Assembly: GCF_000373965.1 (NCBI RefSeq)
Contig: NZ_KB892846.1
Location: 248,001-312,000 of the forward strand
Source of the DNA: Uliginosibacterium gangwonense DSM 18521
GTDB lineage: Bacteria > Pseudomonadota > Gammaproteobacteria > Burkholderiales > Rhodocyclaceae
Direction: 5' to 3'
DNA length: 64,000 bases
The position numbers were made by a program, and so were the translations under genes. Below, piece after piece: positions 1 to 64,000 of this stretch. The notes beneath the pieces were generated by a model. It saw nothing but the letters and a program-made list of their open reading frames with translations. It searched no databases and was not told the origin of the DNA. Each line of letters begins with the position of its first letter. Positions within the stretch are counted from its first letter, which is position 1.

Positions 1-15
1 ATTCTATTCCTTCCT

Positions 16-441
16 TTATTTGATCAAGGTTACTGGCACCTGCGCCAATGCAATCACGCGTGAAGCCACCGAGCCCAGCAGGGCCTGGGTAACCGTCCCA
101 CGCCCATGCGTTCCCATCCAGACAGTATTGCAGCCAAGCTCACGGGCAACATGGGCAATGGTCTCCCCTGGAGAACCCACCCGCACATGGGCCGTCGCCT
201 CAATGCCACTGGCCACCAATCGTGCCGCAACCGGCTTGACAATGGCCTGCCCTTCCTCATGGTAATAGTTATCCACGATCTCACGGGAAACATGCTTGAG
301 CGCGAACCCGATGGGAATGGGGATATGAACATAGAGCACATGCACACTCGGCGCCACGCGCAGATGAGGTGCGAAAGCGATGACAGCGTCGACAGCGCGG
401 TTGGCGGGGTCTGAGCCATCGCTGGCCAGCAGAATGTTCAT
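16..441 (-). CDS. Universal stress protein (UspA family)
   Basis: A 141-residue single-domain Usp protein. The N-terminus (MNILLASDGSD) is the usual beta-1 strand with the nucleotide-contacting Asp. The C-terminal part holds a GTHGRG...GSVASRVI stretch (about residues 110-130), which matches the G-2x-G-9x-G-S/T ATP-binding motif of ATP-binding Usps. It ends in the typical VPVTLIK strand. Such proteins are cytoplasmic and respond to growth arrest and stress. An AAGGACG-like ribosome site precedes the ATG. The gene is followed on the same strand only by the window edge. Confidence 0.9.
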   Translation of the reverse strand: MNILLASDGSDPANRAVDAVIAFAPHLRVAPSVHVLYVHIPIPIGFALKHVSREIVDNYYHEEGQAIVKPVAARLVASGIEATAHVRVGSPGETIAHVARELGCNTVWMGTHGRGTVTQALLGSVASRVIALAQVPVTLIK

Positions 442-479
442 AAATACACTTCGTCCTTAATCTGTTGAGTCTTGCGGAG

Positions 480-1202
480 CTATACCTTGCAGATTACGCC
501 TGCCCACAATTTTCCGCCCAACTCAGGCGCCCGCACCAAACCATAAATGGCAAATGCCATCACAAACAAGCCAGCCCCGGTACGGAAAGCCCGCCCACGC
601 ACCACTTTGCCATAGCGGGCGAGCAAAACCCCGGCCAGCAGCAGATTTGGCAGGGTACCTGCCCCAAAGGCCAGCATCAACGCGCCACCATTCAAGGCCG
701 AGCCACTCATCACCGCTGTGCTGAGCACGCCGTAGGTCAGCCCGCAGGGCAGCAAGCCCCACAGCAAACCCAAGGGGAAAGCCGAAGCCATGCTGCGCCC
801 ACGCACAAACGGTTTGCTCAAAGGCTGCACCACCCGCCACAAGCGCTGGCCCATGCGCTCCAAGGGCAGGAATACCTGGGTCAGCCCCATCAGATACAGG
901 CCCATGCCAAGCATCATACAATTGGCTATTACATATAGCGTCATTTGCACAGGGAGGAAATCGTTGAATACCAGACTGGCCGAGCCGACGGCCCCGGCCA
1001 GCGTCCCCAACAGGGTATAAGTGCAGATCCGCCCCAGGTTATAGGCAAGCTGCCGCCACCAGATAGAGCCGCCACCCTGCCCCGGCAGGGACAATGCGCT
1101 GACGATGCCACCACACATGCCGATGCAGTGTGCGCCTCCCAACAGGCCCAACACGAATACGGCGAGATACCCGACATCAGGTAAGGCAAAGGGCAGATGC
1201 AC
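480..1202 (-). CDS. Sulfite exporter TauE/SafE-like (UreH domain) membrane protein
   Basis: A 240-residue polytopic inner-membrane protein. It opens with a hydrophobic helix followed by GGAHCIGMCGG, the hallmark of the UreH/TauE-like transmembrane domain often linked to metal or thiol transport and to cytochrome oxidase maturation. A second half-repeat follows around LLWGLLPCGLTYGVL, giving the duplicated helix architecture of the family. Substrate cannot be told from sequence. The gene sits between a Usp gene and a Rieske oxygenase on the same strand. Confidence 0.8.
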   Translation of the reverse strand: MHLPFALPDVGYLAVFVLGLLGGAHCIGMCGGIVSALSLPGQGGGSIWWRQLAYNLGRICTYTLLGTLAGAVGSASLVFNDFLPVQMTLYVIANCMMLGMGLYLMGLTQVFLPLERMGQRLWRVVQPLSKPFVRGRSMASAFPLGLLWGLLPCGLTYGVLSTAVMSGSALNGGALMLAFGAGTLPNLLLAGVLLARYGKVVRGRAFRTGAGLFVMAFAIYGLVRAPELGGKLWAGVICKV

Positions 1203-1224
1203 GGTCTGGCGCTCCTTGTCCGGT

Positions 1225-2331
1225 TCAGTCTTGCAGGTGGGGGGCCATCATGCGCCGGTAGAATTCATGGAAGTGCTGCATGCCATCTTCCATCGGAGAT
1301 TGGTAAGGCCCGTATTCGTTCTGGCCGGATTTGAACAAGGCATGGCGACCGCGATCCATACGCTCGCCGATCTCGTCGTCCTCAATGGCCGTTTCCATAT
1401 AGGCGGCCTGCTCAGCCTCAACAAATTCCGGCTCAAAGGCGGCGATCTCTTCAGGGTAATAGAATTCGACCACGTTGAGCGTCTTCTGCACGCCCTGCGG
1501 CACCAGATGGCTCACCACCAGCACGTGCGGATACCATTCAACCATGATGTTGGGGAAATAGGTCAGCCAGATCGCCCCATGCGGAGGCATCTCACCGTCG
1601 TAATACTCCAGCACGGCCTTGTGCCAGCGTGCATAGGCCGGACTACCAGTCTTGGCCAGATTGGTGATGCCCACGCGCTGAACGGAATACCAGTCGCCAA
1701 ACTGCCAAGTCAGGTCGTCGCAGGTCACGAAGTTACCCAACCCTGGGTGGAAGGGTACGACGTGGTAGTCCTCCAGATAGACTTCGATGAAAGTCTTCCA
1801 ATTGTAATTGCACTCGTGCATTTCCACGCGGCCCAGCACGTAGCCGGAAAAGTCCAACTCTGGGGCCAGCCGCATCCCGGCTAGGTCGGCATTGGCCGAG
1901 CGTGGTCCCTTGAAGAGCAGGCCATTCCAGCTCTCCAGCTTTTGCCGCCCAAGGTTCAGGCAGGGGTTCTGTGGAAAATGGGGAGCACCGATCAGGCTGC
2001 CATCGTTATGATACGTCCAGCGGTGCACAGGGCAGACCACATTGTCAGCCTTGCCTCGACCTTGCAGCATGATGGCTTGCCGATGGCGGCAGATGTTGGA
2101 CAGCAGATGCACCCCATCTTCGCCGCGCACCAGCATACGGGCGTGGTCCTGCCACGCCAGGGTGTGGAAATCCGCCCGCTCGGGCACCATCAGTTCATGG
2201 CCTACGTAACCGGGACCTGCGTCAAAGAGAACCCGGCGTTCCAGTTCCAGAAGCTTTTCGTCGAAATAGGCCGACACCGGCAGTTGCGAAACAGCAGGAA
2301 CAAGCGTGCCCGGTGATGCGTGATCGGTCAT
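1225..2331 (-). CDS. Rieske 2Fe-2S ring-hydroxylating oxygenase alpha subunit
   Basis: A 368-residue oxygenase component. The Rieske cluster ligands are visible as C-R-H and C-P-V-H about 17 residues apart in the N-terminal third. The mononuclear iron site appears as LEDYHVVPFHPG (D/E-x2-H-x4-H). No reductase gene is nearby, so the electron donor and substrate are unknown; the family includes choline/carnitine-type and aromatic oxygenases. The ATG at 2331 is chosen over a longer upstream reading because GGAGG lies 10 nt before it. It is divergent from xseB. Confidence 0.88.
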   Translation of the reverse strand: MTDHASPGTLVPAVSQLPVSAYFDEKLLELERRVLFDAGPGYVGHELMVPERADFHTLAWQDHARMLVRGEDGVHLLSNICRHRQAIMLQGRGKADNVVCPVHRWTYHNDGSLIGAPHFPQNPCLNLGRQKLESWNGLLFKGPRSANADLAGMRLAPELDFSGYVLGRVEMHECNYNWKTFIEVYLEDYHVVPFHPGLGNFVTCDDLTWQFGDWYSVQRVGITNLAKTGSPAYARWHKAVLEYYDGEMPPHGAIWLTYFPNIMVEWYPHVLVVSHLVPQGVQKTLNVVEFYYPEEIAAFEPEFVEAEQAAYMETAIEDDEIGERMDRGRHALFKSGQNEYGPYQSPMEDGMQHFHEFYRRMMAPHLQD

Positions 2332-2402
2332 TACCCTCAAACCTCCAATGGTCAAACGGGGGCAAAAGTATCGAAGCCCCAACTAATGGCTCAACGTTAA
2401 AT

Positions 2403-2408
2403 TATAAT
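2403..2408 (+). promoter_or_regulatory. Candidate -10 element for xseB-ispA-dxs
   Basis: A perfect TATAAT 48 nt before the xseB ATG. No good -35 hexamer sits 17 nt upstream, so this is a candidate only; it would serve the isoprenoid operon. Confidence 0.35.
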
Positions 2409-2455
2409 GGAGCGCTTCCCCCTCCGGGGGCGCCTTGCGAAATACCGCGATTACG

Positions 2456-2704
2456 ATGGCAAAGAAAGAACAAACCACCACCCCAGCCAGCTTTGAGGCC
2501 GCCATTGCGGAGCTTGAATCCATTGTCGCCGCCATGGAGCGCGACGACCTGCCCCTGGAGCAAGCTCTGGCCAGCTACCAGCGCGGCATCGACCTGCTGC
2601 GCCACTGCCAGGGCACGCTGGATTCGGCCGAACAACGCGTCAAGGTGCTCGAGCAAGGCTTGCTGCGCGAGATGAATACTGGGGAAAACGGACAAGAACC
2701 ATGA
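2456..2704 (+). CDS. xseB: Exodeoxyribonuclease VII small subunit
   Basis: An 82-residue protein, close to the usual 80. It carries the family core SFEAAIAELESIVAAMERDD followed by PLEQALASYQRGIDLLRHCQ, a helical hairpin that assembles several copies around XseA. XseAB degrades single-stranded DNA. The ATG at 2456 is preferred to a TTG seven codons upstream because MAKKEQ fits family starts. It overlaps ispA by ATGA, a common arrangement with ispA and dxs. Confidence 0.93.
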   Translation: MAKKEQTTTPASFEAAIAELESIVAAMERDDLPLEQALASYQRGIDLLRHCQGTLDSAEQRVKVLEQGLLREMNTGENGQEP

Positions 2705-3594
2705 ACGACAATCGCTTCATCGAATGGATGGCGCAACACCAGCGCCGGGCGGAAACCGCCCTTGAACAACGCCTGCCCGCCGCTGGCCTCGCCCCCGAGC
2801 GGCTGCATGAAGCCATGCGCTATACCACCCTGGGTGGTGGCAAACGCATCCGCCCCTTGCTTGTGCAGGCCGCCGGAGCCCTGGCCGGGGCGCCCGCCGA
2901 AGCGCTGGACACTGCAGCGTGCGCCGTAGAGTGCATCCACGTCTATTCGCTGGTGCATGATGACATGCCCTGCATGGATGACGACAGCCTGCGCCGTGGC
3001 AAGCCGACCGTACACGTTCACTACGATGAAGCCACCGCCCTGCTGGTGGGCGACGCCCTGCAAACCCAGGCGTTTGACCTGCTCTCGGCCCCCGGCGTAT
3101 TCCCCGACGTGCAACGCCAGTTGCGTGCTATCCACACGCTGGCCCGCGCCTCCGGCTCACGCGGCATGGCAGGCGGGCAGGCCATTGATCTGGCCTCGGT
3201 TGGCAAAGTGCTGGATCGTACCGAGCTGGAGCACATGCACATCCACAAGACCGGTGCCTTGATTCGCGCAGCCATTCTGCTTGGCGCGCTGGCAGGCAAG
3301 CTGGACGACGCGCAGATGGCCAAGCTGGATCACTACGGCAAGTGCATCGGCCTGCTCTTCCAGGTGGTCGATGACATTCTGGACGCCACCGCAGACACCG
3401 CCACCTTGGGCAAAACTGCGGGCAAGGATGCCGACCACAACAAACCCACCTACGTCAGCATCATGGGCCTAGCCCAATCGCGTGAGCTGGCGCAGACCCT
3501 TACCCAGGACGCCGATGCGGCCCTGGCCGATTTCGGCGATGCCGCCTGGCAACTCAAGGCGCTGAACCATTACATCATCAGCCGCCAGTTCTGA
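2701..3594 (+). CDS. ispA: Farnesyl diphosphate synthase (geranyltranstransferase)
   Basis: A 297-residue all-trans short-chain prenyl transferase. The first aspartate-rich motif is HDDMPCMDDDSLRRG (about residues 83-97) and the second is QVVDDILDAT (about 221-230); these bind Mg and the diphosphate groups. GGGKRIRP is the isopentenyl-diphosphate binding region. It condenses IPP with DMAPP/GPP to give FPP for quinones and undecaprenol. It is translationally coupled to xseB and 24 nt before dxs, so one operon supplies and uses isoprenoid precursors. Confidence 0.95.
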   Translation: MNDNRFIEWMAQHQRRAETALEQRLPAAGLAPERLHEAMRYTTLGGGKRIRPLLVQAAGALAGAPAEALDTAACAVECIHVYSLVHDDMPCMDDDSLRRGKPTVHVHYDEATALLVGDALQTQAFDLLSAPGVFPDVQRQLRAIHTLARASGSRGMAGGQAIDLASVGKVLDRTELEHMHIHKTGALIRAAILLGALAGKLDDAQMAKLDHYGKCIGLLFQVVDDILDATADTATLGKTAGKDADHNKPTYVSIMGLAQSRELAQTLTQDADAALADFGDAAWQLKALNHYIISRQF

Positions 3595-3618
3595 AATCTG
3601 GCAAGGCACAGCGCACCC

Positions 3619-5481
3619 ATGATGAGCACATTTTCCCTGCTGCAAACGATCGATTCTCCGGCCACCTTGCGGAAGATGGATCGCAAACAACTCCCGGCGC
3701 TTGCCGCCGAACTGCGTGACTTTCTGGTCGATTCAGTCTCCAAGACGGGCGGGCATCTGTCCTCCAACCTCGGTACGGTTGAACTGAGCATCGCCCTGCA
3801 TTACGTCTTCAATACGCCGGAAGATCGCATTGTGTGGGACGTGGGCCACCAGACCTACGGCCACAAAGTTCTGACCGGGCGGCGCGATGCCATGGCCGGG
3901 CTGCGTCAGTTTAGCGGCATCTCGGGCTTCCCGCGCCGTTGCGAAAGCCCTTACGACACCTTTGGCACCGCCCACTCTTCCACCTCGATCTCGGCCGCGC
4001 TGGGCATGGCCATGGCCGCCAAGCTCAAGGGGGAGGAGCGCCGCTCAATCGCCGTGATCGGCGATGGCGCCATGTCGGCTGGGATGGCCTTTGAGGCGCT
4101 GAACAACGCAGGCGTGATGGATGCCAACCTCCTGGTGATCCTCAACGACAACGAGATGTCGATCTCCCCCCCCGTGGGCGCACTGACCACGATCCTGGCC
4201 CGCCTGCTCTCGGGGCGCACCTACCATTTCGCCCGCCGTGCGGGGGAAAAGGTGCTCGGCACAGCGCTGACCCGCAAGGTGGAAGAACATGTCAAAGGCA
4301 TGATGACGCCCAGCACCCTCTTTGAAGAATTCGGCTTCAACTACCTGGGCCCAATTGACGGGCATGACCTGGACGCACTGATCCCCACGCTGCAAAACAT
4401 CCGCAAGCTCAAGGGGCCGCAATTCCTCCACGTGGTCACCAGCAAGGGGCATGGCTACAAGCTCGCAGAAGCCAACCCCACGCTGTATCACGGCGTGGGC
4501 AAGTTCGACCACGAAGCTGGCATCCAGTCCGGCAAAGGCGGCGGCAAGCTTACCTTTACCCAGGTGTTCTCGGATTGGCTCTGTGACATGGCCGCGCAGG
4601 ACAAACGCCTTGTCGGCATCACCCCGGCCATGCGTGAGGGCTCCGGGCTAGTGCGCTTCGAGAAGGAATTCCCGGACCGCTACGTGGACGTGGGGATTGC
4701 CGAACAGCACGCCATGACCTTTGCGGCAGGCTTGGCCTGCGAAGGGCTCAAGCCGGTGGTAGCGATCTATTCCACCTTCCTGCAACGCGCCTACGACCAG
4801 CTCATCCATGACGTTGCCCTGCAGAACCTGCCCGTAATGCTGGCCATCGACCGTGGCGGTCTCGTCGGCGCGGACGGCGCCACCCACCATGGCGCCTTCG
4901 ACCTCTCGTACCTCTTGTGCGTGCCGAACATGGTGGTGATGACCCCATCGGACGAGAACGAATGCCGCCAGATGCTCTACACCGCCTACCAGCTCGACTG
5001 CCCCACCGCCGTGCGCTACCCGCGTGGCTCGGGCAACGGGACAGTGCCAACCAAGGAGATGACGGCCATCCCGGTCGGCAAGGCCGAACTGCGCCGCCAA
5101 GGGCAAGGTGGGGTTGCAATCCTGGCTTTCGGCACCATGTTGCATGATGCGCTGGCGATTGCCGAGCAGTTGGATGCCACGGTGGTCAACATGCGCTTTG
5201 CCAAGCCCATTGATGCTGAAATGACCCGTGAAGTGGCGAAAAATCACTCGTTGATCGTCACCCTTGAAGAGAATGCCACCATTGGCGGCGTGGGGGCGGA
5301 AGTCTCCCGCTGCCTAGAGGAAGCAGCCATCCTCACCCCGGTATTCCGCCTGGGGCTGCCAGACCACTTCATCGATCACGGCGACCAACCACAGCTGATG
5401 CGCGTGGCAGAACTGGACCGGGAGATGCTGCGCAACCGGATTGAAGCAAGACTTGCCGAACTCAAGAAAGCCAAACCTTAA
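3619..5481 (+). CDS. dxs: 1-deoxy-D-xylulose-5-phosphate synthase
   Basis: A 620-residue enzyme, the normal family length. It joins pyruvate and glyceraldehyde 3-phosphate using thiamine diphosphate, the entry step of the MEP isoprenoid pathway. The ThDP motif is [18 protein letters not shown]...NDNEMSI (about residues 150-180), the catalytic Glu region is [16 protein letters not shown], and a transketolase C-terminal domain follows ([11 protein letters not shown]). The start is one of two tandem ATGs. It is the last gene of xseB-ispA-dxs, with a possible terminator hairpin right after the stop. Confidence 0.97.
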
Positions 5482-5516
5482 CCGAGTTTTAAAGAGTAGT
5501 TGAGTTAATCACTCGG
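5482..5516 (+). terminator. Possible terminator after dxs
   Basis: CCGAGT (5482-5487) and ACTCGG (5511-5516) can pair around an AT-rich loop and are followed by GTTTATTA. The stem is short and the loop long, so this is a weak call. Confidence 0.35.
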
Positions 5517-5566
5517 GTTTATTAGACTGGACTCTTTCCCCTGAAAAGATAATCGGTCAGCCCAAG

Positions 5567-5649
5567 GAACCTGTTTACGATCTGTAGCGAGAGGGCGTCA
5601 GCAAGCTCGCCAACAGGTTCATGGAAAGCTGACCGCATAACGATCATGA
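5567..5649 (+). repeat. MITE-like palindromic repeat, copy 1 (upstream of folE2)
   Basis: The left end GAACCTGTT, then ACGATCTGTA and CGAGAGG..CGTCAGC, matches copy 2 (27925-28003) at 24 of 26 positions in the core. GAACCTGTT (5567-5575) pairs perfectly with AACAGGTTC (5612-5620), and GTCAGC pairs with GCTGAC (5628-5633). The right end CGCATAACGATCATGA resembles the right end of copy 2 (CGCAGTAAGATCATGA) and contains the folE2 ATG. No transposase is present, so a non-autonomous element or IS-derived remnant is inferred. Confidence 0.6.
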
Positions 5650-6446
5650 CGACAACACAAACCCCAATGCCCGACGTACAGGGCGCAGAAGACCGCCGCC
5701 ACCTTGCCATCAACAAGGTGGGCATCAAATCCATCCGCCACCCCATCCGTGTGGGGGACCGCAACAACGGCGTGCAGCACACGGTCGCCACCTTCAACAT
5801 GTATGTTGGCCTGCCTCATCACTTCAAGGGCACCCACATGTCGCGTTTTGTGGAGATCCTCAACAGCTACGACCGCGAGATCTCCATCGAGAATTTCGAG
5901 CCCATGCTGCGTGAAATGGTGCGCCGCCTGGAAGCCAAGACTGGCCACATCGAAATGCGCTTCCCCTACTTCATCAACAAGACAGCCCCGGTTTCCGGCG
6001 TGCAAAGCCTGATGGATTACGAGGTGGAGTTCGTCGGTGAGATCGCCGAGGACGACAGCTACAAGTTCAGCATGAAGGTGGTCGTCCCCGTCACCAGCCT
6101 GTGCCCCTGCTCCAAGAAGATTTCTGAGTACGGTGCGCACAACCAGCGCTCGCACGTCACCGTGACCGCCACCACCAACGCCGATCTGTGGATTGAAGAG
6201 CTGATCGAACTGGTGGAAGCCGAAGCCTCCTGCGAACTCTACGGCCTGCTCAAGCGCCCGGATGAAAAGTACGTCACCGAACGCGCATACGACAACCCGA
6301 AGTTTGTCGAAGACATGGTGCGCGACGTGGCGGGCCGCCTGAACGCAGAGACCCGCATCGACGCCTATGTGGTGGAGTCCGAAAACTTCGAATCGATCCA
6401 CAATCACTCCGCCTACGCACTCATCGAGTGCGACAAGCGCCAGTAA
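5646..6446 (+). CDS. folE2: GTP cyclohydrolase I type 2 (FolE2)
   Basis: A 266-residue type IB GTP cyclohydrolase, converting GTP to 7,8-dihydroneopterin triphosphate for folate and queuosine precursors. The metal-binding Cys lies in [18 protein letters not shown] (about residues 152-169), and the conserved Glu region is [22 protein letters not shown]. These enzymes can work with metals other than zinc. There is no clear Shine-Dalgarno before the ATG, and the start lies inside the right end of a palindromic repeat. A pathway partner, folB, lies at 62.9 kb. Confidence 0.93.
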
Positions 6447-6457
6447 GCCTGACCTCC

Positions 6458-7081
6458 ATGAGGATGCGCCCACTCATACGCCGCATCCTCATTGCCAGTC
6501 TGCTGGCCAGCCAGGCCGCCTGCGCCAAAACACCGCCCGCCGTGCAAGAGGGCGATGTCATCTTCCAGACTTCACGCTCTGCACAAAGCCTCGCCATCCA
6601 GCTTGCTACCGGTTCGCGCTATAGCCACATGGGGATTGTGCTGTTCCGCGCAGGCAAGCCATACGTCTTCGAAGCCTCCGCCACGGCACGCTATACCCCG
6701 CTGCAAGCCTGGATTGATCGGGGTGAAGGGCAGCACTACGTACTCAAGCGCCTGCGCACTGCCACCACGAGTCTCACGCCGGCAGCAATCAAAAAACTCT
6801 ACGCGGCAGCCCGCACATTCGAAGGACGCCCCTATGACCTGACTTTCGAATGGTCAGATCAACGCGTCTACTGCTCGGAACTGGCGTGGAAGATGTATGA
6901 CAGGGCACTCGACCTGAAAATCGGCGAACTCCAACACCTGCGGGACTTCAATCTCTCAGCACCCGCCGTACAACAAAAGCTGCTCGAACGCTACCACGGC
7001 AGGATTCCGCTTGATGAACAAGTCATATCCCCCGTGGCCATGTACGATTCACCTCTGCTGACAACAGTAGCTCAACAATAA
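6458..7081 (+). CDS. YiiX/YebB-like permuted papain-type cysteine hydrolase, exported
   Basis: A 207-residue protein with an N-terminal hydrophobic signal ending ASQAAC, which might be an atypical lipobox. The mature part has the circularly permuted NlpC/P60-like layout: GDVIFQT, then the catalytic His in YSHMGIV, and the catalytic Cys late in VYCSELAWKMYD. Family members are thought to act on amide or lipid substrates in the envelope. The start at 6458 is picked for the signal peptide; 6464 is also possible. It follows folE2 by 11 nt, so co-transcription is likely. Confidence 0.75.
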   Translation: MRMRPLIRRILIASLLASQAACAKTPPAVQEGDVIFQTSRSAQSLAIQLATGSRYSHMGIVLFRAGKPYVFEASATARYTPLQAWIDRGEGQHYVLKRLRTATTSLTPAAIKKLYAAARTFEGRPYDLTFEWSDQRVYCSELAWKMYDRALDLKIGELQHLRDFNLSAPAVQQKLLERYHGRIPLDEQVISPVAMYDSPLLTTVAQQ

Positions 7082-7120
7082 GCGCTGTCAAAAAGCCGCA
7101 TACTCCTCTATAACGAGCGC

Positions 7121-7702
7121 TTACGGGCAGCGCATTTCCGAGCCCTGCAAACGGCAACTTGATCCATCCGGCGCAAAGTATTGATCCACCTTGCCTGTAG
7201 CACGATACAGAAAGCCCTCGGCATCCCAGCATTGATCGGCCTGACAGTGGTTGATCGCATGCCGATTGGCTGCGTACCAGGGCACAGTGGGTTCTGTTTT
7301 GACGATGATATTGGTCGCAGGCTCAGGAATGCCACATGCGATGTACATCTGCGAACGTTTGGCGAAGATCAGTTTCTGATTGCGCGCCGCCGATCCAGCC
7401 TCAACTTCGTATGAACGCTTGGCCTTCTGGCATTCGCTGGAATTGGCCTTGTCACCATCATCGCCTACTGCGGAGACCCGTGGCCCGGTGCTCTCCTCAG
7501 CCTGTTTGGCCTGCTCAATGGCCTGTCGCCGGGCCGCCACAGAATCCTGTGCCGTGGCGGGCACACGCAGCTTCTCTGAATTGTTGCCACCGCAACCGAC
7601 ATCCGAAAACGTTACTTTCCCCGTTGCTTCGTCCTTGCACTTATAGACCTGTGCCTGCACGCCAAACGAAATCAGCGCCAGCACAATCACCGCCGTTCGC
7701 AT
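7121..7702 (-). CDS. DUF4124 domain-containing secreted protein
   Basis: A 193-residue protein with a short signal peptide (cleavage near VQA-QVYKC) and the DUF4124 pattern: Q-V-Y-K-C-K-D, then G-K-V-T-F-S-D at residues about 20-40. The middle is rich in Ala, Gln and charged residues; the C-terminal half has several Cys pairs (ECQKAK, MYIACG, HCQADQCW, SCRLQGSEMRC). The function of this domain is unknown. AAGGAG lies 7 nt before the ATG at 7702. It is convergent with the YiiX-like gene. Confidence 0.75.
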   Translation of the reverse strand: MRTAVIVLALISFGVQAQVYKCKDEATGKVTFSDVGCGGNNSEKLRVPATAQDSVAARRQAIEQAKQAEESTGPRVSAVGDDGDKANSSECQKAKRSYEVEAGSAARNQKLIFAKRSQMYIACGIPEPATNIIVKTEPTVPWYAANRHAINHCQADQCWDAEGFLYRATGKVDQYFAPDGSSCRLQGSEMRCP

Positions 7703-7934
7703 CACGATTCTCCTTTTTAAACAACTTTGTATATTTTATACCTATCTCGGCAGATGCGTTTCCACACCCGCATATGCTGGCAGTATTCTGGGTCAACGTT
7801 TCAGCGCTCAAAAAGATGACACGACAACAACCGCCTGTTTGGGCAGGCGTTTTGCCCCGTTATGTCGCCATTACGCCTGCGTATTTGGCGGAATTCCCTC
7901 AAACAAACCACTTCTTCGCGCACCCACAACCAAG
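7703..7934. other. Upstream part of the DUF4124-nifV intergenic region
   Basis: This holds the DUF4124 ribosome site near 7710 and a small hairpin CGCCTG/CAGGCG (7831-7848) followed by TTTTG. A canonical NifA upstream site (TGT-N10-ACA) was looked for and not found. No convincing open reading frame is present. Confidence 0.5.
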
Positions 7935-7947
7935 CAAGCATTTGATT
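7935..7947 (-). promoter_or_regulatory. IHF-binding consensus upstream of nifV
   Basis: Read on the minus strand it is AATCAAATGCTTG, an exact match to WATCAANNNNTTR. It lies about 30-40 bp upstream of the sigma-54 -24 element, where IHF bends DNA to bring an enhancer-bound activator to the polymerase. Confidence 0.6.
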
Positions 7948-7976
7948 TAAAAATAGTTTTACACATAAACACGAAC

Positions 7977-7993
7977 AGGCACGCCCTTTGCTC
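7977..7993 (+). promoter_or_regulatory. Sigma-54 (-24/-12) promoter of nifV
   Basis: AGGCACGCCCTTTGCTC matches TGGCACG-N4-TTGC(A/T) with GG (7978-7979) and GC (7990-7991) separated by exactly 10 nt. Transcription would begin near 8002, 20-odd nt before the nifV ATG. Expected to be RpoN- and NifA-dependent. Confidence 0.82.
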
Positions 7994-8023
7994 AGATGAG
8001 ATCAAGCCCAGGAGGACGATGCC

Positions 8024-9160
8024 ATGGCCCTAAAAATCACGATCAATGACACGACATTGCGCGACGGCGAACAAACCGCTGGCGTAGCCTTCAACCTTGA
8101 AGAGAAACTTGCCATTGCTGCGGGCCTGGATGCCTTGGGTGTGCGGGAAATGGAAGTGGGTATCCCGACCATGGGAGAGCGCGAACGTGAGGACATCCGG
8201 GCGATTGCCGCCCTGCGCCTCAAGGCCCGCCTGATGGTGTGGAGCCGCCTGAATGAGCGTGACATTTCGCTCTCTGCCGGGCTGGGTGCGCATCTCATCG
8301 ACATCTCGGCTCCAGCCTCTGACCAGCACCTGCAACATAAGTTGGAAAAAACCCGTAGCTGGCTGCTGCAAGAAATCAACCGCATGGTGAAAAAAGCCCG
8401 CGACCTGGGGTTGCAGGTGTGCATCGGCATGGAAGACGCATCCCGCGCCGACCCGGCCTTTCTGCTTCAAATTGCAGAAGTGGCCGAAAGAGCCGGGGCT
8501 CAGCGCCTGCGCTTTGCTGACACGCTTGGCATCATGGAGCCCTTTGGCGTGATGCGGGCTATCCGAGCCTTACGCCGCGCCTGCTCGTTGGAATTGGAAA
8601 TGCACGCGCATGATGACCTGGGCATGGCCACGGCCAACTCGCTTGCCGCCGTGCGTGCAGGGGCCACCCACGTCAATACCACCGTCAATGGTCTGGGCGA
8701 GCGTGCCGGCAACGCTGCGCTGGAAGAGGTGGTACTCGGATTGCGCCAATGTTATCGCATCGAAACCGGCATTGATCTGGTTCATTTTCCCGCGCTGGCC
8801 GAACAGGTTGCCCAGGCATCCGGCCGCCCGATTCCATGCCAGAAGAGTGTGACCGGCGCCAATGTTTTCACCCACGAATCCGGCATCCATGTCGATGGGC
8901 TACTCAAGGACCCGGACAATTACCAGGGCTTTGACCCGGCCATCGTGGGGCGCGAGCACAAAGTGGTACTCGGCAAGCATTCCGGCACCAAGGCCGTGCG
9001 CTCGGTATTTGCGGCCTTGGGTCGCCAGCTTGGCGAATCGGAAGCAGGCGCCTTGCTCGGCATGGTCAAGCGCTTTGTGGATCTCAAAAAGCGCTCCCCT
9101 GATGAATCCGAACTCATGCTGCTCTTCGAGGGCATGCATCACGAATACCAACAGGCTTGA
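8024..9160 (+). CDS. nifV: Homocitrate synthase
   Basis: A 378-residue enzyme of the isopropylmalate/homocitrate synthase family. [14 protein letters not shown] is the acetyl-CoA/2-oxoglutarate active-site signature, [12 protein letters not shown] holds the metal-binding histidines, and [14 protein letters not shown] is the family's second signature. NifV condenses acetyl-CoA with 2-oxoglutarate to homocitrate, the organic ligand of the nitrogenase FeMo cofactor. Assignment to NifV instead of LeuA rests on length and the nifW, nifZ, nifM genes behind it. AGGAGG is 8 nt before the ATG. Confidence 0.95.
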
Positions 9161-9173
9161 AAGGAACATTTCA

Positions 9174-9485
9174 ATGAGCAATACCAGCTTTGTAAAAGAA
9201 ATGGCAGGCCTGGAGTCGGCCGAAGACTTCCTTGAATACTTCGGCATTGAATATGACGAGGCAGTCGTCACCGTCAACCGCCTGCATATTCTGCAACGCT
9301 TCCATGACTATCTGCGTGGTGCGGGCAGCATCCCGGAATATGAAACCTGGCGCAGCCTGCTGCGACGTGCGTATGAGGACTTCGTGCGCTCGGATGCACG
9401 TACCGAAGGCGTCTTCCGAGTCTTCAAGCGGGCACAGGGCATTGCAACCGTGCCACTCAGCGCGATTGGCCGGGGGCGGTCATGA
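9174..9485 (+). CDS. nifW: Nitrogenase-stabilizing/protective protein NifW
   Basis: A 103-residue protein with the NifW pattern: LESAEDFLEYFGIEYD near the N-terminus, then VVTVNRLHILQRFHDYL and a C-terminal AYEDFVRSDA...EGVFRVFK. NifW associates with the MoFe protein and is linked to oxygen protection and to P-cluster assembly with NifZ. The ATG at 9174 (SD AAGGAAC) is used; a longer in-frame reading runs back through nifV and is not real. It overlaps nifZ by ATGA. Confidence 0.92.
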   Translation: MSNTSFVKEMAGLESAEDFLEYFGIEYDEAVVTVNRLHILQRFHDYLRGAGSIPEYETWRSLLRRAYEDFVRSDARTEGVFRVFKRAQGIATVPLSAIGRGRS

Positions 9486-9949
9486 AACCGCGCTGGGATC
9501 TAGGTGAGAGCGTGCGCGTAACACGCAATGTGCGCGATGATGGCACCTACCCCGGTGCGGTCCGTGGAGAACTGCTGGTGCGCCGTGGCAGCGTCGGGCA
9601 TGTTGTAGACCATGGCAGCTTTCTAATCGATCAGGTGATATACAGCGTGCATTTTCTTGATACTGATCGCATCGTGGGCTGCCGCGAAGAAGAACTGATC
9701 GACCTTGATGAGCACTGGGTAGAAAGCCGTTTTGAAAGCCGCGAAATCGTGCGCTGCAACCGTGCACTGGCCCTTGCAGGTGAAATCCGCGTCCCGCCGG
9801 GTGCACGGGGCGAAATCCTGAAGGTATTGCGCGATACGCCCGAGATGGTCTGCTATCACGTCCATTTTGATTGCCTGCCCGGCCACCCGCTGATTGTGCG
9901 GGAGGCTGCGCTGGAGCCACTCATTGCTGTAGAGGTCGAACATGCCTGA
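9482..9949 (+). CDS. nifZ: Nitrogen fixation protein NifZ
   Basis: A 155-residue protein made of two similar small beta-rich segments: GESVRVTRNVRDDGTYPG with RGSVGHVVDHGSFLIDQVIYSVHF, then IRVPPGARGEILKVLRDTPEMVCYHVHF. NifZ acts in maturation of the second P-cluster of the MoFe protein. Its start overlaps the nifW stop and its stop overlaps the nifM start (both 4-8 nt), so the three are translationally coupled. Confidence 0.92.
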   Translation: MKPRWDLGESVRVTRNVRDDGTYPGAVRGELLVRRGSVGHVVDHGSFLIDQVIYSVHFLDTDRIVGCREEELIDLDEHWVESRFESREIVRCNRALALAGEIRVPPGARGEILKVLRDTPEMVCYHVHFDCLPGHPLIVREAALEPLIAVEVEHA

Positions 9950-10817
9950 GGAAGTTGCCATCTCCCACCCCTCCCCCTATCTTGTGCTGAAGTTTGCCAG
10001 TGCAATGTTCAAAGCAGTCCCCGCCGCGCTGGATGCCATGCAGATGCAGCAGGTGTTAGCGGCGGCGGCCCGCGCGGAGGAACTGGAACGGCGCATTCTC
10101 TCCAGCCGGGAAGCAGCGGGCGTGGTGGTCGGAGAAGAAGCCTTGCAGCGCGGGCTGGCAGAGATCCGCACGCGCTTTGCCAGCGAAGAGGATTTCGCCG
10201 AAGAACTTGCCCGGCATAGCATGGATCAGCCACGGCTATGCGAAGAAATCGCCCGCAATCTGCGGGTGGATACCGTGCTGGAGCGCATTTCCACCAAGGT
10301 GGCATCCATCAGTAATGCCGAGGTGGAGATCTTCTACCTCATCCACCATGAGCGCTTCCAGTTGCCGGAGCGGCGCACCATGCGCCACATCCTGATCACC
10401 GTCAATGAGGACATCCCGGAAAATACCGCCGCACAAGCCTACGCCAAACTTGCGGACATTCTCGGCCAATGCCAAAGTCATCCCGAGCGTTTTGCCGAAC
10501 TGGCGTTACGCCATTCGGAATGCCCCACCGCCATGCAAGGCGGCCTGCTCGGCCAGGTACAGCGGAATCAGCTCTACCCTGCACTGGATACGGCAGCTTT
10601 TGCCATGCGGCCAGGGGAGCTGTCTGCCATTCTGGAATCCCCCTTGGGGCTGCATATTCTGCGCTGCGACAACATCTCCCCTGCCGGATGCGTTCCATTG
10701 AACCAAGTGCGTGAGCGCATCCGCGAACAATTGCTCTCCGTGCGCCGCCAAAACAAGCAACGTGCCTGGATCAAATCGCTCCCCGCGCGCAAACACACGG
10801 TTGCCGAAGCGGCATAG
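9942..10817 (+). CDS. nifM: Nitrogenase Fe-protein maturation PPIase NifM
   Basis: A 291-residue protein with an N-terminal helical SurA-like region and a C-terminal parvulin domain: RRTMRHILITVN, FAELALRHSECPTAMQGGLLGQV, then GELSAILESPLGLHILRCD. NifM is needed for folding or activity of the Fe protein NifH. It ends the nifVWZM run. After the stop there is only about 190 nt to pgsA, holding two small hairpins (near 10857-10870 and 10870-10892) without U-runs. No other nif genes lie in the window. Confidence 0.93.
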   Translation: MPEEVAISHPSPYLVLKFASAMFKAVPAALDAMQMQQVLAAAARAEELERRILSSREAAGVVVGEEALQRGLAEIRTRFASEEDFAEELARHSMDQPRLCEEIARNLRVDTVLERISTKVASISNAEVEIFYLIHHERFQLPERRTMRHILITVNEDIPENTAAQAYAKLADILGQCQSHPERFAELALRHSECPTAMQGGLLGQVQRNQLYPALDTAAFAMRPGELSAILESPLGLHILRCDNISPAGCVPLNQVRERIREQLLSVRRQNKQRAWIKSLPARKHTVAEAA

Positions 10818-11006
10818 CCCTATTCAACCAGTGTTTTCAAGGCAGCTTCCATTGACGCATACATGCGTGGGATGAAGCGCGCCCATCCCATCAAGGTCAA
10901 TGACCTCCCGCCAGCGTAGCGTTGCTTATCCGATATTTCAAACGATTAAATCCGCGTTGCAGCAAGACAGCCCCAATCGCGTCAGCGTGCAGAAAACAAG
11001 GCGGCC

Positions 11007-11573
11007 TTACTTGATGCGCATCTCGGCAAAGGCCCGGCGCATGTAGTAGATCATCGACCAGACGGTGAGGATCGCAGCCACGATCAGCAGCCAATTGCCG
11101 ATAAACTTGATCGGCAGGCCGTAAAGGTCGTCGTAAAACAGCAGCATGGGGATCGCCACCATCTGCGCCGTGGTCTTGAGTTTGCCGATGAAAGACACTG
11201 CCACGCTCTTGGCCGCACCGATATGGGCCATCCATTCGCGCAGAGCGGAGATGGTCAGTTCCCGCCCGACGATCACAAATGCCAGCACGGCGTTGCAGCG
11301 ATCCAGCCCCACCAGCAGGACCAGCGAGGCACAGACCATGAGCTTGTCGGCCACCGGATCAAGGAAGGCGCCAAACGCCGAGGTCAGCCCCAGGCGCCGG
11401 GCCAGATAGCCATCGAACCAGTCGGTAATAGCGGCCACGCAAAACAGCACGCAAGCCAACATGTTCTGATGATGCAGCGACAGCACATCAAGTGGCAGAT
11501 AAAAGACGGCCAACACAAGCGGAATCATCAGGATTCGCGCCCAGGTCAGTGCGTTGGGAAGATTGAATTCCAT
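11007..11573 (-). CDS. pgsA: CDP-diacylglycerol--glycerol-3-phosphate 3-phosphatidyltransferase
   Basis: A 188-residue inner-membrane enzyme making phosphatidylglycerol phosphate. The CDP-alcohol phosphotransferase motif D-G-x2-A-R-x8-G-x3-D-x3-D is seen as DGYLARRLGLTSAFGAFLD followed by PVAD (about residues 53-75). The opening NLPNALTWARILMIPLVL helix is typical. The gene follows uvrC by 17 nt on the same strand, the conserved uvrC-pgsA pairing of many proteobacteria. Confidence 0.95.
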   Translation of the reverse strand: MEFNLPNALTWARILMIPLVLAVFYLPLDVLSLHHQNMLACVLFCVAAITDWFDGYLARRLGLTSAFGAFLDPVADKLMVCASLVLLVGLDRCNAVLAFVIVGRELTISALREWMAHIGAAKSVAVSFIGKLKTTAQMVAIPMLLFYDDLYGLPIKFIGNWLLIVAAILTVWSMIYYMRRAFAEMRIK

Positions 11574-11590
11574 GAGAGGCTTTATTCGCG

Positions 11591-13402
11591 TTACCGCAGT
11601 GCGTTGTAAATCTGTTCCGCCATTTTACGATTGATCCCGTCTACGCGGCACAGGTCCTCAATTGTAGCCTCTCGCACCCCTGCCAAGCCACCAAAAGCTT
11701 CAATCAGTTTCTTGCGCCGTGTCGGCCCCACGCCCGGTATGTCTTCCAGCTTGGAGGTCAGCCGCGTTTTGGATCGTCGGGCACGCATGCTGGTAATGGC
11801 AAAACGGTGCGCCTCATCGCGCACAATCTGGATCAGATGCAATGCAGGGTGATCGCCCCCGAGCGCCAGCGGCGCACGCCCATCGGTAAAGATCAGTTGT
11901 TCCAGCCCGGCCTTGCGTTCCTCGCCCTTGGCTACCCCCACCATTGCAATGCTTTGCAGGCCCAGCTCGCACAGCACATCCAAGGCCACGCCGATCTGCC
12001 CCTTGCCCCCGTCGATAAGGATCAGATCCGGGCGCACGCTCTCCCCTGCGGCCACCTTCTCGTACCGACGGGTCAATGCCTGACGCATGGCGGCGTAATC
12101 ATCCCCCGGCTCAATGCCACTGATGTTGAAACGCCGGTACTCGGACTTCTTCATGCCCTCGCCTTCCCACACCACGCAGGAGGCCACCGTGGCCTCGCCC
12201 TGAGTGTGGCTGATGTCAAAGCATTCGATGCGGTGCGGGTGTTCAGACATCCCCAGTGCGGTCTGCAAGGCATCAAGCTGGACTTCGGCCCGGCCCGTTT
12301 CGCGCAAGCGCGTCTCCACGGCCAGATTAGCGTTCATCAGAGCCATTTCCACCCAGGCCTTTTCGGCCTGGAAACGCGCAGCGGCAACGATGGGCGGGCG
12401 CTCCAACACATCTTCCAGCACCAAACGGATGGCCTCAGGGTCGGCCCCTTCGACCAGCACCTTGGCGGGAGCCGGGTGCAGGCGATAGTGTTGCTCGGCA
12501 AAGGCCAGCAGGGCATCGGCCACGCCGAGGCCCTCACCGCCTTGTGGGAACTGTGCACGGTCTCCCAGGTGACGGCCGCCACGCACCATGGCCAGATTCA
12601 CACACACCACGCCGCCTGCAGCCTGAGCCACCAGGATGTCAACATCCTCATCCTTGCCCGAATCCACAAACTGCTTGTGCAACACAGTCTGCAAGGCGCG
12701 GATTTGGTCACGGAAAATGGCGGCCTCTTCAAACGCGAAACGCTCGGAAGCCTCTTGCATGCGGGCCGTGAGGCTATCAATGACATCTGAATGACGCCCT
12801 TCCAAAAACAGGGTGGCGAGCTTCACATCGCGCGCGTAACTTTCTGCATCAATCACCCCCACACAAGGGGCCGAGCAACGCTTGATCTGGTGCAGCAGAC
12901 AGGGGCGTGAGCGGTTGTTGAACACACTGTTCTCACAGGTACGCAGCAAAAACAGGCGCTGCAGAAGCTGGACGCTCTCTCGCGCAGCCCAGCCCGAGGG
13001 ATACGGCCCAAAGTAGCGCACGCCCTTCTCAAACGCCCCACGGTAATAAGCCAGCCGTGGCGAAGCATCGCCACTGATGGCGATATAGGGGTAGCTCTTG
13101 TCATCGCGGAAAAGGATGTTGTAGCGCGGCTTGAGCGTCTTGATCAGCGTATTTTCAAGGATCAGCGCCTCGGCCTCCGAGCGCACCGCCGTGATATCCA
13201 CCCGCGCGATCTGCGCAACCATCATGGCGATGCGCGGGCTGGGGTGGTTCTTCTGGAAGTAGCTCGACACCCGCCGCTTAAGGTTCTTGGCCTTGCCAAC
13301 GTAGAGCACCTCCTCGCCCGCACCGATCATGCGGTAGACGCCCGGCGCCTCGGTCAGCGAACGCAGAAAGGGTTTGTAATCGAAACTCACGGCCAGCCAC
13401 AC
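11591..13402 (-). CDS. uvrC: Excinuclease ABC subunit C
   Basis: A 603-residue nucleotide excision repair nuclease making both incisions with UvrB. Order: GIY-YIG domain (GVYRMIGAGEEVLYVGKAKNLKRR), Cys-rich segment (CENSVFNNRSRPCLLHQIKRCSAPC), UvrB-binding helices (about residues 200-240), RNase H-like endonuclease (ECFDISHTQGE, LILIDGGKGQ), and a C-terminal helix-hairpin-helix pair (DIPGVGPTRRKKLIEAFGG). The start is GTG; a second GTG four codons later (VSFDYK) is equally possible. Upstream of pgsA in one operon. Confidence 0.96.
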   Translation of the reverse strand: MWLAVSFDYKPFLRSLTEAPGVYRMIGAGEEVLYVGKAKNLKRRVSSYFQKNHPSPRIAMMVAQIARVDITAVRSEAEALILENTLIKTLKPRYNILFRDDKSYPYIAISGDASPRLAYYRGAFEKGVRYFGPYPSGWAARESVQLLQRLFLLRTCENSVFNNRSRPCLLHQIKRCSAPCVGVIDAESYARDVKLATLFLEGRHSDVIDSLTARMQEASERFAFEEAAIFRDQIRALQTVLHKQFVDSGKDEDVDILVAQAAGGVVCVNLAMVRGGRHLGDRAQFPQGGEGLGVADALLAFAEQHYRLHPAPAKVLVEGADPEAIRLVLEDVLERPPIVAAARFQAEKAWVEMALMNANLAVETRLRETGRAEVQLDALQTALGMSEHPHRIECFDISHTQGEATVASCVVWEGEGMKKSEYRRFNISGIEPGDDYAAMRQALTRRYEKVAAGESVRPDLILIDGGKGQIGVALDVLCELGLQSIAMVGVAKGEERKAGLEQLIFTDGRAPLALGGDHPALHLIQIVRDEAHRFAITSMRARRSKTRLTSKLEDIPGVGPTRRKKLIEAFGGLAGVREATIEDLCRVDGINRKMAEQIYNALR

Positions 13403-13566
13403 CCATCAAAATTCCCAAGTGGGCAAAGATACCACCTCTGCCCCACCAAACTGCAAGCATCTGTGCAAGAAGGCAAGGAGTGCTTGCGCCAGATACCGTT
13501 ATCGACGACATTCATGGCTGCGCAGCATTCGTTTTCCCTCAATACCATCACAGGCCCTACCGGACT

Positions 13567-14169
13567 ATGGACGCAGGCAGCCCGCAGGACATTTTCCACG
13601 ACCCCGCTTATCTGAATGATCTGCGCAGGCAAATGGTGAAATTCGCTACGCTGCAATTAAGTGATGCAGCGTGGGCCGAAGATGCCGTGCAAGATGCGCT
13701 GACCGGGGCTTTAAAAAACGCCCATGCATTTGCCGGGCGCGCCGCGTTCAAAACCTGGGTTTTCGGAATCCTGAAAAACAAGATCGCCGACACACTGAGA
13801 GCCCACCTGCGCGTCCCGCAGGTAGAGCACATCGAACACGCCGAAGATGAGGCTTCCGACCTAGAGGAACTCTTTGATGAGCGTGGGCACTGGTTGAGCG
13901 ACGAAAAGCCGGAGAAATGGGGGCAACCGGAGGCCTGCTTACGTGAAAAGCATTTCTGGCGGGTGTTTGACGCCTGCCTGGAAAACCTGCCGACCCGACA
14001 GGCCCGCATCTTCATGATGCGTGAATTCGTGGAAATGGAAAGCAATGAGATCTGCGCTTCAACGGGCCTGTCCGTTAGCAACCTGAACGTCACGCTTTAC
14101 CGGGCACGTCTGCGTTTGCGCGAATGCCTGGAAAATCGCTGGTTCGTCGCCGGAGAAGCAATACAATGA
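13567..14169 (+). CDS. ECF-type RNA polymerase sigma factor
   Basis: A 200-residue sigma-70 family factor with region 2 (DAAWAEDAVQDALTGALKN, then FKTWVFGILKNKIAD at about residues 35-75) and region 4 (LPTRQARIFMMREFVEME...STGLSVSNLNVTLYRARLRL). A charged linker of about 50 residues joins them. The ATG at 13567 is chosen over an upstream reading that starts with non-conserved sequence. It overlaps the zinc-finger anti-sigma gene by ATGA, and faces the bufABC-doxX operon. Such factors control MNIO/bufferin operons in other bacteria; here that is inference. Confidence 0.85.
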   Translation: MDAGSPQDIFHDPAYLNDLRRQMVKFATLQLSDAAWAEDAVQDALTGALKNAHAFAGRAAFKTWVFGILKNKIADTLRAHLRVPQVEHIEHAEDEASDLEELFDERGHWLSDEKPEKWGQPEACLREKHFWRVFDACLENLPTRQARIFMMREFVEMESNEICASTGLSVSNLNVTLYRARLRLRECLENRWFVAGEAIQ

Positions 14170-14369
14170 ACTGCCGAGAAGCCACTCGCCTGATGTCAGA
14201 AGCCATGGACCGCAAACTCAGCGCTCCAGAGCGGCTGAGCTTGCGCCTGCATACCGCCATCTGCTCAGGCTGCCGCAACTTTCGCGGCCACATGAGTGCA
14301 ATGCGGCAAATCACCCAAGCCTATGTACGCCGCACGGATGACGAGAGCCCCCCTCACGACTCCGCCTGA
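14166..14369 (+). CDS. Zinc-finger (zf-HC2) anti-sigma factor, short soluble form
   Basis: A 67-residue protein. It begins MNCREATRLMSEAMD and carries LHTAICSGC, the H-x3-C-x2-C element of zf-HC2 anti-sigma factors, with the N-terminal Cys as a fourth ligand. There is no membrane helix, so it would be a cytoplasmic sensor. It is coupled to the sigma gene (ATGA overlap), and its last 16 nt overlap the 3' end of the convergent doxX gene. Zinc or another thiol-reactive metal could be the signal. Confidence 0.8.
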   Translation: MNCREATRLMSEAMDRKLSAPERLSLRLHTAICSGCRNFRGHMSAMRQITQAYVRRTDDESPPHDSA

Positions 14370-14857
14370 AACCGCGTACTGATCCAATGATCCAGCGAAA
14401 ACCACCCCGCCCCGTTTGCCGCCAGATAAAGCAATACCGTGGCCCAAGTGCCATGTACAGGATAGGCATCCGGATAAACAAATATTTCAATCACGGCCGT
14501 CATCCCCAGCAGCCCCAATGCAGCAAAGCGCGTTCCCAACCCAAGCAGCAACAAGACAGGAAACACGTGTTCTGCCGTAGCAGCCAGCATGGCGGCTAAT
14601 TCTGGTGGCAAAACAGGCAGGCGGTATTCATCACGGAACAAAAACACGGCAGAGGGGTTCAAATGGGGCCAATCTGGTTGGAATACTCCGTCGATCAGAT
14701 CAATCGCAAAGCCCGTCACCTTGGTCTGGCCGGATTTCCAAAATACCGCCGCCATCGAGAAGCGTGCCAGCATGGCAATTAAGCTGTGCGGGATTCGAGT
14801 CAAATATCCCCGGATCAAGCCCAAACCTTTTTGTGCAGATGCCACCAGTGTACTCAT
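14354..14857 (-). CDS. DoxX family membrane protein of the buf operon
   Basis: A 167-residue protein with four predicted transmembrane helices. Family features include ARFSMAAVFWKSGQTKVTGF in helix 1 and HVFPVLLLLGLGTRFAALGLLGMT in the middle. DoxX proteins are found as the last gene of bufferin/gig-type operons, where their role is unclear. It starts within the stop of bufC (ATGA), so it is part of the same transcript. Confidence 0.85.
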   Translation of the reverse strand: MSTLVASAQKGLGLIRGYLTRIPHSLIAMLARFSMAAVFWKSGQTKVTGFAIDLIDGVFQPDWPHLNPSAVFLFRDEYRLPVLPPELAAMLAATAEHVFPVLLLLGLGTRFAALGLLGMTAVIEIFVYPDAYPVHGTWATVLLYLAANGAGWFSLDHWISTRFQAES

Positions 14858-15630
14858 TGCCCAAGCCCCTCCTGCTCAACACCTGTGATCAAACGATAGC
14901 GAAGCAAGGCCCCAAGACATCGGCCAAGATCGAACGCCTCATCCGCTGCGAAAGCCTGCTCTGCGGCCCCGGCCAGACTCGCCCCGGCCTGAAGTGCACG
15001 TAAGAAGACAACATCTGCCTCACCCACACGCAGTACCATCGTCTGCAAGCCCTCACGCAATATCCACGCACTCTCCGGCGGGTGCAGACCGGACAAACTG
15101 AGCATCTCGCCGCGCTGATGTGCCCCCCAAAGGGAAACGATGGCATAGGTCGAGGACACAGCTTCCAGAGCAGGCTGAAACTTCAGGCGCACGCGGCCCA
15201 ATGCATCGGGCTCCGCAATATATGCATATAGCATTTCCAACTCAATCGGCTGGCCGCTTGCTGCATGAAAACAACACACATACGCCCATTCCAGCATGGC
15301 CAGATCAGGCAGACAGGGATGGATTTCTGCAGCACCGCAGGCCGCCAGATAGGCGGAAAAGCCTTGCCCATACCGTGCGAGTACGGCGTCTACAGGCGGA
15401 TGAGTGCGGACAAAATCGATTGCAATCGACCTAAAAATAGCCTCCCCCATACAAGCACGCACCACAGGAAAAGTTTCCGCCAGCGCATCACTCAAGGAGG
15501 CAATGACATTATTCCGGTATACCGCAAACCGCTGTTGCGGGTCTGAGCCATTCCAGGTACGCAGCCCTTGCACAGGCAGTTTCGGGTCATGCAAGGCTTG
15601 CGCCCAATGCGCGCACATGCTCGGATTCAT
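14854..15630 (-). CDS. bufC: DUF2063 MNIO-partner protein (BufC-like)
   Basis: A 258-residue protein. Its N-terminal DUF2063 domain shows [20 protein letters not shown] followed by [13 protein letters not shown], conserved in the HvfC/BufC family. The C-terminal half is the winged part that helps deliver the precursor peptide to the MNIO enzyme. It overlaps bufB upstream and doxX downstream by four bases each. A partner role in the Cys-modifying complex is assigned from family knowledge; the substrate would be the BufA-like peptide. Confidence 0.87.
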
Positions 15631-16511
15631 GCGGCCTCCTTGGCAAGTGCCAGATGCAACGCAGCATCAATGCGCCGCGCTTCGGCGCGCAGGGTATTCC
15701 AATCTGGCAGGTGATGATCCCACTCAAGAAGAGTTGGCATCGGCCCAATCTTTGCCAGAACCTCCCGATACAAACACCAGACTTCACTGTCAACATGCGC
15801 ACCATGACTATCAATCAGCAGCGGAGCGCCTGAAGAGTCGGTTTCACGGTGGAATCCGGCAAGATGAATTTCCCCAACCTGCTCCAGGGGCAAACCTTGC
15901 AGATAGGCATGGCAATCACGACCATGATTGACGCATGAAACATAGAGGTTGTTCACGTCCAGCAGCAAGCCGCAACCACTGCGCCGTACCACTTCCCGGA
16001 TGAAATCCTGTTCGGCATAGGTGGAGGCTTCAAATTCAACATAGGTGGCCGGATTTTCCAGCAAGATGCGTCGCCCAAGCTGATTCTGCAGCACGTCCAG
16101 ATGCTCACACACACGTCTGAGCGTGTCATCGTGATACGGCACCGGGAGCAAGTCATTGAAGAACACGCCACCATGCGACGCCCACGCAAGATGCTCTGAG
16201 AATACGTCAGGCTGATAGCGGTCGATCAATTGGCGCAATTGTCGCAAGTGCGTTTGATCCAGCGGAGCCTCGCCTGCCAGCGAGAGACCCACACCATGAA
16301 TCGATAAGGGATAGCGCTCACGGATACGCGTCAGATATTCATGAAAAGGGCCACCGTCAACAAAGTAGTTTTCGGCATGGATCTCGAAAAAGCCTACATC
16401 CTGAGGCTCTTCGAGAATCTCACGATAATGCTCTGGCTTCAGCCCAAGCCCTGCACGGGCAGGCAAGGCGCAGAGCGGAGGTGTGGCATGACTCATTGGG
16501 TCGCCCCGCAT
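15627..16511 (-). CDS. bufB: DUF692 multinuclear non-haem iron oxidase (MNIO, BufB-like)
   Basis: A 294-residue TIM-barrel protein of the DUF692 family. Candidate iron ligands are visible in [58 protein letters not shown] and LLEWD. MNIO enzymes oxidatively modify Cys in RiPP precursors; the closest context type is bufferin maturation. Two starts are possible (16511 or 16496); the conserved part begins at [14 protein letters not shown]. It lies 89 nt after bufA with an intervening hairpin and overlaps bufC by ATGA. Confidence 0.9.
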
Positions 16512-16547
16512 TCAAATCGTCAGGTGGGTAAGTTGCACAGGGAAAAG

Positions 16548-16586
16548 GGCTTCCCCCGCTGTCGTGCCAAACCAACAGGGGAAGCC
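16548..16586 (-). terminator. Intercistronic hairpin between bufA and bufB
   Basis: GGCTTCCCC (16548-16556) pairs perfectly with GGGGAAGCC (16578-16586), about 15 nt after the bufA stop in the transcript. No U-run follows, so it is more likely an mRNA stabiliser or attenuator that would keep precursor mRNA more abundant than enzyme mRNA. Confidence 0.5.
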
Positions 16587-16600
16587 GCCTCAAAGCCTGA

Positions 16601-16903
16601 TCAGGACTTCTTTTCCATAAAGGACATCAACTGACCATACCCGGTTGGAGAAGTGGGCGAAGCCATTTTTTCACAGCTACCCTTGGGCACGGATTTCCAT
16701 GCATTCCCCTGATAATCCATCTTTGCCGTCCCAGCGCAGGTGGTGCCCGCCCCCGCCTTGCAATCGTTATGCCCCTTGAGCGCCACGCCATAGCACTTTT
16801 CCATGTTCATCTCTTCCGCGTGCGCAGACATTGCCGACAAGGTCAGTGCAGAAGTCAGTGCCAGAGCCAGGGTTGCACCGCTGAGGTTTACTTTGGTCGT
16901 CAT
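16601..16903 (-). CDS. bufA: Bufferin-type RiPP precursor (DUF2282, BufA-like)
   Basis: A 100-residue protein with a Sec signal peptide (hydrophobic [18 protein letters not shown], cleavage at AHA-EE) and a core with four Cys: [41 protein letters not shown]. This spacing is the DUF2282/bufferin signature; such peptides have Cys converted by an MNIO and bind copper in the periplasm. The ATG at 16903 has GGAAGGAAC upstream. It is the first gene of bufA-bufB-bufC-doxX. Confidence 0.88.
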
Positions 16904-16948
16904 GTTGAGGTTCCTTCCATTATTAAAAGTGATGCCAGATGGCAATAC

Positions 16949-16981
16949 AGAACGCTTTCGCCCGATTGCAAAAAGCGTTCT
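16949..16981 (-). promoter_or_regulatory. Perfect 10-bp inverted repeat in the bufA leader
   Basis: AGAACGCTTT (16949-16958) and AAAGCGTTCT (16972-16981) are exact reverse complements around a 13-nt loop, 46 nt upstream of the bufA ATG. If transcription starts near 16985 this is a leader hairpin; otherwise it may be an operator. Confidence 0.5.
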
Positions 16982-16991
16982 TACTTCCTTG

Positions 16992-17026
16992 GTCGGTGCT
17001 CAACACACATTTCTTACACTGTTTCC
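16992..17026 (-). promoter_or_regulatory. Candidate ECF-type promoter of bufA
   Basis: On the minus strand GTAAGA (17017-17012), 16 nt, CGAC (16995-16992) resembles GTAACC-N16-CGAA, the motif reported for SigF promoters in Caulobacter. An alternative reading is GGAAAC (17026-17021), 16 nt, GTTGAG. No second copy was found before the sigma gene, so neither reading is confirmed. Confidence 0.3.
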
Positions 17027-17130
17027 AAAAAAATTTTGGGCCCACCCGCAAACCCTTGTTTCGCTTGGCAAACATGGGCCTGACTCGCTATGCTTGCCGC
17101 CTTGTTCCCATCCCCTGATCGCCCCGGATC

Positions 17131-17691
17131 ATGCATATCCGCTACAACGCCCCCGTCAGCCTGAGTTTCTCGCTCGCCTGTGTGATCATCTTCATCCTCG
17201 GGATCCTCATCCCACCGCTACGGGAACTGTTCGTCGTCCCCGGTGGTGCAGCGTTTTCCATCGCCCGCCCGCTCGACTGGTTCCGGCTGGTCAGCTACGT
17301 GGCAGGCCACGCGAGTTGGGACCACCTCCTGGGCAACCTCTCCTTCATCCTCCTGCTTGGGCCGGTATTGGAGGAAAAACACGGCAGCCAACGCTTGTTC
17401 GCCATGATGTTCATCACCGCGCTCGTCACGGGGCTGGTCAATGTGCTGTTCTTCTCCACCGGGCTTCTCGGCGCCAGCGGCATCGTCTTCATGTTCATCC
17501 TGCTGGTGAGCATCACCAACATCAAAAGCGGCGAAATCCCGCTGAGTTTTATTCTCGTCGTTACCATCTACCTGCTGCGCGAGGTTGTGATGGGGTTTCA
17601 TGACGATCAGGTCGCCCGCTTCGCCCACCTGATTGGCGGCGCCTGTGGTGGCATGTTCGGGTTTGCGCTGGCGAACAGGGGGAGGTCGTGA
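17131..17691 (+). CDS. Rhomboid-like intramembrane protease
   Basis: A 186-residue polytopic protein with about six hydrophobic segments. The rhomboid core is present: HASWDHLLGNLSF (conserved H and N in helix 2), GASGIVFMFIL with the candidate catalytic Ser in the GxSG motif, and AHLIGGACGGMFGF with the catalytic His. Substrate unknown. It is followed at once by an ankyrin-repeat gene whose GTG overlaps the stop. It is divergent from bufA across 227 nt. Confidence 0.83.
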   Translation: MHIRYNAPVSLSFSLACVIIFILGILIPPLRELFVVPGGAAFSIARPLDWFRLVSYVAGHASWDHLLGNLSFILLLGPVLEEKHGSQRLFAMMFITALVTGLVNVLFFSTGLLGASGIVFMFILLVSITNIKSGEIPLSFILVVTIYLLREVVMGFHDDQVARFAHLIGGACGGMFGFALANRGRS

Positions 17692-18098
17692 AGAACACGA
17701 TCCCCTCCGGGCAAACCACAAGCATGAGCAAGCTGGAGCAGGTATTCAGCCGGATCGAATCTGTTCCAGACTTCTCCGGCCACCAGATCACATCTGTCGC
17801 CTACCGCAACGGATGGGGAGACAGCCCTTTGCACATCGTCAGCGTCTGGGGCGACTGTGAGGCCATCAAGATACTGCTGGATGCAGGAGCAGACATTAAC
17901 GCACAGGGCGAATCCGGTTTTACGCCCCTGCATTACGCTGCAGAACAAAATCACCCCGCAGCGGTGGAACTGCTATTGACCATGGGCGCGAAGCCCCTGA
18001 GAAATGACGACAACGATACCCCACTGGCTCTGGCGGAGAAACTTGGGCACACAAACATCCTCACCATCTTGAAACAATATCTCAGGCAAGCAGAATAA
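17688..18098 (+). CDS. Ankyrin-repeat protein
   Basis: A 136-residue protein with roughly three ankyrin repeats: GDSPLHIVSVWGDCEAIKILLDAGADINAQ, GFTPLHYAAEQNHPAAVELLLTMGAKPL, and DTPLALAEKLGHTNILTILKQYL. No signal peptide or membrane segment, so probably cytoplasmic. The GTG at 17688 overlaps the rhomboid stop, with AGGGGGAGG just upstream; an ATG at 17724 (MSKLEQVF) is an alternative. Coupling to the rhomboid suggests a shared task but no function can be assigned. Confidence 0.8.
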   Translation: MKNTIPSGQTTSMSKLEQVFSRIESVPDFSGHQITSVAYRNGWGDSPLHIVSVWGDCEAIKILLDAGADINAQGESGFTPLHYAAEQNHPAAVELLLTMGAKPLRNDDNDTPLALAEKLGHTNILTILKQYLRQAE

Positions 18099-18170
18099 TT
18101 CGCTCCTGATACCGGCCATACATCCAGAACCACAAGGTTTTGTTGATCAGCAAAATACCCCTTTGGCATT

Positions 18171-18893
18171 TCACTTTTTGGGTTGATACAGCGTTCGTGC
18201 CAGCACAAGGTTGCTGACTCTGGCTGCGCCGCTCATCTTGAGGGTGCGGGCGAGTTCGTTGAGGGTGGCGCCGCTGGTCATCACATCGTCGATCACCAGC
18301 ACATGCAGGCCCGTTACTGGCTGGCGACAGCGAAAGGCGCCACGCACAGCGCGCAGGCGTTCTTTTTGGCGCAGCCCTTCCAGGCGCGGGGTGTCGGTAT
18401 CGCGCACCACCAGATCGAGCGCCAGTTTTGTTGGACTGGGCAGATGGCGACGCAGGGCGCGGGCGAGTTCTGCAGCCTGATTGAAGCCCCGTTCGGCCAG
18501 CCTTGAGGCATGCAGGGGCATGGGGATGATGAGGTCCGGCGCCGCAAACGCGCTGCAGCGTTCTGCCAGCCTGTGCGCCAGCCAGTCGAGCTGGGCAAAG
18601 CCGGTACCGTGTTTGAGGGCTAGCACCATCTCCCGCATGGGGGTGGCGTAGGCAAACAGTGCCTGCGAAGCTTCAAAGTGCGGGGTGCGCTTCAGGCAGC
18701 GCCCACACAGCAAGCCCTGTGGAGAGGGCAAGGCGCAGCAGGGGCAGGATGCGCGGGCATCAAGCCAGGGCAACAGAGGAGTACAATGCGCGCAAACAGC
18801 CTCGGCCCCAGCGTTTTCATCGCAGACGAAACAGTCTCGCGGCCAACTTGCAGCCCAAAACCGAGTTACCCACGCTGAAAGTGTGTTTGACAA
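18171..18893 (-). CDS. comF: ComF family phosphoribosyltransferase-like protein
   Basis: A 240-residue protein with an N-terminal zinc-ribbon-like Cys array ([25 protein letters not shown]) and a C-terminal PRTase domain with [19 protein letters not shown] as the PRPP-binding loop. ComF is needed for late steps of DNA uptake in competent bacteria; exact chemistry is unknown. No ATG lies near the conserved start: the reading extends upstream across bioB, so a TTG at 18893 with GGAAAGG 8 nt before is chosen. Confidence 0.85.
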
Positions 18894-18957
18894 GCTTTTG
18901 GCCTTTCCCGGATCATTATCCGTTTCTGGATTCACCGCCTCAGAAGGATTTCTTTTT

Positions 18958-19953
18958 ATGAGCACCTGCTCCACTGTCGAACAACCCGTCGCCTTCCACC
19001 GTCCCGCCGCCGTGCCTGCGGATGCAGAATGGACGACTGACTCCGTGGCAGCGCTCTTCGAGTTGCCGTTCAACGATCTGATTTTCCGTGCCCAACAAGT
19101 GCACCGCGCCCATTTTGACCCGAATGCGGTGCAATGTTCCACCCTGTTATCCATCAAGACCGGTGGCTGCTCAGAAGACTGCAGCTACTGCTCGCAATCC
19201 AAGCGCTACAAGACCGGCCTGGAATCCGAGCCGCTGATGAGCCTGGACGAAGTGCTGAAGATGGCCGAAGCCGCCAAGACCAAGGGCGCTACCCGCTTCT
19301 GCATGGGTGCCGCGTGGCGCAGCCCCAAGGAAAAAGACCTGGAGCCGGTGCTGGAGATGGTGCGTGAGGTCAAAAAGCTCGGTATCGAAACCTGTGTCAC
19401 GCTGGGCATGCTCAAGGAAGGTCAGGCTGAACGCCTGAAGGAAGCCGGGCTGGACTACTACAACCACAACCTGGATACCGCACGCGAGTTCTACAGCGAA
19501 GTCATCACCACCCACACGATTGACGACCGCCTGGCCACCATCGACAAGGTACGCGGCGCAGGCATCAAGGTTTGCGCCGGTGGCATCGTCGGTATGGGCG
19601 AGAATCGCCGGGCGCGGGCCGTGCTGATCGCCCAGCTTGCCAACCTGAACCCGCCGCCCGAATCCGTGCCCATCAACAGCCTCGTGCGCATTGAAGGCAC
19701 GCCGCTGGATAAGGTTGCAGCCCTCGACCCGCTGGAATTCGTACGCACCATCGCCGTGGCCCGCATCACCATGCCCGAGAGCTATGTGCGTTTGTCCGCC
19801 GGGCGCCAGCAGATGGGTGAAGCCATTCAGGCGCTGTGCTATCTGGCAGGGGCCAACTCGATCTTCACGGGCGACCGCCTGCTCACCACCGACAACACCT
19901 CGGAAGGTGAAGACGCAGCGCTGTTTGCCAAGCTGGGGATCAAGGCGGTTTGA
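18958..19953 (+). CDS. bioB: Biotin synthase
   Basis: A 331-residue radical-SAM enzyme that inserts sulfur into dethiobiotin. The 4Fe-4S cluster motif C-x3-C-x2-C is [13 protein letters not shown] (about residues 64-76). The second-cluster region includes [16 protein letters not shown] and the conserved Arg-containing VRIEGTPL. The ATG at 18958 has AGAAGGA upstream; longer in-frame readings start inside comF. Divergent from comF across a 64-bp region that must hold both promoters. Confidence 0.97.
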
Positions 19954-19956
19954 CAT

Positions 19957-19988
19957 CGCATATCCATTCCCTCAGGAATGGATATGCG
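19957..19988 (+). terminator. Hairpin immediately after bioB
   Basis: CGCATATCCATTCC (19957-19970) pairs perfectly with GGAATGGATATGCG (19975-19988) around CTCA, starting 4 nt past the bioB stop. No U-run follows, so it may act as an mRNA-stability hairpin or partial terminator. Confidence 0.5.
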
Positions 19989-20093
19989 CATCCTTAACGG
20001 GGTGGCAAGGCGCCCGTCTTGTCCACAATGTCAAATTCATAGCGGGGTTTTGTTGAAAATGCAGCGCCCCGGCTGATCAATTGGGAATCCAGC

Positions 20094-21332
20094 ATGTCGG
20101 CCATCGAAGTCGCCAAAACAGATTTGTTCTACGCCGGGGTGGTCATGCTCACCGGTGTGGCCTGCAGCATCGTCGCCAAACGTCTGCGCGTGCCAGACAT
20201 TGTGCTCTACCTGCTCGCGGGCATGGCGCTCGGCCCGGCGCTGTTCGGTGTCGTGCATGTTCCGGCTGATGGCACGCTCAACCAGTTGATCCTTACCTTT
20301 GGCGCCAGCTACCTGCTCTTTGACGGCGGCGCCTCGCTGCGTTTCAAGGTGCTCAAGGAAGTGTGGATCACCATCGTCATCATCTCCACGCTGGGGGTGC
20401 TGGTGACCGGAGCAATCACCGCGAGTGCAGCCTGGGCCTTCGGCATCCCGGCCATGACCGCCCTGCTGCTCGGTGCGGCAATCGCCTCGACCGACCCGGC
20501 AACTCTGGTGCCAATCTTCAAGCAAGTCCCCATCAAAGACCGTGTGGCGCAGACTGTGATGAGCGAATCCGCCTTCAACGACGCCATGGGGGCGATTGCC
20601 ACCTTCTCGGTACTCGGGCTGGTGATGGGCAGTGGCGAAGGCTTCTCGATTGGCGCCAGCCTCAAGGAACTGCTCTGGCAGGCGGGGTTGGGGATCGTGA
20701 TTGGCGGCGTCGCCGGGTATGCCGCATGCGTATTGATTGCGCATGAGAAATTCGGCTTCATGCGCGAACACCTGCCACTGGTCACGCTCATGGCAGTCAT
20801 CGGTGCCTATCTCACCGCTGATGGCATGCAATCCTCCGGTTTCATGGCGGTTTTCGTGTTTGGCATCATGATCGGCAACAAGGAGAGCTTCGGCTTTGCG
20901 CTCGAAGATCACGAACAGGAGAATCTGGAAGACTTCATCGGCACCACTACGCTGATCATGCGCATGTTCATCTTCATCCTGCTCGGCTCGCAGGTTGACT
21001 TTGCGCTGCTCAAGACCTGCTGGCAGGCGGGGCTGGCCACTGTGCTGGTATTCATGTTCATCGCCCGCCCGCTTACCGTGTTCATCTGCGCCGGGGTGGA
21101 TCGCCGCGCCAAGTGGTCGCTGCGGGAACTCCTGTTCATGAGCTGGACGCGCGAGACGGGGGTGATCCCCGCTGCGCTTGCAGGCATGCTGGTCGGCATG
21201 AAGGTGCCGGGCGCCGAAGTGGTCAGCGCGATCACCTTCATCGCCATCCTGATGACCATTCTAATCCAGGCGCCCACCACTGAATGGCTGGCGGGCAAAC
21301 TCGGCTTGCTGGCCGACGAAGCCAAGCGCTGA
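20094..21332 (+). CDS. Sodium/proton (CPA-type) antiporter
   Basis: A 412-residue inner-membrane transporter with about 12 hydrophobic segments. Family landmarks are RVPDIVLYLLAGMALGP in helix 2, LLFDGGASLRF, GAAIASTDPATLVPIF (the S-T-D-P motif of the discontinuous ion-binding helix) and ESAFNDAMGA, whose Asp is a candidate ion ligand. NhaP/KefB-like; ion selectivity cannot be read. GGAATCC precedes the ATG. It lies between bioB and a BioC-like methyltransferase. Confidence 0.85.
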   Translation: MSAIEVAKTDLFYAGVVMLTGVACSIVAKRLRVPDIVLYLLAGMALGPALFGVVHVPADGTLNQLILTFGASYLLFDGGASLRFKVLKEVWITIVIISTLGVLVTGAITASAAWAFGIPAMTALLLGAAIASTDPATLVPIFKQVPIKDRVAQTVMSESAFNDAMGAIATFSVLGLVMGSGEGFSIGASLKELLWQAGLGIVIGGVAGYAACVLIAHEKFGFMREHLPLVTLMAVIGAYLTADGMQSSGFMAVFVFGIMIGNKESFGFALEDHEQENLEDFIGTTTLIMRMFIFILLGSQVDFALLKTCWQAGLATVLVFMFIARPLTVFICAGVDRRAKWSLRELLFMSWTRETGVIPAALAGMLVGMKVPGAEVVSAITFIAILMTILIQAPTTEWLAGKLGLLADEAKR

Positions 21333-21337
21333 ACACG

Positions 21338-22225
21338 ATGGCTGCGCCCGAAGACTTCGCACTCGACCCCACCCTGCTACGCCGCCGCTTTGCGGCGAGT
21401 GCCCGGCATGCGCAGGAGGCGGACTTCCTCGCCCGCGAAGTTGCCAGCCGCATGGTCGAGCGGCTCGATTACATCCGCATCGAGCCGCGCCGCATCCTTG
21501 ACCTGGGCTGCGGCCACGGGGCCGATCTGCCCCTACTCGCCCAGCGTTACCCGCAGGCCGAGCGCATCGGGCTGGACTTCGCCCTACCCCTGCTCAATCT
21601 GGCACGGGAGGAGCGGAGCTTCTTTCAGCGCCTGCTCGGCAAAGCGCGTAGCCCCGCGCTGCTCTGTGCCGATGCCGCCGCCCTACCCCTGGCGCGGGCC
21701 AGTGTGCAGTTGGTATGGAGCAATCTGCTGCTCAACTGGTTGAGCGATCCACTACCCGCCTTCCGTGAATGTCATCGCGTGCTGGAAGTAGGCGGGCTGC
21801 TCATGTTCGCCACCCTGGGGCCGGATACCCTCAAGGAACTCCGCACCGCCCTGCCTGCCCATGTGGGTGAGCGGGTGCATCGCTTCATCGACATGCATGA
21901 CCTAGGCGACGCGCTCGTGCAGGCAGGGTTCAGCGACCCGGTGATGGACATGCAGACCCTCACCCTGACCTATGACGATCTGGACAGCCTGTTGCGTGAT
22001 CTGCGCCACGCAGGCGCCAACAACGCGGCCACCACGCGCCCTAGGGGCTTATCCGGCAAGCAAGGCTGGCTCAATGCCCGCAAGCAACTCGACACGCTCC
22101 GCCAGGAAGGCCGCATGCCTGCCACAGTCGAACTCGTCTTCGGCCACGCCTGGAAAGCTGCTCCCAAGCAGGCCGAAGACGGGCGGGCCGTCATCCAGTT
22201 TCAGCCACGCCCCGGCAAAGCGTAA
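21338..22225 (+). CDS. bioC: BioC-like malonyl-ACP O-methyltransferase
   Basis: A 295-residue SAM-dependent methyltransferase. Motif I is ILDLGCGHGADLPLL (about residues 47-61); post motifs GLDFALPLL, CADAAALPLARASVQLVWSN and the hallmark NLLLNWLSDP follow, as in BioC/NdufAF5-type enzymes. BioC methylates malonyl-ACP to start biotin's pimelate moiety, which fits a bioB gene 1.4 kb upstream on the same strand. Related methyltransferases exist, so bioC is likely but not certain. The ATG is 5 nt after the antiporter stop. Confidence 0.75.
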   Translation: MAAPEDFALDPTLLRRRFAASARHAQEADFLAREVASRMVERLDYIRIEPRRILDLGCGHGADLPLLAQRYPQAERIGLDFALPLLNLAREERSFFQRLLGKARSPALLCADAAALPLARASVQLVWSNLLLNWLSDPLPAFRECHRVLEVGGLLMFATLGPDTLKELRTALPAHVGERVHRFIDMHDLGDALVQAGFSDPVMDMQTLTLTYDDLDSLLRDLRHAGANNAATTRPRGLSGKQGWLNARKQLDTLRQEGRMPATVELVFGHAWKAAPKQAEDGRAVIQFQPRPGKA

Positions 22226-22263
22226 AATCCGGCATATTCCCTGCACACAGGAGCCGTGCAACA

Positions 22264-22698
22264 ATGAATGAGCCAATTTACTTCTATACAAAATCTGGGC
22301 CATTCTACGAACTCTCAAATTTTGCTCCTTATGGCTTTGCCTTGGATGGCGCATACTGGCCCACGGTAGAGCATTATTTTCAAGCGCAGAAATTCACTGA
22401 CGCGGCCTACAAAGAGCGAATCCGAACCGCAAAAAAGCCAAAAGAGGCACGGGCTCTCGGTCAAAGCCGCCAGCATCCCATTCATCCGGAGTGGGACCTG
22501 CTCCGCGAACAAGTCATGCTCAAGGCCCTGCGCCTGAAATTTGAGAACCCCAAGCTCAGGGATATTTTACGAAGTACGGGACAAGCCGCTTTGGTAGAGG
22601 CATCTCCTTTTGATTATTTCTGGGGTGCAGGTCACGATGGAAGTGGACAAAACCGACTAGGGCGCTTACTGGAACAAATTCGCCAAGAGATTCAATAA
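22264..22698 (+). CDS. NADAR (YbiA-like) domain protein
   Basis: A 144-residue single NADAR domain. Family motifs are [57 protein letters not shown] and [25 protein letters not shown] proteins include an N-glycosidase acting on riboflavin intermediates and hydrolases that remove ADP-ribose from guanine in nucleic acid. The gene looks AT-richer than its neighbours, hinting at acquisition. AGGAG lies 10 nt before the ATG. A macrodomain gene follows 28 nt later. Confidence 0.88.
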
Positions 22699-22726
22699 CG
22701 CAACAGAAGGAATAGGAGGAGTGCAC

Positions 22727-23224
22727 ATGCGCCTCAGCGCCTGCCAAGCCGATATCACCACGCTCGCCATTGATGCCATCGTCAACGCCGCCAACACCAG
22801 CCTGCTCGGTGGCGGAGGCGTGGATGGCGCCATTCACCGTTCGGCTGGCCCGGAACTGGTGGCCGAATGCCGTATGCTGAATGGTTGCAAAACGGGGCAA
22901 GCCAAAATCACTCGGGGCTATCATCTGCCCGCACGCCACGTCATCCACACTGTCGGCCCGGTCTGGCAGGATGGCCTGCATGGCGAGCCGGAACTCCTCG
23001 CAGCTTGCTATCGCAACAGTATGCTGTTGGCACAGCAGCATGGACTGGCGCGCATCGCCTTCCCGGCCATCAGCACCGGTGTTTATCGCTACCCGCCGCA
23101 AGATGCCGCCCACATTGCGGTGGCTACCGTCAAAGCCTGCGCAGCAGAATGCCCCGCTGTGGAAGAAGTGATCTTCTGTTGCTTCATGGATCGTGATCTC
23201 GCCTTTTATCAGGAGTTGCTGTGA
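22727..23224 (+). CDS. Macrodomain ADP-ribose hydrolase (YmdB/MacroD-like)
   Basis: A 165-residue macrodomain. The ADP-ribose pocket appears as [22 protein letters not shown] (from position Ile to Ile in the sequence: [11 protein letters not shown] then [10 protein letters not shown]), with [10 protein letters not shown] and [12 protein letters not shown] forming the distal-ribose and diphosphate loops. Such enzymes release acetate from O-acetyl-ADP-ribose or ADP-ribose from acidic residues. The ATG at 22727 is preferred to GTG at 22721 because AGGAGG is 6-7 nt away. It overlaps the next gene by GTGA. Confidence 0.92.
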
Positions 23225-23850
23225 GACCTGCCTCACCCATCTGGCTGTTTGATCTGGACGACACGCTGCACAACGCCAGCGCCCACATCTTCCCGCAGAT
23301 CAATACAGCCATGACACGCTATCTGGCCGAGCACCTCACCGTTGACGATGCCACCGCCAATGCCCTGCGCATGAAGTATTGGCGCAAATACGGCGCCACC
23401 ATGCTTGGCATGTTGCGCGAACACCGCACGAATCCCCGCCATTTTCTCTATCACACCCATCAGTTCGAAAATCTGGCTGAACTCGTCGTGTTTGACCGCG
23501 CCCTGCTCACCCACCTGCGCCATCTGCCGGGGCGGCGCTACCTTTTTTCCAACGCCCCGCGTGCTTATCTTGATGGCATATTGCGCATCACTGGGCTGCA
23601 CCGCGTGCTGCATGGCAGTTTTTCGATTGAAGACCTTGGCTTCCATCCCAAGCCCCAACCACAAGCCTATATCCATGTGTTGCGCCAGTTGCGGGTCGCT
23701 CCGGCACGCTGCATCATGGTTGAAGATTCTGCAGCCAATCTGCGCGAAGCCAAGCGCCTGGGCATGCGCACGATCTGGATCAGCCGAGCCGCCAAACGCC
23801 CCGCCTGGGTGGATCAAAAAATCACTTCCGCCCGCCTGTTACGTGCCTGA
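23221..23850 (+). CDS. HAD-superfamily pyrimidine 5'-nucleotidase
   Basis: A 209-residue HAD hydrolase. Motif I is [11 protein letters not shown] (nucleophile and acid Asp), motif II is the [11 protein letters not shown] Ser/Asn region, and motif IV is [19 protein letters not shown]. The C1-cap resembles SDT1/pyrimidine 5'-nucleotidases that dephosphorylate UMP/CMP. The start is GTG overlapping the macrodomain stop, so it is translated with it. It could clear nucleotide products, but that link is inference. Confidence 0.85.
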
Positions 23851-23964
23851 AACTGTCACAAAGGCCTGCTATTCTGCCTCCCATCAACCTTGGCGCCCAC
23901 CCCTGCCAAAATGGCTGCAAACGCTGAAATGGCGCGGCTTCCCGCGTTCATCTCAAATTAATCC

Positions 23965-23993
23965 TTGACCTTGGCCGCGTTATTGTCCATAAT
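23965..23993 (+). promoter_or_regulatory. Sigma-70 promoter of the tRNA-fMet genes
   Basis: TTGACC (23965-23970), a 17-nt spacer, then CATAAT (23988-23993), 13 nt before the mature tRNA 5' end. Near-consensus hexamers with ideal spacing. Confidence 0.7.
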
Positions 23994-24006
23994 GCTGTTT
24001 CTCTGA

Positions 24007-24083
24007 CGCGGGGTGGAGCAGTCTGGCAGCTCGTCGGGCTCATAACCCGAAGGTCACAGGTTCAAATCCTGTCCCCGCAACCA
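24007..24083 (+). tRNA. Initiator tRNA-Met (CAT), copy 1
   Basis: A 77-nt cloverleaf with encoded CCA. The anticodon loop reads CTCATAA, flanked by the three consecutive G:C pairs (GGG/CCC) of initiator tRNAs. The acceptor stem CGCGGGG/CCCCGCA leaves the first base unpaired (C1 with A72), the mark of formyl-methionyl initiator tRNA. Confidence 0.96.
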
Positions 24084-24146
24084 AATACCTGCTGGTAAAA
24101 AATCAATCTGTTTGATTGGTGTTTTTACTTTGCAAAGAAACTCCGA

Positions 24147-24223
24147 CGCGGGGTGGAGCAGTCTGGCAGCTCGTCGGGCTCATAACCCGAAGGTCACAGG
24201 TTCAAATCCTGTCCCCGCAACCA
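24147..24223 (+). tRNA. Initiator tRNA-Met (CAT), copy 2
   Basis: Identical to copy 1 over all 77 nt, 63 nt downstream, with a matching GA just before the 5' end. The spacer can fold (GTAAAAA/TTTTTAC outer arms). Both copies are probably cotranscribed. Confidence 0.96.
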
Positions 24224-24231
24224 GTAAGATC

Positions 24232-24263
24232 AAAATGGGTTCAGCTTTGGCTGAGCCCATTTT
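24232..24263 (+). terminator. Rho-independent terminator after the tRNA genes
   Basis: AAAATGGGTTCAGC (24232-24245) pairs with GCTGAGCCCATTTT (24250-24263), with one G-T pair, around TTTG, followed by GTTTTC. Confidence 0.85.
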
Positions 24264-24338
24264 GTTTTCTGAATGCAATCGGTTTATGCACAAAAAATAA
24301 GCCAGGCAAGCTGCTTGGCCCTGTCGCCTGATTCAGTA

Positions 24339-24830
24339 TTACACGCTCATTGCAGATTCTTCTGCTCTATCCATGCAAAGCTTCCCGCCAGTCAGCCGGA
24401 TCAGACGCTGATTGTCTGAACCCCGCCAGGGCAGCGTGTTGGGAGTGCCTTGAAGAAAAGGCCCGTCAATCAGCACATCCACATCCCTCAGAAGCTCAAG
24501 GCCTTTGATATCTTCATACCGGTAACCCGTCCACATCCAGATATCCTTTTCAGGGTAGCGGATCTTGAACTGGCGGCACAGATCGGCAATCGCTTCACGG
24601 TTTGCCGGAAAAAGCGGGTCACCGCCACTCAGGCTCAAGCCATCGTGGCTGTCACACAAATCAAGAATTCTGTCGCGTACCTCTTGCGTAAAGGGCGAAC
24701 CGGCAAGCCGGTTCCAGCAGGAGGTATTATGACAACCGGGACAGGCATGCAGGCAGCCCGTCACGAAGAGCGTGACGCGCAAGCCCTCGCCATTGACCAC
24801 GTCACAGGTGTAATAGCGATCATAGTTCAT
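24339..24830 (-). CDS. nrdG: Anaerobic ribonucleotide reductase activating protein
   Basis: A 163-residue radical-SAM activase that places the glycyl radical on NrdD. The cluster motif C-x3-C-x2-C is TGCLHACPGCHN (about residues 25-36). Other landmarks are SLSGGDPLFPANREAI and DIWMWTGYRYEDI. The ATG at 24830 overlaps the nrdD stop (ATGA), so the two are translationally coupled. Family fit and context agree. Confidence 0.95.
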   Translation of the reverse strand: MNYDRYYTCDVVNGEGLRVTLFVTGCLHACPGCHNTSCWNRLAGSPFTQEVRDRILDLCDSHDGLSLSGGDPLFPANREAIADLCRQFKIRYPEKDIWMWTGYRYEDIKGLELLRDVDVLIDGPFLQGTPNTLPWRGSDNQRLIRLTGGKLCMDRAEESAMSV

Positions 24831-26965
24831 GGCTGAGTAGCCAGATGCTTGACCCGGCGCATCACTTCCTTCTGCTTGCCCGCGTTGAACGGGCGGGCAT
24901 TGGGGCTACCCAGATAACCGCAGACGCGCCGCGTGACCGAGAGGCTGGCTCCATCCTGGTTGCCACATTGCGGGCAGGTAAAGCCTTCGGCGGTGGCATG
25001 CGCCTCGCCCATGAATCCGCATTTGCCACAGGAATCCACAGGGGTATTGGTGCCAAAATAGGGAACGCTCTCCACAGCATGATCCCATATCCGTTCAAGC
25101 GCCTTGAGGTTGTGACGCATATTGGGCAACTCCACATAAGTAATATGCCCACCAGAAGCACACTCCGCAAAACCCTTTTCGAACTCGATCTTCTCGAAAG
25201 GTGTGACCTTGCGCGCCACATCCAGATGGAATGAGTTGGTGTAGTAACCCTTGTCCGTCACCCCCGGCAATACGCCATAGAGGGCAGCATCCAGCTTACA
25301 AAAACGATGACACAGGGATTCGCTGGGCGTGGAGTACAGCGAAAAGCCCCAGCCGGATTCAGCCTTCCAGCGTTGCGTAGCCTCAGCCAGATGCGCAACC
25401 ACCTTCTTGAGGAAGACTTGCGCCTCCGGATGATCAAACGGATGTGCGCCGTCAAACATCAGCATGCCAACTTCATGTAGGCCAATAAAGCCGAGCGAAA
25501 CCGATGAACGCCCATCCTTGAAGAGCGGCAGAATGTCATCATCAGGCTTCAGGCGCACGCCAAAGGCCCCTTCGGTATAAAGAATCGGGGCGATATTGGC
25601 CTTGACGCCTTCAAGCCGGTGGATTCTGATCATCAGCGCTTTATGGGCAAGCTCCAGCATTTCGTCCAGCAGCTTGAAGAACAGGGCCTGATCCTGCTTG
25701 ACCTTGATGGCAATGCGCGGCAGATTGACGCTGACAACGCCAAGATTGTTGCGCCCCGAGAGCACTTCCTGCCCCTGCTCATCCTGCCACACAGACAGAA
25801 AACTGCGGCACCCCATCGGGGACACCGGCACAGAAGAACCGGTAAGCTGGCGATTAAGCTTGGCGGAAATGATATCGGGATACATGCGCTTGGAGGCACA
25901 CTCCAGCGCCAGTTGCTTGACGTCGTAATTGGGATCACTAGGCTTGAGGTTCAGGCCGTCTTCAATAAAGAACACCAGTTTGGGGAAGACCGGCGTGATA
26001 CCTTCCTTGCCCAGCCCCTTGATGCGTACCTGCAAAATGGCTTTTTGCACAGCACGTGCCTGCCAGCTCGTGCCCATCCCAAAAGAGAAGGTGACAAAGG
26101 GCTGCTGCCCGTTTGAGCTGAACAGGGTGTTGATCTCATACTCGCAGGCCTGAATCCCGTCGTAGGTTTCTTTCTCGGTCCGCTCCCGCGCATAGCGCAG
26201 CGGATCGGGAATGCCATACTGCCGGGCAATTTCCAGATTCTTTTCGTAAGTCTTCTGCACATACGGCGCCAAGGTCTCATCAATATTCGGGATCGTCGTT
26301 CCACCGTATTGATGGCTGGCCACCTGGGCAATGATCTGAGAAGTCACCGCGCAGGCCACCCCCACTGATTTCGGGCTCTCGATACCTGCATTTCCCAAAT
26401 GGAAACCGTGCTCCAGCATGCCCTTGAGATCCACCAGACAGCAGTTGGTAAAGGGCAGGAAAGGAGAATAATCCAGATCATGAAAATGCAGATCCCCATC
26501 GTTATGGGCCTGCATCAGATCCTTGGGCAGAAAATTCCCGGCAAACTGCTTGGAGACAATCCCCGCCATCAGGTCGCGCATCACAGGAAATACGTTGGCA
26601 TCCTTGTTGGCGTTCTCGGTGATGGCGTCCTCATCAGTCTTATCCACCAGCCCCATCAACTGCGCATGCAGCACCGAACCTCTGACGCGAATGCTATCCC
26701 GGTCATGGCGGTACTCGATGTACAAACGGGCAACCTCCGGGTAGTTGTGCATCAGGGCATTCTCGACATGTTGCTGAATCGTCGGAATATCGAGCGAACT
26801 ACCATCGCTCCGTCGGCATAGCGCCTCCACCTCGGCAGCTACAGCCAATGCCACGGCATTCGGGTTGGGAACGTGCGCAGCCTCGGCCGCCTTGCGGCAA
26901 GCCGTTGCAATCTTGAGGATATCGAAAGGCGCAGTCGTACCGTCCCGTTTAAGCACTTGCAGCAT
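24827..26965 (-). CDS. nrdD: Anaerobic ribonucleoside-triphosphate reductase (class III)
   Basis: A 712-residue oxygen-sensitive reductase. N-terminal ATP cone (LQVLKRDGTTAPFDILKIA), a ten-stranded barrel with FHDLDYSPFLPFTNCCLVDL, C-terminal zinc site (CGKCG...CPQCG) and the glycyl radical site in RRVCGYLGSPNARPFN. It makes dNTPs without oxygen using formate. The ATG at 26965 has GGAG 6 nt upstream; a TTG six codons earlier has none. The promoter region carries NrdR-like and FNR-like sites. Confidence 0.96.
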   Translation of the reverse strand: MLQVLKRDGTTAPFDILKIATACRKAAEAAHVPNPNAVALAVAAEVEALCRRSDGSSLDIPTIQQHVENALMHNYPEVARLYIEYRHDRDSIRVRGSVLHAQLMGLVDKTDEDAITENANKDANVFPVMRDLMAGIVSKQFAGNFLPKDLMQAHNDGDLHFHDLDYSPFLPFTNCCLVDLKGMLEHGFHLGNAGIESPKSVGVACAVTSQIIAQVASHQYGGTTIPNIDETLAPYVQKTYEKNLEIARQYGIPDPLRYARERTEKETYDGIQACEYEINTLFSSNGQQPFVTFSFGMGTSWQARAVQKAILQVRIKGLGKEGITPVFPKLVFFIEDGLNLKPSDPNYDVKQLALECASKRMYPDIISAKLNRQLTGSSVPVSPMGCRSFLSVWQDEQGQEVLSGRNNLGVVSVNLPRIAIKVKQDQALFFKLLDEMLELAHKALMIRIHRLEGVKANIAPILYTEGAFGVRLKPDDDILPLFKDGRSSVSLGFIGLHEVGMLMFDGAHPFDHPEAQVFLKKVVAHLAEATQRWKAESGWGFSLYSTPSESLCHRFCKLDAALYGVLPGVTDKGYYTNSFHLDVARKVTPFEKIEFEKGFAECASGGHITYVELPNMRHNLKALERIWDHAVESVPYFGTNTPVDSCGKCGFMGEAHATAEGFTCPQCGNQDGASLSVTRRVCGYLGSPNARPFNAGKQKEVMRRVKHLATQP

Positions 26966-27024
26966 CAAAGTCTCCGCAGACAAGAAGAACCTGTTTGAGT
27001 TGTAGGTCGAGGTGACCGACGCGG

Positions 27025-27030
27025 ATTATA
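27025..27030 (-). promoter_or_regulatory. -10 element of nrdDG
   Basis: TATAAT on the minus strand. No good -35 is present 17 nt upstream; that position lies under the first NrdR-like palindrome, consistent with activator dependence and repressor overlap. Confidence 0.5.
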
Positions 27031-27040
27031 GTCGCTTCAA

Positions 27041-27055
27041 ACTACAATAGGTAGT
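27041..27055 (-). promoter_or_regulatory. NrdR-like box 1 upstream of nrdD
   Basis: ACTAC-AATAG-GTAGT, a palindrome sharing TAGGTAGT with box 2. It covers the expected -35 position of nrdD. Confidence 0.55.
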
Positions 27056-27070
27056 ATGAAAAAAGTATGA

Positions 27071-27088
27071 ACAACTATAGGTAGTTGT
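27071..27088 (-). promoter_or_regulatory. NrdR-like box 2 upstream of nrdD
   Basis: ACAACTATAGGTAGTTGT has perfect 7-bp arms around TAGG. Its centre is about 31.5 bp from box 1, i.e. three helical turns, the usual spacing of paired NrdR boxes; the CTATA..TAG core resembles the NrdR consensus. Confidence 0.6.
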
Positions 27089-27102
27089 TTGAGCTTGATC
27101 AA
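27089..27102 (-). promoter_or_regulatory. FNR/ANR-like box upstream of nrdD
   Basis: TTGAG-CTTG-ATCAA matches TTGAT-N4-ATCAA at 9 of 10 fixed positions and abuts NrdR-like box 2. Anaerobic activation of a class III reductase operon by an FNR homologue is the expected logic. Confidence 0.6.
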
Positions 27103-27306
27103 ACACGGCTTCTCGATATCGGATTACGAGCCTTGAAGTGTCATGGCAGACACCCAGCAAACACCGGCTTGAGCGGCGCACCGATAAGTTGTCAAGAGAG
27201 TTTGATTGCGTCCACCGGTCGGAATTTCTTGCTTGCAGGCACAGAAAGGTGGTGGACGCAAGTCACATCAACACGCGGCAAGCAGGCCTATCTAGCCTGC
27301 ATATCT

Positions 27307-27798
27307 TCAACCCAAAAAGCGCTTGAACTTGCCCACCACCACGCCCCAGATGGTCAGCTCGGAGCCGTTTTCGAGCAAAATCTCTGCGTCATCGGGATTG
27401 CCGGTTTGCAAGGCTGTTTTGGTGCCACGGTGGTGCAGGCGGCGTACCAGTCGTTCGCCATTGACCAAGGCAACGACGATATGGCCATGCGCGGGACGGA
27501 TGCTTTTGTCGACCACCAGCATGTCACCCGTAAAGATTTCGCTGTCCGCCATGGCATCATCACGCACCTGGATGATGAAACTCGATTCGCCATTGCGCAC
27601 CAGGTAATCATGCACATCCATCCCTGTGCTCTCATCCCCGGCAACAGGTGGCGCTTCGGCCCCCCGCTCTGCCACCGGAGGCAGGCGTTTGCGCATGGCA
27701 CGACGCCTGGGGCGGTGGACCTCGGCACAGGATTCAGGTGGCACAGTGGGCGCGGCACCGACAATGCTGACGAAGGGAAGCGCAAGTTGGGCTGACAT
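27307..27798 (-). CDS. UmuD-like S24 family protein lacking the catalytic Ser and Lys
   Basis: A 163-residue protein whose C-terminal 100 residues align with UmuD: SSFIIQVRDDAMADSEIFTG, DMLVVDKSIRPAHGHIVVAL, VNGERLVRRL, ELTIWGVVVG. Where UmuD has the nucleophile in GDSM this has DDAM (Ser to Ala), and the general-base Lys of TVKKL is Arg in LVRRL. No Cys-Gly or Ala-Gly cleavage site is seen. An extra basic, Pro/Ala-rich segment of about 45 residues lies near the N-terminus. No umuC follows. The start at 27798 lies just after a LexA box, without a clear Shine-Dalgarno. Confidence 0.75.
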   Translation of the reverse strand: MSAQLALPFVSIVGAAPTVPPESCAEVHRPRRRAMRKRLPPVAERGAEAPPVAGDESTGMDVHDYLVRNGESSFIIQVRDDAMADSEIFTGDMLVVDKSIRPAHGHIVVALVNGERLVRRLHHRGTKTALQTGNPDDAEILLENGSELTIWGVVVGKFKRFLG

Positions 27799-27811
27799 GG
27801 CAGAGAGATTG

Positions 27812-27827
27812 CTGTAAATAATTACAG
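27812..27827 (-). promoter_or_regulatory. LexA (SOS) box of the UmuD-like gene
   Basis: CTGTAAATAATTACAG fits CTGT-N8-ACAG with an AT-rich centre, 13 nt upstream of the ATG. It should make the gene SOS-inducible. Confidence 0.8.
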
Positions 27828-27873
27828 TATCCAAAGATGGCACGCCGATGTCAAGCCTGCGGGGGCTTGTACA

Positions 27874-27907
27874 AAAAATGGCGCCCCGGAATCAGGGCGC
27901 CATTTTT
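27874..27907 (-). terminator. Terminator downstream of the phosphoesterase gene
   Basis: AAAAATGGCGCCC (27874-27886) pairs with GGGCGCCATTTTT (27895-27907) around an 8-nt loop, giving a T-run on the minus strand about 100 nt past the stop at 28003. The A/T tracts on both sides allow function in either direction. Confidence 0.82.
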
Positions 27908-27924
27908 GCGACAACGTCAGGCTC

Positions 27925-28003
27925 AGAAGCTGTTCACGATCTGTAACGAGAGGCCGTCAGCGAGGTGAATCACGGCCTCGCAGTAAGATCATGAATAGCT
28001 TCT
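27925..28003 (+). repeat. MITE-like palindromic repeat, copy 2
   Basis: The left end AGAAGCTGTTCACGATCT and the reverse complement of the right end, AGAAGCTATTCATGATCT, match at 16 of 18 positions. Further in, GAGGCCGT pairs with ACGGCCTC. The whole 79 bp can fold into one long hairpin. Its core is 24/26 identical to copy 1 at 5.57 kb. The right tip touches the stop codon of the phosphoesterase gene. No flanking target duplication was recognised. Confidence 0.65.
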
Positions 28004-30417
28004 CAGAAGTCGAACAGGTTCATCAAGTCACCAATGGCGGGGCCGTTCTTGGGCTTGTAGGGCGAAGCCACATTGACCACTGGATTGGGCAGATTATCCC
28101 GGCTGCGCTTCGAGAGGGGCTTGAGGCGCCAGTTGCGCTCGATGAACTTCAGCACCGAGGAGTGATCGTAGTAGGTGTGGTCGATGTAGCCGGTGCGGGC
28201 ATACGGGGACACTGCCAGCATCGGGATGCGTGGGCCATCGCCAAAGAAGTCGATGTTCTGGATATAGCCGCTATCGAAGTGACCACCACCTTCGTCTGTG
28301 GTGATAAGGATTGCGGTGTGCGCCCACAAGCGGGGATTGGCCTTGACCTTGGCGACCAGATCACTCAAAAAGGCTTCATACGCAGCAGGTGCAGAGTAAC
28401 CCGGGTGACCACTGCTGAGGTTTTTCGGCACCACGAATGAGACCGAAGGCAAGGAGCCTGCGGCCACGGCGTTGTAGAAGCTGGTCAGCCCCTTGAGCTG
28501 CCCCAACAGCGCCGGGTTGGAGACCACGTTGGACGAGGCCACCAGCGGGTCACCCAGTACGTTGTACTGCGCGCCTTGCGCGGCAGCTACAGATATGCCA
28601 AATGCTTTGGCATCAGCCGCTACGTCATCAGCTTCACGCCCACCGGTGTACCATCCCCAGCTCACGCCCTTCGCAGTCAGCGCTTCGCCAATTGTGGGCA
28701 GATTCTGCGGGGGATATACATATTTGGTGGTACCTAGCGTCTGTGCCTTGCCCGTCATGTCATACGGCGGATTGTAGTTATTCACGAGGTAATACTTGCC
28801 CGCCTCGCAATTACTCTTGTGACCCCAGGCAGTAAGCTTGTTCAGGATTGCGCCCACACCGGGCTGCGCGGTATCGGCACAGTTCACATAGCTGCCGCCG
28901 GAGTAACCGTCGCGTATGTAAAAGTTGTTGCTGCCTGCCACGGGATCGGGATTTTCAATCTGGTTGACGGGCGGCGTGCTCGCCGTGCCATTGGTGTTGT
29001 AGTACGGCAGATCACCCGTGGCCAGCGCAAAGAAGTTGGCGCCCGTGCCCCCCATAATCCACTGGTGGTAGTTGTCGCTCATGGCATATTGCTGGGCCAT
29101 GCTGGCAAAGAAGGGGGCATCCCCGCTTGCCATGTTCTGGAAGCCCATCAGTTCGCCACCCTGTGCCGGGTTTTGCGCCGTAATGCCATCGGTATCCCCA
29201 CCCTGCCCCGTATTGACGGCTACCCAGGTGAACATGTCCAGGCGGCTGTTATCCCCACCGGTCTGCTGCCACATCTGGAAGAAACGGTGCACAGGGTCGC
29301 CTGTTGCACTCGTGGATGAGGCATAGGGCACGTACTTGGAAATCGGGAATGGGCCGTTCGGCAGGTTCGAAGGGAAACGTGCATCGGCCACGCCACCATA
29401 GAACTGGAAGGTGGTCGGATTCAGAATCCCGGTCATCAAGGGTTGCGGTAGCGTGGCGTAGGCGCTGGTCCGTGTGAGGTCGATGGTATAAGCCGAAGTC
29501 GGTTGTGCCTGGTTTTGCGCCGCCAAGGAAAAGTTCGGGCCAGGGCTGCCATCTGCATTCACGATCCCTTGCGAGAGCAGGTTCATCACGGTCTGCCCTG
29601 CGGGGGGTTGATAGACGCCATAGAGAGCATCAAAGGAGTGGTTCTCGCCCACTACGACAATGACATTGGTGATCGGCGTAACGGTTGCACCATTCGCGTG
29701 CGACTTGGCGTCGTCCAGCGCAGCCGAAGAAAGCTTGGACGCGTCATCCACGCTACCGGTGGCCGGAATGTTGATCACCACCTTGTTGCTGTCTGAGCCC
29801 ACGCTGACCGTGCCGTTATGCACATTGAAGTGGGTCACCTCAAGCAGATTGTCCATCGGATCGCTGCTCGGGTCCGCAACGTAGTTGCTCCCGATCGGGT
29901 CGGATGTCTCCGTTGCAGACACCTTCAAGGCAGCATACAACGGTGCCAAAGCAGCGGTCACATCCTTGGTGGCCTGCTGGATGCTGCTGGCGGTGACTTT
30001 TCCACTGATCTGCGTGGCGGTGGGGGCGCCGCTCAGGGTCGTTGCCAAGGTGCGCTGGGTAATCAAGGAGGTGACCGGTGTCAGATTGACATGCCCACTC
30101 GCACTGCTCGTGACCGAGGACAGCGTACCGGTGCTGCCATCAATTTCCGTAAAACTCGCCGTTAGCACGAAGGGAGCCTGCAAACCCTGTGTGCTGACGG
30201 TGTAATTCCCCATGGCATCGGTGGGTTGCGAGTTGGCCGTCTTGCCATTGGCATCGGTCACCGTGACCGTCACACCCGTTACCGGCACGCCGGAAGCCAC
30301 AACGCCACTCACGCTGGTTGAGCTACCCGTGCTGTCTGCACTGCCACCACCCGAAGAACCACACCCCGCCAAAGCGAAGGCCATACTGCATGCCGCAGCA
30401 ATCAGCTTCATTCTCAT
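28003..30417 (-). CDS. Phosphoesterase/phospholipase C-like lipoprotein
   Basis: An 804-residue exported lipoprotein (lipobox ALAGC, then a Gly/Ser-rich linker). Residues about 35-90 form a carboxypeptidase-regulatory-like beta domain (VSGVVASGVPVTGVTVTVTD). From about 245 the phosphoesterase fold begins: VIVVVGENHSFDALYGVY with metal ligands, GTGANFFALATGD, LITTDEGGGHFD and PRIPMLAVSPYARTGYIDH. This family includes phospholipases C and acid phosphatases; the substrate is not evident. AGGA lies 6 nt before the ATG. Monocistronic, with a terminator downstream. Confidence 0.85.
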   Translation of the reverse strand: MRMKLIAAACSMAFALAGCGSSGGGSADSTGSSTSVSGVVASGVPVTGVTVTVTDANGKTANSQPTDAMGNYTVSTQGLQAPFVLTASFTEIDGSTGTLSSVTSSASGHVNLTPVTSLITQRTLATTLSGAPTATQISGKVTASSIQQATKDVTAALAPLYAALKVSATETSDPIGSNYVADPSSDPMDNLLEVTHFNVHNGTVSVGSDSNKVVINIPATGSVDDASKLSSAALDDAKSHANGATVTPITNVIVVVGENHSFDALYGVYQPPAGQTVMNLLSQGIVNADGSPGPNFSLAAQNQAQPTSAYTIDLTRTSAYATLPQPLMTGILNPTTFQFYGGVADARFPSNLPNGPFPISKYVPYASSTSATGDPVHRFFQMWQQTGGDNSRLDMFTWVAVNTGQGGDTDGITAQNPAQGGELMGFQNMASGDAPFFASMAQQYAMSDNYHQWIMGGTGANFFALATGDLPYYNTNGTASTPPVNQIENPDPVAGSNNFYIRDGYSGGSYVNCADTAQPGVGAILNKLTAWGHKSNCEAGKYYLVNNYNPPYDMTGKAQTLGTTKYVYPPQNLPTIGEALTAKGVSWGWYTGGREADDVAADAKAFGISVAAAQGAQYNVLGDPLVASSNVVSNPALLGQLKGLTSFYNAVAAGSLPSVSFVVPKNLSSGHPGYSAPAAYEAFLSDLVAKVKANPRLWAHTAILITTDEGGGHFDSGYIQNIDFFGDGPRIPMLAVSPYARTGYIDHTYYDHSSVLKFIERNWRLKPLSKRSRDNLPNPVVNVASPYKPKNGPAIGDLMNLFDF

Positions 30418-30638
30418 TTTATTTCCTTACTCTCATCAGGGATTAATCTTGAGCAGGTGTGTGCCCACCGGCAGTAAAAGAGAGTAAAGACGCTGAGTTA
30501 CAGTGCAGTGACGGCCACGTAACAATCTGCCCTTGGAAAACCCGTATCCAATTACATCAGCATAAAACAAACAACTCAAAACAAATACAACAAAGGCATA
30601 AACCCCAAAAAAGTCCGTTTCGCATCATCCAGAAAAAA

Positions 30639-30674
30639 CGCCCGAAGCACCGTAGCCAAACGGTGCTTCGGGCG
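30639..30674 (-). terminator. Rho-independent terminator of the nitroreductase gene
   Basis: CGCCCGAAGCACCGT (30639-30653) and ACGGTGCTTCGGGCG (30660-30674) form a perfect 15-bp stem with a 6-nt loop. On the minus strand a run of six T follows. Confidence 0.92.
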
Positions 30675-30691
30675 CATCGCGCATATTGGTC

Positions 30692-31330
30692 TTACTTGAC
30701 TTCGCTTACAAACTGATTTTTGGCGCGGCGCACCTTTTTCAGATTCACCAGCCAGTCACCTTCAGCGGCACGATAACCAAGAGGCAGCAGGATGACCGAG
30801 CGCAGGCCACGCTCGCGCAGCTTGAGGATTTCATCAACCTTGGCAGGGTCAAAACCTTCCATCGGCGTGCTATCCACACCTTCATACGCAGCAGCAATCA
30901 GCGCTGAACCCAGGCCGATATAAGCTTGGCGGGCAGCGTGCTGATAGTTGGTTTCGGCATCGCGCTGGGGGTAGGTATTCAGGAGCATCTGACGATAGTT
31001 TTCCCAGCCCTCATTCTTGAAGCCACGCTCTTCATTGACCAGATCAAACATCATGTTGATGCGCTCTGCCGTGTAGTTGTCCCATGCGGCAAACACCAGC
31101 AGATGGGAGCAATCGGTAATCTGCCCCTGATTCCAGGCATGCGGCTTGATCTGCTCGCGGATCTCCGGGTTGGTCACCACAATCACTTCATACGGCTGGA
31201 GACCACTGGAGCTGGCAGTCAGGCGAACAGCTTCAAGAATGTGTTCAAGCTTTTCCGCTGACACGGCCTGGCTTGGCTCCATCTTCTTGGTGGCATAACG
31301 CCATTGGAGTTTTTGCAGAAGTTCTGACAT
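30692..31330 (-). CDS. Nitroreductase family NAD(P)H-dependent oxidoreductase
   Basis: A 212-residue flavoprotein of the NfsB-like family. The FMN-binding Arg region is QWRYATKKMEPSQAVSAEKLE at the N-terminus, then RLTASSSGLQPYEVIVVT, and a C-terminal VDSTPMEGFDPAKVDEIL with ILLPLGYRAAEGDW, typical of dihydropteridine/nitroreductases. Likely substrates are quinones or nitroaromatics. AGAGAGGT precedes the ATG. A strong terminator lies 18 nt past the stop. Confidence 0.9.
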   Translation of the reverse strand: MSELLQKLQWRYATKKMEPSQAVSAEKLEHILEAVRLTASSSGLQPYEVIVVTNPEIREQIKPHAWNQGQITDCSHLLVFAAWDNYTAERINMMFDLVNEERGFKNEGWENYRQMLLNTYPQRDAETNYQHAARQAYIGLGSALIAAAYEGVDSTPMEGFDPAKVDEILKLRERGLRSVILLPLGYRAAEGDWLVNLKKVRRAKNQFVSEVK

Positions 31331-31426
31331 GTAGACCTCTCTGAAAGGGTTGGGGGAAGCTGGCTCTCATATTGGGCCAGACAGAACCATTTCAAGCACC
31401 CTGCCCGACCACAATCTTTGGACAGA

Positions 31427-32278
31427 TTACACCAAGGTGGCTTTAAGCAGTTTGCCCAGAGGCGTAGTCGGCCGACCGATCAGATGGCTCAGTTGATGAT
31501 CTGCGCTAAACAGCCCCCCCTTTGAAGCGCCTATGTCAGAATCCGCCAACATCACTGCCAGCGGGGCGGGCAAGCCGACACCTTGCAAGGCGGCAGCAAA
31601 ATCGGCTTCGGAAAGGTTCTGATACACCACCGTTTTGCCAGACTGGCGTGTAATCTCTGCCGCCAGTTCTGCCAGCGTATAGGCTTCGTCCCCCGCCAAT
31701 TCATACACTTTGCCGGCCTGATTGGGTGCCACCAATACAGCGGCTGCGGCAGCCGCATAATCGGCCCGGGCTGCGGAAGAAATTTTGCCCTCCCCTGCGC
31801 TGCCGATGAAAACGCCATGCGCCAATGCGGGCGGCACGCTGGCAAGGTAGTTTTCGGTATACCAACTGTTACGCAGCAATACGTGGGGCAGGCCGGAAGC
31901 CTTCAGCAAGGCTTCCGTCTCACGGTGCTCTGCAGCCAGACCCAGCGGGGAGGTGTCTGCACGCAGAATGCTGGTATAGGCCACCACCCCAACGCCTGCA
32001 CGCTTGGCGGCATCGATGACGTTGCGGTGCTGCGCCACACGCTGGCCCACTTCGCTGGAAGAAATCAGCAGCAACTTGTCTGCCCCCTTGAAAGCGGCAT
32101 CCAGCGTCTCAGGCTTGGTGTAATCGGCAGCGCGAACCTGCACACCGCGCGCTGCCAGATCCGCCGCCTTGGCCGGATCGCGCACAGCAGCCACAATCTG
32201 GGCGGCAGGCAGGCGGTTCAGCAGTTCTTCAATCACCAGACGGCCCAGCTGGCCGGAAGCACCTGTGATAACAATCAT
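31427..32278 (-). CDS. NmrA-type NAD(P)H:quinone oxidoreductase (QorB-like)
   Basis: A 283-residue SDR-like protein. The dinucleotide-binding motif is VITGASGQLGRLVIEEL; family landmarks are LLLISSSEVGQRVAQHRNVIDAA and LPHVLLRNSWYTENY. It resembles E. coli QorB (YtfG), which reduces quinones with NADPH. The ATG at 32278 has AAGGAG 7 nt upstream. It is divergent from an HxlR regulator gene, exactly like ytfG-ytfH, so redox-responsive control is likely. Confidence 0.87.
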   Translation of the reverse strand: MIVITGASGQLGRLVIEELLNRLPAAQIVAAVRDPAKAADLAARGVQVRAADYTKPETLDAAFKGADKLLLISSSEVGQRVAQHRNVIDAAKRAGVGVVAYTSILRADTSPLGLAAEHRETEALLKASGLPHVLLRNSWYTENYLASVPPALAHGVFIGSAGEGKISSAARADYAAAAAAVLVAPNQAGKVYELAGDEAYTLAELAAEITRQSGKTVVYQNLSEADFAAALQGVGLPAPLAVMLADSDIGASKGGLFSADHQLSHLIGRPTTPLGKLLKATLV

Positions 32279-32333
32279 GATAAAACTCCTTGGTTTGGGA
32301 AAGATGAGCTGGCAGAATATCAACCAAACTAAT

Positions 32334-32355
32334 TTTTTGTAAGTACGTACAAAAA
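32334..32355. promoter_or_regulatory. Palindromic operator between qorB-like and hxlR genes
   Basis: TTTTTGTA (32334-32341) and TACAAAAA (32348-32355) are perfect inverted arms around AGTACG. It sits in the 89-bp divergent region, 13 nt before the regulator ATG, so an HxlR dimer probably binds here. Confidence 0.6.
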
Positions 32356-32367
32356 GGTAAGTATGAA

Positions 32368-32781
32368 ATGACGACTCCTGAAGATCCCCCTCGACTCAGG
32401 CTGGCCGAAGTCCTGGCGATGGAGCAAAAAGGCAATCTCTTTGCGGAGCAGTGTCCGTCGCGCGATGTACTCAAGCACGTCACCAGCCGTTGGGGTGTGC
32501 TGGTTCTGGTCGCCTTGCGCAGCGGCACTCACCGTTTCAGCGAGTTGCGCCGCAAAGTGGATGGCGTCAGTGAGCGCATGTTGGCACAAACCCTGCAATG
32601 GCTGGAGGCAGACGGCTTTGTCGCCCGCAAGTCCTATCCCATCGTGCCTCCGCATGTGGAATACAGCCTGACTCCGCTCGGGCTGGAGGTATCCGCCAAA
32701 GTGGAAGCATTGGCAGACTGGATTGAATACAACCTGCCCCAGATTCTGGCTGCACAGGGCAAAATCCCAATCGACCCATAG
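32368..32781 (+). CDS. HxlR family transcriptional regulator
   Basis: A 137-residue winged-helix regulator. The HxlR signature is CPSRDVLKHVTSRWGVLVLVAL then HRFSELRRKVDGVSERMLAQTL, with YSLTPLGLEV as the wing. The Cys in the QCPSRD segment is the redox-sensing position in QorR/YodB-type members. It probably represses the divergent quinone reductase gene and itself through the 32334-32355 palindrome. AAGGT lies about 10 nt before the ATG. Confidence 0.9.
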   Translation: MTTPEDPPRLRLAEVLAMEQKGNLFAEQCPSRDVLKHVTSRWGVLVLVALRSGTHRFSELRRKVDGVSERMLAQTLQWLEADGFVARKSYPIVPPHVEYSLTPLGLEVSAKVEALADWIEYNLPQILAAQGKIPIDP

Positions 32782-32903
32782 TCCCTCCCCTCTTCACAGC
32801 CCCAAGAGTTAAGGCAGGTTAATGGAAGGCGCGGATCATGCAGATATAATGCGCTGTTCCACCAGATTGCCTCTTGCATTCATTTGTGCCGAAAGGATGT
32901 GCT

Positions 32904-34007
32904 GTGAAGCCCAGATATTGGGGAATCCTGTTTGCGGCTGTACTCGTTGTGGGTATCGGGCTTGTCATCGCCAAGCGTGCTCACAAAGCCCCCGCCCCTG
33001 TGCAGGCTCAGGCAGAGCAAGTCTTTGAGCTGGCAAAGGTTGATCTCGTCCCGGTTGTGGATGGGCCGCTGGCGCGCACGGTATCGGTATCCGGCCTGTT
33101 GCAGCCCCTGCGCCAAACCTTGCTCACCGCCGAATTGGAAGGCCGGATTGATGAAGTAATGGTACGCGCTGGCGATAAGGTGGAAAAGAATCAGGTTCTG
33201 GCGCGCATGAATCCTGAAGACCTCGATAGCCGGGTCGCCGAGGCGCGTGCCAATCTGGCCGCAGCCAAGGCCCAGCTTGAGCTGGCCGACCGTACCCAGA
33301 AACGCAACGAAGAACTCATGGCCAAGGGCTTCATCTCGGCCAACAGCCTGGACAACAGCCGCAACACCCTGGATGCAGCACGTGAAGGGCTGCGTGCCCG
33401 TGAAGCACAATTGGCACTGACCCAACAGGCGCTGCCCAAGGCCGTGATCCGCGCCACCCTCAAAGGGGTGGTGGCCGAACGCAACGTGGAAGTCGGGCAG
33501 CATGTGGGGATGAATACGCGCCTGTTCTCCGTCGTAGACCTGACTGAGCTGGAATTCGCGGCCAAGGTGCCGGTCAGCGAAATCAGCGCCATGACGGTGG
33601 GCCAGACCGTCAGCCTGACAGCCGAGGGTAGCGAGCACCCGGTGGAGGGGCGCATCGAGCGCATCTCGCCAGTGGCCGATGATGCTTCCCGCATGATTCC
33701 GCTGTATATCCGTGTCATGAACCGTGACCAAGCCCTCAAGGGGGGCATGGTGGTGCGCGGCAACATCGTCACGGCCGGGCGGGTGCACACCCTGTCGATT
33801 TCCGATCAGGCCATTCGTGATGACAATGGCAAACCCTGGGTGTACTGCCTGACACGCGGCCACCTGGAGCGACGCAATGTGGAGCTTGGCATCCGCGACG
33901 AAGTCAGTGGCCGTATCGAGGTCCGCAGCGGGCTTGTTGCAGGCGAACAGGTGCTGCTGGCACGGGTGCCGCTGTCCAATCCGGCCGTCAAGGTCACAGT
34001 GCGCTAG
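32904..34007 (+). CDS. RND efflux periplasmic adaptor (MFP)
   Basis: A 367-residue membrane fusion protein with an N-terminal membrane anchor (GILFAAVLVVGIGLVIA). The lipoyl/barrel-sandwich halves are GRIDEVMVRAGDKVEKNQVLARM and KAVIRATLKGVVAERNVEVGQHV, with a helical hairpin of about 70 residues between (LAAAKAQLELADRTQKRNEE). It links the pump to an outer-membrane channel. GTG at 32904 with AAAGGA 6 nt upstream is the chosen start. The pump gene follows after 11 nt. Confidence 0.9.
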   Translation: MKPRYWGILFAAVLVVGIGLVIAKRAHKAPAPVQAQAEQVFELAKVDLVPVVDGPLARTVSVSGLLQPLRQTLLTAELEGRIDEVMVRAGDKVEKNQVLARMNPEDLDSRVAEARANLAAAKAQLELADRTQKRNEELMAKGFISANSLDNSRNTLDAAREGLRAREAQLALTQQALPKAVIRATLKGVVAERNVEVGQHVGMNTRLFSVVDLTELEFAAKVPVSEISAMTVGQTVSLTAEGSEHPVEGRIERISPVADDASRMIPLYIRVMNRDQALKGGMVVRGNIVTAGRVHTLSISDQAIRDDNGKPWVYCLTRGHLERRNVELGIRDEVSGRIEVRSGLVAGEQVLLARVPLSNPAVKVTVR

Positions 34008-34018
34008 GAGACTCTACC

Positions 34019-37000
34019 TTGTGGTTCACGCGCGTTAGCATCACAAACCCGGTTTTTGCAGCCATGATGATGCTGGCCCTGCTGGTGCTGGGCGCATTCT
34101 CATACAAGCGACTCGCAGTGGAAGAGTTGCCGGATGTGAAATTCCCCATCGTGGTGATCGTCACCACCTACCCGGGGGCTTCCTCGGAAGTCGTGGAAAC
34201 CGACATCTCGCGCAAGATAGAAGAAGGGGTCAGTTCCATCAGTGGGCTGAAAAACCTCTACTCCTACTCCTACCAGGGCCGCTCGGTGGTCGTCACCGAG
34301 TTCGAACTCACGGTGAACCCGGAAATTGCCGTGCAGGATGTACGCGAGAAGATTGCCGCCATCAAGAGCGGCTTCCGCAAAGAGGTGGATGAGCCCACCA
34401 TCAGCCGCTACAACCCGGATGAAAGCCCGATCGTGACGGTGGCGATCACCTCCAACAAGATGTCGATGCGGGACCTCACCAACCGTGCCGACCAGTACAT
34501 TCGCAAACAGTATCAAACGCTTACCGGCGTTGGGCAGGTCACACTGATTGGTGGCACTAAACGCGAAGTGCAGATCCAGCTTGACCCGGATGCCATGCGC
34601 AGCTTCGGCGTAGGGGCCGATCAGGTGATTGCTGCACTCAAGCAGGAAAACCTAGAACTGCCTGCTGGCAGTATCGTTGTCCGCGCCGTAGAGCAGCAGG
34701 TGCAGATCAAGGGGCGGCTGCCCACGCCAAAGGGTTTTGAAAGCATCGTCGTCAGCAAGCGGGGCAATGCCACTGTACTACTTGGCCAGATCGCCAAGGT
34801 CGTCGATGGCGAAGCAGAGCGCGAATCGGTTTCCATCGTCAATGGTAAACCCGCCCTGACCCTGGACATCGTCAAAATTCAAGGCGGCAACACCATTGCG
34901 GTGGCAGACCTCGTGCGGGCGCGCACCGCACAGCTTTCCACCGAACTGGCACGGGAAGACATTCATCTTTCCATCCTCAACGATTCATCCTCCGGCGTGC
35001 GTAACTCCTTGAAGAACGTGCAGGAGAACCTGTTTGAAGGGGCGCTACTCACAGTGCTGATCGTGTTCCTCTTCCTAGGCTCCTGGCGCAGCACGCTCAT
35101 CACCGGTATGACGCTGCCGGTCGCACTGCTGGGCAGCTTCTATTTTCTCTACATCGCAGGCTTCACCATCAATGTGATGACCTTGATGGCCCTGTCGCTA
35201 TGCATCGGGCTCTTGATCGATGACGCCATTGTGGTGCGCGAGAATATTGTGCGCCACGCCGCAATGGGCAAATCCGCCTATGACGCCGCCATGGACGGCA
35301 CGCGCGAGATTGGTCTGGCGGTATTTGCCACCACCATGAGTATCGTGGCGGTATTCCTACCGGTTGGCTTCATGGGGGGCATCATTGGCAAATTCTTCTT
35401 TGCCTTTGGCCTGACGGTTGCGGCGGCGGTGATCATCTCGATGTTCGTGAGCTTCACGCTTGACCCGATGCTCTCCTCCGTATGGCCAGACCCGGATGTG
35501 CACAGCCATTCACGGCGCGGCCCGCTGGGAAAAATGCTCAACGCATTTGAGCAGATGATAGACTGGCTATCCGACAACTACGCCAAGCTCATCGGCTGGA
35601 GCCTGCATCACCGCATTGCCGTGGTACTGATCGCCACGCTATCCTTGGTCGGAGCCCTGGCGCTCGCGGGGGTGGTGGGCGGGGAGTTTGTGCCGGAAGC
35701 AGATATGTCTCGCCTGCAGGTTCGTTTCGACGCCCCGGATGGTGCTTCGCTGGACTACACCGAAGCCAAGGCACGGCAGGTCGAAGCGGCGATCCACGAG
35801 TTCCCGGAAGTCACCGAGACCTATGTCAGCGTCAACGTCGGAAGCGCCCAGGGGAAGAATGCCGCAGTCATCGCCATCACTTTCAAACCCCGCAAGGAAC
35901 GCCAACGCAGCGTACTCATGCTCACACCTCTGCTGCGTGAGCGTATTCAACGTGTGGCCGGCATCACACTCAAGAGCATTGTGGTGCCCAGTGGCCCAGG
36001 AGGTGGGCAAAAGCCGATCTACCTGTCCATCCAGGGTAGCGACTTCCGCGAATTGCAGCGCATCGCCAAAGACGTGACGACCAAGATCGCCAAGGTGCCC
36101 GGTGTGGTTGATCTGGATACCAGTTTGCGTGCCGTCAAACCCACGCTCGCCGTGGAATTGAATCGCAATGTGGCCGGACAGGTGGGCCTCTCGCTCGGGA
36201 GCCTCGGTAACGCCCTGCGCCCGCTGATTGCTGGGGAAGCCGCCACCACCTGGCTCTCGCCAGAAGGCGAAAACTATGACGTCAAGGTACGTCTGCCGGA
36301 AGATGAGCGCAATTCCAAGGCCGCGCTGGAACAATTGCCATTTGCCAGCAGCATGACCGATGGCAGCACCGGGCGGGCCGTCATGATCCCGCTTGGGCAG
36401 GTCGCCACCATCACCGAAACCACTTCGCCTTCGCAAATCAACCGCCGCTCGCTATTCCGCGAAGTGTCCGTATCCGCCTCGCTCAGTGGGCGGCCCTTGG
36501 GGGAAGTCAGCAAGGAGATTGACAAGATTCTTGCCGAAGAGAAATTACCCCCTGGCTACCGCTTCGACGTGGCAGGCAACAGCCGGGACATGGCCGAATC
36601 CGCTGGCTACGCCGGGGCCGCGCTGCTGCTGGCGATCCTGTTCATCTACATGGTGCTGGCCAGCCAGTTTGGCAGCTTCATCCAGCCGCTGTCGATCATG
36701 AGTTCCCTGCCGCTCTCACTGATCGGGGTCATGCTAGCGCTCCTCATCTCGGGCAGTACGTTGAACATCTTCTCGGTGATCGGCATCATCATGCTGATGG
36801 GATTAGTGACGAAGAATGCCATTTTGCTGATCGACTTTGTCAACAACGCCCGCAAGCAGGGCCTGGGGCGGGCAGAAGCCATTGCCGAAGCAGGCCGCAT
36901 CCGCCTGCGCCCGATTCTGATGACGACCTTTGCGATGGTCTTCGGCATGTTGCCGCTGGCATTTTCTGTCGGTGAAGGCTCCGAGCAGCGCGCCCCGATG

Positions 37001-37138
37001 GCCCACGCCATCATCGGCGGGGTGATTGCCTCAACCCTGCTGACGCTGGTGGTGGTGCCGGTGCTGTTCTCCTGGCTGGATGACTTTACGGTCTGGTTCA
37101 AACACCTGCTCCGTGGCAAGAGCAAACCATCAACCTAG
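34019..37138 (+). CDS. RND family efflux pump, inner-membrane transporter
   Basis: A 1039-residue HAE1/AcrB-like permease with 12 membrane helices and two large periplasmic loops. Landmarks: [20 protein letters not shown] (helix 1), [33 protein letters not shown] (helix 4, proton-relay Asp pair), and [17 protein letters not shown] (helix 10, with Lys). It exports drugs or other hydrophobic compounds by proton exchange. It starts with TTG, 8 nt after AGGAG. No outer-membrane factor gene is adjacent, so a TolC-type protein elsewhere is presumed. Confidence 0.94.
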
Positions 37139-37154
37139 CCCAAAGGCATATTAA

Positions 37155-38081
37155 CTACAGTTCTGCCAGGGCCCGGATGTGTGCCACCACACAGCGCGAC
37201 AACACCGGCAGGTTGTAGCCCCCTTCGAGCATTGAGACAATCCGGCCTTGGAAATGTGCGTCAGCATAGTCCCGCAGTCGCTCGGTTATCCATACGTAAT
37301 CGGCATCCACCAGCCCAAGGGAGGCCATATCGTCCTCCCGGTGCGCATCAAAGCCTGCGGAAATGAAGAGCATTTGCGGGCGGTGCTCGGCCAACAGCGG
37401 AATCCATTGTTCCTCGACCAGCGCACGGATACGCTCCCCTTTGGTGCCTGTAGGGACCGGGGTGTTATGCAGATGAGATGCCACCGGGCGAAAACCGCAG
37501 TAGGGATACAGTGGATGCTGGAAGAAACTGAGCATCAGCACACGCGGATCTGCAGCGAAGATATTTTCGGTGCCGTTGCCGTGATGAACATCGATATCGA
37601 TGATCGCCACACGCTCCAGCCCCCGCGCATCCAGCGCATGACGCGCCGCCACGGCAATATTGTTGAAAAAGCAGAAGCCCATCGCCCGCAGGCGTTCGGC
37701 ATGGTGGCCCGGGGGGCGCACCGCACAAAAGGCATTCGTCACTCGCTCATCCAGCACCAGTTCGGTGGCCAGAATACCCGCCCCGGCGGCGCGCAAGGCC
37801 GCACGCAGCGTGTGGACCCCCATCGCAGTATCCGGGTCCAAACGCAGAAAGCCCTGCTCTGGCGCAATCTCAAACAGATCATCCACATAGGCAGGCGAGT
37901 GGGCGCGATAGAGCTGGGCGGGTTCGGCCAGAGGCGCGTCGTAGGTATCCAGCAGCGCGTCCAGCCCCAAGCCGACCAGGGCGTCGTGAATCACGGAAAG
38001 GCGTTCGGGCGCTTCCGGGTGCATGGCCCCCATGCTGTGCAACCAACAGTCACGGTGGGAGACCAGAGCAGTGGTACTCAT
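37155..38081 (-). CDS. Histone-deacetylase-like amidohydrolase
   Basis: A 308-residue zinc deacetylase of the arginase/HDAC fold. The active-site set is visible: RPPGHHAER (His pair), IIDIDVHHGNGTE (Asp and His zinc ligands), FISAGFDAHRED (Asp) and MLEGGYNLPVL. Bacterial members deacetylate polyamines, small molecules or proteins such as acetyl-CoA synthetase. The ATG at 38081 (MSTTALVSH) is preferred, as the in-frame sequence before it is not conserved. Convergent with the RND pump gene. Confidence 0.9.
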   Translation of the reverse strand: MSTTALVSHRDCWLHSMGAMHPEAPERLSVIHDALVGLGLDALLDTYDAPLAEPAQLYRAHSPAYVDDLFEIAPEQGFLRLDPDTAMGVHTLRAALRAAGAGILATELVLDERVTNAFCAVRPPGHHAERLRAMGFCFFNNIAVAARHALDARGLERVAIIDIDVHHGNGTENIFAADPRVLMLSFFQHPLYPYCGFRPVASHLHNTPVPTGTKGERIRALVEEQWIPLLAEHRPQMLFISAGFDAHREDDMASLGLVDADYVWITERLRDYADAHFQGRIVSMLEGGYNLPVLSRCVVAHIRALAEL

Positions 38082-38349
38082 GTCGGGTTGTCTCCTGCGC
38101 ACACCTGGCTGGCCTGTCATGTTCATGCGGCCAGCGGTGACGCTTTTATTTATGATGTCTGGCACAGTATGCTATGGGGTATTGTTTGGCAATGGCGGCT
38201 TTCAGCCCAAGTGGGCGCGTGTAGTTATGCCCCCAAGACAAATGCCACGGCTACCGATATGATCCTGGTAATGGTTTGAAAATATCACTGTAAAAAACGG
38301 CGCAAACGCCGCACGCTCCCCCTGAACCCTTTGAGGTCACGTTTTTTTC

Positions 38350-39279
38350 ATGTCTACGCTTTCTGATAGTACCCGCCTGAGCCATGCGATTCTGGATCAA
38401 CTGGGCGGCATCCTGCTGGGTAAGGCACAGGCTTTGCGCCTGTCTCTGGCCTGCCTGCTGGCACGTGGTCACCTGCTGATCGAGGATCTGCCCGGCGTGG
38501 GCAAGACCACGCTGGCCCATGCGCTGGCCCGTTCGCTGGGCCTGGAGTTCCAGCGCGTGCAATTCACCAGCGACCTGCTCCCGGCAGATTTGATCGGGGT
38601 GTCGATTTTCGATGCAGCCCAACATACCTTCCATTTCCACCCTGGGCCGATCTTCACCCAGGTTTTGTTGGCTGACGAAATCAACCGCACCACACCGAAA
38701 ACGCAAAGTGCCCTGCTCGAAGCGATGGAGGAGCGGCAAGTCACCATCGATGGCGCCACCCGGCCATTGCCGGTGCCCTTCTTTGTAATCGCCACACAAA
38801 ACCCTTCACGCCAGATTGGGACCTTTCCGCTGCCGGAGTCCCAATTGGATCGCTTCCTGATGCGCATTTCGCTCGGGCTGCCAGATGCACAGGCCGAGCG
38901 CGAACTGCTCTCCGGTAAAGATCGGCGTGAGCTGCTTGCGGCACTGGCCCCGGCGGTCACACCGGATGTGCTACGCACGCTGCAAGCGGCAGCGTCCTCC
39001 CTCCATGTCGGGGACAAGCTGCTCGACTATGTGCAAGCCTTGCTTGCTGCCAGCCGCAGCCTGCCCGATCTGAACCAGGGTTTGAGCCCACGGTGTGGCA
39101 TTGGCCTGCTCGCTGCAGCGCGTGCCTGGGCCTTGATTGAGGGGCGAGACCATGTGCGCCCGGAAGACGTGCAAGCCGTATTTCCCAGCGTAGCCGCCCA
39201 CCGCCTGCATGCCATTGATGGCCGGGCGAGCGGCACCGTGCTGGCCCGCCAGTTGATCGAAGCCGTGGCCCTGCCTTGA
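38350..39279 (+). CDS. MoxR family AAA+ ATPase
   Basis: A 309-residue ATPase. Walker A is LPGVGKTTLAH, Walker B is VLLADEINRTTPKTQ, sensor 1 is FFVIATQNP, and the MoxR lid region follows (LSPRCGIGLLAAARAWAL). MoxR proteins act as chaperones for metal insertion or complex assembly, usually with DUF58/VWA partners. TTGAGGTC precedes the ATG. It overlaps the DUF58 gene by TTGA and starts the moxR-DUF58-tgpA operon. Confidence 0.93.
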   Translation: MSTLSDSTRLSHAILDQLGGILLGKAQALRLSLACLLARGHLLIEDLPGVGKTTLAHALARSLGLEFQRVQFTSDLLPADLIGVSIFDAAQHTFHFHPGPIFTQVLLADEINRTTPKTQSALLEAMEERQVTIDGATRPLPVPFFVIATQNPSRQIGTFPLPESQLDRFLMRISLGLPDAQAERELLSGKDRRELLAALAPAVTPDVLRTLQAAASSLHVGDKLLDYVQALLAASRSLPDLNQGLSPRCGIGLLAAARAWALIEGRDHVRPEDVQAVFPSVAAHRLHAIDGRASGTVLARQLIEAVALP

Positions 39280-40268
39280 GCCCGGATCGTCGCCAGACGC
39301 CATCCTGGTGGCGGCGTCAGTTCCTGCGCTGGGCCATGCGTCGCGCACCTGAAACGCAGCCGATCCGGCTGCGCCAGTCTCGGGTATACGTCCTGCCCAC
39401 CCGCGCGGGGGCGGCCATGCTTAGCACGCTGGTGGTGATGCTGATCGCATCAATCAACTATAACCTGTCGCTGGGCTATGGCTTCACCTTCCTGCTCGCG
39501 GGGGCTGGGCTGGCGCACATCCTGCACAGTTGGCGGACGCTGGTGGGCCTGGAGATTACCGTCAGCCCAGAAGGGGAAGTGTTTGCCGGTGAGTTGGCCC
39601 ACTTCAACCTGCGTTTGAACAATCCTGACCAACGCGAACGCCCTGCCCTGTCGATCCGGGATGAACATGGGCATGAGCAGGCCTGTGTCGATGTGCCATC
39701 ACGCAGCACCCTGAGCGTGCACCTGAGCGTGGCCGCCCCTCGGCGCGGTTGGCTGCGCCCCGCGCTGATCATGCTGGAAACACGTCAGCCCCTGGGCTGG
39801 GTGAGAGCATGGAGCTATCTGCACCCGGCCGTGGAGCATCTGGTCTATCCGCGTCGGGCGGGTGATCTGCCCATGCCCTTCGGCCAAGGTGGTAGCGCTC
39901 AGGGGGAAGGCCGCAGCACGGGTGGTGTAGATGATTTTGCCGGGATACGGGAGTTCCGTGAGGGGGATTCACTCCGCCATGTAGCCTGGAAGAGTCTGGC
40001 ACGCGGCCAGGGGCTGCTGACCAAGGTGTACGAAGGCTATACCTCCACACAACTGGTGTTTGACTACGCCGAACTCCCCTCGCATCTGGCACAGGAGGAA
40101 CGCCTGTCACAAATGGCACGTTGGGTTGATGAAGCGCGGCAGGCGCAGTTGCGCACCGAATTCATCCTGCCCACGGTCCGCCTTGGCCCTGCCGAGGACG
40201 AAGGACATCACAGCAATTGCCTGCGCCAGCTCGCTTTGTTTGGCAACGCAGGAGGCCGCGATGATTGA
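39276..40268 (+). CDS. DUF58 (VWA-related) membrane protein
   Basis: A 330-residue protein with two N-terminal membrane helices (AMLSTLVVMLIASINYNLSL, FTFLLAGAGLAHIL), a beta-rich extracytoplasmic-like part and the DUF58 motif DDFAGIREFREGDSLRHVAW followed by KSLARGQGLLTKVYEG. It starts with TTG overlapping the moxR stop and overlaps the tgpA-like gene by 8 nt. The trio is conserved across proteobacteria; a chaperone/assembly role is assumed. Confidence 0.87.
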   Translation: MSPDRRQTPSWWRRQFLRWAMRRAPETQPIRLRQSRVYVLPTRAGAAMLSTLVVMLIASINYNLSLGYGFTFLLAGAGLAHILHSWRTLVGLEITVSPEGEVFAGELAHFNLRLNNPDQRERPALSIRDEHGHEQACVDVPSRSTLSVHLSVAAPRRGWLRPALIMLETRQPLGWVRAWSYLHPAVEHLVYPRRAGDLPMPFGQGGSAQGEGRSTGGVDDFAGIREFREGDSLRHVAWKSLARGQGLLTKVYEGYTSTQLVFDYAELPSHLAQEERLSQMARWVDEARQAQLRTEFILPTVRLGPAEDEGHHSNCLRQLALFGNAGGRDD

Positions 40269-42207
40269 CCGCTCCCCGCTGACCGGCCCAGGCGCACTCC
40301 AGTTGATTGCCACCTGCGCGCTGGCGATCCTGCCCTTCTTTTTCTTCCAGCCCTGGCCCTTCACGGCTTTCGCCCTGGCACTCTTCGCGTGGCGTGTGTG
40401 GCTGACACGCAGCCGCCTGATCGCCCCGCCAAAGCTTTTGCTCTTGCTGATCGCGTTCCTGGGGGTGGGGCTGGCGATCCTGCTGTTCCACACGGTTATC
40501 GGCAAGGATGCCGGGCTGGCGATCCTCAGCCTGATGCTCCCGCTCAAGCTGCTGGAAACACGCAGCGCCCGGGATGCCCGTGTGACCATGCTGCTCAGCT
40601 GCTTCCTGCTCACCGGCCAATTGCTGATGGCGCAGACGATGGCGATGGCGGGCGTGGTAACGGCCTGCACCCTGGCAATCCTCGCTACCACAGCCAGCCT
40701 GCAGCGCCCGGGCATCCCGTTGCGCAAATCCTTTGGGGTTGCGCTCCGCCTGCTCGCATCCGGTCTGCCCTTGATGCTGGTGCTGTTTCTGCTCTTCCCC
40801 CGTATTGACGGGCCACTGTGGCGCATGCCGCTGGATTTGAACAGTGCGCGCAGTGGCTTGTCGGATTCGATGAGCCCGGGCTCGATCAGCAATCTGATCA
40901 AGTCTGGCGACATTGCTTTCCGGGTGAGTTTCAATGGATCACCTCCGCCCGCCTCTCAGCTTTATTGGCGGGCCGTGGTGCTGAACAACTTCGATGGTTA
41001 TACCTGGGAAAGTGGGCTGGCCTTCCCCCGCAAGGAACCTGCCTACACGCCATCCGGCCCGGCCTACCGCTACTCCCTGACCCTTGAGGCGCAAAACCGC
41101 CCTTGGCTGATGGGGCTGGATTACCCGGCCTCGGGGATTCCCGATGTGCAATACATGTCGGACCTGTCGATCCGTGCCCCGCGCCCGGTCACCAATCGCA
41201 TGCGGATGGAGATCGCCTCCTACCCGGCAACCCCGGTCGGGCTCGATGAGATGCGGCAGATCATTTCCTCCGCCCTGCGCCTGCCGCCCACGAGCAACCC
41301 CCGCACCCAGGCCCTGGGGCGAGAGTTGGCCGAACGCAACAGCAACCCCGCCGCCCGCGTCAGCGCCGGGATTGCCGCCATGCAAAAAGCCAAGCTGATC
41401 TATACCCTGGAGCCTCCGCCCCTGGGGCGCCAGGCTGCGGACGAGTTTCTCTTCGATTCAAAACGTGGCTTTTGCGAGCACTTTTCCAGCACCTTCGTGA
41501 TCATGATGCGTGCAGCGGGTGTGCCGGCACGCGTCGTGACCGGCTACCAGGGCGGCGAATGGAACCCTGTTGATGGCACCTTGGTTGTTCGCCAGTCGGA
41601 CGCTCACGCCTGGGCAGAAGTGTGGCTGGAGAAGCGCGGCTGGATGCGGGTCGACCCCACTGCCGCCTCGGCGCCACAGCGCATCGACGCAGGCTTGGCC
41701 GGAGCGCTCCCCAATGATGATACCCTGCCGCTGAGCCTGCGTAAAGACATCCCCCTGCTAGCCACCCTGCGTTATCGCTGGGAGGCCGTCAACAATGCCT
41801 GGAACCAGTGGGTACTGGGCTACAACGCCGAGCGCCAATTAGGTCTGCTTCGCGCATTGGGCCTGCCGGAAGCAGATTGGCGCCAATTAATTGGCGCGCT
41901 GACGGCCTGTGTGATGCTATGGATGGCGGTGCTCGCCCTTCGCAGCCTGCCACGCCGGGCCCGGCTTGATCCGCTGGGGCGCTGCTGGCAGCGCTTCTGC
42001 ACCCTGCTCGCCCACCAAGGGATTCCTTGCCTGCCCTGGGAAGCGCCGGGGGATTTCGCACGCCGTGCGGCCCAGGCACTCCCACCGCTGGCCGGAGAAA
42101 TTGAACATATCGGTGAAGAATATGCCATGCTTCGCTATGGACGCCGTTCGCCAAGCCCTGCCGACATTGCGCGCTTAGAGGCACGGATCAAAGCCCTTAA
42201 ACATTGA
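40261..42207 (+). CDS. TgpA-like membrane transglutaminase (DUF3488)
   Basis: A 648-residue protein: six or so N-terminal helices (DUF3488), a periplasmic transglutaminase-like domain, and a last helix (LTACVMLWMAVLAL) with a C-terminal tail. The catalytic triad is visible: Cys in KRGFCEHFSSTFVIMMRAAG, His in SDAHAWAEVW, Asp in WMRVDPTAA. Pseudomonas TgpA is needed for viability and surface-related functions. The ATG at 40261 overlaps the DUF58 stop; the longer in-frame reading lies inside that gene. Confidence 0.9.
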   Translation: MIDRSPLTGPGALQLIATCALAILPFFFFQPWPFTAFALALFAWRVWLTRSRLIAPPKLLLLLIAFLGVGLAILLFHTVIGKDAGLAILSLMLPLKLLETRSARDARVTMLLSCFLLTGQLLMAQTMAMAGVVTACTLAILATTASLQRPGIPLRKSFGVALRLLASGLPLMLVLFLLFPRIDGPLWRMPLDLNSARSGLSDSMSPGSISNLIKSGDIAFRVSFNGSPPPASQLYWRAVVLNNFDGYTWESGLAFPRKEPAYTPSGPAYRYSLTLEAQNRPWLMGLDYPASGIPDVQYMSDLSIRAPRPVTNRMRMEIASYPATPVGLDEMRQIISSALRLPPTSNPRTQALGRELAERNSNPAARVSAGIAAMQKAKLIYTLEPPPLGRQAADEFLFDSKRGFCEHFSSTFVIMMRAAGVPARVVTGYQGGEWNPVDGTLVVRQSDAHAWAEVWLEKRGWMRVDPTAASAPQRIDAGLAGALPNDDTLPLSLRKDIPLLATLRYRWEAVNNAWNQWVLGYNAERQLGLLRALGLPEADWRQLIGALTACVMLWMAVLALRSLPRRARLDPLGRCWQRFCTLLAHQGIPCLPWEAPGDFARRAAQALPPLAGEIEHIGEEYAMLRYGRRSPSPADIARLEARIKALKH

Positions 42208-42217
42208 TAGCCCCAAC

Positions 42218-43300
42218 ATGAGTCTTCGCCTGCTGCACCGTTTGGCCCTGGCCGCCTGTCTACCGCTTGCCTTGAGCATCTTTTCAGCACCTGCCCAGGC
42301 AGGTTATTTTGATGAACGCGACGATGTGCGCGCCTTTATTGCCGATGTAGCCACCCGCAACAAGCTTGATGCCACGGAGATGACCCAGGCGCTGGCCAAG
42401 GCGACTCCGTTGCCCAAGGTCATTGACCTGATCAAACCGCCCAGCCAGCCCGGCGTGCGCTCCTGGAAGCGTTACCGCGCCCGCTTCCTGGATGCCCCAC
42501 GCATTTCTGGCGGCGTGCAGTTCTGGCAGACCTATCAGGCAGACCTGGATCGCGCCTCAAACAACAGCGGTGTGCCACCGGAAATCATCGTCGCCATCAT
42601 CGGCGTGGAAACGGTCTATGGCCGCAACACAGGTAACTTCAGTGCGCTCTCTGCACTTGCCACGCTCGCCTTTGATTACCCGCCACGCGCCGAACTGTTC
42701 CGCCATGAACTGGAAGAACTCTTCCTGCTCGCCCATGAGCAACATCAACCTGTAGACGCCTACCTTGGTTCTTATGCCGGTGCCATCGGACTCCCCCAGT
42801 TCCTACCCAGCAGCTTGCGCAGTGTGGCAGTGGATGGCGATGGTGACGGCATCATTGACCTGCGTGGCAGCCCCAGGGATGCCATCTACAGCGTAGCCAA
42901 CTTCCTCGCCCAGCAGGGTTGGGTACGGGGTGGGGAAATCGCCCGCCCGGCCCTGATCACCAATGCGGAAATTGATCTCAAGCCGTTGCTGGACGCGGGC
43001 ATCGTCCCCACGCTGAGTGCCGATCTGCTCGCCCAACAGGGTATTGCCAGCGGCACAGCCAAGGGCAGCAGCAAGGAGCTGGCCACTCTGGTCGATCTGG
43101 TCACCCCCAACGAACCCACGCAGTATTGGCTCGGATACCAGAATTTCTACGTGATCACCCGTTACAATCACAGCAGTTTCTACGCCATGTCGGTCGCAGA
43201 TCTGGCTACCACGCTCAAGCTGGAAATGCGCGCCCGCCAGGAAATGATCCGCCCGGTTTCACTGACACCTGTGGTCACCAAAAAATCACGAAAGAAATAA
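42218..43300 (+). CDS. mltB: Membrane-bound lytic murein transglycosylase B
   Basis: A 360-residue exported enzyme with a signal peptide (LALSIFSAPAQA-GYF). The catalytic Glu is in IVAIIGVETVYGRNTGNF (about residue 132), followed by FRHELEELFLLAHE and GAIGLPQFLPSS...DGDGIIDL, typical of MltB. It cleaves glycan strands to 1,6-anhydro-MurNAc. It starts 10 nt after the tgpA-like stop, so it likely belongs to the same transcript, linking this operon to envelope work. It lacks a lipobox Cys, so SltB-like soluble forms are also possible. Confidence 0.92.
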   Translation: MSLRLLHRLALAACLPLALSIFSAPAQAGYFDERDDVRAFIADVATRNKLDATEMTQALAKATPLPKVIDLIKPPSQPGVRSWKRYRARFLDAPRISGGVQFWQTYQADLDRASNNSGVPPEIIVAIIGVETVYGRNTGNFSALSALATLAFDYPPRAELFRHELEELFLLAHEQHQPVDAYLGSYAGAIGLPQFLPSSLRSVAVDGDGDGIIDLRGSPRDAIYSVANFLAQQGWVRGGEIARPALITNAEIDLKPLLDAGIVPTLSADLLAQQGIASGTAKGSSKELATLVDLVTPNEPTQYWLGYQNFYVITRYNHSSFYAMSVADLATTLKLEMRARQEMIRPVSLTPVVTKKSRKK

Positions 43301-43377
43301 CAGTTTCCAAAAGGTTACCGCGTTTGAGCGTGATTGAATTCCCACCGAATATTTTATGGGATTACAAGAAGAAACCT

Positions 43378-43695
43378 ATGAGCATCATTTCCGACTTTCT
43401 CAAACGCAAAACCATCGACATTCAGGCACAAAAGTTCTCAGCCCAGTTCCTGCAACGTCTGCCCCTGCATCGAATTCATGACAAAAAGAAATTTGATGTG
43501 GAATTTGGCATTATCTTTGCCCACATTCAAGGCTACCAACGAAAAGAAAAATTGGGCTTCTACGGAGAAGCTCGTCTGGTCAACGCTTTCCAATGGGGAT
43601 TGATCAGTGCAGGTTACGAAAAACATGGTGCACTCAAGCTCGGGCGGCAGATAACGGCGCGTTTAAGGTCGGCACAAAAAAGACCTAAAGCATAA
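43378..43695 (+). CDS. Small hypothetical protein
   Basis: A 105-residue basic protein (MSIISDFLKRKTIDIQAQKF...). It has no signal peptide or membrane helix, and many Lys/Arg and aromatic residues (FDVEFGIIFAHIQGYQRKEKLGF). Not recognised. The DNA is clearly AT-richer than mltB just upstream, suggesting different origin. The in-frame reading extends back through mltB, but the ATG at 43378 is the first plausible start after that gene. No strong ribosome site is seen. Confidence 0.5.
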   Translation: MSIISDFLKRKTIDIQAQKFSAQFLQRLPLHRIHDKKKFDVEFGIIFAHIQGYQRKEKLGFYGEARLVNAFQWGLISAGYEKHGALKLGRQITARLRSAQKRPKA

Positions 43696-43874
43696 TACCA
43701 AACGCATTTTCCATCTCTTTTACCTCCATGTTCGCAACCGCAGCAATCCGGCTGTTTAAAGAATCTGACGCAGAGAGTTCATCTGTGCTTCGGATAGAAG
43801 AAGAGATTAAGCTCGAATTTGCAGAGATGTGCTTGGCAACGCAGTGGGCGCGGCTCAACCGGCCAACCTGCAGG

Positions 43875-43951
43875 GCTCATGTGCTGCGGGCGCATTGCGG
43901 CGTTGGTGCTCCTTACAAGGGGGCACCCTTGTTGCGTCGCAGCGCATGAGC
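43875..43951. repeat. 77-bp palindromic element downstream of rpoS
   Basis: GCTCATGTGCTGCG (43875-43888) pairs with CGCAGCGCATGAGC (43938-43951) at 13 of 14 positions plus one G-T. Inside, ACAAGGG (43915-43921) pairs with CCCTTGT (43926-43932). It lies 30 nt past the rpoS stop. No U-run suggests a terminator; a REP/MITE-like element or RNA-stabilising structure is possible. Confidence 0.5.
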
Positions 43952-43980
43952 ATGACTGGCGAGGTAATTGGGAACAGGCC

Positions 43981-44922
43981 CTAGTACAACACCTCGCGGG
44001 ATACCCCGCGCCGCTTGAGGATTCGACGCAGTTGGGCCAGGGCTTCGAGCTGGATCTGGCGAACCCTTTCGCGGGTCAGGCCTAATTGCGCGGCCAGGTC
44101 TTCCAGGGTCAGCACATCCACATCGTTGAGCCCGTAGCGATGCAGGATCACCAACCTTTGTTTCTCATTGAGCTGGTTGGTCCACTCGCGGATGAGGGAT
44201 TCCACTTCTGCGTTATGGATGGAAGACTCAGGCGTTTCGGCATTGTCATCGGCAAGCGATTCGCCAATCGAAAGGTTCGGGTCAATGTCCAGCGGTGCAT
44301 CAAGCGAAGCCGTGTGCTCATTGAGCGAGAGAATCTCGCGCACGGCACCCACAGGCCTGGAGAGTTTGGCGGCAATGTCTTCAACGCGTGAGCTGGCACC
44401 ATTGCTGGCTTCCAGCTGGCGTTGGGTACGCAGCACCTGGTTGAGTTCCTTGACCACATGCACCGGCAACCGGATGGTACGCGACTGGTTCATGATCGCG
44501 CGTTCGATATTCTGCCGAATCCACCATGTGGCATAGGTGGAAAAACGGAAACCGCGCTCGGGATCGAATTTTTCCAGCGCGTGCATCAGGCCGAGGTTGC
44601 CTTCCTCAACCAGATCCAGCAAGGGAATCCCGCGATTCAAATAGTGTTTTGCAATATTGACGACCAAACGCAAATTACGCTCAATCATCTTCTGCCGGGC
44701 TTCGAAATCCCCCTGGCGCACACGCCGGGCCAAGGCGGCCTCTTCCTCTGCACTCAGTAGGGGATTCAGCCCAATTTCGTTGAGGTAGATCTGAGTGACA
44801 TCGTTGAGATAATCGCTATCTGGCGGGGTGGCCGCAATGACGTCAGCGAATACCTCCAGCTCTGCTGGAAGATCCGGCTCCTTGTCTTCTGCTTCATCAT
44901 CTAGGAATTCCGGATCGTACAT
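43981..44922 (-). CDS. rpoS: RNA polymerase sigma factor RpoS
   Basis: A 313-residue group 2 sigma factor. Region 1.2/2: [55 protein letters not shown] and [20 protein letters not shown] with RTIRLP. Region 4: [14 protein letters not shown] and [16 protein letters not shown]. It controls stationary-phase and general stress genes. It lies 8 nt after nlpD in the conserved surE-pcm-nlpD-rpoS block; in relatives the main rpoS promoter is within nlpD. Confidence 0.95.
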
Positions 44923-44930
44923 GTCAGGCC

Positions 44931-45938
44931 TCAGCGGTTTGGCAAATACTTGAGAGGATCGACAGGGCTTCCCTGTCGCCGGATTTCAAAGTGCAGCTTG
45001 GGGCGGTCTGCATCAGAGTTACCGAGCGCAGCAATTTTCTGTCCTTTCTGGACGGTTTGCCCTTCCTTGACGAAAACTTCGCTGTTGTGAGCATACGCGC
45101 TAATGTAATTACTGTTGTTGTGTTTGACGATGACAAGATTGCCATAGCCCCTCACACCCGTACCGACATACACCACTCGCCCTGCACCCGCAGCAAGAAC
45201 TGGATCTCCAATATTACCGGCGATATCCAACCCCTTGTTGGTCGAATCGTTAAATCCTGCAATCACCTTGCCCGTGCTGGGCCATACCCAGTCTACATCG
45301 TCATCCGCGCCGGAAGCTGAACCCGGTTTCCCGCCAGCCGTTTGGGCAGGCTTGCTTGCCGGGGCCGAGGATGCAGCCGGTGCGCTCGCTGCTGCAGTGC
45401 CACCGGGTTTAAGCCCGGCCTGCAAATCTTTCCATGCTTGTGCACTGTATGCGATGCGACCGCCCTTTGGTTCAGTTTTATTGCCCGCAGAGGTCGGCGG
45501 TGTTGTAACACCGACAGACGTAGCCGTCCCCGTCCCCGCCGGGCTAATGGGGCGCGACGTGCTGCCATCCAGCGGACGGGATTCAATAGCAGGCGGCGGC
45601 GCCAGTGGCTTGCTCACCACCGTACTGGAACCCTCTGGCGGAACCACCCGCAACTCCTGCCCCTGTTTTATGACATTAGCATCGCCCAGATTGTTCCATG
45701 CTGCCACATCGCGGTAATCACGCTCGTACTGATGGGCAATGCTGTAGAGCGTATCGCCACGCTTGACAATGTAATATCCCGGACGCGCCACGGCAGGCAC
45801 TTCCACCGTGCTGGCTGCGGCCCCTGGGCCCCGAGACTCCACGGGAGCGGGCCCGCCTTTGGTGGCGCAACCCGAGGCCAAAGCGCACAGCCCTGCAATC
45901 ATTGCAACTCGCTGAATCATCGATAATACGTTTGACAT
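44931..45938 (-). CDS. nlpD: NlpD-like lipoprotein (LysM + M23/LytM)
   Basis: A 335-residue outer-membrane lipoprotein (lipobox LASGC). LysM ([24 protein letters not shown]) binds peptidoglycan; then a long Ala/Pro/Ser linker; then a LytM domain ([39 protein letters not shown]). NlpD activates the amidase AmiC in E. coli. In LytM the H-x3-D zinc motif should be intact in true peptidases; here it reads [13 protein letters not shown], so a regulatory, non-catalytic role is likely. ATG at 45938 has GAGGA upstream; 45950 is an alternative. Confidence 0.92.
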
Positions 45939-45946
45939 GCCTGTCC

Positions 45947-46621
45947 TCATTCCGTTCCGGGTAGCAGGGGTACGAACCGCACCGCATCCAACCGCGTTTC
46001 CTTGATGCTGCCATTGCTCTGCCGTTCAAGCAAGACAATGATCTGATCCCCCCCTGCCCGTCCCAGTGGCAACACCATGCGCCCACCTGGGGCCAATTGG
46101 TCCACCAAAGCCTTGGGCGTGGCAGTTGCTGCAGCGGCCAGGATGATGGAGTCGAAAGGCGCCACCTCCAGAAGCCCGATGCTGCCATCGGCATGTTTCA
46201 GCCGAACATTTGGCAGCCGCAAGGGTCGAAGGTTCCCCCGCGCCTTTTCCAATAATTTACCGATTCGCTCGATGGCATATACATCACTTGCCAGAAAGGA
46301 CATCACCGCCGCCTGATAACCGCAGCCTGCCCCCACCTCCAAAGTTCGACCCAGGCCAGGGCGCCCGGCCACTAGTAATTCAATCATCCGCGCCACCACG
46401 AAGGGCTGCGAGATCGTCTGCTGGAACCCCAGCGGCAAGGCCGTATCCTCATACGCCCGGCTGGCCAAAGCCTCTTCCACAAACTGGTGTCGGGGCACCT
46501 GGTTGATGGCTGCCAACACCCTCTCATCGCGGATGCCATCGGTACGCAACCGATCAACCATCCGCGCCCTGGCCCGCACAGCAGTGCCGCTGGCGGGTGA
46601 GACATTCACGCGCTCAATCAT
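45947..46621 (-). CDS. pcm: Protein-L-isoaspartate O-methyltransferase
   Basis: A 224-residue repair methyltransferase that acts on isoaspartyl residues of aged proteins. Motifs: [20 protein letters not shown] (substrate/active-site region), [16 protein letters not shown] (SAM motif I), and [22 protein letters not shown] with [12 protein letters not shown]. It overlaps surE upstream by 8 nt and lies against nlpD downstream, consistent with one stress-survival operon. Confidence 0.95.
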
Positions 46622-47360
46622 TTTTCAACCAGGAAGAAACGTTCTCAATCTGAGCATACTGGGTCAAATCGATCTGCAACGGTGTCACCGACACATAACC
46701 ATTGGCAACAGTGTGGAAATCTGTCCCCTCGCCCGCATCGGCAGCCGCCCCGGCCGGGCCGATCCAGTAGATCGTGTCCCCCCGTGGGGTCGTATCCCGC
46801 ACCACCGATTCCGCCTTGTGGCGCTTGCCCAGGCGTGTGGTGCGGTGTTCCAGCAGATCCTCGTAGGGCAGATCCGGCACATTGACGTTAAGCAGCACAG
46901 GTTCCTTGAATGGGCGCCGCACCAGGCGCTCAACCATCTCACGGGCAACCCGCGCGGCAGTATCGAACTGAGTCGGGGTCCGCCCAACCAGCGACACCGC
47001 CAGCGACGGCAGGCCCAACAGATAGCCTTCGGTTGCCGCCGCCACAGTGCCGGAGTAGATCGTGTCATCCCCCATATTGGCGCCGTGGTTGATGCCGGAA
47101 ACCACCATATCGGGAGCCAGATCAAGCATGCCGGTCACAGCCAGATGCACACAATCGCTCGGGGTGCCATTCACGTAGTAGAAGCCATTGGCGGCACGGC
47201 GCAGGTAAAGCGGGCGATCCAGCGTCAAAGAATTACTGGCGCCGCTGCGGTCACTCTCGGGCGCCACCACGGTAATCTCGGCGATCTTGGCCAACTCCCG
47301 CGCCAACGCCTGAATACCGGGGGCAAAATAACCATCGTCGTTACTAATGAGGATGCGCAT
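46614..47360 (-). CDS. surE: 5'/3'-nucleotidase SurE
   Basis: A 248-residue metal-dependent nucleotidase/exopolyphosphatase. The metal-binding N-terminus is [19 protein letters not shown], followed by [28 protein letters not shown] and [20 protein letters not shown]. First gene of surE-pcm-nlpD-rpoS. A possible -10 (TATAAT on the minus strand, 47485-47490) lies upstream. Confidence 0.96.
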
Positions 47361-47726
47361 GAATCGCCTGTTCTGGAATAAGAGCCTGTTTCACAATCAA
47401 GCAGCCTGATTCCGGCAAGCGCTTACTTGGCACCCCCGCCAGAATCCGCCAGGCGATGGCAGCCCGCCCCGCCCAAGACTCACCATTATATGATGATCGC
47501 CTCGCCCCGTCTGTACCACGTATCTCCTGACCAGCAATGGTCATCTATCCTTCACCCCAGCCCCATCCCGGTGCCATTGAATCGATCAGCACCAACACCG
47601 GGCCTACCCCGGTGCTTACCGCTTCGCTTCAGCGCTGCCAACAGGGCTCAACGCCGCGCACACTAATTGCTAGAGTAGAGGCACCAGCGGAACCTCCACC
47701 CCCGCACAGAGAGAGAAGAGCATCGC
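47361..47726. other. Divergent region between surE and the DUF2126 gene
   Basis: It contains a minus-strand TATAAT (47485-47490) that may serve surE, and a small hairpin CACCGGG/CCCGGTG near 47597-47615. GAGAGAGAAGAG just before 47727 is the likely ribosome site for the plus-strand gene. No reading frame of note. Confidence 0.5.
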
Positions 47727-50700
47727 ATGTCGATCCACGTCGCCCTCAATCACCTCACCCACTACCGCTACAACAAACCCATCCTCCTCGGCCCCCAAGT
47801 GGTGCGCCTGCGCCCGGCTCCCCATTCACGGACCCGGGTCTTAAGTTATTCCTTGCGCGTGACACCGCAAAAACACTTCATCAACTGGCAACAAGACCCA
47901 CAATCGAACTACCTTGCCCGCCTCGTATTCCCGGAAAAGACCCAGGAATTCCGCGTGGAGGTCGACCTGGTCGTGGAAATGGCGGTGTTCAACCCCTTTG
48001 ACTTCTTCCTTGAGCCCGAAGCCACCCACTACCCGTTCAAGTATGACGACGCACTGAGCAGCGAACTGGCCCCCTTCGTCAAACCCACTGCGCTGACCCC
48101 AAAGCTTGCCGAGCTGCTCGCAGCCGTGCCGCGCGAGAAAACCCCGACGCTGGACTTCCTGGTCAGCCTCAACCAGCGTCTGCAAAAGCAGATCGGCTAT
48201 GTCATCCGCCTGGAACCCGGCGTGCAATCCCCCGAGGAAACCCTGAGCAAGACCACCGGCTCCTGCCGCGATTCGGCCTGGCTCCTGGTGGAGTTGCTGC
48301 GCCACCTCGGGCTGGCCGCCCGGTTCGTCTCGGGCTACCTCATCCAGCTTACGCCAGACGTCAAAGCGCTGGATGGTCCTTCCGGCACGGAGGTCGACTT
48401 CACCGATCTGCACGCCTGGTGCGAAGTCTATCTACCCGGCGCAGGCTGGATCGGGCTGGACCCCACCTCCGGCCTGCTCGCGGGTGAAGGCCACATCCCG
48501 CTGGCCTGCTCGCCAGAACCCGCTTCGGCAGCGCCCATCACCGGGCTGATCGAAGAGTGTGAAGTCGAATTCGAGCACCACATGCAGGTCCGCCGCGTCC
48601 ACGAAACTCCGCGTGTCACCAAGCCTTATACCGATTCACAATGGTCAGCCATCAAAGCCCTCGGAACCCAGGTGGACGCCAGACTCAAGGCAGGCGATGT
48701 GCGCCTGACCCAAGGCGGGGAACCCACCTTTGTTTCGATTGACGACCGCGATGGCGCGGAATGGAATACCGAAGCGCTCGGCCCCACCAAGCTCAAGCTC
48801 TCGGCCGAACTGCTCGTCAAGCTCAAGGCCCAATATGCCCCGCAAGGTTTGCAGCATTTTGGACAAGGCAAATGGTATCCGGGTGAGCAGTTGCCGCGTT
48901 GGTCGCTGAATCTGTTCTGGCGCAAGGATGGTGAGCCCATCTGGACCCACCCTGAACTTTGGGCCGAAGAGGGGCGCGACTACGGCACCACCGCCGCGCA
49001 GGCGGCGCTTTTCCTGCGTAACCTGGCGCAACGCCTGGGGGTGGATAGCAAATATGCGTTCCCTGCTTTTGAGGACGCCTGGTATTACCTCTGGCGCGAA
49101 CGGCGTCTACCCGCCAACGTGGACCCGTTCGACTCCCGCCTGGATGATCCGCTTGAACGCGAGCGCCTGCGCAAGGTATTCAGCCAAGGGCTGGATGCAG
49201 AGATCGGCTGGATACTCCCGCTGGCCCGTGATCCGCATGCCGAGGGCTGCTGGCACTCCGGCTCCTGGTTTCTACGCGATGAGCGCTGCTACCTGATTCC
49301 GGGGGATTCACCGATCGGCTACCGCCTGCCCCTGGATTCTCAACCTTGGGCCAAGCCATCGGATCGCCCGTGGATTGCGCCGATCGACCCCAATCAGAGC
49401 TTCCCCGCCCTACGCCCCTATCAGCGCCTGATCCAGCCCAGCCGACAAAGCCCCCTCGCCCCCAACACGCTTGAGGGGCAACGTGGCCCTGCCCATCAGC
49501 CCGCGATGTTTGAGTCCGCCAGCGGGGTCACCCGTACGGCCCTGTGCGCTGAGCCGCGCGATGGCCGACTGCATCTTTTCATGCCCCCCACCTCTGAACT
49601 GGAGGACTATCTCGACATCGTTGCGGCCATTGAGGACACCGCCCAATCGACCGGCATCCCCGTTGTGCTGGAAGGCTACGAGCCACCCAAAGACCCACGC
49701 CTGACGGTGCTGCGCGTCACCCCTGACCCAGGTGTCATCGAGGTCAACATCCACCCCGCGCAAAGCTGGGATGAGCTGGTCGAGCAAACCACCCATCTCT
49801 ACGAAGTGGCTCACCATACCCGTCTGTCGACCGAGAAATTCATGCTCGATGGGCGCCACACCGGTACGGGTGGCGGCAACCATTTTGTTCTTGGTGGTGC
49901 CACCCCGACCGATTCCCCCTTTCTACGCCGCCCCGATCTGCTGGAGAGCATGATCGCCTACTGGCATAACCACCCGGCGCTCTCCTACCTTTTCAGCGGG
50001 CTATTCATCGGCCCCACCAGTCAGGCACCACGGATTGACGAGGCACGCAACGAATCCGTCTATGAAATCGAAATCGCCTTGGCCGAATTGCACCGCAGGC
50101 AGCAGGGCGCCAGGCACGATTGCCCACCCTGGCTGGTGGATCGGGCCTTGCGCAACCTGCTCATCGACGTGACCGGCAACACCCACCGCGCCGAATTCTG
50201 CATCGACAAACTCTATTCGCCTGACTCCGCCGCCGGGCGGCTGGGCCTGCTGGAATTGCGCGGTTTCGAGATGCCCCCGCATGCGCAGATGAGTCTGACC
50301 CAGCAACTGCTGCTGCGTGCGCTGATTGCCCGTTTCTGGGCCTCCCCCTACCAGCCGCGTCGTCTGGTGCGCTGGGGCACGGAGTTGCATGACCGCTTCA
50401 TGCTGCCCCACTTTATCTGGCGCGATTTCTGCGATGTGGTCGAAGAACTCCAAGACAGCGGCATACCCATCGAGGCAGAATGGTTTGCCCCGCACTTTGA
50501 ATTCCGCTTCCCCAAGCTGGGGGACTTCGTCACCCGCGATGTCGATGTTGAATTGCGCTTGGCATTGGAACCCTGGCATGTCACCGGCGAAGAAGGCGCA
50601 GCCGGTGGCACGGTACGCTACGTGGATTCCTCGGTCGAACGGCTGCAGGTCAAGGTGCAGGGCATGATCGATAGCCGCCACGTACTGGCCTGCAATGGGC

Positions 50701-51056
50701 GGGTGGTACCCCTGCACCCTACCGGCACGCATGGCGAATATGTGGCGGGCGTGCGTTACCGCGCCTGGGCGCCAGCGGCTGGCCTACACCCGACTATCCC
50801 ATCACACGCTCCGCTGACTTTTGATCTGCTGGATGGCTGGATGCAACGCTCGCTTGGCGGCTGCCAGTATCACGTCGCCCATCCGGGCGGGCGCAACTAC
50901 GCCACCTTCCCAGTCAACGCCTATGAAGCGGAAGCCCGCCGCCTGGCGCGCTTCTTCCGCATCGGCCACACGCCCGGAGCAATGGATCTACCTCCGGAGG
51001 AACGCAACCCGAACTACCCCTTCACCCTGGATCTGCGGCGGCCACCACTTGCCTGA
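47727..51056 (+). CDS. Transglutaminase/DUF2126 protein
   Basis: An 1109-residue cytoplasmic protein. Residues about 1-300 form a transglutaminase-like unit: N-terminal IHVALNHLTHYRYNKPI, Cys in TTGSCRDSAWLLVELLRHLG, His in FTDLHAWCEVYLPG, Asp in IGLDPTSGL. The remaining 800 residues are DUF2126, with GGEPTFVSIDDRDGAEWN and TGTGGGNHFVLGGATPTDSP as conserved stretches. The chemistry is unproven; such genes travel with circularly permuted ATP-grasp and alpha-E domains in predicted amide-ligation systems. First gene of a three-gene operon. Confidence 0.9.
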   Translation: MSIHVALNHLTHYRYNKPILLGPQVVRLRPAPHSRTRVLSYSLRVTPQKHFINWQQDPQSNYLARLVFPEKTQEFRVEVDLVVEMAVFNPFDFFLEPEATHYPFKYDDALSSELAPFVKPTALTPKLAELLAAVPREKTPTLDFLVSLNQRLQKQIGYVIRLEPGVQSPEETLSKTTGSCRDSAWLLVELLRHLGLAARFVSGYLIQLTPDVKALDGPSGTEVDFTDLHAWCEVYLPGAGWIGLDPTSGLLAGEGHIPLACSPEPASAAPITGLIEECEVEFEHHMQVRRVHETPRVTKPYTDSQWSAIKALGTQVDARLKAGDVRLTQGGEPTFVSIDDRDGAEWNTEALGPTKLKLSAELLVKLKAQYAPQGLQHFGQGKWYPGEQLPRWSLNLFWRKDGEPIWTHPELWAEEGRDYGTTAAQAALFLRNLAQRLGVDSKYAFPAFEDAWYYLWRERRLPANVDPFDSRLDDPLERERLRKVFSQGLDAEIGWILPLARDPHAEGCWHSGSWFLRDERCYLIPGDSPIGYRLPLDSQPWAKPSDRPWIAPIDPNQSFPALRPYQRLIQPSRQSPLAPNTLEGQRGPAHQPAMFESASGVTRTALCAEPRDGRLHLFMPPTSELEDYLDIVAAIEDTAQSTGIPVVLEGYEPPKDPRLTVLRVTPDPGVIEVNIHPAQSWDELVEQTTHLYEVAHHTRLSTEKFMLDGRHTGTGGGNHFVLGGATPTDSPFLRRPDLLESMIAYWHNHPALSYLFSGLFIGPTSQAPRIDEARNESVYEIEIALAELHRRQQGARHDCPPWLVDRALRNLLIDVTGNTHRAEFCIDKLYSPDSAAGRLGLLELRGFEMPPHAQMSLTQQLLLRALIARFWASPYQPRRLVRWGTELHDRFMLPHFIWRDFCDVVEELQDSGIPIEAEWFAPHFEFRFPKLGDFVTRDVDVELRLALEPWHVTGEEGAAGGTVRYVDSSVERLQVKVQGMIDSRHVLACNGRVVPLHPTGTHGEYVAGVRYRAWAPAAGLHPTIPSHAPLTFDLLDGWMQRSLGGCQYHVAHPGGRNYATFPVNAYEAEARRLARFFRIGHTPGAMDLPPEERNPNYPFTLDLRRPPLA

Positions 51057-51115
51057 AAGACCGCCAGCCCGACGCCCCTCTTGCAATCGGGCGCAAGGCT
51101 GGCGATAGTGCGCAC

Positions 51116-53596
51116 TTGACCACGCGACAACCCAGCATGCCCCAGCAACTGCTTGCCCACTATCCAGAGGATGCCCGGCGCTACGACGAAATGTTCGCCG
51201 CCTACGCCCAGGCACGCCCACATTACGCGGAACTCTTCTCCAGCCTGAGCACGCAAGGCCCCAAACTCACCCAGGCACTGTTCAGCGAAGTGGATCGGCA
51301 GATCCGCGATAACGGTGTGACCTACAACGTCTATGACGACGCGGAAGGCAGTGGTCGCCCCTGGATGCTGGACCCTCTGCCCCTGATCATCTCCGCCGAA
51401 GAGTGGCGCGGCATCGAAACCGCTGTCGCGCAGCGGGCTCAGCTTTTCAATACCATCCTGGCCGATCTGTATGGCCCACAATCGCTGTTGCGCGAGGGCC
51501 GCCTGCCCCCGGCGCTGATCCTCGGCCACCCAGGCTTCCAACGCCCGGCCCATGGCATTACGCCACGTGCGGGTGTGCATCTGCACATGTTTGCGGTCGA
51601 CCTCGCCCGTGCCCAGGATGGCCGCTGGTGGGTCATCAATGATCGCACCCAGGCGCCTTCCGGCGCAGGCTATGCGCTGGAAAACCGGATCATTGTCTCG
51701 CGTCTGTTCCCCGAGCTTTTCCGCGACCTGCGCGTGCAACGGCTGGCCGGTTTTTTCGCCGCCCTGCGCGATTCGCTGGCCAGCCTCGCTCCGCATGACG
51801 ATGAGCGCGTCAATACCGTGCTGCTCACCCCTGGCCCCTACAACGAAACCTATTTCGAGCAGGCTTATCTGGCCCGCTATCTAGGCTTCCCGCTGGTGGA
51901 GGGGCAAGACCTGACGGTACGTGATGGCTGCGTATGGCTCAAAACCCTCTCCGGCCTGCGCCGGGTGCACGCCATCCTGCGACGCATGGATGACGATTAC
52001 TGTGATCCGCTGGAACTACGGGCGGATTCGGCGCTCGGCGTACCCGGCTTGATGGAGGTCATCCGCCGGGGCAATGTGTTGCTGGCCAACTCCATTGGCT
52101 CCAGCATACTGGAAACCGGCGCGCTCGAAGGCTTTCTGCCGGGCCTGTGCGAACACCTGCTCGGTGAAAAACTGATCATGCCGGGTGTGGCCACCTGGTG
52201 GTGCGGCGAAAAGGCCGCAATGGAAGATGCGCTGGCCCATGCCGACCACCTCGTCTTCCGTAGCGCCGTGCCACACCGCCATTTCGGCCCCGTGTTTGGC
52301 GAAGACCTTGACGACGAAGCGCGTGCCCGGCTGGAAGCACAGGTCCGGGCTGCACCGCGTGAATATCTCGCCCAGGAATCCATTGCCCTCTCGCGCGCCC
52401 CGGTATTGGATCGCAACGAAACCCGCCACCTGAGCAGCCGTGCCGTCGGCCTACGGGTATTTGCGGTTGCCACACCAGAAGGCTACATGGTGATGCCGGG
52501 AGGATTAGCCCGAACATCCAGCGACAGTGATCTGCGCATTCTCTCCAGCCAGCGCGGCGGTGGCAGCAAGGACGTATGGATATGCGGTGAGCGTAACACC
52601 CCCACCACCAGTCTGCTACGCCCTCCGGCTCACGCGGGTGATCTGGTGCGCAGTGGCTCGGGGCTGTCCAGCCGTGTGGTGGAAAACCTGTTCTGGTTTG
52701 GTCGTTACAGCGAACGCTGCGACAACATTGCCCGTTATCTGCGCGTGGCCATGATGCGGGTGACGGACAATATGGAGGCCCCCCGCGAATGGGCTTCCCT
52801 GGCGATGCTGGGCAAATCCCTGGGCGTGTTGCCAGAGGTCTACGAAGAGCAGGATGCCGCGCTGCCGCTGATCCGCGCCATCATGGATGCCGACCTGCCC
52901 GGCGGGCTGGCTTCGCACATCCTGCATCTGTCGCGTGCAGGGTTCCAGTTGCGCGAGCGGCTATCCACCGACAACTGGCGCACCCTGAATACGCTGGCCA
53001 GCAGCGTGGGCAGCAAGGCGCATGACAAGGTCGGCATCTTTGAAGCCATCGCCATACTTGATAAGCATATCTCCACCTTCATGACCCTGGCCGGTTTCGC
53101 ACTCGATGGCATGACGCGGGATAACGGCTGGCGCTTCCTCTCGCTGGGGCGACGCATCGAGCGCCTGCAATTCCAGACTGAAGTTATTGAAGCGGCTATG
53201 AAGATGGGCGCCGTGGGCAACCCGGAGTGGCTGTTGGAAATCTCCGACAGCATCGTCACCTATCGTTCGCGCTATATGAGTCGGCCGGAATGGATCGCCA
53301 CGCTGGACCTGCTCATTGCAGACGAAGCCAACCCACGTGGCATACTCTTCCAGGCCACCGGTCTGTGCGACTATCTGGATCGCCTGAGTCGTGACCTAGG
53401 CATCATGCCAGGGCGGGAATTGCGGGAACTGCAGCAGCACCTTCAGGCTCTCGACCCGGAAGAGGATTTCAACCCCGACGGTCAGCGCCTGCCGGCCTTG
53501 CTCGCCCAGCTGCGCCATGCTTCAGGCACCCTGTCTGACCAGCTCGGGCTGCAATTCTTCAGCCATGCCAGCCAGACTACGCGGGTGATTGCATGA
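51116..53596 (+). CDS. Circularly permuted ATP-grasp + alpha-E fusion protein
   Basis: An 826-residue protein joining DUF404/407 ATP-grasp (about residues 70-480: GVTYNVYDDAEG, MFAVDLARAQDGRWWVINDR, QAPSGAGYALENR, VWICGER) to an alpha-E/DUF403 helical domain from about 510 (SSRVVENLFWFGRYSERCDNIARYLRV). In many bacteria these are two genes; here they are fused, which supports direct partnership. Likely forms an amide bond on an unknown substrate. TTG at 51116 or ATG at 51137 could be the start; no clear Shine-Dalgarno. It overlaps the next gene by ATGA. Confidence 0.88.
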   Translation: MTTRQPSMPQQLLAHYPEDARRYDEMFAAYAQARPHYAELFSSLSTQGPKLTQALFSEVDRQIRDNGVTYNVYDDAEGSGRPWMLDPLPLIISAEEWRGIETAVAQRAQLFNTILADLYGPQSLLREGRLPPALILGHPGFQRPAHGITPRAGVHLHMFAVDLARAQDGRWWVINDRTQAPSGAGYALENRIIVSRLFPELFRDLRVQRLAGFFAALRDSLASLAPHDDERVNTVLLTPGPYNETYFEQAYLARYLGFPLVEGQDLTVRDGCVWLKTLSGLRRVHAILRRMDDDYCDPLELRADSALGVPGLMEVIRRGNVLLANSIGSSILETGALEGFLPGLCEHLLGEKLIMPGVATWWCGEKAAMEDALAHADHLVFRSAVPHRHFGPVFGEDLDDEARARLEAQVRAAPREYLAQESIALSRAPVLDRNETRHLSSRAVGLRVFAVATPEGYMVMPGGLARTSSDSDLRILSSQRGGGSKDVWICGERNTPTTSLLRPPAHAGDLVRSGSGLSSRVVENLFWFGRYSERCDNIARYLRVAMMRVTDNMEAPREWASLAMLGKSLGVLPEVYEEQDAALPLIRAIMDADLPGGLASHILHLSRAGFQLRERLSTDNWRTLNTLASSVGSKAHDKVGIFEAIAILDKHISTFMTLAGFALDGMTRDNGWRFLSLGRRIERLQFQTEVIEAAMKMGAVGNPEWLLEISDSIVTYRSRYMSRPEWIATLDLLIADEANPRGILFQATGLCDYLDRLSRDLGIMPGRELRELQQHLQALDPEEDFNPDGQRLPALLAQLRHASGTLSDQLGLQFFSHASQTTRVIA

Positions 53597-54534
53597 GTGC
53601 CAGCCGCCTCTATCACGTCATCCACGAAACGGTGTATCACTACGCGGCGCCGGTCACATTGTCGCAGCACCTTTTGCACCTGACGCCACGCAATTACGAT
53701 TACCAGCATGTGCTGCGCAATAGCATCGAATTAAGCCCGGAGAGTACCGAAAGCGAGCAGGGTACGGACTGGTTTGGCAACCCCATGCGCTGGCTGGCGA
53801 TACGCCGACCGCATGACACCCTGCGCCTGATTGCCGCCAGCACGGTAGAAGTGCTGGATCGCCCCCTACTGCAACGCACTGCCCCCGGTCCGGCCTGGGA
53901 CGTGGTTGCCGCCCAGCTTGCCGCCTTCCCCTGCGATGCGCCGCTTGGAGCCCAGGAATGCGTGATGCCATCCTTCCACGTGCCGCTGCTGGAGGACGTG
54001 CGCAAGTGGGCCCAGGCGAGCTTCCCGCCCGGGCGGCCGCTTCTGGAGGCCACGCGCCACCTGATGCTGCGCATTTATGACGAATTCAAATTCGACCCGG
54101 CTGCCAGCACCGTGGCTACCCCCGTCAGCACCACCTTCAAGCAAAAGCGCGGCGTGTGCCAGGATTTTGCCCATCTCATGCTCTGCGCATTACGCTCGCT
54201 GGGGTTGGCAGCACGCTACATGAGCGGCTACATCCTCACCCACCCGGCACCGGGCAAACCTCGCCTGATCGGGGCAGATGCCTCGCACGCCTGGGTGTCG
54301 CTGTGGTGCCCGGAGTTGGGCTGGGTAGATTTTGACCCGACCAATCACCAACAGCCACGGCTGGAGCATGTGGTGCTGGGTTGGGGGCGGGATTTTGCAG
54401 ATGTCAGCCCGATGCGCGGGGTGATTCTAGGCGGAGCCTCTCACGAGGTGGATGTGCATGTCACCGTAATGCCTGCGGAAATGCGTGGTTTTGCCGCATT
54501 GCTGGAAGAAGTCCGCAAGCGCCCACAGGCATAA
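53593..54534 (+). CDS. Transglutaminase-like protein of the ATP-grasp operon
   Basis: A 313-residue protein: N-terminal beta domain (LYHVIHETVYHYAAPVTLSQHLLHL) and a transglutaminase-like core with Cys in QKRGVCQDFAHLMLCALRSLG, His in DASHAWVSLWCPELG and Asp in WVDFDPTNHQ. The triad suggests protease, amidase or transferase activity. Its ATG overlaps the stop of the ATP-grasp/alpha-E gene, so the operon is transglutaminase/DUF2126, ATP-grasp/alpha-E, transglutaminase. No signal peptide, so probably cytoplasmic. Confidence 0.9.
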   Translation: MSASRLYHVIHETVYHYAAPVTLSQHLLHLTPRNYDYQHVLRNSIELSPESTESEQGTDWFGNPMRWLAIRRPHDTLRLIAASTVEVLDRPLLQRTAPGPAWDVVAAQLAAFPCDAPLGAQECVMPSFHVPLLEDVRKWAQASFPPGRPLLEATRHLMLRIYDEFKFDPAASTVATPVSTTFKQKRGVCQDFAHLMLCALRSLGLAARYMSGYILTHPAPGKPRLIGADASHAWVSLWCPELGWVDFDPTNHQQPRLEHVVLGWGRDFADVSPMRGVILGGASHEVDVHVTVMPAEMRGFAALLEEVRKRPQA

Positions 54535-54596
54535 ATTCACGGCGAAGGCGGCGTTGGGCAAAGCAACCAACGTCCGCCTCTACCCGACGTGGCAGT

Positions 54597-54839
54597 CTAG
54601 CCGAAACGGCCGTTCGTCAATTCCTGCTGGAATGCCCCCAACCATGCACGCCCAAAACCACATTCATATTTGCGCGTCTGGCCGGTGGATTTCCGGGTTA
54701 CGGTCACCACGCCCACCTCATGCGCACAGCCTTTGAGGTGATCTTCCATTTCCCGGCAATCGAAATCACTGTCCCTTAACCCGGAACGGCTTACGATATT
54801 CGAGAACTCCTCCCACTCGCTCTTGAACACAACAGTCAT
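54597..54839 (-). CDS. Small hypothetical protein
   Basis: An 80-residue soluble protein (MTVVFKSEWEEFSNIVSRSG...). It has three Cys (FDCREMEDHLKGCAHEVG, YECGFGRAW) and a C-terminal GAFQQELTNGRFG. Not recognised. The start is well supported: GGAGG lies 8 nt before the ATG at 54839. Convergent with the transglutaminase gene. Confidence 0.65.
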   Translation of the reverse strand: MTVVFKSEWEEFSNIVSRSGLRDSDFDCREMEDHLKGCAHEVGVVTVTRKSTGQTRKYECGFGRAWLGAFQQELTNGRFG

Positions 54840-55297
54840 ACCCACTACCTCCCACGTTTGTGAAGTGTGAATACACAGGCGGCAGGAGGGTTTTGCCTAA
54901 ACCTCATCGCAGCCGCCCAAGGTTGCTGCCCGAAACCGGACCCTGGCAGCATGCCCCGACTCTGGGTTTGATTTCAAGTGGTGAAATCACCCGGAAAAAC
55001 AACGCCTTCTCCCACAGCTTTCAGGCATGCACCATCGCGGGGATTGCCGACGTTCGGGCAGGCGTCAAAATGCTTTCATAATCAGCAATCATCCGCACAA
55101 AAACCGGTGTTCAGGCACTTTTTTCAATAAGATCACCTGGAGCAAAGCACATTAATTCCACTGATCTAAAACATGCATATCGATTATGAATTTGAGATTT
55201 TTCACCTCAAAATACAACCATGCTGCGCTAAAACGCTGCGCCGCCATATGTCTCGTCAATTCTTACCCATAAACCGATTATATGTTAAGAAACGTAC
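54840..55297. other. 458-base intergenic region
   Basis: It holds the small-gene ribosome site (near 54848-54852). From about 55090 on it is notably AT-rich (TTAATTCC, CATATCGATTATGAATTTGAG). No gene, repeat or RNA recognised. Confidence 0.4.
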
Positions 55298-56386
55298 TCA
55301 CCAGTCTGTCAGCATGACACCCATGCCAATCGTATTCTGGTAGTGGTTATAGTCGATCAGGGTTTCACCATAACCCTTGAACCACTGCATATAGCCCCTG
55401 AAGCGGGAGGTCAGCGGGAAGCTCCAACCAAATTGTACGGCCCCACGGTTGGTGTGGCGATGCAGGTTGTTGCGGATCATCAGATCCCAGCTGTGCCCCC
55501 AGGCTTTACCGACCATGGTCAGGTCAAAATTGCCCATGAAGCGGGTAATGTCCGGGTTATCGTCGTTGGTGGGGTCTTCTTTCAGGCGCACCCAGGAGCG
55601 CAACATCATGCCCAAGCTGCCGCGTTCCATTGCTGCCGCAGCAAAAACCCGGTTCCAACTGCGGGAAAAATCCTTGGCCCGACCATTGGACTGGTGGTTG
55701 ACGCCCAACACATAGCCATTGATCTTCCAGCCCAGCAGAGATTGATTAACGCCGTGCTGATACCACAGCTCGGGTTCATAATTGGTTTCGCGGAAAGGGG
55801 CGGACGCAACGCGGTTATAGACCTGCCACACGGAGCGCTGGGTGTAGGCACCATAGAAGCCATCTTCATCGTCGAAAATGTGGGTGACGATCGGCGCCTT
55901 CAGGCTGATCTGGAATTTGGCTTCGAGCTTTTGGGCTTTGGAAGAATCTGCACTCGCATCCCGCGCAAACGGTGCATTGTCGGGCCGCCGTTCGTTGTAG
56001 CTTGCCAAAAGCAGGTAATTGGGCCGATGGGCGAGGATGGCGTATTTGTTGTCTTCCCCGTTTTCTTGGGCGAGGCGCTCACTGATGATGGCGGGCGCAG
56101 GTGCGGGCGCCAGACTGGGGGCCTGCTCCGAGACCTCGACCACAGGCGCCTTGGCAGGTGGTACATCAGCCGAGTCTGCCTTGACCTGCGGCGCGGCAGG
56201 CACGGAGACTGATTTGGCAGACGCCGCCTGATCTGTGGCACAACGGGCGCGGAGTTCCTTGACCGTCAGCGTCTCGTCCGCCTTGTCCAGTTGTTCCAAC
56301 AGGCAGGCTTGCGACGCCTGATCGGCCCGCGCGACAGCACTCCCCAACAAAATCAGCACAAGGCTGCTTCGCAAGACAAGGCTCAA
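55298..56386 (-). CDS. pldA: Outer-membrane phospholipase A (PldA)
   Basis: A 362-residue beta-barrel enzyme with a signal peptide (VLILLGSAVARA-DQA). The catalytic His-Ser pair is in LGVNHQSNGRAKDFSRSWNR (about residues 221-240), with calcium-binding residues in the WVRLKEDPTNDDNPDI loop, and the C-terminus ends in Trp as barrel proteins do. It hydrolyses phospholipid acyl chains in the outer leaflet. It is longer than the 289-residue E. coli protein because of an Ala/Pro/Val-rich linker of about 80 residues before the barrel. TTG start with poor Shine-Dalgarno. Confidence 0.9.
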   Translation of the reverse strand: MSLVLRSSLVLILLGSAVARADQASQACLLEQLDKADETLTVKELRARCATDQAASAKSVSVPAAPQVKADSADVPPAKAPVVEVSEQAPSLAPAPAPAIISERLAQENGEDNKYAILAHRPNYLLLASYNERRPDNAPFARDASADSSKAQKLEAKFQISLKAPIVTHIFDDEDGFYGAYTQRSVWQVYNRVASAPFRETNYEPELWYQHGVNQSLLGWKINGYVLGVNHQSNGRAKDFSRSWNRVFAAAAMERGSLGMMLRSWVRLKEDPTNDDNPDITRFMGNFDLTMVGKAWGHSWDLMIRNNLHRHTNRGAVQFGWSFPLTSRFRGYMQWFKGYGETLIDYNHYQNTIGMGVMLTDW

Positions 56387-56546
56387 AATTATCTTTCTTT
56401 TATATCAAAAATTTGAAACAGGTCAGACGGCCTTGCCCCAGGCAAGTTCCCCCGCCGACATAACACACCCGACCGCCAAAATGGCGAGGCCAGACAAAAA
56501 CATGCCTCCACACCCAAGGCTGGATGGGGAGGCAGGGAGAAACAAC

Positions 56547-56771
56547 CTATGCGACAGTGTTGATAACCTGACCGAGCGTTTGTCCACTGGTGTTAACCAT
56601 CTGAGCCTGTGCAGATTGCTGTGCTGCCTGCTGGGCCTCCTGGACGCGCTTGTTGCTCGCTTCCTGTTCACTGTTCTCGCTCACCTTCGCCTGTTCCGGT
56701 CCCTGCGCACGCGAACTTGTCTGCGCAGCGGCACTGGTCAGGGATGAACTGCCTGTAGCACCAACGTTCAT
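56547..56771 (-). CDS. Small Ala/Gln-rich hypothetical protein
   Basis: A 74-residue low-complexity protein (MNVGATGSSSLTSAAAQTS, ASNKRVQEAQQAAQQSAQAQ), probably helical, ending VNTSGQTLGQVINTVA. The ending faintly recalls small YjfB-like putative motility proteins, but this is not firm. AAGGAAG sits 6 nt before the ATG at 56771; the longer reading starting at 56846 lacks such a site. The gene ends before a GCCTCC/GGAGGC hairpin. Confidence 0.6.
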   Translation of the reverse strand: MNVGATGSSSLTSAAAQTSSRAQGPEQAKVSENSEQEASNKRVQEAQQAAQQSAQAQMVNTSGQTLGQVINTVA

Positions 56772-57126
56772 GAATCTTCCTTTCAGTTGGTCGAGTACCG
56801 GCTTTCCCTCCCGAGAAAACCAGCCACCGGGCACAAAGATCTGCACCCACTTTCATTAACGACCACAAATGCCACTTTTTCAAGCTGCTTCGGGGGGAAT
56901 CACGCCTTTTCCACGCCCAGGATCAAGCATACTTTACACTGCCTCCCCCGGCCTGCCGTTAACGAAAGATTAGGAATGCCGCTTGCCCTTGCATCCTCGC
57001 AACGATTCTAGTTGTTTAGTCCCGCAGTATAGTGTGCGGCGGGTGCCTTACCCCTACGCCCAAAATGTACCCTCACGGTTTTGACCACCGGCCCCCACCC
57101 GCGTTACAGTAGTACATGCCGTCTGG
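56772..57126. other. Divergent intergenic region upstream of the DUF3806 gene
   Basis: It contains the promoter candidate at 57081-57109 and otherwise no recognised feature. Confidence 0.4.
57081..57109 (+). promoter_or_regulatory. Candidate sigma-70 promoter of the DUF3806 gene
   Basis: TTGACC (57081-57086), 17-nt spacer, TTACAG (57104-57109). The -10 is weak. A start of transcription near 57116 would give a very short leader before the ATG at 57127. Confidence 0.4.
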
Positions 57127-57564
57127 ATGAGAAACACTATGCAATCGAACACAGAAGCAATGAACGCTCAGGAACTGGCGGACATGGAGGACATGCGCGC
57201 CTGGGTACGCGGCCATTACACCCCGGAAGCTGTCCATGAATACGACACGGTATCCGGCAAACTCAAGCTACTGCAAGAGATTCTCAACGCGGGCTGGATA
57301 GATGAGTCGGAAACGCTCAAGCTCCAGTGCCTGGGCATCACCTTTGGCGACGCCATCAGCCAGCAGCTTGGCCTAAATTGGGTGATGGTGGAGGATGAAT
57401 ATGGCCGTGACCCCGCCTTGACCCTGGAAGGCACCAGCATCCTGCTGTTTCCCAAGACCATGATCTCCAAACGCATTGAGGATGGTGAAGAAGTCGACGT
57501 ACAGGAACTGTTCGCGCTCATCACAGCCAAAGTCATGGAGATTCGGCACGAACAAGCCAATTGA
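57127..57564 (+). CDS. DUF3806-like hypothetical protein
   Basis: A 145-residue acidic soluble protein. Conserved-looking segments are EDMRAWVRGHYTPEAVHEYDTVSGKL, LQCLGITFGDAISQQLGLNWVMVEDEYGRDPAL and LLFPKTMISKRIEDGEEVDV, which match DUF3806-type proteins as I recall them. Function unknown. The start may be 57127 or the internal ATG at 57139; neither has a strong ribosome site. Confidence 0.65.
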   Translation: MRNTMQSNTEAMNAQELADMEDMRAWVRGHYTPEAVHEYDTVSGKLKLLQEILNAGWIDESETLKLQCLGITFGDAISQQLGLNWVMVEDEYGRDPALTLEGTSILLFPKTMISKRIEDGEEVDVQELFALITAKVMEIRHEQAN

Positions 57565-57814
57565 TGTGCGTCTCGTTCAATAGCACAACAAATCCCATAA
57601 AAATACTCCAAAAGCATACACCAATCAGCCCACCACACAATGATTATCCTGCGTGTATTTTGCGGCGCAACAATCTCTCCCTTACCCAGCGCCGCCTAAA
57701 GCCGCTCCTGCTCCGTCCTTTCGGGTGAAGCCAGCGAAAAGTGGCTTTTGCGGCTATGCTTGGAACAATCACAAATACACTTCTCCAAAGCCCAAGCCTA
57801 GAGAGGGAGACAAC

Positions 57815-58663
57815 ATGGACGGAACCCCGATTTCCGCAGTGGACAAGTCGTACTCGGGCCGGATCGACAACATCGATTCTGCATACCTGATGCAAGCCTT
57901 GGTGAGCCGATATCACACCGAACAATTGGTTGCATTCCCTCGGGAACTCATGCTGGCGATCTGTTGGGAGGAGAGCCTCTTCCAGAACCTTGCCCGCTTC
58001 AGCGGCTCTGCCATCGGCTACGGCCAGCTTGAAAGCGCCGGGCTACGCATCGCCAACCAGCACCTTCTGGGCAAGCTCGCAGTCGGCGAAGGGGCTTTCA
58101 CCAAGGAGGCGATCCTCGCTTCGCGTGAGAGCAGCATACTGGTCATCAGCCATTGCCTTGCGGGGCTGTATGAACGACTGGGCAACTCGGCTGAGGCTGC
58201 ATTGATTGCCTATGCCGGGCAACAGAATCTGGCCGTTGTTGAGCGCTGGCAGGCGTGTGCCCAGGCACTGCAAAAGCTCCCGGCGGAATTCGATCCCCTG
58301 GCCTTTGAAGCAGCGTTGCAACAGGCACGTCCGTTTGAAGAGACTGGGCCGGTCTATCACCATATCCACACCCGGTTGTGGCCTTTGCAAGACGTGCTGG
58401 ATAGGCTCAAAGGGCCATTGCAGGTTGGCGCTTGCGGAGCACAGGTCCGCCTCCTGCAAGAAGCACTCAATCGCCTGCTGATCACACAAGCCACCCTGAT
58501 TGCCACGGTGCTGCCACTCACGGTGGATGGGGATTTCGGCCCCAAAACTCTGGAAGCCGTCAAAGCCTACCAATACCTGCGTGAGTTGCCGACGAACGGT
58601 ATTGTGGATGAACTCACCCTGCGAACACTGCGGCAACGCACAAAAACATACCAGATGATTTAA
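57815..58663 (+). CDS. Lytic-transglycosylase-like protein with peptidoglycan-binding domain
   Basis: A 282-residue protein. N-terminal half resembles an SLT/lysozyme-like fold: LMLAICWEESLFQNLARFSGSAIGYGQLE, with Glu-Ser as the candidate catalytic region. The C-terminal PG_binding_1 domain is GACGAQVRLLQEALNRLL...VDGDFGPKTLEAVKAYQ. No signal peptide is visible, which is odd for a wall enzyme and raises the option of an effector or phage-like export route. ATG at 57815 has GAGAGGGAGA upstream. A small GC hairpin follows the stop. Confidence 0.75.
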   Translation: MDGTPISAVDKSYSGRIDNIDSAYLMQALVSRYHTEQLVAFPRELMLAICWEESLFQNLARFSGSAIGYGQLESAGLRIANQHLLGKLAVGEGAFTKEAILASRESSILVISHCLAGLYERLGNSAEAALIAYAGQQNLAVVERWQACAQALQKLPAEFDPLAFEAALQQARPFEETGPVYHHIHTRLWPLQDVLDRLKGPLQVGACGAQVRLLQEALNRLLITQATLIATVLPLTVDGDFGPKTLEAVKAYQYLRELPTNGIVDELTLRTLRQRTKTYQMI

Positions 58664-58682
58664 ACCGCCCAAGCGGGGCGGT
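58664..58682 (+). terminator. Weak GC hairpin after the PG-binding gene
   Basis: ACCGCCC (58664-58670) and GGGCGGT (58676-58682) pair around AAGCG directly after the stop codon. No U-run follows. Confidence 0.4.
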
Positions 58683-58688
58683 GAAATT

Positions 58689-58738
58689 GACGTGCGCACA
58701 CCCGGCAATTCATACCATGCCGAAGCAATGCGCACGTC
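58689..58738. repeat. 50-bp inverted repeat
   Basis: GACGTGCGCA (58689-58698) and TGCGCACGTC (58729-58738) are perfect complements; inside, CGGCA (58703-58707) pairs with TGCCG (58718-58722). It folds into a two-part hairpin between two plus-strand genes. Confidence 0.55.
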
Positions 58739-58925
58739 ATCATAATCCCGGCGGGGTTCTACAACATTGCAGATTACAGTGAACGGGGCGCCTGCCAAGG
58801 CGCTGATCCCGCAAAAAGCCAGGTTTCCATCCAGCCCTCCGCCAGAACCCCCTCATCAAGATTGAATGGCGCAGCAAGACAACTGTCTGCCATAATCAGC
58901 ATTTCAGTCATTCCCCCTTACGATT

Positions 58926-59876
58926 ATGCTGATCATCAAGCGATATATTCTTGCGGCCTGCCTATTTGCTACACCACTGGCAGGCAATATGGGCAATGCC
59001 TACGCCACCCCTGCCACGGCGGAATCCCTGGAACACATCCTGCAAACCGAGCAAGTCCCCCAGATGCTGGAAGAAACCATGGGCCAATTGGAAGCCCTGC
59101 AAAACCAAGAACTCACCACGGAGGCCGATCCGGCACAGCGGCAAAAGAAGCAGGCCATGGTGCGGGAGATTTCAGCGTTCCTGCATGAAGAATTTGCCTG
59201 GGACAAGCTTCAACCCATGATCATCAAGGCCTACCAGGAAAAATTCAGCGAGGAAGATGCGCAGGCCATGCTCACATACTATGCAACCCCCGGCGGCAAA
59301 CTCTACGTGGAGAAGTTCAAACCCCTGGCCTTCAAATTTGCCTTGCAATTGGGTAGCAATATTCAGCCGCAATTGGCGACCGCGCTAAGCATGGCAGATG
59401 GCACTCAAGCCCTGGCAAAGAAGTTGCCAGCAGCATGGAAACCCGTTACAGCCCAAGAAAAAACCGCACTGCGCCTGCTTCAGATCACACTCAAACCGCA
59501 ATTTGAAGAGCGCATGGTCCGTGTCCAAGAAGGCATGGCCAACGCCATGCGCCCGGCATGGGGCAAGAACTTCGACAAAAACAATCTCCGGCTGGGTCAG
59601 GCACTGCGTCAACAACTCAATTTTGACGCGGTCATCGCACCTATGTATGCCAAAACGCTGGTAGCTGGATTGAGCGAAGCAGAAATGCGTACCTTGATCG
59701 ATAGCGAATCACAACCCACACGCAAACACCAGACCGCCTTGATCGAAAGCGCCGAAGAAAACATGCAGCAGGTATTCCAGACTTGGCTGCAGACTGACCT
59801 GCAACCCAAACTGATCGCAAAAATGATGGCCAGCATGGCCACCACCCCTGAAGCCTCCCAGAGCAATGCGCAATAA
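58926..59876 (+). CDS. DUF2059 domain-containing secreted protein
   Basis: A 316-residue exported protein (signal LAACLFATPLAGN..NAYA-TPA). DUF2059 shows as FAWDKLQPMIIKAYQEKFSEEDAQAMLTYYATPGGKLY, and the same kind of helical unit recurs toward the C-terminus (ALVAGLSEAEMRTLIDSESQPT). Mostly helical, probably periplasmic, function unknown. Only 3 nt separate it from the Imm33-like gene, so the two are likely co-transcribed. Confidence 0.8.
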   Translation: MLIIKRYILAACLFATPLAGNMGNAYATPATAESLEHILQTEQVPQMLEETMGQLEALQNQELTTEADPAQRQKKQAMVREISAFLHEEFAWDKLQPMIIKAYQEKFSEEDAQAMLTYYATPGGKLYVEKFKPLAFKFALQLGSNIQPQLATALSMADGTQALAKKLPAAWKPVTAQEKTALRLLQITLKPQFEERMVRVQEGMANAMRPAWGKNFDKNNLRLGQALRQQLNFDAVIAPMYAKTLVAGLSEAEMRTLIDSESQPTRKHQTALIESAEENMQQVFQTWLQTDLQPKLIAKMMASMATTPEASQSNAQ

Positions 59877-59879
59877 GCC

Positions 59880-60221
59880 ATGACGACCAGTGCTACGCAA
59901 ATTGCAGTTTGCCAACGCTACACCTCCCAGGCGGTAGCCCCCCCCGCAAACACCCGCATTGGCGTAGCGCTGGCATCCATCGGGCAGAACCCGATCTATG
60001 GGGTGCGCTTTGCGCCTGAAGACGATATGGCAGGCTGGTTCATCTGGTGTGGCGAGCACTCGGATGCGGTGGATTTCTACCAAAGCGTGCATGTTAGCCA
60101 CCTGGATGAATTGCTCCCCCTGGTGCTGCCCTACCTTGCACTGGCACCGGGCCACCGCTTCATCATCGACCACGAAGGCTATGAAGACGTTTGGCTTGAT
60201 CCGGATATAACATCCGGCTAG
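59880..60221 (+). CDS. Imm33/DUF2185-like protein
   Basis: A 113-residue soluble protein. The segment RIGVALASIGQNPIYGVRF, GWFIWCGEHSDAVDFYQSVHVSHL, VLPYLALAPGHRFIIDHEGYEDVWLD is like the Imm33 immunity-type domain. No toxin gene is adjacent, so immunity is not shown. It ends 3 nt before the stop of the convergent Sel1 gene. Confidence 0.65.
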   Translation: MTTSATQIAVCQRYTSQAVAPPANTRIGVALASIGQNPIYGVRFAPEDDMAGWFIWCGEHSDAVDFYQSVHVSHLDELLPLVLPYLALAPGHRFIIDHEGYEDVWLDPDITSG

Positions 60222-60224
60222 CCA

Positions 60225-61748
60225 TCAAGGAGACGGACGGGCGTCTGTCACCTTCCGATACCACTTGAGCGCCTCGGCATGATCCAGGGCTACGCCATTG
60301 CCCTCGTCGTACATTTTGCCGATTGCATACATGGCCGCCACATCCCCCTGCTCGGCCGCCTTGAGATACCACTTCATGGCGAGCGCATAATCCTGTGCTA
60401 TTACCCCTCCATGCGCATACCACTCACCCAGGCTACGCTGTGCGAAGACATAGCCCTTGGTCGCAGCCTGAGTCATCCATTTAAGCCCAACATCAGGGTT
60501 GGGCATCAAGTCTGCGCCCCCTGCCCAGTAGAGAAAGCCCATTGAATACTGCGCCGCAGGCAGCCCCTGCTCCGCTGCACGCTGCAACCACTTCACGCTT
60601 TCTGCCGAATTCTTTTGTACGCCCTGGCCTGCAAGATATAAACGCCCGAGATTGTATTGGGCATTGGCATTGCCCTGTGTGGCAGCTCGCCGATACCAGA
60701 TGAAGGCTTCCTGATAGTCCTTTTCGACCCCGGCTCCATACTGATACGCCACACCAAGGCTGTTCTGGGCCATCACCATGCCTTGCTCTGCGGCCAGACG
60801 ATACAGCCGGGCGGCTTTTTCCGGGTCACGATCAACGCCTGCGCCATTGGCATACAAAACCGCCAGATTGTTTTGCGCGTCGGCATAGCCACTATTTACA
60901 GCAGGCAGATACCACTTGGCCGCTTCGGCAAAATCCTGCTTCACCCCCTGGCCGAAGTGATACGCCACCGCCAATGAATACTGCGCCAGAACATGCCCCT
61001 GCTGGGCAGCCATGCGCAACCACTTGATGGACTCCGAGGCATCAACGGCAACCAAAGTGCCATCCCGATAAAACGCCCCCAGAGAATATTGGGCAGACGC
61101 CTGCCCATGGGCGGCAGCAAGCCGATACCAGCGCAGCCCTTCGCCGACATCCTTAGCCACCCCCTCGGCACGCATATACATCAGGCCCAGGTTATATTCC
61201 GCATTGCCATTACCTTGCGCGGCGGCGAGACGATAGCATTTGAGCGCCGCAGCAAAATCCTGCGCCACCCCATTACCCTGGTAATACAGCACGCCCAGGT
61301 TATTTTGCGCCAATGCACTCCCTTGGTCGGCGGCAAGACGATACCACTTGAGCGCGCTGGCGAGATCCCGCGGAACCACGCGCCCTTCGTCATACATAAC
61401 CCCAAGTTCGTACTGGGCCACTACATTGCCTTGCTCAGCCGCACGCAAGATCGGCGTAAAGTTATCCACCGGTGGGCGCTGGTGGGCGATGCCATCGCCC
61501 AAGTCATAGGAAGTCACCACCTTGCCCAAGGCAGCCAAATGCTTCTGCCACACTTGGGCGCCAGTCAGGGGAAACTGGCGCCGAGGCATGAACAAACCAT
61601 GCAGGGCATCGGTCTGCCAGTTAGCTAGCGACTCAAGCGCCTGCTGTACCTCCGGCGATTCCGCGACAGGCACCTCAGCCCCCTGTGCCCAAGCGGAGGC
61701 CACACACATGCCTACCCAAAGCGAAAACCAATATTTTTGCCCAGACAT
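60225..61748 (-). CDS. Sel1-repeat protein with 11 repeats, exported
   Basis: A 507-residue protein with a signal peptide (SLWVGMCVASAWA-QGA). After an N-terminal region of about 100 residues it carries 11 tandem Sel1 repeats of about 36 residues, each with the A-A-x-Q-G...A-Q-x-x-L-G-x-x-Y-x-x-G pattern and ending A-L-K-W-Y-R-K/L. Sel1 arrays form solenoid scaffolds for protein contacts; a periplasmic role is likely. The partner is unknown. Convergent with the Imm33-like gene. Confidence 0.9.
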   Translation of the reverse strand: MSGQKYWFSLWVGMCVASAWAQGAEVPVAESPEVQQALESLANWQTDALHGLFMPRRQFPLTGAQVWQKHLAALGKVVTSYDLGDGIAHQRPPVDNFTPILRAAEQGNVVAQYELGVMYDEGRVVPRDLASALKWYRLAADQGSALAQNNLGVLYYQGNGVAQDFAAALKCYRLAAAQGNGNAEYNLGLMYMRAEGVAKDVGEGLRWYRLAAAHGQASAQYSLGAFYRDGTLVAVDASESIKWLRMAAQQGHVLAQYSLAVAYHFGQGVKQDFAEAAKWYLPAVNSGYADAQNNLAVLYANGAGVDRDPEKAARLYRLAAEQGMVMAQNSLGVAYQYGAGVEKDYQEAFIWYRRAATQGNANAQYNLGRLYLAGQGVQKNSAESVKWLQRAAEQGLPAAQYSMGFLYWAGGADLMPNPDVGLKWMTQAATKGYVFAQRSLGEWYAHGGVIAQDYALAMKWYLKAAEQGDVAAMYAIGKMYDEGNGVALDHAEALKWYRKVTDARPSP

Positions 61749-62497
61749 CTATTACAAATCCCCCACCAAAGCATCCACTCCGTTTTGCCATGATTGTCGC
61801 CTGTCTTGCCCTGCCAGCCAAGCAATACGCTGAGGCGTAATGCTTGATACCCCCTTGTGCAAGCCCACCGCCGATCATCCAAATGACGATGTCTTGCTTG
61901 ACTGAGCCGATATCCGCCATATCAATTAAAAAAGAATTTCTCCCCTTTTTTGATCATGCATTCAAAGCTTGTTCTTTGCCCTCTGCATCCGTGCAAAAAC
62001 AAACACTGTGTTTGATAATTTCCAAAATCCGATAAAACAAATAAATTACCGGCCCATTATTTATCGCGGCAGTTTAAAACCAATAAAACTGAGCCGCTGC
62101 AATCTGAATTCCTGAGACATGAAATATCTGGACAACACATGTCCTTTGGCAAAATCCAAATCCATTATGAAGCCCCCTCCGCTTGCCGCTCAGCGCACGC
62201 CCATCAAGCTTGCAGGCAGGCCCGGCGATGGCTGGATATCCAGAATTCCCATCTTGGCGCTACGCCCAAAAAAAGCAAAACACTATAAATTCAATGCCTG
62301 AAGCATGTAACTAAATATGTACAGCAAGACATTTACAATCAAAATGACGTCAAATGCATCAAGACTGTTATAATCGGACGGAAGGCAAGTAATCAGCCCT
62401 GCTGGAATGTCAATTGGCAATTTCCATAACATGGCAAAAATACTTCCTTTTCTTGGTTTTTTGACTGAGCTTTTATAGCCGAAACAGGATTGGACAA
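61749..62497. other. 749-base intergenic region upstream of hns
   Basis: AT-rich. A 60-codon reading frame at 62119-62301 has no ribosome site and looks accidental. The hns promoter candidate lies at 62369-62374. No RNA, IS or repeat recognised. The length and AT content fit a heavily regulated (possibly H-NS-autoregulated) leader. Confidence 0.5.
62369..62374 (+). promoter_or_regulatory. -10 element of the hns-like gene
   Basis: TATAAT preceded at 18 nt by TGACGT as a poor -35. It lies 123 nt upstream of the ATG. Confidence 0.45.
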
Positions 62498-62890
62498 ATG
62501 GATATTTCGAATCTTTCTCTCAGCGAGTTGCGCCGTCTGCAAGCCCGTGTTGAGGCTGAAATCAGCCGTCGCACAGACACCACCAAGCGTGATCTGCTCA
62601 AGAAAGTACAAAAGATGGCCTCGGATGCAGGCGTATCGCTGGAAGACCTGATCGACAGCAAGCCCGCCGCCAAGGCAGCGGGTGCCAAGCGTGGCCGCAA
62701 GCCCAAAGCCGCCGTCGCAGCACCAACCGCCCCGGTACGTGGCAAGAAAAAAGGTAAAGTTGCGCCGCAATACCGCCACCCAGACGACGCCTCACTGCAA
62801 TGGACAGGCCGTGGCCGCAAGCCGCAATGGGTTGCCGAGCAACTGGCTACAGGCAAATCAATGGATGATCTGAAGATCTCCAAGCGTTAA
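62498..62890 (+). CDS. H-NS family nucleoid protein
   Basis: A 130-residue histone-like protein. N-terminal coiled-coil oligomerisation helix (MDISNLSLSELRRLQARVEAEI), a Lys/Ala-rich linker with AT-hook-like KRGRKPK, and the C-terminal DNA-binding domain (YRHPDDASLQWTGRGRKPQWVAEQL). It silences AT-rich DNA. The extra KRGRKPKAAV linker copy is typical of betaproteobacterial members. A terminator lies after the stop. Confidence 0.93.
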   Translation: MDISNLSLSELRRLQARVEAEISRRTDTTKRDLLKKVQKMASDAGVSLEDLIDSKPAAKAAGAKRGRKPKAAVAAPTAPVRGKKKGKVAPQYRHPDDASLQWTGRGRKPQWVAEQLATGKSMDDLKISKR

Positions 62891-62907
62891 TCTGCTGGCA
62901 TTACCGT

Positions 62908-62948
62908 AAAAACGGGCATTCAGGGATCGACCTTGAACGCCCGTTTTT
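62908..62948. terminator. Bidirectional terminator between hns and folB
   Basis: AAAAACGGGC (62908-62917) pairs with GCCCGTTTTT (62939-62948), with an inner TTCA/TTGAA-type pairing in the loop. It serves the convergent H-NS and folB genes. Confidence 0.8.
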
Positions 62949-62953
62949 CTATT

Positions 62954-63355
62954 TTAGTTCCTCGGCATACCGATGGGGCCGGGAGGCGAAGACGGTAGCG
63001 CCTCGCCATTACGGCCACGCTCAATATAGACACCTACCCGGCGCACATTGCGGATCACACCCGGCTTGGCGATAGACACCCGCACCCAGGGGGCGTTGAA
63101 CTCCTCGAATAGCAGCGAGACGATATATTCGCCCAATGTTTCCAGCAAATTGAACTGGTGCTGTTGCAGGACTTCGCCGATACGATTGACCACGGTTTCG
63201 TAGTCAATCGTGTCAGCAATGTCGTCACGCAAGGCGGCGGCATCCGGCACGCCGAAAGTCAGGTTAAGCTCCAGCATTTGGGCTGCTGAACGCTCACGCG
63301 GATAAATTCCTATACGCGCTTCGACCTGTAAGCCCTCTACGAAGATAAAATCCAT
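62954..63355 (-). CDS. folB: Dihydroneopterin aldolase
   Basis: A 133-residue enzyme of the folate pathway, splitting 7,8-dihydroneopterin. It opens [22 protein letters not shown], with the catalytic Tyr/Lys regions [14 protein letters not shown] and [22 protein letters not shown]. The ATG at 63355 is used; the longer reading upstream overlaps plsY. Divergent from plsY across 38 nt, the conserved folB-plsY neighbourhood. Confidence 0.93.
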
Positions 63356-63393
63356 TCTCTTTTGACCTTTGGGGCTCGCCCCACTTTTTGGAA

Positions 63394-64000
63394 ATGGCAA
63401 AGATTCTAACCCTGCTTGCGCTCTCCTACCTGATCGGATCAATCCCTTTTGCGGTTTTGATCAGCCGCCTCATGGGCTTGTCCGACCCTCGCAGCTTTGG
63501 CTCAGGCAACCCTGGTGCCACCAACGTGCTGCGCAGCGGCAACAAATTCGCCGCCCTCCTCACCCTGGTCGGGGATGCGGCCAAAGGGGGCTTGGTCGTC
63601 TGTCTTGCCAGCTACTTTGCCACTGAATTGGGCATCAGCGTGGGCCAACAGGCCATGATCGCCTTCGCCGCCTTTCTGGGCCATGTATTCTCTGTCTTCC
63701 TGCGCTTCAAGGGTGGCAAAGGAGTTGCCACTGCAGCCGGGGTGCTGCTGGGCATCTCCCCGCTGCTTGGGGTGGCCGTGATGGGGGTATGGGTTGCCGT
63801 TGCAGCGCTGTCACGTTACTCATCGGCTGCAGCACTCAGCGCCGCCGTTGCCGCACCAATCATTGCCCACCTCTTCCTCCAGTCTCCCGCCTGGACAACC
63901 TGCAGCCTAGGCATGAGCGCCATCCTGATCTGGCGCCACAAGGCCAACATCAGCCGTCTGCTAGCAGGCACCGAAGGCAAAATCGGCAAGAAGAAAGCGG
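63394..64000 (+). CDS. plsY: Glycerol-3-phosphate acyltransferase PlsY (3' end cut by the window)
   Basis: An open frame from the ATG at 63394 to the window edge (202 codons), so near full length. Polytopic, with [17 protein letters not shown], the active-site [13 protein letters not shown], and [21 protein letters not shown] plus a basic C-terminal tail. It transfers acyl groups from acyl-phosphate to glycerol 3-phosphate, first step of phospholipid synthesis. Confidence 0.92.

Follow-up and report, generated by a model that had tools for sequence, protein, structure and literature searches.

The window, i.e. the whole stretch of 64,000 nucleotides that was analysed, carries a small peptide cluster and an extracytoplasmic function (ECF) sigma pair in two convergent units. 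The genes and predicted elements of the locus are as follows.

13465..13492, plus strand: weak promoter-like site upstream of the sigma gene, GCAAGAA-N15-CGCCAG
13567..14169, plus strand: ECF sigma gene, 200 aa
14166..14369, plus strand: anti-sigma gene, 67 aa, soluble ZAS protein with C3, H29, C33 and C36
14354..14857, minus strand: doxX, 167 aa
14854..15630, minus strand: bufC, DUF2063 partner protein, 258 aa
15627..16511, minus strand: bufB, MNIO (DUF692) maturase, 294 aa (alternative start possible at 16496)
16548..16586, minus strand: 14-bp hairpin in the bufA-bufB gap, followed by CTTTTCCC, folding z -2.4
16601..16903, minus strand: bufA, Buf1-type precursor, 100 aa
16990..17017, minus strand: predicted ECF promoter of bufABC-doxX, GTAAGAA-N15-CGACCA, 87-114 nt upstream of bufA

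Gene order and family assignment

The initial annotation described bufA, bufB, bufC and doxX on the minus strand, with 4-nt overlaps at bufB/bufC and bufC/doxX, facing a sigma gene and a gene for a 67-residue zinc-finger anti-sigma whose 3' end overlaps doxX by 16 nt. All checked coordinates hold, both kinds of overlap are present, and Pfam models support all six proteins; the locus as described is real and far beyond chance. The sigma and anti-sigma genes overlap via ATGA, and bufA and bufB are separated by a gap of 89 nt. The Rfam search of positions 10000-20000 at the gathering threshold gave no RNA family match.

The comparison of locus order that had been proposed showed that the convergent order recurs: seven of 52 sigma loci in relatives are complete, and two more are interrupted by contig ends. 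The 3' overlap as a regulatory device is ruled out by its lack of conservation among the seven convergent relatives, in which the corresponding gap is 16-113 nt in five and 1.8-2.8 kb in two.

BufA matched Pfam DUF2282 (2.9e-25, 88.5 bits, cut-off 22.4) as the only such protein in the genome, and its N-terminus appears signal-like by eye. Its four Cys, noted at the outset, occupy the same places in nine close relatives and in 25 distinct cores, the latter found with a search pattern that itself demanded four Cys. A DUF2282 precursor with four conserved Cys, a BufB-family MNIO and a PME type 1 partner, which characterize a Buf1 cluster, are all found here. BufB, the single match in the genome, was assigned by Pfam MbnB_TglH_ChrH (8.5e-106) and NCBIfam NF050167 MNIO_BufB (384 bits, cut-off 310), and is related to PDB entry 3BWW (5.4e-44). 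The partner BufC matched DUF2063 (PF09836; 6.8e-22, 78 bits, cut-off 27.2) and shares 35-42% identity with eight relatives, and DoxX matched Pfam DoxX (6.8e-15). Three NCBIfam models scored below their cut-offs: BufA2 for BufA (27.1 bits, cut-off 60), HvfC for BufC (39.5 bits, cut-off 142) and HvfX for DoxX (45.6 bits, cut-off 80). BufA has no significant relative in the PDB. The search for an RRE in the C-terminal half of BufC gave no significant PDB sequence match, and the DUF2063 structure 3DEE was likewise unmatched.

The sigma matched Pfam Sigma70_r2 and r4_2 (both about 6e-12), NF009196 (312.7 bits, cut-off 287) and TIGR02943 (245.6 bits, cut-off 162.2). The anti-sigma matched zf-HC2 (8e-9) and NF052368 antisigmaE (75 bits, cut-off 50), and no significant relative was found in the PDB. 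It fits the pattern C-X23-26-H-X3-C-X2-C, with no long hydrophobic stretch visible by eye in its 67 residues, as expected of a soluble ZAS protein. In an alignment of the window protein with 24 anti-sigmas picked from 50 loci with a match, C3, H29, C33 and C36 are invariant in all 25, each of which is also detected by NF052368. The earlier view, in which an ECF sigma and a soluble ZAS anti-sigma are dedicated to a bufferin-type cluster, is supported.

BufB had no match in the seven other genomes of the genus (7/7), and part of the cluster has a lower GC3; therefore, the cluster was probably acquired. The hairpin between bufA and bufB, which 3 of 200 shuffles fold as well, is possibly an attenuator or a 3' stabiliser. 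Its role as a conserved element is unsupported, since the same shape was found in none of the nine relatives folded. At L016 and L019, hardly any shuffle folds as well as the native sequence, but the shapes differ from the window hairpin.

A conserved promoter upstream of bufA

The site at 16990..17017 was scored with a matrix built from nine relative loci, the window being excluded. It reached 24.6, a value equalled by none of 1000 shuffles; the runner-up in the 64 kb scored 12.5, and a looser early pattern had 47 matches across the window on both strands. The form GTAAG-N16/17-CGACNA lies upstream of bufA in all 11 relative loci that have bufA near the sigma gene. In nine of these, bufA is closely related; in the other two (L009 and L013) it has diverged, the strict form is absent and a form relaxed at the near-last position fits. 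The GTAAG and CG(A/T)C blocks stand before the MNIO operon in the same register as in the neisserial sigma-E consensus, as given in the accessible text of PMC2893595. Taken together, these data provide strong indirect evidence for sigma-dependent transcription of bufA.

The sigma gene itself has a less convincing site. That at 13465..13492 scored 9.3, ranked sixth in the window and was equalled by 6 of 1000 shuffles. Strict sites precede the sigma gene in only 8 of the 52 loci (L020, L021, L024, L034, L035, L038, L041 and L048), and like sites also stand directly upstream of family sigma genes in L118 and L135. In the window, most of the sigma production seems to depend on a different promoter.

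It might be argued that the sigma pair is a mere neighbour which controls other genes, while another regulator drives the buf operon. Of the 59 family genomes that contain both, only 22 place them within 6 kb of each other, and 41 of the 52 sigma loci are without bufA and bufB in the sequence examined, some of which ends at a contig edge. However, such an arrangement would leave unexplained the like site upstream of bufA in 11/11 loci and the like sites directly before family sigma genes in the loci named above. The four further GTAAGN16-17CGACYA sites of the window genome, considered as possible other regulon members, were rejected, each lying by eye inside a long open frame; this also speaks against separate targets of the pair. 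A merely adjacent pair is considered very improbable.

Among 249 genomes of the family, 54 promoter sites were found in 39 genomes. Twelve of them, that of the window included, are followed within 1.1 kb by an MNIO gene on the same strand, compared with about 0.005 expected from random placement (hand estimate), and two precede a sigma of the same family. The other 40 adjoin no MNIO or sigma gene among those entered, and several are intragenic. Since a reversed control pattern was commoner in these genomes than the true one, the evidence is the placement of the sites and not their number. The G194 site is identical to the one in L006, which contributed to the matrix, and is thus not independent. 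The sigma is carried by 30 of the 39 genomes with a site and by 90 of the 210 without (p 1e-4), and by 59 of the 83 BufB genomes against 61 of the 166 others (p 5e-7), both values being uncorrected for relatedness.

Sites in relatives were also found upstream of a PMSR-thioredoxin-SelR (msrAB-thioredoxin) gene set (L120), a SelR (msrB) gene (L121) and the gene for a molybdopterin oxidoreductase of the Oxidored_molyb family (L139), so that msrA/msrB appear to belong to the regulon in some relatives (L120 and L121). In the window genome, where the search covered PMSR and SelR and gave one match to each, neither msrA nor msrB has a strong upstream site: the best scores in about 3.4 kb each were 6.9 and 13.1, the latter falling inside the msrB frame.

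Proposed mechanism and inducing signal

The preferred reading, to which we assign a probability of about 0.85, is an inducible bufferin operon with a ZAS-held sigma, a promoter upstream of bufA and a copper-binding peptide as its product. At rest, the 67-aa protein would keep the sigma inactive in the cytoplasm, by analogy with MseR and HrsE. The sigma would be freed when stress, with copper, reactive chlorine and disulfide stress as candidates, removes the zinc from the Cys/His site or oxidises that site. RNA polymerase with this sigma might then read GTAAGAA-N15-CGACCA to give a bufA-bufB-bufC-doxX transcript, a step based on the conserved and rightly placed promoter. As in the published Buf1 work, BufA would acquire 5-thiooxazoles at its two central Cys through the action of BufB and BufC, and its outer two Cys would form a disulfide. 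Export by Sec would yield a copper-buffering peptide in the periplasm, with DoxX presumably assisting in some manner. In relatives, the wider role may be copper and oxidant defence coupled to methionine sulfoxide repair.

The anti-sigma may plausibly respond to metal or thiol stress. Oxidative or chlorine stress acting through an RsrA/HrsE-like disulfide switch, with copper secondary, has close to even odds of being the primary signal. The Msr genes of relatives have the same promoter, and the accessible text of PMC7907618 links HiRpoE2 to HOCl; however, peroxide, diamide and singlet oxygen were without effect on meningococcal sigma-E in the part of PMC2893595 consulted, and copper and gold evoke the gig response (PMC10304878, in part). 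Displacement of the anti-sigma zinc by a thiophilic metal (Cu, Au, Ag, Zn or Cd) is possible but rather doubtful as the primary signal. Copper is bound by the product class (excerpts of PMC12452194 and PMC13097082), and Cr and Cd evoke the Caulobacter SigF response (PMC3511200, in part). Nevertheless, sigmas of the SigF/RpoQ type use membrane anti-sigmas (NrsF; RsqA as predicted), so the entry point may differ, and the redox sensor RsrA has identical ZAS residues.

The product of the locus is very probably a bufferin, a small peptide that binds copper, made under a stress switch of its own, and the contribution of this sequence-based analysis is a clear conserved promoter that connects the sigma switch with those genes. 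In Caulobacter, such operons are established to be under sigma control, which is not settled for Cupriavidus gig; with a promoter this sharp, the question can be tested directly in a new lineage. The presence of the promoter before Msr genes in relatives is a hint that one stress calls for both copper buffering and methionine repair. In a broader and tentative proposal, somewhat likelier to fail than to hold, bufferin production across Betaproteobacteria would generally be switched from the cytosol by soluble ZAS-type ECF pairs, a type separate from the membrane NrsF/RsqA one; one intracellular thiol/zinc signal would induce both a periplasmic copper-binding RiPP and periplasmic methionine-sulfoxide repair, and the cluster would be a self-regulated cassette that moves from species to species.

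Comparison with known systems

Sigma-controlled MNIO clusters are already known, and the arrangement is less new than first implied. The available portions of PMC2893595 and PMC7907618 describe sigma control of MNIO clusters together with methionine sulfoxide reductase in Neisseria (NMB2140-2145) and Haemophilus (RpoE2/HrsE); the Msr and oxidoreductase targets in relatives of the window genome resemble the regulons of these two genera and of Caulobacter.

The neisserial cluster (NMB2140-2145 / NGO1948-1943; sigma-E, MseR, gonophorin) likewise combines MNIO, DUF2063 and DoxX with an ECF sigma whose anti-sigma is a small soluble ZAS protein. Its promoter (GTMAGBWTT, 12-13 nt, CGTCTAAH; PMC2893595, in part) has blocks and spacing like those of the window, and RNA-seq in meningococci found further sigma-E-dependent genes without the consensus (PMC3240639, in part). 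It is, however, a single autoregulated polycistronic operon, whereas the window has two convergent units without clear autoregulation; its precursor seems to belong to the EGKCG type, on our interpretation of part of PMC13097082, whereas that of the window is DUF2282. In H. influenzae, according to the text seen of PMC7907618, HrsE is also a 67-aa cytoplasmic ZAS protein, HOCl and H2O2 raise rpoE2 expression, and the sigma governs a DoxX/MNIO (hvf, oxazolin) cluster as well as msrAB; unlike in the window, the sigma gene lies beside msrAB, apparently away from the DoxX/MNIO cluster.

The Caulobacter operon CC3254-3257, interpreted here as a bufferin 1 operon, has the same DUF2282-DUF692-DUF2063-DoxX content under the ECF sigma SigF, which governs a second operon too; its anti-sigma NrsF, unlike that of the window, crosses the membrane six times (DUF1109; all from the consulted part of PMC3511200). 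Gold-related clusters of the gig kind are counted as bufferin clusters in the excerpt of PMC12452194, the naming of gig being our interpretation. In Cupriavidus metallidurans gigPABT-rpoQ-rsqA, a four-gene gig operon adjoins an ECF sigma pair as in the window. In the accessible parts of PMC10304878 and PMC11022561, RpoQ control of gig is not demonstrated. The two loci differ in that gig is divergent and RsqA is predicted to be membrane-bound, whereas the units of the window are convergent and its anti-sigma is soluble.

Composition and arrangement of the cluster

The locus is a genuine, well-formed bufferin cluster that carries its own sigma switch, and its kind is already known. Its added value lies in the recurring convergent order, and in a promoter that makes the sigma control testable. 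The following genes are included:

13567-14169 (+), sigma factor
14166-14369 (+), anti-sigma, a 67-residue zinc-finger (ZAS) protein
14354-14857 (-), doxX
14854-15630 (-), bufC (DUF2063)
15627-16511 (-), bufB (MNIO)
16601-16903 (-), bufA (DUF2282 precursor)

The placement of the six genes and their overlaps, as proposed in the initial annotation, were confirmed on re-inspection. Pfam models matched 6/6 genes. With the NCBIfam models, BufB was above the bufferin-maturase cut-off, the anti-sigma above that of NF052368, and the sigma above those of at least two models; BufA, BufC and DoxX gave sub-cut-off matches to their own models. The 5.0 Mb genome contains a single BufB match and a single DUF2282 match. 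Eight BufB residues (H72, H107, E152, D185, H216, D234, H236 and E263) showed no variation across 9 aligned sequences; such residues bind the iron in MNIO enzymes. Like residues occupy these positions in the solved MNIO 3BWW.

A scan using the sigma retrieved 52 loci, on which the six window proteins were placed by tblastn. The initial annotation had suggested comparing locus order, and the convergent arrangement indeed recurs: sigma-anti-sigma facing doxX-bufC-bufB-bufA was complete in 7/52 loci (L003, L006, L008, L010, L012, L014 and L016), whose hosts are a Rhodoferax MAG, two Aromatoleum, Glaciimonas, a Pseudomonadales MAG, a Burkholderiales MAG and Thermomonas. It was interrupted by a contig end in two loci (L002, L032). 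Two others were divergent (L019, L020), and two codirectional with a diverged BufA (L009, L013), L013 having no bufC match. By tblastn, bufA and bufB were not found together in 41/52 fetched loci, L002 and L032 being counted here. In a family set of 249 genomes, an even draw out of a larger group, BufB was over the cut-off in 83, the sigma in 120, and both in 59. The two were linked within 6 kb in 24 pairs from 22 genomes (17 codirectional, 4 convergent and 3 divergent).

Promoter patterns

A loose promoter pattern combined the neisserial consensus (GTMAGBWTT, 12-13 nt, CGTCTAAH; PMC2893595) with what the window shows. It had one match in the 331 nt upstream of each of 9 close bufA genes, and likewise one for the window bufA; by itself the pattern is weak, with 47 matches across the whole window. 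The 9 sites are tighter than it demands, with GTAAGA(A/G) followed by CGAC(C/T/A)A at two spacings, and their register is identical to that of the neisserial sigma-E consensus (PMC2893595). A matrix derived from these sites, with the window site left out, scored 24.6 at 17017-16990 (minus strand), upstream of the window bufA. This score was equalled by 0/1000 mononucleotide shuffles of the 228-nt bufA upstream stretch, and the runner-up in 64 kb on both strands was 12.5. The strict form was not found at L009 and L013, but at both loci the stretch from doxX to bufA carries just one GTAAGAA-CGACGA site, oriented as bufA. Together with the 9 close loci, a predicted promoter therefore precedes bufA in 11/11 loci. 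Strict sites were also located immediately upstream of the sigma in 8/52 loci (L020, L021 and six others), as expected for autoregulation there. Upstream of the window sigma the best matrix score was 9.3, with 6/1000 shuffles as good.

The pattern GTAAGAAN14-15CGACYA occurred 54 times in 39/249 family genomes; a reversed control pattern was commoner, and the site count alone is therefore no proof. Twelve of the 54 sites, including the window's, are upstream of an MNIO gene (10 BufB over the cut-off, 2 below), and two are upstream of a sigma of the same family. Two of the family genomes, G194 and G201, share their exact sites with Aromatoleum diolicum (L006) and Denitromonas (L041), respectively; as Aromatoleum is a member of the Rhodocyclaceae, this is probably the family sampled. 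Among loci L115-L144, covering 32 sites, other sites preceded PMSR-thioredoxin-SelR (L120), SelR (L121), an Oxidored_molyb protein (L139), and small Cys proteins read by eye as EGKCG-like and KCGAKCG-like (L119, L143). Several sites fall inside coding sequence, for example in a frame resembling DNA polymerase III (L115, L137, L138; by eye), and look like chance occurrences.

In L143 (2635-3027), the frame downstream of this pattern encodes a small protein that looks secreted and contains AKCG repeats; it is truncated where the locus ends. Aromatoleum loci whose sigma is of this type but more distant (L037, 3186-3943 and 11842 on; L043, 3134 on) have GTAAGG-type sites ahead of proteins rich in NPCAAK repeats, one of which includes a cytochrome c-like domain. 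The NPCAAK-repeat proteins are possible Cys-rich precursors of a different kind.

Neighbourhood and origin

In 7/7 further genomes from the genus, the neighbours uvrC and pgsA are kept together; similarity ends at or near the uvrC start (1.5 kb beyond it compared). BufB had no match in these 7 genomes, and the sigma was over the family cut-off in one, as a partial match. The GC3 values of bufB, bufC and doxX (0.56-0.58) and of bufA, sigma and anti-sigma (0.64-0.71) are lower than those of four neighbour genes (0.73-0.82). The genus comparison and the GC3 thus suggest that the cluster was acquired by horizontal transfer.

A rhomboid gene and then an ankyrin-repeat gene (17131-18098, +) adjoin the bufA promoter; the rhomboid gene has a 62% identical match in only 1/7 other genus genomes. 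Between bufA and bufB there is a 14-bp hairpin followed by CTTTT (16548-16586, -), which could keep bufBC expressed at a lower level than bufA or make the bufA transcript more stable. No hairpin of the same shape was found in 9 relatives folded.

The anti-sigma and known systems

The anti-sigma residues C3, H29, C33 and C36 were constant in 25/25 aligned sequences, 24 of them picked from 50 loci with a match. Elsewhere in the genus, the one sigma of this type (L055, G004:C103) matches only in part, and an anti-sigma-like match adjoins it on the opposite strand.

Sigma factors and NrsF anti-sigmas within Buf1 clusters are tallied in PMC12452194; its main text contains neither zf-HC2 nor zinc. 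PMC13097082 describes 5-thiooxazoles and copper binding for the enzyme class. Control by SigF is described for Caulobacter (PMC3511200), and the available sections of PMC10304878 and PMC11022561 hold no demonstration of RpoQ control over gig. A literature search of titles and abstract starts, in a collection that lacks many papers and probably the original bufferin one, returned none describing a DUF2282 cluster with a soluble anti-sigma of the ZAS type next to it; such a case may have been reported. The four conserved residues are the counterpart of Cys4-His30-Cys34-Cys37 in the Neisseria anti-sigma MseR, where repression was relieved by Ala changes of Cys, not of His (PMC2893595). HrsE of H. 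influenzae has the same length (67 aa); it is a cytoplasmic protein that blocks its sigma and co-purifies with it (PMC7907618). From these two precedents, MNIO clusters under a membrane-free ZAS anti-sigma are already known.
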